Assembly (NCBI GenBank): GCA_963575655.1
Contig: CAUYTY010000181.1
Span: forward strand, 1-41,079
Direction of reading: 5' to 3'
Source: Gammaproteobacteria bacterium
GTDB taxonomy: Bacteria; Pseudomonadota; Gammaproteobacteria; CAIRSR01
Length of the DNA stretch: 41,079 bases
Made by a program: the position numbers and the translations under genes
Shown here: positions 1 through 41,079 of the stretch, in pieces
Numbering within the stretch: position 1 is the first letter of the stretch
Layout: every line of letters starts with the position of its first letter
The notes under the pieces: model-generated
Databases searched by the model: none
The model's input: only the letters and a program-made list of their open reading frames with translations
What the model was told of the DNA's origin: nothing

Positions 1-186
1 AGCGGAACAGCGCCTCCTTATGGAGGAATTAAATGCCTCGGCATGATTGGCGTGGATTTCCTTATTGGTAATATTTTGGATGGTTCGGGGATGTTCCGCG
101 TGAGGTATTTCGTATTTAGAACGTTTCCGGCCTCGCTTATGATTTTGTCTTCCCTTATTCTTAATTCTTATTTTAATTCCTTCACG
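1..186 (-). pseudogene. Transposase C-terminal fragment, partial first copy in the array
   Basis: This is the upstream part of the transposase 3' fragment described at 358-732, cut by the window edge. Read on the minus strand it gives the basic stretch with HKRGRKRSKYE followed by NKEIHANHAEAFN. It abuts the IS1 end at 187. Confidence 0.75.
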
Positions 187-297
187 GGTGGTGTTCCAGA
201 CCTGGATATGGCCAGTAATGTTCCATAATTTAGATATTTTTCAGACTAAGACGCCAAATTCATAGCGATTTATGAAGAGACCAATCACAATATCATG
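187..297 (-). mobile_element. IS1-family terminal fragment (111 bp), first copy
   Basis: Starts with the IS1 terminal repeat GGTGGTGTTCCAGACC and carries the last codons of insB. It is identical base for base to 15489-15599 of the IS1 copy further on. It joins the next transposase fragment with no gap. Confidence 0.88.
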
Positions 298-357
298 GGG
301 ACTGGTTCAGTCTGATTCCATCCTAACTGACTGATTATTATTGTGGGAGTCGATCCA

Positions 358-732
358 TTAGGCGGTTTTCTGGATCATTAAAATCTGCTCCCAGGAAAAT
401 CTTTTTTCTATAACACCTAAAGAAACCGCAGGAACTTGTTTAGTGGTGAAATGTATCCGGATAAAGTTATGGACAATCCAAACACCATCCAATACCCGCT
501 GGAGGCCTGATTTATTTTTTGCATACATATTCGTCCTGCGTCGGTAAGCGGAACAGCGCCTCCTTATGGAGGAATTAAATGCCTCGGCATGATTGGCGTG
601 GATTTCCTTATTGGTAATATTTTGGATGGTTCGGGGATGTTCCGCGTGAGGTATTTCGTATTTAGAACGTTTCCGGCCTCGCTTATGATTTTGTCTTCCC
701 TTATTCTTAATTCTTATTTTAATTCCTTCACG
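358..732 (-). pseudogene. C-terminal fragment of a zinc-ribbon DDE (IS1-like) transposase
   Basis: Minus-strand translation stays open for about 125 codons and stops at 358-360. It contains a basic segment, then HANHAEAFNSSIRRR, NKSGLQRVLDGVWIVHNFIR and HFTTKQVPAVSLG before the stop. I recognise this as the C-terminal part of a DDE transposase type whose N-terminus is a zinc ribbon; a matching N-terminal part lies at 5148-5444. The outer 60 bp (298-357) carry the element end, GGGACTGGTTCAGTCTGATTC. The family assignment comes from memory of homologues and is not a search result. The N-terminal two thirds are missing, so the copy is dead. Confidence 0.75.
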
Positions 733-843
733 GGTGGTGTTCCAGACCTGGATATGGCCAGTAATGTTCCATAATTTAGATATTTTTCAGACTAAGACGC
801 CAAATTCATAGCGATTTATGAAGAGACCAATCACAATATCATG
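733..843 (-). mobile_element. IS1-family terminal fragment (111 bp), second copy
   Basis: Exact repeat of 187-297 in the second array unit, with the same IS1 terminal repeat and insB tail. Confidence 0.88.
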
Positions 844-903
844 GGGACTGGTTCAGTCTGATTCCATCCTAACTGACTGATTATTATTGTGGGAGTCGAT
901 CCA

Positions 904-1197
904 TTAGGCGGTTTTCTGGATCATTAAAATCTGCTCCCAGGAAAATCTTTTTTCTATAACACCTAAAGAAACCGCAGGAACTTGTTTAGTGGTGAAATGT
1001 ATCCGGATAAAGTTATGGACAATCCAAACACCATCCAATACCCGCTGGAGGCCTGATTTATTTTTTGCATACATATTCGTCCTGCGTCGGTAAGCGGAAC
1101 AGCGCCTCCTTATGGAGGAATTAAATGCCTCGGCATGATTGGCGTGGATTTCCTTATTGGTAATATTTTGGATGGTTCGGGGATGTTCCGCGTGAGG
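904..1197 (-). pseudogene. Transposase C-terminal fragment, third copy, truncated
   Basis: Same coding fragment as 358-732, with its stop at 904-906. The copy ends at 1197, where GCGTGAGG is shared with the start of the following dapF-derived piece, so the exact breakpoint lies within 1190-1197. Confidence 0.75.
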
Positions 1198-1236
1198 AGG
1201 GGCTGACCAACCGAGACCGTATCGTGGTAGAAACTG
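1190..1236 (+). repeat. 47-bp inverted copy of an internal dapF segment
   Basis: Positions 1190-1236 are the exact reverse complement of 2387-2433 inside dapF (the [15 protein letters not shown] coding stretch). The first eight bases are also the last eight bases of the repeat array, so the junction has 8-bp microhomology. On its other side it is fused to the hypF fragment. Confidence 0.93.
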
Positions 1237-1553
1237 TCGGCGGGTAGATGGATATCAGCGATGTCATGCGACTGGCTGTTGCGAATAGAGAAATCTATTA
1301 TGTATTCGATCTGGCAATCCTCGACAATCAATGGACCAGGCACCGATAGCGGTGGGGCATCATCCAGCAGTGCCTTACTGAAATGCTGGAGCTGGGTTGG
1401 TGACCCTTCGGCATGGATTTCTACTACTCCATTGCTATTGCGGACCCATCCTTGAATCCCGTAGTGGTACGCCAAACGGTAGACAAAGGGTCGAAAGCCT
1501 ACGCCCTGTACTCGACCGTGTATTACCAATCGGCGAGCGCAACGGTCAGCCAT
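1237..1553 (-). pseudogene. hypF: HypF N-terminal fragment (acylphosphatase domain only)
   Basis: HypF is the carbamoyltransferase that makes the thiocarbamate used to build the CN ligands of [NiFe] hydrogenases. Full proteins are about 750 residues. Here only about 105 residues remain. They contain the acylphosphatase-like signature GRVQGVGFRPFVYRLA near residue 13 and GWVRNSNGVVEIHAEG, ending at HLPAD, which in HypF lies just before the zinc-finger region. The reading frame then runs into the inverted dapF piece and the transposase remnant, so the YrdC-like and Kae1-like domains are absent. The start at 1553 fits the family N-terminus. A complete hypD lies at 10851. This stub cannot do HypF chemistry. 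Confidence 0.88.
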
Positions 1554-1850
1554 CGGTAATTACACGCACGCCGCTTGTCCAATAAATGCGACTGGTCTCT
1601 TCATTCGAGAGTATGTAATTCCTCATCACCATGGGAAATTACCAGTTACCACTTTGGGAATGGTATATGGAGAGATTTTGGCTAATTAGTGCCTGGTCGA
1701 AAGCCATCTTGATTGTTCAACCGGGGGTTGAGCGAAGCGATACCCCCGGTATCCTGTAGAAAGAATTAGAAGCAAGAGATATCCACTTGCTGATTCAAGC
1801 TCGAAGTGCAACTCTTGAATTGGTACATGGGGAGATTTTTGTTAATAGAG
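1554..1850. other. Intergenic region with a hairpin and a degenerate repeat
   Basis: No convincing gene. A perfect 9-bp inverted repeat, ACCGGGGGT at 1720-1728 and ACCCCCGGT at 1742-1750, could form a hairpin, but no T-run follows. A motif like TGGTAYATGGRGAGATTTT occurs twice, at 1661 and 1821, suggesting a diverged duplication. Confidence 0.6.
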
Positions 1851-2705
1851 TTAATGACCCGGCAAAACGACCGTGCCATCAAAGACACGCATAGCGGGGC
1901 CGGTCATAAGTATTGATTCCTGCTCCCCAGGCCAGTGAATGGTCAACCGTCCGCCGAGAAGGTCGACAATTACGCGCGGGTCCAGGAGTCCTTGACGAAT
2001 GCCTACCGCTACCGCAGCACAGGCACCGGTACCACAGGCCAGGGTTTCCCCGGTGCCACGCTCGTAGACCCGCAACCGGAGGTGTTGGCGGGTAACAACT
2101 TCCATGAACCCTACGTTGACTCGACGTGGGAAACGAGCATGACACTCTAGGGCCGGTCCGAGAGTGGCCACTGCACTATTCGCCACATCATCGACCCGGA
2201 TCACGCAGTGGGGATTACCCATGGACACTGCACCACACGTTATCTCCCGCCCCGCTACCTGTAGCGTGTAGCAAGGGGCCTCTTCCTTCGCGAGAAACGG
2301 AATATCACGCGGGGTGAAGCGCGGCCTCCCCATTTCGACCGTTACCTCGCCATTGGTCTCGACACGCAAGACGATATCCCCAGACGCAGTTTCTACCACG
2401 ATACGGTCTCGGTTGGTCAGCCCCTCCTCACGCACGAAGCGGGCAAAACAGCGCGCCCCGTTGCCACATTGCTCGACCTCCCCACCATCTGCATTAAAAA
2501 TGCGATAACGAAAGTCCACCCCTTCCCGGAGACTGCGCTCCACCAACAGCAGTTGGTCACACCCCACCCCAAAGTGACGGTCGGCGAGAAAGCGTACTTG
2601 GGCCGAGGTAAGATCAACGGGCCGACGGAAGGCATCGATGACCACAAAGTCATTGCCAAGACCGTGCATTTTTGCAAAATGTAGTAACTCGTTATGATCG
2701 TTCAT
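1851..2705 (-). CDS. dapF: Diaminopimelate epimerase
   Basis: Cytosolic, cofactor-free epimerase that converts LL- to meso-diaminopimelate for lysine and peptidoglycan. The 284-residue protein has both halves of the fold. The two catalytic cysteines are visible: Cys80 in EQCGNGARC and Cys224 in [10 protein letters not shown]. The start at 2705 ([20 protein letters not shown]) matches the usual family N-terminus. A longer frame up to 2834 exists but would overlap scpB and add non-conserved residues. The gene is divergent from scpB, with 76 bp between the starts that probably hold both promoters. A 47-bp piece of this gene is duplicated in inverted orientation at 1190-1236; the gene itself appears intact. 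Confidence 0.97.
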
Positions 2706-2781
2706 AAGTTTTATCTCATGCGGGTAGTGTTGGGCGACATCCGAAAAAGGCCCCGTCCTCAGTATTTTATAAACAGATTTA

Positions 2782-3399
2782 ATGACAAGTGGTGATCCTA
2801 TGGTGTTGATTTCACCAGAACAACTTCTGGCCATTGTCGAGGGTGCCCTTCTGGCAGCGGGTCAGCCGCTGCCTCTGGAGCGCCTAGAAGGGCTCTTCGA
2901 TGAAGGAGGGCGGCCCTCTCGCGAGGAGTTACGCACGGCACTGGCGACGCTGATCCGTGCCTGCGAGGGACGGGGCGTAGAGCTGGTGGAGGTCGCCAGT
3001 GGCTGGCGTTACCAAGTACGGCGCGAATTGGCCCCCTGGGTCGGGCGGCTTTGGGAGGAGCGACCGATACGCTACTCACGCGCCCTGTTGGAGACCATGG
3101 CCCTCATCGCCTACCGCCAGCCAGTAACCCGCGCAGAAATTGAGGAGGTACGAGGGGTGGCGGTGAGTAGCTCGATCATCAAGACCCTTCTGGAACGGGA
3201 ATGGGTCAGAGTTGTTGGTCACCGCGAGGTACCGGGCCGCCCCGCGCTCTACGCCACGACCAAGCGGTTTCTCGATTATTTCAATCTCAAGGGGTTAGGC
3301 GACCTCCCCCCACTGAATGAGCTACGTGACCTCAACGCCATAGCCACAGACCTGGAACGTGGCATCATATTGCCACCGGCAGGAGAACGAGAATCCTGA
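2782..3399 (+). CDS. scpB: Segregation and condensation protein B
   Basis: ScpB is the winged-helix kite subunit that acts with ScpA and SMC to condense and segregate the chromosome. The 205-residue protein has the tandem winged-helix layout. The hallmarks are the N-terminal [18 protein letters not shown], then [25 protein letters not shown] and [23 protein letters not shown] near residue 140-165, and the family-typical C-terminal LPPLNEL. The start could be ATG 2782 or ATG 2800 (MVLISPEQ); neither has a strong Shine-Dalgarno. scpA is not in the window, so the usual scpA-scpB pairing is broken here. It is divergent from dapF. Confidence 0.95.
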
Positions 3400-3505
3400 A
3401 CGCGAACAGCAGCAAGGTCATCGGCGTGGCGGCCATCCTGCCTCCGAATCTCATCCATCACCACCAACCACCCACAATTGTTAATAACGTAGCGGAGCAC
3501 TTAGC

Positions 3506-3685
3506 ATGAAAAATGTTGAAATGTCCCTGAAAGAAAATATCCTAACGATTACCGTAGACCTCTCGAAAGAGTTCGGTCCATCGTCTTCCGGGAAAACCAT
3601 CATCATCGCCTCAACTGAGGGAAATAAATCAATCCCAGAGAATGAAGAGATAAAGATCGGACTCAATATTTATAGGAAGAAATGA
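3506..3685 (+). CDS. Small conserved hypothetical protein (59 aa)
   Basis: An open frame of 59 codons starting ATG 3506 and ending TGA 3683-3685, about 105 bp after scpB on the same strand. A GCGGAG-like ribosome site sits about 10 bases before the start. The protein begins MKNVEMSLKENILTITVDL, continues with FGPSSSGKTIIIASTEGN and ends GLNIYRKK. The phrase around SSSGKTIIIAST recurs, from memory, in small uncharacterised proteins of many bacteria. It is not a P-loop ATPase, being far too short. It looks soluble and largely beta-strand. Function unknown. Confidence 0.75.
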   Translation: MKNVEMSLKENILTITVDLSKEFGPSSSGKTIIIASTEGNKSIPENEEIKIGLNIYRKK

Positions 3686-3778
3686 TGTCATGGCTGGCAT
3701 TGTGCTCTAATTAAATGGTAACCGTTCATTCTGCTTCCTGTTGGGATGGGGGTGAACGGCCATTCCATCCGGTACTTA

Positions 3779-3927
3779 GGGCTATCCACTTAACCTGCGA
3801 CACATACCGACGAGGGCAGGCACTTCCTCCAGCCTCGCGGGTGGCTATCTTCTTGAAAACGGGGAGCGAGATACCTACCCCGGTTAGTCGTTGACTTTTA
3901 ATCTGTTGCGGCTTAAGTGGATAGCCC
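3779..3927. mobile_element. MITE-like element with 24-bp terminal inverted repeats
   Basis: Positions 3779-3802 (GGGCTATCCACTTAA core) and 3904-3927 (TTAAGTGGATAGCCC core) are inverted repeats matching at 21 of 24 positions, enclosing about 100 bp without a coding frame. A single related half-site (AGCTATCCACTTA) occurs near 8691. The right end stops just short of the stop codon of the next minus-strand ORF. Confidence 0.6.
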
Positions 3928-3929
3928 CA

Positions 3930-4166
3930 CTACTCCGCCGCTGGGCAAAGAATTTCCACTCGACAAAGTGGATCACCACCTTCGAAGACCAAGGTGTACT
4001 CCAGCATGGGGTCTATGTAGAACTGCGTTATTTTAGAGAGATCGGTGTCTACCTGCTCTTCCTGCAACAACTCATTACCCTGATAGAGACGTATGGTGCC
4101 GGTGGCGCCGACAGGGGTGCAGGTCACGATGAGTATCGGGTCGCTATTGACGGTTTCCTTTGCCAT
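3930..4166 (-). CDS. Hypothetical protein, possibly 5'-truncated
   Basis: Frame of 78 codons, MAKETVNSDPILIVTCTPVG at the N-terminus and VEILCPAAE at the C-terminus. The composition looks like a folded beta-rich domain. I do not recognise it. There is no clear ribosome site, and the frame stays open upstream until the transposon end at 4177. It may therefore be the surviving 3' end of a longer gene interrupted by that element. The stop lies 3 bp from the inverted-repeat element at 3779-3927. Confidence 0.4.
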   Translation of the reverse strand: MAKETVNSDPILIVTCTPVGATGTIRLYQGNELLQEEQVDTDLSKITQFYIDPMLEYTLVFEGGDPLCRVEILCPAAE

Positions 4167-4236
4167 ATCCAGGCGCGGGACTGGTTCAGCCTGATTCCAT
4201 CCTAACTGACTGATTATTATTGTGGGAGTCGATCCA

Positions 4237-4498
4237 TTAGGCGGTTTTCTGGATCATTAAAATCTGCTCCCAGGAAAATCTTTTTTCTATAACACCTAAA
4301 GAAACCGCAGGAACTTGTTTAGTGGTGAAATGTATCCGGATAAAGTTATGGACAATCCAAACACCATCCAATACCCGCTGGAGGCCTGATTTATTTTTTG
4401 CATACATATTCGTCCTGCGTCGGTAAGCGGAACAGCGCCTCCTTATGGAGGAATTAAATGCCTCGGCATGATTGGCGTGGGTTTCCTTATTGGTAATA
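4237..4498 (-). pseudogene. Transposase C-terminal fragment in composite A
   Basis: Same C-terminal coding segment as in the 546-bp array (HANHAEAFN to the stop at 4237-4239), cut at 4498 by the IS630 end. Confidence 0.7.
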
Positions 4499-4676
4499 TA
4501 GCAAAGCCACCATAAAATGATTACGCATAATTTGCGAAGACTTCCTCGGTAGTACGGCGTTCTCTTTTGTCAATCGCCTTTAATTGCGCCCACTTATGTT
4601 CGATGGGATTGAAATCTGGTGAATAAGGGGGTAAATATTCCAGAATATGGCCCGCATTTTTGATGGCTTGTTGAAT
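4499..4676 (-). pseudogene. IS630-family transposase 3' fragment in composite A
   Basis: Contains the IS630 DDE C-terminal block LEYLPPYSPDFNPIEHKWAQ and the end FANYA. The outer end TATAGCAAAGCCACC matches the terminal repeat of the fuller copy at 26993-27726. The coding sequence is lost at 4676, where the next inverted-repeat element begins. Confidence 0.85.
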
Positions 4677-4778
4677 AGACCTTATCGGAAACCCCCTACC
4701 TAGCTCTGCCGGACAACGCAACCTCATGATTTATATTGACTGTGGTGGGTGATGAGGAGGTTTCCGATAAGGTCTATT
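4674..4778. mobile_element. Miniature element with perfect 20-bp terminal inverted repeats
   Basis: AATAGACCTTATCGGAAACC at 4674-4693 is the exact reverse complement of 4759-4778. About 65 bp lie between, with no ORF. It sits inside the IS630 remnant. The parent family is not certain; the ends resemble those of some IS5-type elements. Confidence 0.7.
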
Positions 4779-4953
4779 TTATACCAATAAAAGGGACCGC
4801 CAGTGTAAAGTTGCAATAACCCGTGTAGGACGCAGTGAAGAATGAATTACATCATTCGCGTCACGCCCCATCCTTGATAACTATCTCAGGGGCACACACC
4901 CAATCCAGGAAAAAATATTGGGGCCAGGTCTTGCAATCAAGCATATACTAGAT
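4779..4953. other. Non-coding relic with an IS256-type end
   Basis: No gene. Positions 4797-4814 read TGTAAAGTTGCAATAACC. This is the reverse complement, with one base deleted, of the sequence just after the IS256-type transposase relic at 28034-28052. It may be the opposite end of such an element. AAAATATTGG-G--CAGGTCTT near 4910 also recurs near 9748. Confidence 0.4.
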
Positions 4954-5100
4954 AACCCAAGTTGCCACCTACTTGCCCCCTCCCCAGCCCTCCCCGTAAA
5001 CGGGGAGGGAGTAGACCGCAGACCTCCCCCCGTTTACGGGGGGATTGAGGGGGGACGATTGGATGCGATCCCGAATTTTGAATAGGTGGCAACTTGGATT
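4954..5100. mobile_element. MITE family 'TAACCCAAGTTGCCACCT', copy A
   Basis: Ends are inverted repeats (AACCCAAGTTGCCACCT and its complement). Internally there are two strong palindromes, CTCCCCGTAAACGGGGAG and CCCCCGTTTACGGGGGG. A close copy is at 12545-12690, and decayed ends occur near 16603 and 34350. Here it has landed in the IS relic at 5101-5533. Confidence 0.85.
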
Positions 5101-5533
5101 ATTTAGAACGTTTCCGGCCTCGCTTACGATTTTGTCTTCCCTTATTCTTATTTCTTATTTTCAATTTCTAATAACGTATTTTTTGCTATTTCAAAAAGTC
5201 GGCAGGCAGCGTTAAGGCCAATTCCCTCACTTCGCGCCTGGAGTACCTTTGCAATCAGGCTTATGGGTTTTTTTATATTCTCCATAAATGTTCCTTTTGT
5301 TTCTGAAAAAACATTCCGACAGCTATTGCATTCATAAAGATTTCTGCTGCCGTTGCTGGATGTATTATAAGTTTTGGAGATACGGCAGTCTTCAGAATTG
5401 CAATGAAGGCAGCGGATTGTGGTCAACATTAAGAGCTTCTTCAAATTATCAGGAAATGGGATGATTTTAGCTTAAGATAGAATAGTGTATAATTTTCAAT
5501 CGATTATAGCAAGAATCAAAATAGACCAGTGCC
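5101..5533 (-). mobile_element. Internally deleted IS with zinc-ribbon transposase
   Basis: This is the same IS type as in the 546-bp array. 5101-5157 repeats the array segment coding the basic stretch, and the other end at 5525-5533 (rc GGCACTGGTC..TTTGATTC) pairs with the array end GGGACTGGTTC..CTGATTC. The middle of the transposase is deleted, and the 3' end is replaced by the MITE at 4954-5100. The 5' end of this IS is fused to the JAB-E1 gene. Confidence 0.7.
5148..5444 (-). pseudogene. Zinc-ribbon transposase, N-terminal part
   Basis: 98-residue frame with a C2C2 zinc ribbon (CLHCNSEDC at 13-21 and CNSC at 39-42), then FSETKGTFMENIKKPISLIA and a helix-turn-helix-like stretch ending AKNTLLEIENKK. 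In the intact family the catalytic DDE core would follow. Here the frame jumps straight to the late basic region and stops, so the catalytic core is missing. Confidence 0.7.
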
Positions 5534-6683
5534 GGCGACACTCACCCACCGCCTCGATGTGGATACCCTCGTGGATGTACATACCCATCCGTTCCAGAGT
5601 AAAGGCGTCGCCTTCTCAGGAGTCGATGACCGCGACGAACGCCGCTTTGCCGCGTTTATCAAGGAACGCTTTGATAATGTTCACTACGCCAGTATCGTTT
5701 TGTCTCGAAGTGACTATGCCGCCCGTTTGTGGCAGCCCAATCCCGGTGGCCCCCAACCCCAGCGCGCCGAGCTACGCACCCAAACGGCCTCGGAGGCGTG
5801 GCCTGCTTCTGATCGTCCACGACCCCAGGCGGAATTTCCGGACGACGGTCTAGATCACTTAGATCACCCCTTCTCGCGCTCCGTGCTAGCGTTAGGAGCG
5901 GATAACCTGCGGCGCATTATGGATGGTCAACAAATCGTCGTCGCGGGCGTGGGCGGGTTGGGGTCGCTCATCGCCGAAAATTTAGTGCAGATGGGGTTTC
6001 AGCATCTCCATCTTATCGATCCCGATCGGCTGGAACCCAGTAACCTCAATCGTATCGTCGGAGCTACCTATTCCCAGGCCCGACGCGGTCATCTCAAGGT
6101 AGAATCCGTAGCCCGCCACTTACGACGCATTAATCCCCAAGCCTGCATCGAGACCCATGCCATATCTCTGGATGATCCTGCCCTGGAATCTGTGATTGCA
6201 CCTTGCGATTGGATATTGCTGTCCACCGATACCCATAACAGTCGTCACCGTGCCCAGAGTTTGGCCTTACGTTTTTTTGTGCCACTCATCGCCGCCGGAG
6301 TAAACATCACCGTGCGTGACGGCGTTATTACCGACATGAGTGGAGAAGTTATTCTCACCCGAGCGGGTGATGGCCTATGCCTGAACTGCCTTGGACGTAT
6401 CGACCCTCGTCGATTGGTCGCCGAAACCCATCCAGATTCCGCCGTCCGCGATGGATTGGTGCAACGTGGCTATGTCTCGGGTCTTGACGTGAAGGAACCC
6501 GCAGTCAAAACTCTCAACGCCATCCTCGCCGCCTTAGCGGTGGAAACATTAGTGGATCAATACACCGGACGCCGCCGGAATCCACCCATATTGGTCTACG
6601 AAAACAACTGCCACAGCACCATTTATCCAGACGAAGAAAGTCTCGCAAATCGGCCAAAGGTTTGCTTCGCATGTTCGGTGTAA
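5529..6683 (+). CDS. JAB-E1 (ThiF-like) fusion protein, 5'-truncated by an IS
   Basis: The frame opens with a GTG inside the IS terminal repeat, so the natural start is lost. Residues 15-37 carry the JAMM zinc-protease motif (HTHPF at 18-22, then FSGVDDRD), but the upstream part with the catalytic Glu is missing. Residues 133-384 form an E1-like adenylyltransferase: nucleotide loop GVGGLG at 140-145, DPDRLEPSNLNR at 164-175, and two CxxC pairs (CLNC 284-287, CFAC 379-382) likely to bind zinc. Such JAB-E1 fusions occur in bacterial ubiquitin-like conjugation operons, several of which act in phage defence. Partner E2 and ubiquitin-like genes are not visible here. Probably non-functional as a peptidase; the E1 half is intact. 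Confidence 0.8.
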   Translation: MPATLTHRLDVDTLVDVHTHPFQSKGVAFSGVDDRDERRFAAFIKERFDNVHYASIVLSRSDYAARLWQPNPGGPQPQRAELRTQTASEAWPASDRPRPQAEFPDDGLDHLDHPFSRSVLALGADNLRRIMDGQQIVVAGVGGLGSLIAENLVQMGFQHLHLIDPDRLEPSNLNRIVGATYSQARRGHLKVESVARHLRRINPQACIETHAISLDDPALESVIAPCDWILLSTDTHNSRHRAQSLALRFFVPLIAAGVNITVRDGVITDMSGEVILTRAGDGLCLNCLGRIDPRRLVAETHPDSAVRDGLVQRGYVSGLDVKEPAVKTLNAILAALAVETLVDQYTGRRRNPPILVYENNCHSTIYPDEESLANRPKVCFACSV

Positions 6684-6735
6684 TTGTATATTCCTTTCAA
6701 CATTCTCTATGCCTTCCCCCCAAAGAGAATCTGCC

Positions 6736-6915
6736 ATGTCTATCCCCGAGCTTATCCAATGCATCCTCGACGCCACACCCTCAGACCAAGAAATTTATCT
6801 GTTACGCAAGTCTAATATCCTAGACGAGAACGGTTATTACCGCACACGATTCTTTTCCGAAAAAACGTATGGAAACCCAAGGAAGCTATCCAGCACCAGC
6901 TTACCGGGGGGCTAA
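6736..6915 (+). CDS. Small hypothetical protein downstream of the JAB-E1 gene
   Basis: 59 codons beginning MSIPELIQCILDATPSDQEI, preceded by AAAGAGAA as a ribosome site and 52 bp after the JAB-E1 stop on the same strand. The first 43 residues look like real protein. After FFSEKT the frame becomes low quality, while the +1 frame continues as METQGSYPAPAYRGANQF, so a frameshift or truncation near 6868 is likely. Not recognised. From its position it may be the remains of a partner gene of the same operon. Confidence 0.45.
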   Translation: MSIPELIQCILDATPSDQEIYLLRKSNILDENGYYRTRFFSEKTYGNPRKLSSTSLPGG

Positions 6916-6980
6916 TCAATTCATACTCTCAGGATTTATAGAAAATAGGTGTGTGAAGGATTGCGCAAATAAATTGCACC

Positions 6981-7787
6981 TTATTCTCCCTGCTGCAATA
7001 ATAATCCTCGCGTCCGGGCTGCATGAAAGGCAGATAAGAATACCGACACCCCGACCCAAAAATAGAATAAATTGAGCAGTACCGCATAAAGCAACAGATC
7101 CGTACGAAAGTTGTGGGTGAAGAGTAACGCCCGCATCCCCTCGAAGACATGGGAAGAAGGCAGCACCGCCGCAATCATCTGCAACCACTCCGGCAAGACA
7201 CTCACCGGATAATAGATCCCGGTTATCGGTGCGATTGCGAAGACAGCTACCCAGGCCAAACTTTCTGCTCCCAAACCGTAACGCAATACCAATGAGGCTA
7301 CCAGTAGACCAATTGTCCAACCCATGACCAATAGATTAGTAAAGAAGGTCAGTAGTGGTAACCCCATATCAAATATTGAGTAGTGATAAAACAGAATAGC
7401 TAATATTGACGCAGTACCTACGCCGATGCTGGTTCGGATCAAGCTGATCAGGGTCAGTGAACACACCAATTCGTAGGGACGCAATGGGGTTACGAAGAGG
7501 TGACCAAGATTGCGCGAATACATCTCTTCGAAGAAAGGCAAAGATACCCCGAGCTGACCTCGAAATAACACATCCCACAGCAACACCGCCGCCAGAAATA
7601 CCCCGCTCGCCTGGGCCACCCAGCTACTATTGGCCGCCATAAATTGACTGATGAATCCCCAGAGTACCATCTGAACGGTAGGCCAGTAGGCCAGTTCCAA
7701 CAATCGTGGCCAGGAGCTACGCAATACGTAGACGTAGCGCAATACCATGGCGGCTACTCGATTTGGGGAAAATATCGAATTGTTCAT
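6981..7787 (-). CDS. ABC-2 type transporter permease
   Basis: 268-residue inner-membrane protein with about six hydrophobic segments and the ABC2_membrane layout. It carries the late motif ITGIYYPVSVLPEWLQMIAAV and then LPSSHVFEGMRALL, typical of ABC-2 exporters. Its start overlaps the stop of the ATPase gene by 4 bp (ATGA), so the two are translationally coupled and should form one exporter. Substrate unknown; the family moves polysaccharides, lipids or drugs. No third subunit or adaptor gene is adjacent. Confidence 0.92.
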   Translation of the reverse strand: MNNSIFSPNRVAAMVLRYVYVLRSSWPRLLELAYWPTVQMVLWGFISQFMAANSSWVAQASGVFLAAVLLWDVLFRGQLGVSLPFFEEMYSRNLGHLFVTPLRPYELVCSLTLISLIRTSIGVGTASILAILFYHYSIFDMGLPLLTFFTNLLVMGWTIGLLVASLVLRYGLGAESLAWVAVFAIAPITGIYYPVSVLPEWLQMIAAVLPSSHVFEGMRALLFTHNFRTDLLLYAVLLNLFYFWVGVSVFLSAFHAARTRGLLLQQGE

Positions 7788-8551
7788 TCTGCCTGCTCCC
7801 TGGAACGACGGGCGATATGGAGAAATACCTCTTCCAATGTTGTACGATCGTGGCGAATAAGTAATTCCGCCGGGGTTCCTTCATCCACAATGCGCCCAGC
7901 ACACATCATGAGCACCTGATCACAGAGTCGTTCTACCTCCGGCATATTATGAGAGGCAAGTAATACGGTAGCGCCGGTTTGGGTCTGATAATCCTTGAGG
8001 TGGCGACGCAAACGATCGGCACTATCGGGGTCCAGGGAGGCGGTTGGCTCATCTAAAAGCAATACATCGGGATCATTAAGTAGCGCCTTGGCCAATACTA
8101 CTCGAGTTTTCTGGCCCGCCGAGAGAGTTCCGTAACGACGTTTCATCAATCTTGTAATATCCAGCGCCTCACCCAAACGTACCAGACGTGCGGGAATATC
8201 ACGCAATCCATAGAGACGGGCATAGACTTTGAGATTTTCCACCACGGTGAGGCGCTGGGGCAGATCGACATAGGGAGAAGAAAAATTCATGCGTGGTAGG
8301 ACACGATAACGGTGACGCTCCATGTCTTCTCCCAGCACCCGCACCGTACCGCTGGTGGGTAACAATAGACCCAGCATCATGGCAATAGTGGTAGTTTTAC
8401 CGGCGCCGTTTCCTCCTAATAAGGCACAGGTAGTACCGTGTGGTACGGAGAAACTAATGCCGTCCACCGCTAGGGATTCTCCGTAGCGTTTAACCAATTC
8501 ATGGACAACAATGACCGGCGAAGATCGTGGAAAAGAGGAGGCAGGAGACAA
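7784..8551 (-). CDS. ABC-2 type transporter ATP-binding protein
   Basis: 255-residue cytosolic ATPase with Walker A GGNGAGKTT near 46-54, the signature LSAGQKTRV near 143, Walker B VLLLDEPTASLDP near 162 and the switch His in LLASHNMPEVE. The N-terminal sequence VHELVKRYGESLAVDGISF is typical of the drug/polysaccharide exporter ABC class. It is the first gene of the minus-strand pair with the permease at 6981-7787. The 210 bp upstream (8552-8762) show no gene. Confidence 0.95.
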   Translation of the reverse strand: MSPASSFPRSSPVIVVHELVKRYGESLAVDGISFSVPHGTTCALLGGNGAGKTTTIAMMLGLLLPTSGTVRVLGEDMERHRYRVLPRMNFSSPYVDLPQRLTVVENLKVYARLYGLRDIPARLVRLGEALDITRLMKRRYGTLSAGQKTRVVLAKALLNDPDVLLLDEPTASLDPDSADRLRRHLKDYQTQTGATVLLASHNMPEVERLCDQVLMMCAGRIVDEGTPAELLIRHDRTTLEEVFLHIARRSREQAE

Positions 8552-8762
8552 TCGGGACCCCTAGCAAGTATTTTGATTCAGTGTAACAGGTTTACCTGGT
8601 AAGACGAAACAGAGTTCGTCGTCGGTTTTCGAAGGAAACAAGGGTAGACTAACCGATAGGAACTTTAGGAACCTGGAAAATAGCAGCTATCCACTTACTA
8701 ATCTTCGCGTTGATTACCGGATATGCCAGGAATATGGCGTACCAACGCAACGTGCGCCGCCA

Positions 8763-9707
8763 TCAGCTAAAAACTATTCCGGGTTGAAAGAGACGGGCAT
8801 GACTAGCATTGAGGATCTCGGCAATTTTCAGCGGTCGTCCTCCGGGAAGTTGAACCTTGTGTAGGACCAGAATACCGTCACTGGTGGCTACGGATACCCC
8901 AGTGCGATTGGTTGTGAGTATGGTCCCAGGTACAATTCCCGATGGAATAGCGTCGCTGGTTGCTGTTGCCTGCCAGACGCGAATTACGGTTTCGCCGGAA
9001 TAGGTTTGTGCAACCGGGTAGGGGTCGAAGGCGCGTACTTGGCGTGCTAATTCTTGGGCGCTGCGTTGCCAATCCAATTTGGCCTCGGTTTTATCGAGTT
9101 TGGTGGCGTAGGTGGTACGAGTCTCATCTTGGGATTGAGGATTAATTCCTCCTCGCTCCAAATTATCTAAAACCTCTACGATGGCGGAGGCCCCCATCGC
9201 CGCCAAACGATCGTGGAGCGTTGCCGCAGTATCCGTGGGTAGAATTGGACAAGTATGAGACGACAGCATTGGACCCGTATCGAGACGACGCTCCATCTGC
9301 ATAATGGTAACGCCACTCTCTTCATCCCCAGCCAATAATGCACGTTGAATAGGGGCCGCCCCACGCCAACGCGGCAGAAGTGATGCGTGTATATTGAGGC
9401 AACCTAAACGCGGAGCCATCAACACTGCTCGCGGAAGAATCAGGCCATAAGCCGCAACCACCATTACGTCTACCCCAAATTCTCGCAGCCGTATCTGCTC
9501 ATCTTTATCGCGCAGGGTTTCAGGTTGGAGCACGGGTAAATGATGGGCCTCCGCCAATATCTTTACTGGACTGGCCTGGAGTTTACGACCGCGTCCCGCC
9601 GGACGATCCGGTTGGGTGTAGATCGCATCTACTGAGTGGGATGAATTCAAAAGAGCTGTAAGGGCCGTGGCGGCAAATTCTGGGGTACCAGCGAAAAGAA
9701 GTTTCAT
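8763..9707 (-). CDS. fmt: Methionyl-tRNA formyltransferase
   Basis: Adds the formyl group from 10-formyl-tetrahydrofolate to initiator Met-tRNA. The 314-residue protein has the full family length. It contains the N-terminal FAGTPEFAATALTAL, the folate/active-site stretch CLNIHASLLPRWRGAAPIQRA with the catalytic Asn-His, the TGPML region, and the C-terminal OB-like domain beginning near residue 205. def, usually next to fmt, is not in this window. Upstream lies a decayed IS30 and downstream the ABC exporter, so it seems to be transcribed alone. Confidence 0.97.
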   Translation of the reverse strand: MKLLFAGTPEFAATALTALLNSSHSVDAIYTQPDRPAGRGRKLQASPVKILAEAHHLPVLQPETLRDKDEQIRLREFGVDVMVVAAYGLILPRAVLMAPRLGCLNIHASLLPRWRGAAPIQRALLAGDEESGVTIMQMERRLDTGPMLSSHTCPILPTDTAATLHDRLAAMGASAIVEVLDNLERGGINPQSQDETRTTYATKLDKTEAKLDWQRSAQELARQVRAFDPYPVAQTYSGETVIRVWQATATSDAIPSGIVPGTILTTNRTGVSVATSDGILVLHKVQLPGGRPLKIAEILNASHARLFQPGIVFS

Positions 9708-9794
9708 AAGGTTCGTAATGTTTCCTAATGGGGATTAATAAAATAAAAATATTGGGCTCAGGTCTTAGTCAGATCCAATATTGGAGGGCAACGG

Positions 9795-10835
9795 ATGAGT
9801 TGGCCAATTGTAACTCATTATTGAACACTCCCCAAAGGAGTCTTGGGCCAGAGGTCTTTTCGTGGTCGGTGATTTAGACGATCCTTGTCCTTTTTGATAA
9901 GTTTCTCAGAGATGAATGTAAGACTCATCTTCTTGGAAAAGAACTATCAAATCAGTCCGTTTATACTCTCGTTGGCACTACGTTCCCAGGAAGAGTATGG
10001 GTGTGCGAAGTAAAATTACGCATTCAGTTCTTTGGCGATTCGCTGATGTTGAAAAAATTCCTTGCCGTTGTTGGTCGTGATAGTATGAGCGGCGAGCGGC
10101 TTGAGTAAGGAAAGTATCGACGATCGCCGGACATTGCTTGATGGCGGTTTGATTAGGGATGGTTCCGCTCTGTTCGTCGCTTCTGTGGCGTTTCCGGCGC
10201 GGTTTCTGGCAACGAAGAGCGAGATACAGGGTTTTCCTCCGGCCTGTTGGTTCGCGTATATGCGCTGGTAAATGCTTTCGTAGCTAACCGTGGGTTCACT
10301 ATTGGCCTTCAAATACCCGGCTATCTGTTCGGGACTCCATAATTGGCCAGGTTTTCCTCCACAAATTTCCAGGTATCCACGGAAACTCGAGATCCATTGG
10401 CGCAAGCGGTCCCTCGTTCCGCTGTAAGCGTTTGTTTCTCAACGGTTTGGTGGCTAAGGTTGGTACCATTGCGCGCTAGCTCGCGGCTAATGTTTTACTG
10501 GTTCCGACCCAGTAGTAAGTCGGCAATGACCGTAAGGGTGTTACCGGCTTTCTTGAAAATTGAAATTGGGCATCTTTCATCATGAGTGAGATGCGTGTAA
10601 TTCATTTTTTCCTCTGATGGAATGTGTGTTAGTAAAGGGGGGGTCGTTAGCTCAAATGATCCATTTTCTCGTGGGTAGGGAGGAAATCCTGAAACATTGG
10701 TGAGAAAAAGTCAAATTCCCCTCGTCGGGTGGCAGGTGTGCCGCGAGGATTCATCTGATATAGAAACTAGTGCACTTCGCTCGCTCAATCAATCAACTGT
10801 TAATTCAAAAGTTGTACTTCAAAGTTGAATCCGCC
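9795..10835 (-). mobile_element. Decayed IS30-family element next to hypD
   Basis: The right-hand terminal repeat, GTACTTCAAAGTTGAATCCGCC, ends at 10835 and matches the IS30 end at 38428-38449. The transposase runs leftward from ATG 10605 to about 9800. The left terminal repeat is no longer recognisable. About 190 bp of non-coding sequence lies between the transposase start and the right end. Confidence 0.75.
9800..10605 (-). pseudogene. IS30-family transposase pseudogene
   Basis: Pieces of one IS30 transposase are spread over several frames. The N-terminus is MNYTHLTHDERC with an HTH (10605 downward), where a stop follows GRNQ. The middle is LWSPEQIAGYLKANSEPTVSYESIYQRIYA, followed by an internal deletion, and then HTITTNNGKEFFQHQRIAKEL with the DDE-type Asp changed to Asn. 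Below 10016, decayed sequence matches the last third of the IS30 transposase at 38053-38442. Multiple frameshifts and stops make it inactive. Confidence 0.85.
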
Positions 10836-10850
10836 TAGTGAGATTATCTA

Positions 10851-11951
10851 ATGGATAACGCCCAATTCTGGCTACAGAAAATTCATGCCCTTGCTTTTAA
10901 TCGCACGATTAAAATAATGAACGTGTGCGGTGGCCATGAACGTTCGATTACTCATGCGGGGCTACGTGAGGTACTGCCCAAATGGGTTGAGCTAATACCT
11001 GGCCCTGGTTGTCCGGTGTGCGTATGTCCCGAAGAAGATGTCTATCAGGCAATTCAACTTGCGCTTCGTGACCGAGTAATTCTAGTTACCTTCGGTGATA
11101 TGTTGCGCGTGCCGGTGAATGTTAAAAAGGGTGAGGTGCGTTCGTTGGCCGAGGCACGAGCAGCGGGTGCTGAAATCTACCCGATAGCTAGTCCACTTGA
11201 TGCCCGCAAAATCGCACAGGATTACCCCGAGCGGCCGGTAGTGTTCTTTGCTGCTGGTTTTGAAACTACTACCGCGCCGGTCGCGGCGATGTTGGCCGAA
11301 GGTCTACCCGAGAATTTATTCGTGCTATTGTCGGGTCGAGTGACCTGGCCGGCGGTGGCTATGTTATTAGATTCTGGTAACCCCGGTTTTCACGCTTTGG
11401 TCGCGCCTGGTCATGTTTCCGCCGTAATGGGATCGGAGGAATGGGCCTTTGTGGCGGAGCGCCATCAAATTCCTTGTGCAGTGGCTGGTTTCAATCCAGA
11501 ATCGCTGCTCGCAGCCTTTTATTCCATACTCCGCCAGATTGCCAGTGGGGCATGTTTTCTCGATAACTGCTATCGCGAGGTTGCGCATCCTGGTGGTAAT
11601 CCAACCGCACGGCGTTTACTGATTGACACTCTGGAGATTATTGACGCACACTGGCGCGGAATTGGCATTATTCCGCGATCTGGTTATGTTCTGAAGTCCA
11701 CCTATGCCCAACACGATGCGGGCCAACATTTTTATGACTATGCCGATTCCGTACGGCGCCATGCTGGAGAAATGCCACCGGGTTGTGATTGTGCTCAGGT
11801 GGTATTAGGGCGCATGTATCCCTGTCAGTGTCAAATCTATGGTAAGGCATGTACCCCACGTACCCCGATTGGTCCGTGTATGGTCTCGGACGAAGGTGCT
11901 TGTCGAATATGGTGGGCGCGTGGAGTGGGTTACCCACCTAATCCGCGATAA
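10851..11951 (+). CDS. hypD: Hydrogenase maturation protein HypD
   Basis: 366-residue cytosolic [4Fe-4S] protein that, with HypC, is the scaffold on which the Fe(CN)2CO unit of [NiFe] hydrogenase is built. The motifs are CGGHERSITHAGLR near 26, GPGCPVCVCP near 51, FGDMLRVP, FAAGFETTTAP, and a cysteine-rich C-terminus (PPGCDCAQVVLGRMYPCQCQ, then CTP and CMVSDEGAC) that binds the cluster. Length is normal and no break is seen. The IS30 end is only 15 bp upstream, so the native promoter and any hypC neighbour have been displaced. No other intact hyp or hydrogenase gene is present. Confidence 0.96.
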   Translation: MDNAQFWLQKIHALAFNRTIKIMNVCGGHERSITHAGLREVLPKWVELIPGPGCPVCVCPEEDVYQAIQLALRDRVILVTFGDMLRVPVNVKKGEVRSLAEARAAGAEIYPIASPLDARKIAQDYPERPVVFFAAGFETTTAPVAAMLAEGLPENLFVLLSGRVTWPAVAMLLDSGNPGFHALVAPGHVSAVMGSEEWAFVAERHQIPCAVAGFNPESLLAAFYSILRQIASGACFLDNCYREVAHPGGNPTARRLLIDTLEIIDAHWRGIGIIPRSGYVLKSTYAQHDAGQHFYDYADSVRRHAGEMPPGCDCAQVVLGRMYPCQCQIYGKACTPRTPIGPCMVSDEGACRIWWARGVGYPPNPR

Positions 11952-12081
11952 CCCGGAGCGTCAACACGCTATTCTTCTGTCTAGCAGGGCAGACACGGGA
12001 ATGGTCCTGCCTCTTGATAATAGCCACTCGAATAGGTCAGAGAAGTGGGTGGCGAATAAACATGTGGCAGTTATTTGGGGA

Positions 12082-12392
12082 ATGATTAAACGGTGGGTAG
12101 GCATCGTGTGCCGTGAGTCGTGCCAACGTAGCGATTGACTCACTTCCTCCAAACGAAAATGCCAGAGAATTAACGTTCTGGCAGCGTCGTTATTGGGAGC
12201 ATCAAATTCGGAACGAGACGGATTTCATGCGGCACGTCGATTACTATTCACTACAATCCGGGCAAACGTCAATGCTATGTGTGTGTTACGGATTGGCCTT
12301 ATTCAACGTTTCACCGTTATGTTACAAAAAGTATATATCCTGCGGATCGGGGAGGTATTGAAGGTGATTGGGATATAGCGCAGGGTGGGTAA
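12082..12392 (+). pseudogene. REP-associated tyrosine transposase (RAYT) relic
   Basis: The C-terminal third of a Y1 (TnpA-REP) transposase can be followed through three frames. IKRWVG comes first, then FWQRRYWEHQIRNETDF-RHVDY near 12174-12245, and then HYNPGKRQCYVCVTDWPYS followed by TFHRYV and YPADRGGIEGDW, ending at 12392. The WEHQIR-DE-DF and HYNP blocks are diagnostic. The catalytic His-x-His and Tyr regions are missing. A REP-type hairpin follows 32 bp later. Confidence 0.8.
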
Positions 12393-12423
12393 TAGCTTCC
12401 TTGGTCATTTGGTTACATCACGT

Positions 12424-12460
12424 GTAGGGTGGGCAAGCGTTTTCTGCTTGCCCACCCTAC
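12424..12460. repeat. REP-type perfect hairpin
   Basis: GTAGGGTGGGCAAGC at 12424-12438 and its exact complement at 12446-12460 flank a 7-base loop. The sequence type and its place just after a RAYT relic suggest a REP mobilised by that transposase. It could also end transcription of the hypD side. Confidence 0.8.
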
Positions 12461-12544
12461 CTAAGCTTCCGCCCTTTGATATACCCTTTGTCATTACTGG
12501 GGCGTTACCCCAGGCTGGCATTAAGATCGTCTACCTGAGTAGTT

Positions 12545-12690
12545 AACCCAAGTTGCCACCTACTGCCCCCTCCCCAGCTCTCCCCGTAAACGGGGAGGGA
12601 GTAGGCCGTAGACCTCCCCCCGTTTACGGGGGGATGAGGGGGGACGGATTGGATGCAATCCAGAATTTTGAATAGGTGGCAACTTGGGTT
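12545..12690. mobile_element. MITE family 'TAACCCAAGTTGCCACCT', copy B
   Basis: About 146 bp, close to copy A at 4954-5100, with the same terminal inverted repeats and the two internal palindromes of CCCCGTAAACGGGG type. It lies between the RAYT/REP region and the 3' end of dacA. Confidence 0.88.
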
Positions 12691-12725
12691 AGTTACAAAA
12701 AACTCTCTTATCCCTGCTGCTGCTG

Positions 12726-14039
12726 CTATTTGTGGAACCACAGCAGGATGGTATCGATCAGCCGTCGCCACCAGCTCCCTATGGCAATTTCCGTAAGAGC
12801 CATTAGGGGGTAGTCTTGAACTTTTCCATCGGGTAGGGTGATGTGGGCGGTACCGACGATCTGATCCTTTTCAACGGGCGCGATAATTGGCCCTTTTAGT
12901 TCGAAGGTAGTGTTTACCGCTTTGTACAGACCCCGTGGAACCGTGACGTAGATATCGTCGACAGTGCCGGCCGATAATTCCGGTTGTGCACCTTTCCAAA
13001 CGCGGGCGGTGGTTAAGGGTTGGCGTTCGGTGTAGACCCGATGGGTTTCCCAGAAACGAAATCCGTAATCCAGTAGCGATTGGGCCTCGCGCGCACGCGC
13101 TGCGGGGGATTTGGTATTTAGGACCACCGAGATGAGACGCATATCTTCGCGTTTGGCGGAGGACACCAAGCAATAGCCGGCCCGATCGGTGAAACCGGTT
13201 TTAATCCCATCGATAGAGGGGTCGCGATTGAGGAGCACATCACGGTTGTGTTGAACAATGCCGTGGAAGGTGAATTCCTTGGTCGAGAACCATTTGTACT
13301 CCTCAGGAAAACGTTGAATGAGGGACTTCGAGAGGAGGGCCAGATCCCGCGCGCTGGAGTAGTGGCTGGTGTTTGGTAGACCAGTAGCGTTCTCGAAGTG
13401 ACTGTTTACCATGCCGATCTGTGTCGCATGGTGGTTCATGAGGTCGCTGAATGCTTGCTCGGTACCAGCAATATGCTCCGACAGCGCGACGCTTGCATCG
13501 TTGCCGGACTGTACGACCATACCCAACACCACCGTCTCGAGTGGAACCTGGCTACCAAGGTCCAGGAAGGTGCGAGAGCCCCCGGTCTTCCAAGCCCGTT
13601 CGCTGATGCGAACGGCATCAGTGAGCTTCTTTTCCCCCGAATGGAGGGCGTCGAAGACGACATAGGCGGTCATGATCTTGGTCAGACTTGCCGGTTCCAT
13701 GCGTGTATCGGCGTTGTTGTCGGCGAAGACCTGACCGGTGTAGGCATCCATTAGGATCCATGCACCAGCGGCTATCTGGGGAGGCGTAGGGATGACGGGA
13801 CCCTTGGCTGGCCCTGGTGCAGGGGCATTGGCCTTGGTAGCAGCGGCAGCTATCGAACCAGATTTTGATTCTTTGGCCACAGAGGTGGAGGAGGTTGCGG
13901 TCGGAGCCATCGTTGTAGAGGCCGCTGGACCGGGTGGCTTAGGGGTGGCGAGTACCGTTGGTACCAGGCCCGAGGTTAGGGCGATGAACAGGGCAGCAAC
14001 GAAGATACGAATATGGCGTACGGGAGGATGCAGAGTCAC
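12726..14039 (-). CDS. dacA: D-alanyl-D-alanine carboxypeptidase (PBP5/6 family)
   Basis: Trims the terminal D-Ala from peptidoglycan stem peptides in the periplasm. A signal peptide (IFVAALFIALTSG, cleavage after VLA) is followed by a Pro/Ala-rich linker. The peptidase S11 domain has SxxK in ASLTKIMTAY, SxN in SGNDAS and KTG in GIKTGFTDRAGYC. The PBP5 C-terminal beta domain ends with a short amphipathic segment, WWRRLIDTILLWF, for membrane attachment. Start: GTG 14039 puts the signal peptide near the N-terminus. A TTG at 14090 would add 17 residues and cannot be excluded. The linker between signal and catalytic domain is unusually long. It is co-directional with rlpA upstream, as in many gammaproteobacteria. 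Confidence 0.94.
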   Translation of the reverse strand: MTLHPPVRHIRIFVAALFIALTSGLVPTVLATPKPPGPAASTTMAPTATSSTSVAKESKSGSIAAAATKANAPAPGPAKGPVIPTPPQIAAGAWILMDAYTGQVFADNNADTRMEPASLTKIMTAYVVFDALHSGEKKLTDAVRISERAWKTGGSRTFLDLGSQVPLETVVLGMVVQSGNDASVALSEHIAGTEQAFSDLMNHHATQIGMVNSHFENATGLPNTSHYSSARDLALLSKSLIQRFPEEYKWFSTKEFTFHGIVQHNRDVLLNRDPSIDGIKTGFTDRAGYCLVSSAKREDMRLISVVLNTKSPAARAREAQSLLDYGFRFWETHRVYTERQPLTTARVWKGAQPELSAGTVDDIYVTVPRGLYKAVNTTFELKGPIIAPVEKDQIVGTAHITLPDGKVQDYPLMALTEIAIGSWWRRLIDTILLWFHK

Positions 14040-14190
14040 GGTCGAAGGCTCACAAGGAGAAAAATCATCAGAGAAAACGAACTCAAACAATCTTCTCGAT
14101 ATTATTTAACGGATTAAAGTGGAAGCTTGGGTATCGCTGGTTACCAAGCGTCCCATTGTAGCGACAAAGCAGGAGGAGTTGGGATAACAC

Positions 14191-15150
14191 TTAATCGACG
14201 ACGATGCGGGTGTCGTGGATACCGAGTCGGGCCAGGGGCTCCAGTAGTTGGTCGGCACTGTCCACGCTGTCCAATGGTCCGAGGCGAAGGCGATAGAGGG
14301 TTTGTTGGGCTGTCTGGGTCGAACTAATGGCACAATTTACCACGATTTCACTGGTCAAACGTTGCTGTAGGCGCGTGGCATTATCGAGGCTGGAAAAAGC
14401 GCCCACCTGTAGGTAGAGGGTAGGGCGGGGGGGCAGTATCGTAGCCACACTGCTGTTAGACGAAGTTCTGGAACTGCTCCGAGGTGGATTGGTGGTTTCT
14501 TTGGCGATCACTACAGGAGGTGGTGTCGAGGCGGTGGCTGTTAATTCGGTAGTCACCTCACCTCCTTGCGCGGCCGCGACGATAGCTACGGCGCCGCTTG
14601 GCCAGCTCTCTGGGGTTGCGGGATCCAGTGCTTGGATCTCCACTAGAGCGGTGCCAGGTTTATCGAGTCCAAGTTTTTTTGCTCCGGAATACGACAGATC
14701 GATCAACCGATTTTTCTCGAAGGGACCTCGATCGTTCACCCGCAAGATGGCGGCGCGACCGTTCTCCAGATTGGTGACATAGACGTAGGTAGGGAGCGGA
14801 AGGGTAGTGTGGGCTGCGGTCATGGCGTGCATGTCGTAAGGCTCACGGCTAGAGGTGCGCTTACCATGGAAGCCCGGTCCGTACCAGGAGGCAACTCCGC
14901 GTTCCACATAACCCTGCGAGTTGGTTAAGGTATAGTAACGACGACCATTAACATCGTAGAAAGCGGGATTACCGTATTTACTGCGAGGTTCTATCTTCGG
15001 GATCGCGTCGCGCAACCCAGCAGTGGGAAGAGTGGGCGTGACCGTGGGGGGTTGGGTGCCACAACCGGCAACGAAAATCGCTGTCAGACCGAATGACCAC
15101 CACCAACTACCGGTACGTTGCACCGGATATGTTTCCAACACAGCACTCAT
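14191..15150 (-). CDS. rlpA: RlpA, septal-ring lytic transglycosylase lipoprotein
   Basis: Outer-membrane lipoprotein that acts on denuded glycan strands at the division septum. The lipobox IFVAGC follows the N-terminal hydrophobic segment. The double-psi beta-barrel spans roughly residues 78-170 (GVASWYGPGFHGKRTSS, then ILRVNDRGPF with the catalytic Asp, and IDLSYSGAKKLGL). A Ser/Thr-rich linker leads to a C-terminal SPOR domain (YLQVGAFSSLDNA and YRLRLGPLDS) that binds septal peptidoglycan. ATG 15150 is chosen because GGAGG lies 5 bases before it; GTG 15156 is also open. dacA follows 151 bp downstream on the same strand. Confidence 0.95.
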   Translation of the reverse strand: MSAVLETYPVQRTGSWWWSFGLTAIFVAGCGTQPPTVTPTLPTAGLRDAIPKIEPRSKYGNPAFYDVNGRRYYTLTNSQGYVERGVASWYGPGFHGKRTSSREPYDMHAMTAAHTTLPLPTYVYVTNLENGRAAILRVNDRGPFEKNRLIDLSYSGAKKLGLDKPGTALVEIQALDPATPESWPSGAVAIVAAAQGGEVTTELTATASTPPPVVIAKETTNPPRSSSRTSSNSSVATILPPRPTLYLQVGAFSSLDNATRLQQRLTSEIVVNCAISSTQTAQQTLYRLRLGPLDSVDSADQLLEPLARLGIHDTRIVVD

Positions 15151-15156
15151 AACCAC

Positions 15157-15329
15157 CTCCGACGTATGCTAATGCAACCCAGGCGACCGCCGGTTACCGT
15201 AACCAACACACCGCATCAATGATGCAACATATTGAAATTATGATAGAGATTAGTCAAGGGGGAGGGATTTCTTGCTAATGGGGGCAGGGTGTGCGCATGA
15301 GCAAGGCCCATCGATACGACGTGTGGCGT
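15157..15329. other. Intergenic, upstream of rlpA
   Basis: No gene seen. It should carry the rlpA promoter on the minus strand. The GGAGG before the rlpA ATG lies just inside at 15156-15160. Confidence 0.5.
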
Positions 15330-15488
15330 CTATCGTTCCCTGAAAACTTGCTTGGCAGAGGCGTAGATCGGTTTAAGAAGATATTGGAGGATTGTTTTAT
15401 CACCAGTCACAATGTTGGCCTGTACGGTCATCCCAGCAATGATTGGGTTGTGACCGGGAGCTTTTCCAATATGATCGGATAACAGTTT
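15330..15488 (-). pseudogene. HlyD-family type I secretion adaptor, C-terminal stub
   Basis: Minus-strand frame of 52 codons ending TAG at 15330-15332 and open to the IS1 edge. It contains LPGMT-like PIIAGMTVQANIVTGDKTI, then LQYLLKPI and FRER. This is the last strand-turn and C-terminal helix of the membrane fusion protein of type I secretion systems (GM-V-A-I-TG-RT-L-YLL-P). Everything upstream has been removed at the IS1 junction. No exporter ATPase or TolC partner is in the window. Confidence 0.82.
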
Positions 15489-15542
15489 GGTGGTGTTCCA
15501 GACCTGGATATGGCCAGTAATGTTCCATAATTTAGATATTTT

Positions 15543-15971
15543 TCAGACTAAGACGCCAAATTCATAGCGATTTATGAAGAGACCAATCACAATATCATGC
15601 ATTTTCTCAAGTTTGGAGAAGCAAATGGTTTTCCGGGCAAGCCGTTTGATACGTGTCCGTAACATTAAATGTTTCCTCTCGATTTTTTGAGTATTCTTCT
15701 TGCTAATGATTTGTTGTTCGACTGGTAAATTCCGTTCATAAGCCCCCCAATCGTCAGTATAAAATCGAGAAATCCCAAACGGCTTGAGGAGTTCTTTTAA
15801 GGACAAAAATACCGAATCTTTCCTTTTGCCAAACACATACGCAAGAACATTTCCCGTAGCATGGTCAATAGCATGCCAAAGCCAGCGTTGATTTTCCTTG
15901 TTGCCGACATAGCTCCACATTATCATCCACTTCAGCACCTTCAACTTTCTGAATATCAGAAAGAATGTCAT
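15543..15971 (-). pseudogene. insB: IS1 insB (transposase DDE part), frameshifted
   Basis: Contains the IS1 catalytic half: MWSYVGNKENQRWLWHAID, then YTDDWGAYERNLP and SKKNTQKIERKHLMLRTRIK, ending FINRYEFGVLV. The preceding insB codons (ERLNSDDILSDIQKVEGAEVD) lie in another frame, and a one-base insertion near 15930 breaks the link, so a normal InsAB' fusion cannot be made by a single -1 shift. Confidence 0.82.
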
Positions 15972-16291
15972 CTGAATTCAGTCTTTCCAGTAGTGACCGA
16001 TTGACTGGTTCCATATAGGGTTCTTGTTTCTTTTATTTTGCTAATAACCGTCCCTGGACTAATTCCCAATACCCGCGCAGTATCACGGATCCCGCTGCCG
16101 TTCATTGCCATGTCGATGATCTGCTCCTTGACTTCTGGCAAATACCCCTGGTAGGTATAATCTAAAATGAATGTCTTCCTACCACATTCCGGCTTCAGGC
16201 AGAGATAGCGTTGTTTTCCAAGTTCCGTCTTGCCGCGTTTAACGACATGATCACATTTACAGCATGGACACAAAACAGCTCTGTTAGCCAT
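15968..16291 (-). CDS. insA: IS1 InsA protein
   Basis: DNA-binding zinc-finger/HTH protein of IS1. The N-terminus MANRAVLCPCCKCDHVVKRG carries the zinc-ribbon CxxC, followed by GKQRYLC and a helix-turn-helix stretch (IDMAMNGSGIRDTARVLGIS). The start at 16291 fits the usual InsA N-terminus; the frame is open to a GTG at 16327. The stop overlaps the insB frame by 4 bp. The rest of the transposase is broken, so it is probably only a repressor or inert. Confidence 0.78.
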   Translation of the reverse strand: MANRAVLCPCCKCDHVVKRGKTELGKQRYLCLKPECGRKTFILDYTYQGYLPEVKEQIIDMAMNGSGIRDTARVLGISPGTVISKIKETRTLYGTSQSVTTGKTEFR

Positions 16292-16414
16292 TGGAGGTTC
16301 TTTCCAAGTAAAGTTCTCGTTGCGCACGATAATACTTCAAAATTATGGCAGAAAGTCACCCGATACCCATGTTTGAAGAATGGCTACCGCAATATCCAGG
16401 TCTGAAACACCACC

Positions 16415-16633
16415 CGGTTGCCCTACGTCCCACCACTCAAGACGGTTTGTTGAATGTCTTTTTCTGCCAACATCAGATTGCTTCCATCAACCTTCTCGAC
16501 CCACAATAACTGCTCAAAAACCGTTACCCATGTCCCCGAACACCCGTTACCTATGTCCCCGGTCTATACACTCCCGGAGGGAGAGGGGAGAAAAGCGCGC
16601 TAGGTAGGCAACTTGGGTTAAATTAAATAACCA
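16415..16633. other. Intergenic relic region beside IS1
   Basis: No supported gene. CCGTTACCCATGTCCCC at 16521 is repeated with one change at 16544 (23-bp period), reminiscent of degenerate IS ends. GGCAACTTGGGTTA at 16607-16620 is a lone end of the MITE family seen at 4954 and 12545. Confidence 0.45.
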
Positions 16634-17449
16634 TCAACGCTGACAGTGGGCGCAGTAGAAGGTACTTCGCTGCCCCTGGCGTTCACTAAGGATGGCACGA
16701 CCACAACGCGGACAAGGCGCACCGGCACGACCATAAACGCACAGTGCCCGCTGGAAATAACCGGGACGACCCGCTACGTCGTGAAAATCGCGGAGAGTGG
16801 TACCTCCCTGTGCGATGGCAGCGGCCAGTATCTCTCGTACTGCGCTTACTAAACGGACATAACGGGGCTGGCTGACGGTCCCAGCGGGAAGGATCGGATG
16901 GATGCCCGCCAGGAACAGGGACTCAGCAGCGTAGATATTGCCCACCCCCACCACGATGCGCTGATCCATTAGAAACGTCTTGATCGCGACAACACGTCCA
17001 CGAGAACGCTGGTAGAGATAATCTCCATCAAATTCCTTCTCCAACGGTTCTGGGCCAAGCTTGCGCAGTAGCGGATGGTCCAAAGGGTCGCCGTAGACCC
17101 ACAAAGCGAGGCCGAAGCGTCGAGGATCGTTGAGGCGTAGCACAGACCCATCTCGAAAGGTAATATCGAGATGGTCATGAGGTCCAGGGGGGACAGACTC
17201 AGTAAGCAGACGCAGACTCCCCGACATCCCCAGGTGCAGAATTACCGTTCCTGCGCCGGCACGCAGCAACAGGTACTTGGCGCGCCGTTCCACTGTTTCC
17301 ACCACTTGACCCGGCAATTCAGTAGTCAGTGTCATGGGTACCGGTAGGCGTAACCGCATAGTCCGCACTACCACCCCCGTCACTTCTCGCCCCACGACGC
17401 ACGCAGCAATACCAGCACGAGTGGTCTCTACCTCGGGTAGTTCGGGCAT
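16634..17449 (-). CDS. mutM: Formamidopyrimidine-DNA glycosylase
   Basis: Base-excision repair enzyme that removes 8-oxoguanine and FaPy and cuts the abasic site. The start at 17449 gives MPELPEVETT, so Pro becomes the catalytic N-terminus with Glu next to it; the longer frame to 17488 would bury this proline. Other motifs are AKYLLL with the conserved Lys, LGMSGSLR, NDPRRFG, MDQ--VVGVGNIYAAE (helix-two-turn-helix), and the C-terminal zinc finger CPRCG...YCAHCQ. 271 residues is the normal length. Confidence 0.97.
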   Translation of the reverse strand: MPELPEVETTRAGIAACVVGREVTGVVVRTMRLRLPVPMTLTTELPGQVVETVERRAKYLLLRAGAGTVILHLGMSGSLRLLTESVPPGPHDHLDITFRDGSVLRLNDPRRFGLALWVYGDPLDHPLLRKLGPEPLEKEFDGDYLYQRSRGRVVAIKTFLMDQRIVVGVGNIYAAESLFLAGIHPILPAGTVSQPRYVRLVSAVREILAAAIAQGGTTLRDFHDVAGRPGYFQRALCVYGRAGAPCPRCGRAILSERQGQRSTFYCAHCQR

Positions 17450-17488
17450 ACGCGGAATACTTCCAGTTTCGGGAAGGTAATCATCCAC

Positions 17489-17758
17489 TCGCCCTAACTC
17501 TCTAGATCACCTCATCCCTCGACCCTTCTCCTGCTAAGGAGAGGGGGCCGGGGGATGAGGTCGGAGGGAGTGAACGGTTACTCGGGGAGTAGTTTCTCAC
17601 TAAATCAGGAGGGTGCAGGGAGTGGGCAAATGACCTGATCGTTTGCCCACGCAGAACTGGCGCAATCACGTAGGCAGGCAAAAAGACGCCTGCCTACCCC
17701 ACCACTTCCAGTTCGTAACCAGTTGATTATACAGAGATGTAATGTAACATCAGCAAGG
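17489..17758. repeat. Intergenic cluster of three hairpins
   Basis: Three inverted repeats in 190 bp: CCTCATCCC/GGGATGAGG at 17510-17518 and 17552-17560; GTGGGCAAA/TTTGCCCAC near 17621-17650; and GTAGGCAGGC/GCCTGCCTAC at 17670-17679 and 17688-17697. They lie between the 3' end of the TPR lipoprotein gene and the 5' end of mutM and could include the terminator of the mrcB unit. The last two resemble REP sequences. Confidence 0.6.
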
Positions 17759-18793
17759 CTAGGGGGAACCCTCCAGGGATCGGGCGCGGAGCATAGCCTC
17801 AGCGGCGGCCTTAGTCTGACCTTGTTGCTGACGTGCTACACCGATTAAACGCCAATTGCGGGCCTGAAGGTCACGTTGATTACGAGCCAAGCTATTGGAT
17901 TTTTCCGCTACCGAGACGGCCGCGTCCAATTGACCCTGTTTCAGGCGGATGCCCGCCAATTCGTGCCAGAGACGACCATTCTCAGGTTCGATACGTAGGG
18001 CGCGTTCTAGCGTTGCAGCAGCGAGACCAACCTGACCTGATGCAGCTTGGTCATCGGCTTTCCCCAACAGGGCCACGACCCCAGCATTGGAGGAGGACGT
18101 AGCGGGGCGAGGGGTAGTGGGAAGTTGGATCTCGGATTGAACCGTAGTAGGCGGTGTAGAGGTGGCAGGTACTCCCGTGGGTGCAACCACCGTAGGGGTA
18201 GGCACTAGCGGAGTGGTACGTTGAGCAGGTCGTGCCCCACGATCCGGGGAGACTACGAGCGGTGCTGCTACTGCGTTAGCCGCAGATCCTGGGAGTAGGT
18301 CAGCACGTGGTGAAGTCCCCTCGAATGGGGTAGGTGCAAGAGCCGTAGGCGATCGGGCCGGCACCGCGACCATACCAATCGGGGGGGAGGGAAGTGGCTC
18401 GGCCCGGACCGGGGTCTCTTCGAGCATGGAAGGAAGCGGGGCCGGTTGGGCCGTAGCTGACGACTCCGGATTACTGGTGGCTGGCGACGATGATGCGCCC
18501 GCCTGCTGCTGAGGAGGTGCAGCCTGCCGAGGTACCTTGACGCTGTGATCCTCCACCGGGGACAACGGGCGAACCGGAAGGGTGTTACACCCAGTGAGAG
18601 CAACGAGGGCCACCGCAGTAGCCATGCCCAAGAGGAGCGACCCTTTGACTCGAACGGCACTAATCGCCGTTTTGCTACGAACTTCACCGATCGAGACCAT
18701 ATCAACAGTGAGGGTGCCCTCTGCGCAACTCAAAGGACAGAACCGCTGCCCTTCCGTAGAAGCGGGAGAAAATACGGTACGAATAGCATTCAT
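17759..18793 (-). CDS. TPR-containing lipoprotein coupled to mrcB
   Basis: The predicted export signal (LLLGMATAVALVALTGC) contains a lipobox whose Cys is at residue 69 of the longest frame. A long Pro/Ala/Thr-rich low-complexity region (about residues 75-240) follows, and then two to three TPR-like repeats (LLGKADDQAASGQVGLAAA, then LERALRIEPENGRLWHELAG and LKQGQLDAAVSVAEKS). ATG 18793 overlaps the mrcB stop by 4 bp, which argues for coupling. However, it leaves a 50-residue stretch before the signal, so ATG 18700 may be the real start. TPR lipoproteins next to bifunctional PBPs often regulate them. That role is an inference. Confidence 0.82.
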   Translation of the reverse strand: MNAIRTVFSPASTEGQRFCPLSCAEGTLTVDMVSIGEVRSKTAISAVRVKGSLLLGMATAVALVALTGCNTLPVRPLSPVEDHSVKVPRQAAPPQQQAGASSSPATSNPESSATAQPAPLPSMLEETPVRAEPLPSPPIGMVAVPARSPTALAPTPFEGTSPRADLLPGSAANAVAAPLVVSPDRGARPAQRTTPLVPTPTVVAPTGVPATSTPPTTVQSEIQLPTTPRPATSSSNAGVVALLGKADDQAASGQVGLAAATLERALRIEPENGRLWHELAGIRLKQGQLDAAVSVAEKSNSLARNQRDLQARNWRLIGVARQQQGQTKAAAEAMLRARSLEGSP

Positions 18794-21159
18794 GGTGGTT
18801 GTTCTCCTGGTGTCACCGGGGGTATCGACTCCGGCACGTCCGAAACTGGCGGTTCCGATACTTCAATACCGCAACTGGCGCTGGCCTGCGGCGGTAAGCT
18901 GTTATGCAAGAACGGCACTCGCACCGCCCCTTGGCAATAGGATTCAACTTGTTGGCCACGAGGAGATACCCAGGCATATTCGATGTCAGGCGGGGGGGTA
19001 GGCTGTAAGGGACGCGGCTGGAGGGCGGCCATCAGGTCCATCCAAACCATCATCGCCCCCTGAGCCCCCGTAAAACCTGCGGGATGATTGTCATCACGTC
19101 CCAACCATACCACTGCCACCCTGTCTCCCGAAAAGCCTGAAAACCAGGAATCGCGCAGTTCGTCCGTAGTCCCGGTCTTACCTGCCAAGTTCAGATTGGC
19201 CGACAACTTGGACAATAACGGGTGACCAGTGCCGGAGCGTATCACCTCCTGGAGAGCGTTAGTGAGCAGGAAAACTGCCCCAGGGTCGACCGCTCGTTGT
19301 ACATCCAGTTGGTAGTTCTGTAGGGGGGTACCCTTGGCAGTGAGCACCGCGCGAATGGCCCGCAAAGGCATTCGAAAACCTTCTGCGCCAATAGTTTGAT
19401 AGAGGGTGGCAACATCCAGTGGGGTCAGCGACACCCCCCCTAGAAAGAGCGACGGATAGGGCTCTAAGGAGCGTTCCAAACCCAAGCGCTTGAGCATGGC
19501 CAGCACCTCCTGGACTCCCATCGCCAATCCTAATCGCACCGTAGCCAAGTTATAGGAATGGGCCAAAGCAGTACGTAAGGGGACCATGCCATGATACTGA
19601 TGATCATAATTTTTTGGTTCCCACGGGCGACTTCCCGACACAGGAACGGAGAGCGAGGAATCATCCAAAGGCGTGAGCAATTGGTAAGGTGAACCATGAG
19701 CCAGGGCCGTCAGGTAGACGATTGGTTTCATGGTGGAGCCTACTTGACGCAGGGCATCAAGCGCTCGGTTGAAACCTGCGAAGTGCGCATCGCGCCCCCC
19801 CACCACCGCCTGAACCTCACCATTGTCACGACCGGTAACGATAATCGCTCCCTCTAGCCTACCTTGAGGCAGATGCCTTTGACGCTCCAAGGCGCGTGCG
19901 CGCGAGTCGAGGGCCGCATCAGCCGCTTCCTGTACGAGCGGATTGAGGGTGGTAAAAATCAGCAAACCCTCGGAACGTAGATCCTCTTCGTGATAGTCGC
20001 GAGCAAGCTGACGACGAACCAGATCGAGAAATGCAGGATAGGGAGAAGAACCACGCCGCGGGCGGGCAATTACTCCCAGAGGGGTCTCTTGATAGCGATG
20101 AGCATCCTCCGCAGACATTCCTCCATTCTCGACCAGGAGGGTCAGCACCAGATTGCGACGTTCCGTAGCGCGTGCCGGGTGCTTACGGGGGTCGTAGTAG
20201 GAGGCACCCCGCGCCAATCCCACCAATAGCGCGAGTTGAGGAGGATCTAACTCCTCCAGGGGACGGCCAAAGTAGAACCAACTCGCCAGACCAAAACCAT
20301 GGATAGCACGGTCACCATCTTGCCCTAGGTAGATCTCGTTGAAGTAGGCCTCCAGAATCTCGTTCTTGGTGTAGTGAAAGTCCAATTCCAGGGCCATCAC
20401 CGCCTCCTTGGCCTTGCGCGTAAGACTGCGCTCCTTCTGGAGGTAGAAATTCTTAACAAGCTGCTGGGTCAGCGTTGACCCCCCTTGTACCGTTGTCCCC
20501 GCGCGAACATTGGAAACAAACGCCCGGACAATAGCGATCGGGTCGATGCCAAGGTGTTCGTAGAAGTGATGATCTTCGGTAGCGATTAGTAGCTTGGTGA
20601 GTAGCGGCGGCACCTCGGAGAATTTCACCAAGATGCGATCCTCCGCCTTGGTCGGGTAGATGCCGCCAATGGCCAGAGGATCCAGACGCATCACCCCCAG
20701 CGAGGTGTTTCTGGGCAACTCATAGATGGCTTGAACGCTGTTACCCGCAAAATTTACCCGCACAGTCCGCGAAGGTTCGTCACCATCCCAAAAACTGAAG
20801 GCACGAGTCACGATGCGTACCTCATTGCCAGTCATGGCATAGGTACCGGGTTCTTTGGGCTCTTTGACCGCTCGATAACCAAGAGAGGTCAATTCAGCCT
20901 GGAGCTGGGCGGGTTTGAGGTCCAAGCCTTGGTAAAGCTCCAGAGGACGGGCATAAACCCGGGCCGGTAACTCCCAGCGTTTACCATCGAATTGTTCGCG
21001 TACCTGGTGGTCTAGCTGCCACGCTAGAACTAAAACGGCGACGAACAACCCAAGCGACACGCCCAGAATCAGACGAATGATGACATACCCAACTCTTCGC
21101 CCACGGGAAGGAGGCGGATCGGTGTCTTCAGAGGAGGAAACAGCTCGGAAAAGAGACAT
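18790..21159 (-). CDS. mrcB: Penicillin-binding protein 1B (bifunctional)
   Basis: Inner-membrane peptidoglycan synthase of 789 residues with both glycosyltransferase and transpeptidase activity. One membrane helix (residues 25-45) is followed by a UB2H-like region (WELPARVYARPLELYQGL). The GT51 domain has EDHHFYEHLGID with the catalytic Glu and GGSTLTQQLVKNFYL. The transpeptidase has SxxK in GSTMKP, SxN in HSYNLAT and KTG in AGKTGTTDELRD. ATG 21159 is taken as start; TTG 21168 adds three residues. The C-terminal tail is Pro-rich. The TPR lipoprotein follows with a 4-bp overlap. Confidence 0.96.
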   Translation of the reverse strand: MSLFRAVSSSEDTDPPPSRGRRVGYVIIRLILGVSLGLFVAVLVLAWQLDHQVREQFDGKRWELPARVYARPLELYQGLDLKPAQLQAELTSLGYRAVKEPKEPGTYAMTGNEVRIVTRAFSFWDGDEPSRTVRVNFAGNSVQAIYELPRNTSLGVMRLDPLAIGGIYPTKAEDRILVKFSEVPPLLTKLLIATEDHHFYEHLGIDPIAIVRAFVSNVRAGTTVQGGSTLTQQLVKNFYLQKERSLTRKAKEAVMALELDFHYTKNEILEAYFNEIYLGQDGDRAIHGFGLASWFYFGRPLEELDPPQLALLVGLARGASYYDPRKHPARATERRNLVLTLLVENGGMSAEDAHRYQETPLGVIARPRRGSSPYPAFLDLVRRQLARDYHEEDLRSEGLLIFTTLNPLVQEAADAALDSRARALERQRHLPQGRLEGAIIVTGRDNGEVQAVVGGRDAHFAGFNRALDALRQVGSTMKPIVYLTALAHGSPYQLLTPLDDSSLSVPVSGSRPWEPKNYDHQYHGMVPLRTALAHSYNLATVRLGLAMGVQEVLAMLKRLGLERSLEPYPSLFLGGVSLTPLDVATLYQTIGAEGFRMPLRAIRAVLTAKGTPLQNYQLDVQRAVDPGAVFLLTNALQEVIRSGTGHPLLSKLSANLNLAGKTGTTDELRDSWFSGFSGDRVAVVWLGRDDNHPAGFTGAQGAMMVWMDLMAALQPRPLQPTPPPDIEYAWVSPRGQQVESYCQGAVRVPFLHNSLPPQASASCGIEVSEPPVSDVPESIPPVTPGEQPP

Positions 21160-21342
21160 AACGTGCAAGAAGTGAGATGCCGCAGGGCCGGGGACGCCCC
21201 TAGGCTAGGGGCAGGGAATCATAGTGTAAGGACATTCATATCGGCAACCGAATGAGGTCCAAACAATGAAAGGAATTTAGGTATAAGACATCTAAAGTGA
21301 CCAATGACTGCGAGAGTGGAAAAATTCTCAATAATATCGATT

Positions 21343-22239
21343 CTACGGACTGAAAGATCGACAGTCGGCCAGTCTTTCGCCCATACGTAGCGTGGTACCC
21401 GGGGCCATAGATTCTTCCCACGACACAGCACTCGCCCCAAATAAAATGATCACCGTAGACCCCATATTGAAACGCCCCATCTCTGCACCTTTACCCAGGG
21501 TAATCGAATCAGTCCCGATTTCAGGGTAGGTCCAGACTTTGGGGGCTTTTCGGGTAGGCGGCGTGATTTCGCCAGCCCATACAGTTTCAATACTGCCTAC
21601 GAATAGGGCACCCACTAGAATCAGCGCCATCGGCCCTACAACTGTGTCAAAGATAGCCACTACTCGTTCGTTACGTGCAAACAGTCCGGACACTACGTTG
21701 ACCGCGCTATCGTTCACGGCAAACAATCGACCTGGAATATGTACCATCTCGCGTAGCCGTCCCGCCACTGGCATGTGAATACGGTGATAATCCCGAGGAG
21801 AGAGGTAGAGAGTGACAAAGCTCCCTCCGACAAAGCGCGCGGAGCGATTTGCGTCTCCACCGAGGAGGGTCTCAAGAGGGTACTGATGTCCCTTGGCCAG
21901 AAGTAGCGTTTGATCGGACAACCCCCCAATTGCGCTTACCTTGGCATCGACTGGAGAGATCACGGAATCAGGCGCCTTGGCAATGGGACGCGCCTCTGCA
22001 CGCAAACTACGAGTAAAAAAACTGTTGAAGTCTGGATAATGTTCCAGTTCAGGATGCAGTGCATCGCCCATCTCGACCCGATAGTGGAGAATAAACGCCT
22101 TGATCAGAAAATCTTTTGCTGACGCCCAACGCAATCGGGTCACACTATGCACCACGCCCGACAATAAATGCTGAGGGAGTAGGTACTGCGGCAGTGTAAC
22201 CAACCAGTCGAGAATTTCGGTTTTTTTTATTTTATTCAT
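21343..22239 (-). CDS. psd: Phosphatidylserine decarboxylase proenzyme
   Basis: Makes phosphatidylethanolamine at the inner membrane. The 298-residue proenzyme has the family features: FNSFFTRSLRAEARPI, SPVDAKVSAIGG, YLSPRDYHRIHMPVAG with the His, and the self-cleavage site GST in RFNMGSTVIILF, where Ser becomes the pyruvoyl group. The residue before GST is Met rather than the more common Leu. It is flanked by mrcB downstream and recR upstream. The 150 bp between its stop and mrcB show no gene. Confidence 0.96.
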   Translation of the reverse strand: MNKIKKTEILDWLVTLPQYLLPQHLLSGVVHSVTRLRWASAKDFLIKAFILHYRVEMGDALHPELEHYPDFNSFFTRSLRAEARPIAKAPDSVISPVDAKVSAIGGLSDQTLLLAKGHQYPLETLLGGDANRSARFVGGSFVTLYLSPRDYHRIHMPVAGRLREMVHIPGRLFAVNDSAVNVVSGLFARNERVVAIFDTVVGPMALILVGALFVGSIETVWAGEITPPTRKAPKVWTYPEIGTDSITLGKGAEMGRFNMGSTVIILFGASAVSWEESMAPGTTLRMGERLADCRSFSP

Positions 22240-22325
22240 GGCTCAATCTACACCAGAAAGGCAACCATTTACTCTCTCCCAACGGGAGGGGGTAGACAGT
22301 TACACTGAAAGAGATTTTGACATTC

Positions 22326-22922
22326 CTATACATCCCGGCGCCCGGCAAAGGCATGAGATAACGTACCACTATCGACCTGTTCTAATTCACCACCCAAGGG
22401 GATACCGTGGGCAATACGGGTAGCATGCACACCACGTACTCGGGCCATTTCCGCGATATAGTAGGCAGTGGCCTCGCCCTCGACCGTAGAACTCGTGGCG
22501 AGAATTATCTCACGCACCTCCCCTCCCGCCAAACGCATATCCAATTCAGGAAGGGCCAATTCTGCAGGGCCGATCCCGTCGAGTGGCGACAGATGGCCCA
22601 TCAGGACAAAATAGCGACCTTGAAAACCGGTTGCCTGTTCCAGAGCCAGCACATCTGCAGGGGTTTCCACAATACAAAGCAGAGAAGGGTCGCGTCGGGT
22701 ACTAACGCAGGTTGGGCACACCTCCGACTCGCTCAAGGAACGGCACAGCCGACAATGGCCGACCCGCTCCAGGGCCTCAGTCAAGACGGTCGCTAAACGT
22801 CGGGCACCCTGCCGGTCACGCTCCAAGAGGTGCAACATCATACGCTGGGCGGATTTGGGTCCTACCCCAGGTAGACAACGCAAAGCCTCCATGAGCTGCT
22901 TGACCAGTGGTGAGGGTCCCAC
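22326..22922 (-). CDS. recR: Recombination protein RecR
   Basis: Forms a DNA clamp with RecO/RecF to load RecA at gaps. The 198-residue protein has the HhH start ([12 protein letters not shown]), a C4 zinc finger ([16 protein letters not shown]), a Toprim core ([17 protein letters not shown], with SSTVEGEAT) and the C-terminal [18 protein letters not shown]. Start is GTG 22922, one base after the ybaB stop. The order dnaX-ybaB-recR is the standard gammaproteobacterial operon. Confidence 0.97.
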
Positions 22923-22923
22923 G

Positions 22924-23247
22924 TCAGAACGGTAACTTGAAGCCAGGAGGAAGCCCCATGCCGGCAGTGAGGGCGGATACTCGATCAGACATCAATTGAT
23001 CCGCCTTACGGTTTGCATCGTTGAATGCAGCAGCGACAAGATCCTCCAACATCTCTGTATCCTCCTTGAGCAGATTGGGCTCGATTTTAACCCGACGTAC
23101 CTCGTGGCGTCCGGTCATCACCACGACCACCATCCCGCCCCCAGCTTGGCCGTTGACCTCCATGTTGGCCACTTCCTCCTGGACCTTCTGCATACTGGCC
23201 TGCATCTGCTGGACTTGTTTCATCATATTCGCGAGGGGACCTCTCAC
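22924..23247 (-). CDS. ybaB: YbaB/EbfC nucleoid-associated protein
   Basis: Small dimeric DNA-binding protein of 107 residues. The coiled N-terminal part ([19 protein letters not shown]), the Gly/Val-rich strand [15 protein letters not shown] and the C-terminal [17 protein letters not shown] match the family. GTG 23247 has GAGGA eight bases ahead and fits the family length. A longer frame to 23325 adds an unrelated N-terminus. It lies between dnaX and recR. Confidence 0.95.
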
Positions 23248-23372
23248 TGCGTTATTCCTCTTTAATTGGAGTTGGTTTGAAACACTGGTACGAAGGGCAC
23301 CGGCTCGGACGAGATGATAACCCAAGTGACCCGTTGCCTATGGTCACGAACTCTTGGCCCTGCGTTTGAAAA

Positions 23373-25088
23373 TTAACCATCCAAAGGCCGGATGGATTTA
23401 GGGTCTAGATCCGCATTGAAAGTTTTACGGAAGGCTTGTACCTGGAGGTCGTTTTCGATGGAGGCTCGAGCGGCAGTCTCTCGCTCATGTTGCCGACGAT
23501 CATGGAGCTGGGCCGGAGTGGGGGCGGAAGGAGAAGAGGTAGTAGTTGGGGTAGTGATGCTAACTCGCATTTCCTCCCCCAGCCGCACCTGTACTGCCTG
23601 TTCGACCCGCCGCTCACGCTCCTTGTTGAGGAGAAACGACTGCCCCTCGTTCACGTTCAGACTCAAATGCAGGGTGGTCCCTTCTACCTGGACTAACGAG
23701 CAGTTCATGGCCAATTGATGATTTGTTCCCGTCAACCCCAAAGTCGCCACTAAGCCCGGCCAATTAAGATCCGACAACGGCTCGGCCGATACTGCCACTG
23801 CGGGCATAACAACCGGGGGCGCAGCAACCACAGGACGCACGAGATCGGGAGGAGGTATCTCAACTTTTGCTGCTGAGGGTGCTGGTGCAGGAAAAGGCGC
23901 AGAGGCACTACGAGGTGCGCGCGGTGGTTCGGGACTCACCGCTCCACGGGACAGCGCAGGGACAGGAGCAGCATTTCCGGAGGATGGGAGTGATGCCTCC
24001 TCTGGCACGGGTCGGAAGACGAGCATCCGCAGCAGCACCATCTCGAACCCACCTCGGGGCTGAGGAGCAAGAGGAATATCGCGACGACCCATGAGACCAA
24101 TCTGGTAGTGGAGCTGAACATCCTCCAGAGACATCTGTCTCGCCAAGGCCAGGATTCGATCGCGATCGCCAAGATGGTCGTCGACCGCCTCCGGTACGAA
24201 TTGGGCCAGAGCTACGCGTTGTAACAGAATCACCAATTCTCCAAGCAGGGCGCTCCAGTCAGGGGATTGCTGGGCCAAGGATTCCACAGTTGCCAACAAC
24301 GCCCAGGCATTACCCGCAGCCAGATCCTCCAGCAAGGCGTAGGCACGATCTCGGGATAGGGTTCCGAGCATGGCGTAGACATCTTGCGTCACCACCCGAC
24401 CTCCACCATAGGCAATGGCCTGGTCCAAGAGACTGAGACCATCGCGCATACTGCCATCGGCGGCGCGAGCCAATTCACGCAAGGCCGATTCTTCGAAAGA
24501 CATCCCCTCTGTTTCCAAGATACGCGCCAATTGGTCGCGGATCAGGGGTAGAGACAGACGACGCAGACTGAACTGGAGGCAGCGCGACAGGATCGTGACC
24601 GGCAGCCGCTGGGGATCGGTGGTGGCGAGCAGAAATTTGACGTGAGGTGGCGGTTCTTCGAGGGTCTTGAGGAGGGCATTGAAGCTGTGGTTGGAGAACA
24701 TGTGCACCTCATCGATGAGGTACACCTTGTAGCGACCGTAGGTAGGCGCGTACTGGACGTTTTCCAACAATTCGCGGGTATCTTCCACCTTAGTGCGGGA
24801 GGCGGCGTCCACCTCAATGAGGTCTACGAAACGCCCCTCATCGATCCCTCGACAAGCAGAACAGACACCACACGGCTGTGAACTGACTCCGCGCTCACAG
24901 TTAAGCGACTTGGCGAGGATACGGGCGATAGTAGTCTTACCTACCCCGCGGGTACCAGTGAAGAGAAAGGCATGGTGGAGCCTTCCCGAATCCAACGCAT
25001 GGATGATGGCACGCAGGACGTGTTCCTGGCCCACCATCTCGGCAAAGGTGTGAGGACGCCACTTACGTGCTAGGACCTGGTACGCCAT
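23373..25088 (-). CDS. dnaX: DNA polymerase III subunits gamma/tau
   Basis: Clamp-loader ATPase of 571 residues. It has Walker A GTRGVGKTT near 45, the zinc module with four Cys (CERGVSSQPCGVCSAC), Walker B LIDEVHMFSNHSFNALLKTLEEPP and sensor 1 ATTDPQRLP with the SRC arginine-finger motif. After residue 365 a Pro/Ala-rich linker leads to a tau-like C-terminal domain. No A-AAA-AAG slippery heptamer was found, so a separate gamma product by frameshifting is not evident. It is the first protein gene of the dnaX-ybaB-recR unit, 61 bp downstream of ffs. Confidence 0.97.
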   Translation of the reverse strand: MAYQVLARKWRPHTFAEMVGQEHVLRAIIHALDSGRLHHAFLFTGTRGVGKTTIARILAKSLNCERGVSSQPCGVCSACRGIDEGRFVDLIEVDAASRTKVEDTRELLENVQYAPTYGRYKVYLIDEVHMFSNHSFNALLKTLEEPPPHVKFLLATTDPQRLPVTILSRCLQFSLRRLSLPLIRDQLARILETEGMSFEESALRELARAADGSMRDGLSLLDQAIAYGGGRVVTQDVYAMLGTLSRDRAYALLEDLAAGNAWALLATVESLAQQSPDWSALLGELVILLQRVALAQFVPEAVDDHLGDRDRILALARQMSLEDVQLHYQIGLMGRRDIPLAPQPRGGFEMVLLRMLVFRPVPEEASLPSSGNAAPVPALSRGAVSPEPPRAPRSASAPFPAPAPSAAKVEIPPPDLVRPVVAAPPVVMPAVAVSAEPLSDLNWPGLVATLGLTGTNHQLAMNCSLVQVEGTTLHLSLNVNEGQSFLLNKERERRVEQAVQVRLGEEMRVSITTPTTTSSPSAPTPAQLHDRRQHERETAARASIENDLQVQAFRKTFNADLDPKSIRPLDG

Positions 25089-25149
25089 CGTCCTTCGTCT
25101 CCCCCGAGCGGAAGGATATCTCGATTCAGGGGGATAGATGGGAAAGGGT

Positions 25150-25260
25150 GGCGCCCTGTGTCAGACAAACTCCGGCACACGCATCCGCCGTTACCGCTGC
25201 TTCCTTCCGGACCTGACGGGGTTCACGGCATATCGTTGCGGAGGCCCGGCACAGGCCGCC
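25150..25260 (-). ncRNA. ffs: Signal recognition particle 4.5S RNA
   Basis: About 111 nt on the minus strand. The conserved apical loop GTCAGGTCCGGAAGGAAGCA is present. The two ends (GGCGGCCTGTG from 25260 and CACAGGGCGCC ending 25150) pair with one mismatch to form the long hairpin. It lies just upstream of dnaX, a frequent position in gammaproteobacteria. Confidence 0.96.
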
Positions 25261-25609
25261 ATTGATTCGGTGATGCAGCCACCTCCCTCTAAAAACTCTC
25301 ACATTTTATAAGGGGAGAGCGGATTGCAACCGGCTGGTTGCAACACTACGACAGAAATGACCGGCGGAGAAGGCTGCCCTACGACAGCAGCTCGAAGACA
25401 CCCACCAAAATCAACAATCCTAATCATAAATAAGAATTTAGCTGTCTATCGTGCCCAAAGAAACATCCCATAACCCACGTTAATAGGGGTATACTCTATA
25501 GGAGGTCTCGGGGATCGCTCCCCCCCCCCTCACAGGGCACGTCGACATCAGAGCGCAAGCTTACAGCACGCAAGCCCAAAACAGCAATCCAAGGAAATCA
25601 TCAGTGTCC
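25261..25609. other. Intergenic region upstream of ffs
   Basis: No gene. Contains TTGCAACC/GGTTGCAA (25324-25331, 25336-25343), an 8-bp-arm palindrome about 65 bp upstream of ffs, and a run of ten C at 25520-25529. The ffs promoter should lie at the left edge on the minus strand, but I see no strong -35/-10 pair. Confidence 0.5.
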
Positions 25610-25760
25610 CCGAGAAACCCCGCCCTTGAGGGCGGGGAGGAAAGGGGACGGTTTTTTTCCGCCCCATTGGATAGCAAAATCTTTAAAGTTGCCGGTCTTT
25701 CCCGGCTGTCAGCCCGTAAGGGCCTAGTGACGCACACCTTACGGTGTGGCTCCCCTCGCC
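25610..25760 (-). ncRNA. Orphan omega-RNA/HEARO-like structured RNA, IS200/IS605-type end
   Basis: Five hairpins follow each other on the minus strand: CACACC/GGTGTG (25733-25748), GCCC/GGGC (25712-25723), GCCGG/CCGGC (25691-25706), GGGGACGG/CCGCCCC (25644-25665) and CCCCGCCC/GGGCGGGG (25618-25637). The stretches between them, such as GTCACTAGGCCC and GACAGCCGG followed by AACTTTAA, resemble from memory the conserved core of HEARO RNAs, the guide RNAs of IscB-type nucleases. The last hairpin resembles right ends of IS605-type transposons. No IscB or TnpB ORF is adjacent, and the upstream side is cut by an IS630-type element. Confidence 0.5.
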
Positions 25761-25877
25761 AATGTTGCAACGCAGCTTCGATTCTTGCGAACCTTGCAGC
25801 AGACCGTTTCGTGCGTACCCGTCGAGTGTCTGCTTCTGCTGCTTTCAGAGCAGAGAACAGCTACAGTTTTTATATTG

Positions 25878-26834
25878 GTATGAATCTAGCCTAGCGACAA
25901 GTCGAAAACAAATCGCAGCCATTTTGGGTAGGCGTTTACCCGTAATTACCAAATGGATGAATAGATATAAGAGTTTTGGATTGGGTAAATTATTAGAATA
26001 TGGATTATCAAGGAAGGAAAAGTTCCTGCGCCACCCCTATCGAAGCTGTGGAGAATCTAACTATTAAATTGGGGAGCGAGGAAGGTTTTGGAAGTTATCA
26101 AGAGACTCAAATCTGGCTTAAGGAAGAACATGCTATTGAAGTAGCCTATAGCACAGCTCATAAGTTGGTCAGGTATGATTTATATTATTCTCCAAAAGTT
26201 GCACGTCCTTTTTCGGAGAAACAGAGCCCAGAAATGGTTTTAGATTTCAAATAAAATTATTCTTAAAATATTGATAAATATAGCAAAAATATGTATAGAA
26301 AAGTACAAGCAGATTCGTTATCGGGTCCAGGATGAAAGTCGTCTTAGCATTAAGACTTGGTTGCGGCGGAGAATTACACGACGAGGCGTTAAGCCAATGA
26401 TGAAAACAAAAATCCAGCGTGCAGGTTATTCATTGTACTGTGCCGTTGAAGTCAAGATGGGAGAGCATTTTTTCTGGGAGGGAGACCGGGTGAATCAAAA
26501 GGAATTCAATGAATTCCTTAAGGACTTTTCAGAGAAAAATTCGATCGACTTCCACGTACTTCAAGTCGATAACGCTAGTTTTCATACGTCCAAGAATTTA
26601 ACGTTACCAGATAATGTCACGCTGCTTTACCAGCCACCGTACAGCCCGGAAGTGAATCCAACGGAATAAGTGTGGGGCTGGTTAAAAGGTAAGATGGCTG
26701 GAGAAATATTCCAGACTGTTGCGAACTTGAAATTGCGCACCATGGAAATAACTTCCGCAATGGATAATAAATTCTTCCAATCAATTACTTGTCGAGAATT
26801 TATTCTGAATGTATTGAAGAAAGCTGTTATATGA
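25878..26834 (+). pseudogene. IS630-family transposase pseudogene (first type)
   Basis: One transposase is broken over three frames. The HTH-like N-part is ATSRKQIAAILGRRLPVITKW, followed by EAVENLTIKLGSEEGFGSYQ and LVRYDLYYSPKVARP. The DDE part has QDESRLSIKT, VLQVDNASFHTSK and LLYQPPYSPEVNPTE, where an in-frame TAA at 26667 interrupts before VWGWLKGKMAGE and the end at 26834. The composition is more AT-rich than its surroundings. Confidence 0.85.
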
Positions 26835-26992
26835 ATAATGGAAAGGATAAGGGAACTTTCTGTATATAATTGGTATAGAAGAGGTATAATAACTTCTGAG
26901 TATCTGGAGCGTAAACATGCCACAAACATCCGATACCTCCCCCGACATTACCAATAGCCAGGAACTGGACCAGTTTACCTCGCTACAAGATA
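26835..26992. other. Short region before the second IS630 element
   Basis: Contains the start of a reading frame at ATG 26917 (MPQTSDTSPDITNSQELDQF) that runs into the IS630 insertion at 26991. It is not in frame with the IS256-type fragment on the other side. I do not recognise it. Confidence 0.35.
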
Positions 26993-27726
26993 TAGCAAAG
27001 CCATTATAAAGTGATTAAGCCCATGACATATTAAATTGATTTCCGTCGCAAAGTGCTCGCCATACAAGAACAGCTCACCTTTAATAGGGAATCGCTGGCG
27101 CGTGATGTTGAAATGCACCCTGACGCCTATCAATTCGAGCGAGCTAAACGTTTAGGGGTGAGTAGGAGCGGCATTGGTCAAGCATTAAAACGCATGAGAA
27201 TCAGCTATAAGAAAAAAACACTATCACACCCAAAAGCAAATGAAGAGAAGAGAACAGCCTTTCAAGAGCGAATGGAAGTATATGAAGCAGAAGGGAGAAG
27301 CATAGTTTTTGTCGATGAGGCTGGATTCGCGGTGGATATGCCACGCCGCAATGGCTACGCGCCGATTGGCAAGCAAGATTGGAATGCTAAAGGGCGAGTG
27401 AACGCCATTGGAGCGTTGATTGGTATGTGTAACGCTCTTTACCGGAACCATCAATAGTAATGTGTTTTACTCTTGGATCACCCAAGATTTACTCCCAAAA
27501 CTTCCTCCCAATTGCGTTCTTGTGATGGATAACGCAACTTTCCAGGACATTCAACAAGCCATCAAAAATGCGGGCCATATTCTGGAATATTTACCCCCTT
27601 ATTCACCAGATTTCAATCCCATCGAACATAAGTGGGCGCAATTAAAGGCGATTCGCAAAAGAGAACGCTGTACTACCGAGGAAGTCTTCGCAAATTATGC
27701 GTAATCATTTTATGGTGGTTTTGCTA
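26993..27726 (+). mobile_element. IS630-family element (second type), complete ends
   Basis: Terminal inverted repeats TAGCAAAGCCATTATAAAGT (left) and the complement of TAGCAAAACCACCATAAAAT (right), flanked by TA on both sides as expected for IS630 target duplication. About 734 bp. Its 3' end matches the fragments in the composites at 4499-4676 and 37773-37950. Confidence 0.88.
27053..27704 (+). pseudogene. IS630 transposase, two overlapping frames
   Basis: The first frame (27053-27457) has the HTH part RLGVSRSGIGQALKRMRI and the first catalytic Asp in IVFVDEAGFAVDMPRR. The second frame (27420-27704) has VLVMDNATFQDI and the LEYLPPYSPDFNPIEHKWAQ block with the last Glu. The frames overlap by 38 bp and need a +1 shift near 27418. 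The usual His-Lys residues after DNATF are missing, suggesting a small in-frame deletion. Programmed frameshifting is possible, but decay is more likely. Confidence 0.75.
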
Positions 27727-27729
27727 TAT

Positions 27730-28016
27730 TGGATCAAGCCATTGAACAATGGCGCAAGGAGGTACCAAAATTGGCTGTATGGGCTGAGGAGAATCTTCCC
27801 GAAGGTTTTTCCGTATTCAACTATCCAACCTCCCATCGTGTCCGGTTACGCACCACCAATGGCTTGGAGCGTATCAATCGTGAAATAAAACGCATAACTC
27901 GTGTGGCTTCAATTTTTCCCAACTCCGCTTCTTGTCTGCGCTTGGTATCGGCCTTGCTCGTCGAATTCGATGAAGAATGGATATCCGGGAAAATCTACCT
28001 GACCATCGAACCTTAA
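27730..28016 (+). pseudogene. IS256-family transposase C-terminal fragment
   Basis: 94 codons that match the end of mutator-type transposases: WRKEVPKLAVWAEENLPEG, LRTTNGLERINREIKRITRV, FPNSASCLRLVSALLVEF and the final W-SGKIYL. The catalytic core is missing and the fragment begins at the IS630 TA target. GGTTATTGCAACTTTTACA at 28034-28052 may be the outer repeat of the element. Confidence 0.87.
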
Positions 28017-29194
28017 CTACCAACCCCAGAGAAGGTTATTGCAACTTTTACAGAAAGAGGGTTGCTCTATCTGGATAGGAAGACGTTTGTCAATATATGG
28101 CTCTCAGTATTCCGCCGATCGTGGATTCAAATTTGAGTCCGCCGCCTAGAAAAGGAAATTTCCTGGAAATAGGCTCTAAATGTTTCCAGAAAACATCTGA
28201 TGTATTAACTCCTACGTAGTAATCAATGTGTTAGTCTGAAATCAGACTACTTCGGTCCCCTATGGACTGCGCGTGGCTAAATGGTGATTTCATCATGGAT
28301 AAAGTGACCAAGCTCTAATCAGATCTAGGTAAATCTTTCCCGTATAAACCAGTATGTTAAAGATCCTACCAAGTCATTATACTATTTCCCCATAAGACGA
28401 CTCTGCTAGGACGCATCCACCAGCAAATAAGGCATATCTTTAGGATAATAGGTTATGAAATAAGTTGTGCAAAGATGTTAGAGGAACATAAATTATAGGG
28501 AGGAACATGCCGAAAATACTGATAATTACTAAAGTGTCTGGTCTCTGTTATTTTCGTTAATCATTAAGTGCATCTAAATCAATAAGCCGTTTGTTATTCT
28601 TGCCAGTTGAATGATATCATTGCTAATTATTCGCGGAATTAACGCATCTATTATCTGTCATAGCTGTTTTCTAACCAGTGTGCAGATCAATAATTTCTGC
28701 TAATTCGGTGCAGAAATGGAAAGTCTGAATCCTCTCCGGGACCATGGTGGGTGCTATTCGGTGTAGTTTAGTACCGTATGCACTGCCTACGTTGGTAACC
28801 AACTTCTGAAATCTGCCGAGTGATTGCGTTAAACGTTTGAGGCACATCTGTTCGTGTGGCCATGCTAGTCGTTTGTACAGATTCAAAAGGATTGATATCG
28901 TCACGGGGATACTTGTTTAAGTATTCCTTCATGAAAGATTTGTATTTTGCACGTATGGCACATCCGGCCAACAGAATAGGAAAGCTGGTCGTGTGAGACC
29001 TGAGGCGAGGCATCGTACAAGCAAGATAAAAATGCTTTTTGGTGTCTTAGATTTTGGCAATCCCCGTTGGAGTAGCGGCTGAACTGAGCCATAGGTAATA
29101 ATCTACCCAATCTTTGGTGTCAGCGTCCACCACCAATGACCCGAGTATCTTCATATTTTTCTTTTGCTGGTATTCATGGTGAGTAACTTATTAT
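28017..29194. other. 1.2-kb region without a supported gene
   Basis: Short frames on the minus strand (28671-29110) overlap each other and match nothing I know. Visible signals are an 18-bp palindrome TAGTCTGAAATCAGACTA at 28232-28249, and an excellent ribosome site (AGGGAGGA at 28497-28504) before an 18-codon frame at 28507-28560 that starts MPKILIITK and soon stops. The latter resembles the first residues of a receiver domain, so a decayed regulator gene is possible. The last part should hold the promoter of the kinase gene. Confidence 0.5.
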
Positions 29195-29209
29195 TTGAAG
29201 GTTCTCTTT

Positions 29210-32200
29210 ATGAAACATTCCATACTTCCTAGGGCATGGAGGATGTGGCAAAGTGGACTTATCAGTGGTTTTCTGGGTTGGTCTAGGAAATGGAAATTGT
29301 CTCATCAACTATTATTTTCATCGTTGCTGGTGACATTGATTCTGACGGTGACCGCCGGAACATTTATCATAAATATCGAGGAAAAACAGCACTATAGAAT
29401 ATATGAAACAAATTTGAAGGAGAAATTATCGCTATTGATGAGCACAATTATGGATGATTTGAACGAGAGGGATGTGCCGGGACTTAAGGACCTCTTGATA
29501 GGGGCTATGAAGAAGAATAGCGATATCCTGTCTTTGGAGGTGTTCGATCATAATGAACATCTTGTTGCTGAATGGAAGGATACGGCGCATCCTTCATCAG
29601 CAATTTCTAAAGCCATGAAAACTGAATTATTGGCCTCTGGTCGTTTGCGGATGACCTGGGACATGACCCCTTATCTGACAAATGTTCAGCAGCATGTGTA
29701 TTGGTTACTTTATATTCTGATGTTGGCGTTGTTGATCCTCGCTACCAGTTTGATCCTGTTGACCCGATTGATTGTGCTCCGACCAATTCGAGTTATTCAT
29801 GAATCTCTGCAGGCCGAGATAGTGTCGAAGACCACCATACCCTACGCCGCTCGCGAGTTGCAAGAACTTGGTGACGCGATATCTATCTTGTTGAACCTCA
29901 AACGGGAGAACAATCGAAGCGAATTGCGTTATCGGCGACTATTCGACAACATGATTTCTGGGTGCATGGTATTATCGGGTGCAGAAAATAGTTTTCAAAT
30001 CCTGAATCTCAATGAACACTGTCGTCTCTTGCCGGCTTTGGCGATAGGAGAACGGCAGATAACCAATCTGAACGAGATTATCAAAAAAGACGATGCACCT
30101 GTCCTCTATGAGGCATTGCGAAATACAGCAGAGAATCAGGTGCCCTGTCACATCGAAGAACTTTCTCTAATTGAGTCCGGGAATGATTATCTGTTGGATT
30201 GTCACATTTTTGCACTCGATGCCGACGAGATAGTTTTGTCCATTCGGGATGTCACCGAAAGAAAAATCGCACATGATATGTATCGCGCCAAAGAAGCAGC
30301 AGAACAGGCCAATAAATTGAAGAGCGCATTTCTGGCTAGCATGAGTCATGAGATTCGGACTCCGCTCAACGGGGTATTGAGCATGGTGGAGCTTTTGCGC
30401 GGTACCTATCTGAGCAATAAACAGCAACATTGGGTTGAGGCTATTCGGGGATCGGGTCAGATCCTCTTGTCGACAATCAACGATATTCTGGACTTTTCAA
30501 AGATTGAAGCAGGGCGATTGCGTCTGGAAAATATTCGTTTTTCGCTGAGTGAGATCATCGGAAACCTGTTTAATGCAACCTCGCAACGTGCTTTTGAGAA
30601 AGATCTGGAGCTCGTTTTGCAACAAGATTCCGATGTGCCGGATCAGTTAACTGGTGACCCTTTTCATATCCAGCAAATATTGATAAATCTGGTGGGTAAT
30701 GCCATAAAATTTACCGAGTGCGGAGAAGTAAAAATCACCATAAAGAAACGTAACCTCTCGGGTAATCGATTTATGCTTTGTGTTTCGGTGCGTGACACTG
30801 GTATTGGTATAGCCCCTAACCAAATGCAGCGGGTGTTTCTCCCTTTCGAACAAGGAGTGGGCAATCGTTCTTTGCCATGCGAGGGAACCGGGCTTGGGCT
30901 GCCGATTAGTAAACGTCTGGTGGATGCGATGGGGGGAACTATCGGAGTAGCTAGTCATCTCGGAGAAGGTAGCGTATTTTCTTTTGAAGTTCCGGTTGGT
31001 GTAGTTGATGTGTCACGCACGATACCACAGTTGTTTTCTAATCTCTGGTATGAGTGCCAGGTCCTGGTCTGGATACGGCATGAGGCAGTGCGTGAATCAA
31101 TTATTCATACCTTAAGTTCTTTTGGATTCAGGACTCCCCGTAGTATATCGTCGGTTAGCGAGGTGGTTGATCAGGTCTGTACGTTGGGCAAAGAGGATTG
31201 TTTTTATTTGGTAGTGTTGGATGATAACTTAATCGGCCACGAGGGTTCAAATCTTCTGACTGAATTAGAGGCAAGGGGTCGGGGGACAAAATTATTGGTC
31301 CTCTATGTCGTTAATATGTTCAATCGTGATCGAAGTGAGTTAGACCGTCTGGATCAACTCCCCAATACTACCTATGTGATGAAACCGATCCATGCCTCAT
31401 CATTGCTTAATGCGTTGCAGGCGTTGTTCGGGATTTCCAATAAATCGCGAGCAACTACTTTGAAACAGGAAGATTCTTCCTGGAGAGAATTAATCGAGCG
31501 TCTCGGGGTCCGTGAACGTCTGTCAGGCGCACGGATCTTGCTGGTCGAGGATAACTTGATTAATCAAGAAGTGGCGGTGGAGGCTCTCTCGATGGCGGGA
31601 ATTGAGGTACAAGTTGCTGTCAATGGTAAGGAGGCCGTGGATATGTTAGGTACGCAGAACGTTTTTGATGGGGTACTGATGGATCTACAGATGCCGGTTA
31701 TGGGAGGGTTTGAAGCAACCCAGATTATTCGTCAACGGTACACTATGGAGGTATTACCCATCATTGCCATGACGGCAGGTGTTTTCTTCAAGGATCGCCA
31801 GCGTAGTCTGGAAGTTGGTATGAATGATCATGTCAGTAAACCGGTGAATCTACAGAATCTTATGGAAACTCTGATGAAGTGGGTGAAACCGGCGCATTCT
31901 CGGTCGATGAATATCGATCAAGAGCGTAATGTGGAATTGCTTCCTCCAGAAGAGCCGCTGTTTGTGGATGGCAATGTGAATTGGGAGAAGATCGATCTAC
32001 CGGGCATCCAGATACACAATGGCTTGTCTCGTATTGGTGGTAATCAAAAACTCTATTTCAAGTTACTCAAAAGCTTTGTTAAAACTCATGACAATACCGA
32101 GGTCGAGATTTTGGCGGCGCTAGCTAATCGTGATGTTAAAACCTTGCGCCGCTTGGCGCACACCATCAAAGGGGTAGCATTAACCTTAGGGGCGGAATCG

Positions 32201-32608
32201 TTGCACAACAGTGCCGATCTTGCCGAGAAAGAAACCTTTACCAACCAATTGGGACGCATTCGGGAGGTAGTCAATCCATTGATCGTACAGTTGAACAAGG
32301 TGCTGAACAGTATACAAACTATGCTGAAGTTGATCTATGTTGCGGATGGTGATTCTCCAGAAAATGCCGTCGAGCCTGGGTCTTCAAACACCACGAAGAT
32401 TTATTCCGAGATTATTAATTTGTTGGAGCATGGTGACATTCGTTTGCAGGAAGTTTGCGTAGCTCATCAGGCAATGATTCGTACCTGGTTTGGTGATGTC
32501 GACTTCTATGAGACTTTTATGCAAAGTATCGAGTTTTACCATTTTGAAGAGGCGCGGGAGGTCTTTTTGAGGTGTGCAGTGGTCGGTACCTCTTCCCAAC
32601 TTAATTAG
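29210..32608 (+). CDS. Hybrid sensor histidine kinase with receiver and HPt domains
   Basis: Inner-membrane phosphorelay kinase, 1132 residues from ATG 29210 (AAGG 8 bases ahead; TTG 29195 also open). Two membrane helices (about 36-56 and 163-190) flank a 100-residue periplasmic sensor. Then come a HAMP-like linker, a PAS-like region and HisKA with His380 in SMSHEIRTPLNG. The ATPase has N-box LINLVGNAIKF, G1 DTGIGIA and G2 GTGLGLPIS. A first receiver-like domain lacks the N-terminal acidic pair (VLVWIRHEA). A second receiver is complete (LVEDN, Asp825 in LMDLQMPVMGG, final SKPV). HPt has His984 in LAHTIKG. The layout is BarA/GacS-like. The PP2C regulator and STAS genes follow. Confidence 0.95.
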   Translation: MKHSILPRAWRMWQSGLISGFLGWSRKWKLSHQLLFSSLLVTLILTVTAGTFIINIEEKQHYRIYETNLKEKLSLLMSTIMDDLNERDVPGLKDLLIGAMKKNSDILSLEVFDHNEHLVAEWKDTAHPSSAISKAMKTELLASGRLRMTWDMTPYLTNVQQHVYWLLYILMLALLILATSLILLTRLIVLRPIRVIHESLQAEIVSKTTIPYAARELQELGDAISILLNLKRENNRSELRYRRLFDNMISGCMVLSGAENSFQILNLNEHCRLLPALAIGERQITNLNEIIKKDDAPVLYEALRNTAENQVPCHIEELSLIESGNDYLLDCHIFALDADEIVLSIRDVTERKIAHDMYRAKEAAEQANKLKSAFLASMSHEIRTPLNGVLSMVELLRGTYLSNKQQHWVEAIRGSGQILLSTINDILDFSKIEAGRLRLENIRFSLSEIIGNLFNATSQRAFEKDLELVLQQDSDVPDQLTGDPFHIQQILINLVGNAIKFTECGEVKITIKKRNLSGNRFMLCVSVRDTGIGIAPNQMQRVFLPFEQGVGNRSLPCEGTGLGLPISKRLVDAMGGTIGVASHLGEGSVFSFEVPVGVVDVSRTIPQLFSNLWYECQVLVWIRHEAVRESIIHTLSSFGFRTPRSISSVSEVVDQVCTLGKEDCFYLVVLDDNLIGHEGSNLLTELEARGRGTKLLVLYVVNMFNRDRSELDRLDQLPNTTYVMKPIHASSLLNALQALFGISNKSRATTLKQEDSSWRELIERLGVRERLSGARILLVEDNLINQEVAVEALSMAGIEVQVAVNGKEAVDMLGTQNVFDGVLMDLQMPVMGGFEATQIIRQRYTMEVLPIIAMTAGVFFKDRQRSLEVGMNDHVSKPVNLQNLMETLMKWVKPAHSRSMNIDQERNVELLPPEEPLFVDGNVNWEKIDLPGIQIHNGLSRIGGNQKLYFKLLKSFVKTHDNTEVEILAALANRDVKTLRRLAHTIKGVALTLGAESLHNSADLAEKETFTNQLGRIREVVNPLIVQLNKVLNSIQTMLKLIYVADGDSPENAVEPGSSNTTKIYSEIINLLEHGDIRLQEVCVAHQAMIRTWFGDVDFYETFMQSIEFYHFEEAREVFLRCAVVGTSSQLN

Positions 32609-32621
32609 AAGAAGATATCCA

Positions 32622-33815
32622 ATGTTAAACGAAATGAATAGTTCCGTGTTATCTGTTGATCGGCGATATTCGGTGAGTGAGGGCAAAAATCTCTCTGCAT
32701 TACAAACCATTTTGGTGGTAGATGATAATCCAGAGGTGCTCGCTCTGGTGGCGGAGACGTTGCGTTCGGAATATCAAATTCAAGTAGCGACCAGTGGATC
32801 CCTGGCGCTAATGGTACTGGAACGCTCGCCAATGGTGGATCTGATCCTACTGGATGTGGTGATGCCGGGTATGGATGGCTTTGAAGTTTGTCAACGCATT
32901 AAGGAAATACCTGCTTGGCACAATATTCCGATCATTTTCCTGACCGCATTGAACAAGGACAGTGACGAAGCCTATGGTTTTGGGCTGGGAGCGGTAGATT
33001 ATATCGCCAAACCGGTGGTCCCAATCATCTTGCGAGCTAGAGTGAATACTCATATGGAACTACGCAGGGTATCCCAGGAGTTGCAGTACAAAAATGAGAT
33101 TCTGAGTGATGAACGAGAGATCATTGAAGGCATGATCATTCGGATGCGTGCTGATCCTGATTTTGATAATCGGTATTTGCGTTGGCTAATGCGGCCCGTT
33201 GAGAGGACCAGTGGTGATATTTGTCTATCCGCATTTTGTCCCGATGGTCGGCAGATGGTTCTCGTGGGAGACTTTACCGGACATGGTTTGACTGCTGCGA
33301 TCGGAGGGCCTGGGGTCAAGCAGATGTTTTATTCATTATGCGCGAAAAGGATCTCGATGATCCACCTACTTACCACGATTAACGATTTGTTGTCTGCGCA
33401 GTTGTTAACTTCGCAGTTTATGACGGTGCATTTGGTCGAAGTCAACTCGGAGCGACGACAGATTCATCTTTGGGGTGGTGGTATGTCGGAACCCCTCTAT
33501 GCCAATGCCTTCGGGGAGGTGCGGAGGATCTCGGTTTCTGGAATACCACTGGGAGTCATGCCGGGGCTGAATATATCAGACGATGTACAGATCCTGAATG
33601 TTAAACCTGGTGAACGGCTGTTGTTGTACACCGATGGTATCATTGAGGCAAAGAATGCCGTCGGTGAGATGTACCAGATCGATCGCTTGGATGCTAAATA
33701 TGCTGCTGTGCTGAGAAATGGCGGGGAGTTGTGTGAGCTTATTGATGATCTGGATATCTTTCTCGCGGGTCGGTCTCAGAAAGACGACGTATTGTTGCTA
33801 GAGTTGAGTGTCTAA
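32622..33815 (+). CDS. Response regulator with PP2C (SpoIIE-type) phosphatase
   Basis: 398 residues from ATG 32622 (GAAGAAGA ahead). The receiver at 25-145 has VVDDNPE, phosphoacceptor Asp78 in LLDVVMPGMDG, Thr in FLTAL and Lys in IAKPV. A short coiled linker follows. The PP2C domain has GDICLSAFCPDG, VGDFTGHGLTAAIG, LLLYTDGIIEA and the terminal KDDVLLLEL, all metal-binding aspartates present. It ends right after the phosphatase, so the anti-sigma-type kinase domain found in HsbR of Pseudomonas is absent. Expected role: dephosphorylate the STAS protein encoded next. Starts 14 bp after the kinase stop. Confidence 0.94.
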   Translation: MLNEMNSSVLSVDRRYSVSEGKNLSALQTILVVDDNPEVLALVAETLRSEYQIQVATSGSLALMVLERSPMVDLILLDVVMPGMDGFEVCQRIKEIPAWHNIPIIFLTALNKDSDEAYGFGLGAVDYIAKPVVPIILRARVNTHMELRRVSQELQYKNEILSDEREIIEGMIIRMRADPDFDNRYLRWLMRPVERTSGDICLSAFCPDGRQMVLVGDFTGHGLTAAIGGPGVKQMFYSLCAKRISMIHLLTTINDLLSAQLLTSQFMTVHLVEVNSERRQIHLWGGGMSEPLYANAFGEVRRISVSGIPLGVMPGLNISDDVQILNVKPGERLLLYTDGIIEAKNAVGEMYQIDRLDAKYAAVLRNGGELCELIDDLDIFLAGRSQKDDVLLLELSV

Positions 33816-33978
33816 ATGTGGGGCAACGTAGCTACGGATTACAACGCCAACTTGGCAGTTGTTGCTGCATATACCAATGTCTTGGTTTTATCATCGTAAA
33901 ACAATCCAGCCAATGTGACATTACAAAGCCGAATTTGTGCTTTGCAACCACCATTAGGTATTTCAAAAGGATAACTAA

Positions 33979-34323
33979 ATGAGCATGACGAGTGTGGAAC
34001 AACGCGAACAAAACAAAGTATTGGTTGTCTGTCCTGACCGATATTTAACGGTGAATCAGGTCTGGCCGATCTATTCTCAAATAGAGAAGAGTGAAGGTAT
34101 TCGGTACCAGAGAATCGTGCTAAATCTCAAAGAAATTAAGTATGTTGATTCCTCAGGGTTAGGGCTACTGCTAACCTTCTTGAAGCAACTAGAAACGCGG
34201 GGATGTCAGTTGGTTTTATGTGAGTGTAGTTCCTATCTGTTGGATTTAATGCATAAGTTACGTTTTGATGCGCTCTTTAAGATTTATGCAAAAGAAGAGA
34301 ATGCTTGTCAGTTGGAAGGCTGA
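33979..34323 (+). CDS. STAS-domain protein (anti-sigma factor antagonist type)
   Basis: 114-residue single-domain protein. The conserved loop YVDSSGLGLLLTFLK places the phosphorylatable Ser at residue 58, as in SpoIIAA-type antagonists. AAGGA lies 7 bases before ATG 33979. It is 163 bp after the REC-PP2C gene and co-directional, so the phosphatase should set its phosphorylation state. The partner kinase/anti-sigma factor is not in the window. Output (sigma factor, diguanylate cyclase or other target) unknown. Confidence 0.93.
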   Translation: MSMTSVEQREQNKVLVVCPDRYLTVNQVWPIYSQIEKSEGIRYQRIVLNLKEIKYVDSSGLGLLLTFLKQLETRGCQLVLCECSSYLLDLMHKLRFDALFKIYAKEENACQLEG

Positions 34324-34349
34324 ATGCGAAATGTATTCTAACACCCTAT

Positions 34350-34407
34350 CCCAGGTTGCTACCTATTCGTTACCTCGGTAGGGAATGTCGGAATGACGAA
34401 TAGGTAG
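34350..34407. repeat. Hairpin related to the MITE family end
   Basis: CTACCTATTCGT at 34359-34370 is the exact complement of 34396-34407. The left part (CCAGGTTGCTACCTATTC) resembles the MITE end CCAAGTTGCCACCTATTC at 4954 and 12545. It lies between two convergent genes (STAS and tatD) and may end both transcripts. Confidence 0.6.
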
Positions 34408-34482
34408 TGCCTGGTCGGAGACTACGATTTTGTGTTTTGCAACCTTCCTGATTGCGAAATCAACAGGGTTTCCGGCCAGATG

Positions 34483-36583
<2,101 letters not shown>

Positions 36584-36639
36584 CGTATTGGCCTCGTTGA
36601 CACCGATGCCCGCAGCCTTACGGCGGTGGGGCGAATCGG

Positions 36640-37011
36640 TTACTCCGTGGGGGAGTCGGTCGAAAGGGTAGTATCGACGGCGGCGGTAGCTGCCATTGCT
36701 GCCGTACTGATACCAGTAATCTTGATTTCGGTGTAGTTTTGCCGGTGGCCGGTTACCTTCTGGTAGTGTTTACGGCGCCGGAATTTAAGGATGTGGACCT
36801 TATCGCCCCGCCCATGCTTAGTAATCGTGGCGGTTACCTTACCGCCCTCCACGTAGGGTGTACCGATGGTGAGCTGTTCGCCATTGGCGACCAACAGCAC
36901 TTTGTCGAGGGCGACGCTCTCGCCTTCACCCACAGGTAGTGTCTCAATGCGCAACCTGTCGCCTTCGCTCACCCGATACTGCTTGCCGCCGGTCATAACC
37001 ACCGCGTACAT
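36640..37011 (-). CDS. rplU: 50S ribosomal protein L21
   Basis: Start ATG 37011 ([18 protein letters not shown]) with GGGAG 7 bases ahead. The longer frame to 37059 is not supported. The core matches L21, including [21 protein letters not shown]. The protein is 123 residues, about 20 longer than E. coli L21, because of an Ala/Thr-rich C-terminal tail. First gene of the ribosomal transcript; its promoter should lie in 37012-37090. Confidence 0.96.
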
Positions 37012-37280
37012 ACCGAATCTCCCACCGTTTACCGAATAGAAAAATTGGAGAATATCCAACTAGGTACAATTTTTTGAAGCGCGGAACTATACACATTCCT
37101 TGGGATGGGTACAAGTCCGATGCAAACGTAAACCCAGGGCTGATCCGTCCTGGCTAAAACATCACACACAAATATAGAGATTTATTCCGTTCCGGTGATC
37201 CCATTACTGCCCGAGAGGTTGTTTTGGTTCATACTTGAGTTCCAGAACCGTCATGTTGGACTTTGACAATACCTTCGCCA
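37012..37280. other. Upstream region of rplU
   Basis: No gene seen. It carries the rplU leader and promoter on the minus strand. I could not single out a clear -35/-10 pair. Confidence 0.4.
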
Positions 37281-37439
37281 TTAAACTACGGGCTCTGGCA
37301 AGTTAACGCGGCCAAGAGAGGCCACCTGCCTGACGATGGCGTCAATGGAAATTGGCTCAGGGATTTGCGGAAGCCATTTTAAAGTTTCGCGGACATACTT
37401 TCCCGCGCGGAACCAAGCCTTGAGGTCAATGATGCTCAT
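37281..37439 (-). CDS. Small hypothetical protein (52 aa)
   Basis: Frame of 52 codons from ATG 37439 to TAA 37281-37283, MSIIDLKAWFRAGKYVRETL at the start and LGRVNLPEPVV at the end. The composition is protein-like, but the family is unknown. It starts 12 bp from the end of the duplicated composite, so it may be the tail of a gene cut by that insertion. No clear ribosome site. Confidence 0.35.
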   Translation of the reverse strand: MSIIDLKAWFRAGKYVRETLKWLPQIPEPISIDAIVRQVASLGRVNLPEPVV

Positions 37440-37510
37440 GCCGACGAACTGGGACTGGTTCAGTCTGATTCCATCCTAACTGACTGATTATTATTGTGGG
37501 AGTCGATCCA

Positions 37511-37772
37511 TTAGGCGGTTTTCTGGATCATTAAAATCTGCTCCCAGGAAAATCTTTTTTCTATAACACCTAAAGAAACCGCAGGAACTTGTTTAGTGGT
37601 GAAATGTATCCGGATAAAGTTATGGACAATCCAAACACCATCCAATACCCGCTGGAGGCCTGATTTATTTTTTGCATACATATTCGTCCTGCGTCGGTAA
37701 GCGGAACAGCGCCTCCTTATGGAGGAATTAAATGCCTCGGCATGATTGGCGTGGGTTTCCTTATTGGTAATA
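37511..37772 (-). pseudogene. Transposase C-terminal fragment in composite B
   Basis: Same fragment as 4237-4498, with its stop at 37511-37513. Confidence 0.7.
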
Positions 37773-37950
37773 TAGCAAAGCCACCATAAAATGATTACGC
37801 ATAATTTGCGAAGACTTCCTCGGTAGTACGGCGTTCTCTTTTGTCAATCGCCTTTAATTGCGCCCACTTATGTTCGATGGGATTGAAATCTGGTGAATAA
37901 GGGGGTAAATATTCCAGAATATGGCCCGCATTTTTGATGGCTTGTTGAAT
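37773..37950 (-). pseudogene. IS630-family transposase 3' fragment in composite B
   Basis: Same fragment as 4499-4676, with the PPYSPDFNPIEHKW block. Confidence 0.85.
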
Positions 37951-38052
37951 AGACCTTATCGGAAACCCCCTACCTAGCTCTGCCGGACAACGCAACCTCA
38001 TGATTTATATTGACTGTGGTGGGTGATGAGGAGGTTTCCGATAAGGTCTATT
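37948..38052. mobile_element. Miniature element with 20-bp terminal inverted repeats, second copy
   Basis: Same element as 4674-4778. Its right repeat joins an IS30 transposase sequence directly. Confidence 0.7.
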
Positions 38053-38449
38053 GCCCATGTGGCTAGCAAAGAGGCCGCTGTTGTGGCGGACACGATGATT
38101 TCCTTACTCAAGCCTTTCGCTGATCATGTTCACACTATCACGACCGACAACGGCAAGGAGTTTTCTCAACATCAACGAATCGCCAAGGAACTGAATGCGG
38201 GGTTCTATTTCGCACACCCATATTCCTCTTGGGAACGTGGCGCCAATGAGAATATGAATGGACTAATCCGCCAGTTCTTTCCAAAGAAGATGAGTCTTAA
38301 ATTCATCCCTGAAAAACTTATCCAGAGGGCAAAGGATTTCCTAAATCACCGGCCACGGAAATGCCTCGGGTTCAAAACTCCTTTTGAAGTGTTCAATAAT
38401 GAGTTACAATCGATTAACCCACCCGTTGCACTTCAAGGTTGAATCCGCC
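38053..38449 (+). pseudogene. IS30-family transposase, C-terminal part
   Basis: Frame open to 38442 with AHVASKEAAVVADTMISLL, then HTITTDNGKEFSQHQ (catalytic Asp), PYSSWERGANENMNGLIRQF with the final Glu, and FLNHRPRKCLGFKTPFEVF. The first two thirds are replaced by the composite. The terminal repeat GCACTTCAAGGTTGAATCCGCC ends at 38449. It is a less decayed relative of the copy at 9795-10835. Confidence 0.9.
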
Positions 38450-38608
38450 AAAGGTTGAGCGAGGAGCCGTTCAATTCAAACGCGGCCGTGTAATTGGCGT
38501 CAACTTTTGGGTTTGGTTAAGTTTCCATGAATTCGTTGGCGCCAACTTTAGAGTTGGTTTTGATTGTTGGTGTGAGCCAAAAGATTATTGAAAGTCAAAG
38601 TCAAAACC

Positions 38609-38622
38609 GCCCAACAAGTCGT
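38609..38622 (+). other. Left part of an integron attC site, interrupted by IS1111
   Basis: GCCCAAC at 38609-38615 fits the attC R'' box (RYYYAAC), followed by AAGTCG of the L'' region. The remainder of the site continues on the far side of the IS at 40112. Confidence 0.65.
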
Positions 38623-38637
38623 ATATGGACTCCTCCC

Positions 38638-38955
38638 GTATTGCAAGAGACTGAGCACAGATTTTTGGCAAGTAAGGATCGGTTGCAGTCGTATATCCGG
38701 CCTAAGGGTGGAACTAATATTACCCTTGGACTTCATGGAATCCGCCTACCGGGTGCCTATCGCTCAAATCGGCCTGTATGGCCAGTCTTGTTACCGGCGT
38801 GTCCCGATATCGGTCCGACCTGTTGCCATGATCGTGATAGTCTCTCTCGCAAACCTTGGGATTACAGTCTTTTATAGGGGCCACGCGGAAGGACGGACAG
38901 GGAGTCCGTCCTGGAGAGTGGCCGTCCTTGGTGATTAGTGAAGCAAAAGGGACAA
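38638..38955 (-). ncRNA. Candidate bridge-RNA region of the IS1111 element
   Basis: Non-coding stretch between the transposase stop and the element end. In IS1111-group elements the bridge RNA, which pairs with donor and target DNA, is encoded on this side. A hairpin AGGACGGA/TCCGTCCT lies at 38890-38912. The exact RNA ends cannot be set by eye. Confidence 0.5.
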
Positions 38956-40023
38956 CTAAGCTCCTGTAGCAGGAGTTGCTGCGAAATTGCCGTCGAAGGA
39001 ACGCCGATGGCGTACGACGGAGAAGGCAATACGCGCGAGTTTATTGGCCAAAGCGCAAACGGCCTTATTCGCGCCGCGTTTCTCGGCCAGGGAGATGACC
39101 CAGCGCTGGAGACGGGTCAAGGGCTTTCGTCCGAGAGAGGCTTGACGCTGAGCGGCGTAGAGGACGGCACGAGCGCCGTGGGTGAGCAGCATCCGCAAAT
39201 AGGGGTCGCCCCGTTTGCTGACGGAACCGAGACGGCGGCGCTGACCGCTGCTGGATTCGCGCGGAGTAAGGCCGAGCCATGCGGCGAGATGACGGCCGTT
39301 ACGGAACTGGGTAAAATCGCCGACAGCGGCGACCAGTGCGGTGGCGATGAGGAGGCCGATGCCGGGAATGGTCAGCAGTTGCTGGACGGTAGGCATGGTT
39401 TTGTCCTGAGTCTGGAGTTGGGTTTCCAGGGTATCGATCCGGTTTTCAAGGTCGCGGATCTCTTCGATGATCGCGACCAAGGACGAACGCAGGGCTGGCG
39501 GCACGGGATTGTCGGTCTCGGCGAGGATTTCCCGTACCCGTTGCACGGCGACGTTGGGGCCTTGGGGCAAAACGATGCCGAACTCTCGCAAGAGACCACG
39601 CAACGCATTGATGCGGGCGGTGCGGGTACCCATCCAGCCGCTACGGACCCGATGCAGTCCCTGGAGCGCCTGTTGTTCCTCGGACTTGACCGGGACCGGC
39701 AGGATTTGGTCGTTGCGGTCAGCTTCGAGTAAGGCCGCAGCATCGGCGCGATCGGTTTTGTTGCGACGCACATAGGGCCGCACATACTGAGGCGGTAGGA
39801 GTTTCACGGTGTGGCCTTGGCGCTGGAAGGTGCGTGCCCAGTAGTGGGCCGAGCCGCAAGCTTCCATGACGATCCGGCAAGGCGGACGGTTGGCGAAAAA
39901 CTGGGCAAAGGCTTCCCGCGACAAACGCTTGCGCTCAATGATGCGCCCCTGATCATTAGCGATGGCCAGCTCGAAAACGGTCTTGGCCAGGTCAACGGCG
40001 ACGGTAGTGGTGGTAGCGTTCAT
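38956..40023 (-). CDS. IS1111-group (IS110 family) transposase
   Basis: 355-residue DEDD recombinase. The RuvC-like N-terminal part has the first Asp in TVAVDLAKTVFELA, the Glu in RIVMEACGSAHYWAR and the pair DRADAAALLEAD. The C-terminal Tnp_20 part has LLTIPGIGLLIATALVAAVG and LAAWLGLTPRESSSGQ with the serine region. Start ATG 40023 has AGGAG 8 bases before it; the frame is open further upstream. No break is seen, so it may be active, guided by the adjacent RNA. Confidence 0.94.
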   Translation of the reverse strand: MNATTTTVAVDLAKTVFELAIANDQGRIIERKRLSREAFAQFFANRPPCRIVMEACGSAHYWARTFQRQGHTVKLLPPQYVRPYVRRNKTDRADAAALLEADRNDQILPVPVKSEEQQALQGLHRVRSGWMGTRTARINALRGLLREFGIVLPQGPNVAVQRVREILAETDNPVPPALRSSLVAIIEEIRDLENRIDTLETQLQTQDKTMPTVQQLLTIPGIGLLIATALVAAVGDFTQFRNGRHLAAWLGLTPRESSSGQRRRLGSVSKRGDPYLRMLLTHGARAVLYAAQRQASLGRKPLTRLQRWVISLAEKRGANKAVCALANKLARIAFSVVRHRRSFDGNFAATPATGA

Positions 40024-40111
40024 GTTTCGGACTCCTCTCATTCGTTGAATGGAAGCGGTATTCCTCCATTCTGGCACTTTCGATGCCGTGTAGAGTGGGA
40101 GGAGTCCATAT

Positions 40112-40196
40112 CATCACTCAACCGGACGCGCGCTCTAGGGCTGGTTCTGAAAGGTTTGAGGTTGTAACGCGCGCGCCGGTTAGCTTGTCGTTAGAC
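40112..40196 (+). other. Right part of the interrupted attC site
   Basis: CAACCGGACGCGCGC (from 40119) pairs with GCGCGCGCCGGTTAG ending near 40182, with one bulge, forming the attC stem. AGCTTGTC and the R' box GTTAGAC at 40190-40196 follow. Together with 38609-38622 this rebuilds a complete attC of about 95 bp. Confidence 0.75.
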
Positions 40197-40275
40197 ACCG
40201 AAATCGAGATGATGGAGCCGCTTCATAAATTAAAAGATAGTATCGTTATCATTAGGCGACACCGCAGAGGAAATC

Positions 40276-40545
40276 ATGCCTTCAATATCAGCGTTCTATG
40301 GGATCATAATTTACATGTATTTCATGGATAACAAACAACATAAACTCCCTCATATTCATGTCACATACTCTGGAGATGAAGTCATAATATCAATTCCAGA
40401 TGGAAATGTTATTGAAGGAATTATACCTTCTTCGAAACTAAAATTAGTTCAAGCATGGACAGAAATACATAAAGAAGAGCTTATGGCTAACTGGGAGTTG
40501 GCAGTATCAGGTGAACAACCTTACAGAATAGATCCATTGAGATAA
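40276..40545 (+). CDS. DUF4160-family protein (integron cassette gene)
   Basis: 89 residues. The opening MPSISAFYGIIIYMYFMDNK, the HKLPHIHVTYSG segment with its two His residues, and the ending W-LAVSGEQPYRIDPL match the DUF4160 pattern as I know it. AGAGGAA precedes ATG 40276. It is followed after 3 bp by a DUF2442 gene. This pair is common in gene cassettes and genomic islands and is often listed as toxin-antitoxin-like, but its biochemistry is not established. It lies 80 bp after an attC R' box, as the first gene of a cassette would. Confidence 0.85.
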   Translation: MPSISAFYGIIIYMYFMDNKQHKLPHIHVTYSGDEVIISIPDGNVIEGIIPSSKLKLVQAWTEIHKEELMANWELAVSGEQPYRIDPLR

Positions 40546-40548
40546 GAA

Positions 40549-40857
40549 ATGAATCCAAGAGTAAAACAGGTGTCAGTTTTAAGTGATTACAAATTGTTCC
40601 TTGTGTTTACCAATGGCGAGCAAGGTACTTATGATTGCTCTAATTTGCTCCAGTTTGGCATATTTAAAGAATTTAGAAACATGGCTTATTTCAAGCAGGT
40701 TAAAGTAATTGATGGAACTGTTGCGTGGCCACATGAACAAGATATTTGTCCTGATACGCTTTATTTGGATTCAATAAAAGAAAAATCCAACATATGCTCC
40801 AGTCAACCGTTCGCGGTGGCTGAGGCGTTGCGCAATCGGTCAGTTCGGAGCGGTTAG
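40549..40857 (+). CDS. DUF2442-family protein (integron cassette gene)
   Basis: 102 residues. The family core is clear: MNPRVKQVSVLSDYKLFLVF, then NGEQGTYDCSNLL and VKVIDGTVAWPHEQDICPDT leading to LYLDS. The last 24 residues are read from attC-like DNA and are not part of the family. The start lies 3 bp after the DUF4160 stop, so the two are co-translated. Usually a partner of DUF4160 proteins; function unproven. Confidence 0.86.
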   Translation: MNPRVKQVSVLSDYKLFLVFTNGEQGTYDCSNLLQFGIFKEFRNMAYFKQVKVIDGTVAWPHEQDICPDTLYLDSIKEKSNICSSQPFAVAEALRNRSVRSG

Positions 40858-40919
40858 TTTCCGACTTGGCGAGGTCGGTTAGTTCGGAGCGGTTGAATCT
40901 TGGTTCAGCGTTGTTAGGA
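40785..40919 (+). other. Second attC-like site closing the cassette
   Basis: R''-like ATCCAAC at 40785-40791 and AGTCAACCG near 40801 pair with CGGTTGA near 40890 and R'-like GTTAGGA at 40913-40919. The last base departs from the GTTRRRY consensus. The interior holds a repeated CGGT-AGTTCGGAGCGGTT. The DUF2442 stop falls inside, a common arrangement in cassettes. Confidence 0.55.
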
Positions 40920-41079
40920 ATTGCCAGGTGGTCTTAAATTCAATGCCAGCGTTGTAAGGCGAGAATTGAGTCTTTGGCTGGTAAAGAATTTAGCAAAGGT
41001 TTTAGTAATTGGTTAACTTATTGTTTTTTAAAGTCAAAGGCGTCTAAGGCGGGTAGCCGCCCCGCCTTACGGCGGGGAG
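40920..41079. other. Start of a further cassette or intergenic DNA
   Basis: No gene within the window. CAGCGTTGTAAGGC near 40951 resembles the attC end CAGCGTTGTTAGG at 40907. A hairpin CCCCGCC/GGCGGGG at 41060-41077 lies at the window edge. Confidence 0.35.

Follow-up and report, generated by a model that had tools for sequence, protein, structure and literature searches.

We show here that an intact insertion sequence (IS) of the IS1111 kind splits an integron attC site within the window (the whole stretch of 41,079 nucleotides that was analysed), and that candidate guide segments downstream of its transposase gene (tnp) match this very site. In our view, RNA-guided targeting of attC by an IS1111-attC element with its own seekRNA (bridge RNA) is a highly probable explanation of the whole arrangement. 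The mechanism has been known since 2024 and is not a new kind of system: Siddiquee et al. (2024) demonstrated the seekRNAs of ISKpn4 and ISPst6 together with their attC matches, attC matching was extended to ISPa25 by prediction, and ISEc11 was reprogrammed (PMC11187229), while Durrant et al. (2024) predicted that 93% of IS1111 elements have a bridge RNA, located in the right end (PMC11208160). Hence, given the published attC matches of ISKpn4 and ISPst6, the present element is a further case of a known mechanism, and the preliminary description, which had called the reason for attC targeting open, was outdated on this point (PMC11187229). The new points are this particular element, the agreement of its guide letters with the attC of the host and, as a side observation, a predicted masking of the transposase ribosome-binding site by the left repeat.

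The insertion sequence and the attC site that it splits

The element and its surroundings comprise the following features:

38609..38621, plus strand: R'' box GCCCAAC (38609-38615) and AAGTCG spacer, the 5' part of the split attC
38622..40116, minus strand (tnp on the minus strand): IS1111-group insertion sequence, 1,495 bp
38623..38637, strand not applicable: right subterminal inverted repeat (tnp orientation)
38956..40023, minus strand: DEDD transposase, 355 aa, intact (PF01548 and PF02371)
40097..40111, strand not applicable: left subterminal inverted repeat (tnp orientation)
40117..40196, plus strand: remainder of the split attC, from L'' to R' (R' GTTAGAC at 40190-40196)
40276..40857, plus strand: next cassette-like segment, with DUF4160 and DUF2442 ORFs

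The transposase scores well above cut-off for both IS110-family Pfam domains (DEDD_Tnp_IS110 and Transposase_20), and its DEDD residues, read by eye from the translation, are D11, E54, D91 and D94. The subterminal repeats, ATATGGACTCCTCCC and GGGAGGAGTCCATAT, are 15 bp long and 100% complementary, within the range of 7-17 bp that defines IS1111 elements. Together with the downstream guide-RNA region, these features place the element, as judged from its sequence, in the IS1111 group of the IS110 family, where it is one more example of the IS1111-attC kind; the subterminal repeats and the intact transposase had already been recognised in the preliminary description. In the transposase orientation, the joints read GGTTGAG^TGATGATATGGACTCC and GGAGTCCATATA^CGACTTGTTGGGC (the caret marks the joint or insertion point). 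The IS ends reach 7 and 3 bp beyond the repeat core, likewise in ISPa25, ISPa62 and ISKpn4, and alignment of the window flanks with intact attC revealed no target duplication at the joints.

The IS lies between the R'' and L'' boxes, and rejoining the flanks without it rebuilds a 93-nt attC (GCCCAACAAGTCGCTCAACCGG...CCGGTTAGCTTGTCGTTAGAC), as had been proposed at the outset. The rejoined site possesses R''/R' and L''/L' boxes, its bottom strand forms a hairpin that has an extrahelical base, and eight intact attC sites, drawn from this genome and from a congener, can be aligned with it from end to end. One full-length integron integrase is present in the host genome (contig C234, 456 bits vs. 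a cut-off of 265), and three of the eight aligned sites share its contig. A second IS end breaks another attC of this genome at the identical position, on contig C203, which terminates inside its IS copy. Position and orientation within attC are the same in the window copy, in this second copy and in the copy of the congener G001; the identical position is also used by ISPa25, ISKpn4, ISPa62 and relatives, so that the position is not a matter of chance. Since the element separates R'' from L'', the attC should be disabled until precise excision; how such insertions affect integrons has been described as a matter of limited experimental evidence (PMC11616780).

Directly 5' of the split attC, a fragment (38023-38442) exhibits a weak, below-cut-off match to integrase-core (rve) transposases. 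Upstream, the contig carries genes that look by eye like obgE, rpmA and rplU.

A predicted guide RNA and its match to attC

The non-coding region 3' of tnp can be aligned with those of ISPa25, ISKpn4, ISPa62 and others, and contains the following predicted features:

38676..38834, minus strand: predicted seekRNA/bridge RNA core (covariance model R1, fold, covariation)
38787..38793, minus strand: target guide A, UAACAAG, pairing with CTTGTTG/A of attC
38760..38767, minus strand: target guide B, UUGAGCGA, which matches the target strand at 8/8 positions spanning the insertion point
38735..38740, minus strand: UUCCAU, putative left donor guide within the second loop (by eye; it pairs imperfectly with the left end)
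38688..38696, minus strand: AUAUACGAC, putative right donor guide with the same sequence as the right end of the IS plus flank (ATATA^CGAC)

The window RNA is predicted to fold into an outer stem, an inner loop (left arm GGUAACAAGAC, right arm UUUGAGCGAUA) and then a second loop (GGAUUCCAUGAAG, CGGAUAUACGAC), with both target guides on opposite arms of one loop. Its folding energy is unexceptional (z -0.5 to -1.0), hence the case for the RNA rests on covariation. Across 12 elements, 93% of the cells are paired and two-sided changes occur in 13 of the 22 pairs; pairing falls to 28-38% when the partners are slid, and none of 500 shuffles matched any of the observed covariation measures (the structure being derived from the same alignment). 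Covariance model R1 scores the window RNA, itself among the 12 model sequences, at 136 bits (E 2.6e-37). A search of the window against Rfam at gathering thresholds yielded no IS1111 RNA and returned only a bacterial small SRP RNA (25156-25251, minus strand). Fold and covariation thus support a downstream region that folds like an IS1111 bridge/seekRNA.

Guides A and B together span 15 contiguous bases across the insertion point and pair with the 15-bp target TTGAG^CGACTTGTTG (also written TTGAGCGACTTGTTG; sites of this type are TTGAGCGACTTGTT-like) by 14 Watson-Crick pairs and one G-U. The G-U falls in the pairing of guide A with CTTGTTG, and guide B equals TTGAG^CGA exactly. The probability of such a match by chance is 0.0003 for guide B (8/8) and 0.03 for guide A (8/9, offsets allowed), so that the match of guide A, taken singly, could be fortuitous. 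Nowhere in the 4.2-Mb host genome is there an intact exact copy of the guide-derived 15-mer TTGAGCGACTTGTTR, and its only two one-mismatch copies both lie within attC sites on the integrase contig; copies with up to three mismatches (218) are about as frequent as those of the reversed control (232). Both occupied host attC sites read TTGAG, and occupancy amounts to two of three TTGAG sites vs. none of five others, which is suggestive of a preference among the host's own sites, two occupied sites being too few to show it (Fisher about 0.11, calculated by hand, not significant).

We postulate that the downstream region makes a seekRNA, within one internal loop of which guide A would pair with one target strand and guide B with the other, the two jointly reading the R''-spacer-L'' arm of the host's attC sites. 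A transposase-RNA complex would then join the ends of an excised circle to the target, in a fixed orientation and with no target duplication.

Guides and targets across relatives

ISPa25 (IS1111-attC group), the closest plasmid match with 55% protein identity, agrees with the window element in attC insertion point, orientation and RNA scaffold, but its home is a resistance integron on a plasmid, and its guides are UAACAAU and UUGAACGA instead of UAACAAG and UUGAGCGA. ISKpn4 and ISPst6, whose seekRNAs were detected experimentally, share the attC position, the homologous places of both target guides and a non-coding region downstream of tnp (PMC11187229), whereas their guides suit class 1 attC (TTGAACGAATTGTTA), and protein identity is 48% for ISKpn4. 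The IS621/IS110 bridge RNA system (PMC11208160) likewise combines a DEDD recombinase with a two-loop RNA that carries target and donor guides; in IS110 elements, unlike here, the RNA lies upstream of tnp and the repeats measure only 2-3 bp.

The window RNA is homologous to those of ISPa25 and ISKpn4, and within the paired core its guide A departs from theirs at a single letter; the guide match could hence be mere shared ancestry, uninformative on the targeting of this element. We consider this the least probable of the readings discussed here, as the differing letters coincide with the differences between attC types: class 1 attC reads TTGAA^CGAATTGTTA vs. TTGAG^CGACTTGTTG in the host, the ISKpn4-type guides UAACAAU and UUGAACG fit the former, and the changes in the window element (U to G in guide A, A to G in guide B) correspond to those that distinguish the latter. 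Moreover, guides follow targets across 26 elements. For this comparison, 369 genomes of the class were scanned with the covariance model built from 12 elements, and 70 of them contained related RNAs; 80 regions were retrieved, 86 matches were aligned, and ends and guides were read by rule. The test set comprised 26 non-redundant elements with both ends, ISPa21 (L016) being omitted for a left end that looks rearranged. The mean Watson-Crick run with the element's own target was 6.3 for guide A and 5.5 for guide B, whereas with the targets of other elements the runs averaged 3.0 and 3.1 (z 13.6 and 10.9), and none of 20,000 permutations exceeded means of 4.3 and 4.2. In an early test over a wide RNA stretch, chance matches limited the significance to p 0.007-0.03, a problem resolved by fixing guide positions via RNA homology and then via the covariance model; the offset of guide A in the RNA-homology test was widened post hoc, hence the 26-element covariance-model test is the reliable one. 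A search of viral contigs found no relative.

It would also be conceivable that, in the manner of IntI, the transposase recognises attC as a folded single-stranded hairpin, the RNA match being secondary. AttC sites do fold as hairpins, and ISPa11, also of the IS1111 group, targets potentially folded REP sequences (PMC11187229). Against this, four relatives with the same RNA scaffold (L009, Skermanella L020, G365 and G127) reside in sites unlike attC that their guides match; since several elements target such sites, we argue that the site is chosen by the RNA rather than by the hairpin of attC, and we hold recognition of the hairpin to be quite improbable. The RNA-guided reading is thus preferred. 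The preliminary description had raised the possibility that the flank encodes a bridge RNA with an attC-matching target loop; fold, covariation, guide match and the 26-element comparison all lend support to this suggestion, in that the predicted loops match the flanks and the flanks form an attC.

Two close relatives share the ends and RNA scaffold of the window element. The IS of the congener G001 (L024, 78% protein identity) also shares its attC position, but with slightly changed guide letters (CAACAAG and GCGAGCGA). It carries between tnp and seekRNA (about 1270-1430) an extra inverted-repeat segment, AGGAGTTACGCAGTTG...CAACTGCGTAACTCCT, possibly a small MITE. In this congener (G001:C30; L205, 501-699, minus strand), a remnant of another related element with a shortened second loop adjoins two copies of CGATTTGTTAA. 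The IS of Candidatus Contendobacter odensis (L008, 71% protein identity) occupies a non-canonical site: its RNA (3619-3780) has attC-type guides (TAAC..., TGCAGCGA), yet the site is the repeat-like GTGTAG^GGCGGGTTAGGC, to which guide B is poorly suited, its run of 3 being no longer than those with the targets of other elements. This insertion may be off-target.

Transposase leader, circle junction and implications

Two further features of the IS may bear on the expression of the transposase:

40029..40039, minus strand: third repeat copy GAGAGGAGTCC, inverted, overlapping the tnp ribosome-binding site
38641..38646, minus strand: TTGCAA, predicted -35 of a circle-junction promoter

In the predicted fold of the window tnp leader, the third copy pairs with the left repeat (-38.1 kcal/mol, z -5.4), and 28 of the 32 related elements are expected to have at least five pairs between the two at this place. 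When repeats were swapped among the 32 elements, 23 on average and at most 27 still did so, which makes for a weak control because the repeats are alike across elements; the third copy varies in step with its own repeat as compared with others' repeats (permutation p 0.00015). The left repeat is thus predicted to mask the transposase ribosome-binding site in these 28 elements and, as a cis-acting hairpin arm, would leave read-through mRNA poorly translated, so that the third copy possibly provides fold-back control of transposase translation. A limited literature search, a thin basis for novelty, found no report of such masking in the IS1111 group. On circularisation, the joined ends (38641-38646 and 40113-40116) would give the predicted promoter TTGCAA-17-TATGAT, with a 17-bp spacer, and a junction promoter of this type would form in most related elements; such promoters are already known for ISEc11 (PMC11187229).

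We regard as about evenly balanced the twofold proposal that attC guide letters adapt locally in sedentary chromosomal integrons and that a left-repeat hairpin covers the ribosome-binding site family-wide; the former draws on a comparison of few attC-targeting elements, and the latter on structure prediction with support from covariation. RNA-guided attC targeting has so far been studied in elements from resistance integrons; our findings extend it to a chromosomal integron whose bacterial host is probably environmental and in which guide letters are seen to follow the host attC sequence, and the 26-element set lets guide and target be read off directly. Possibly, such insertions lock cassettes in place, which bears on the question of why some integron arrays stay static.
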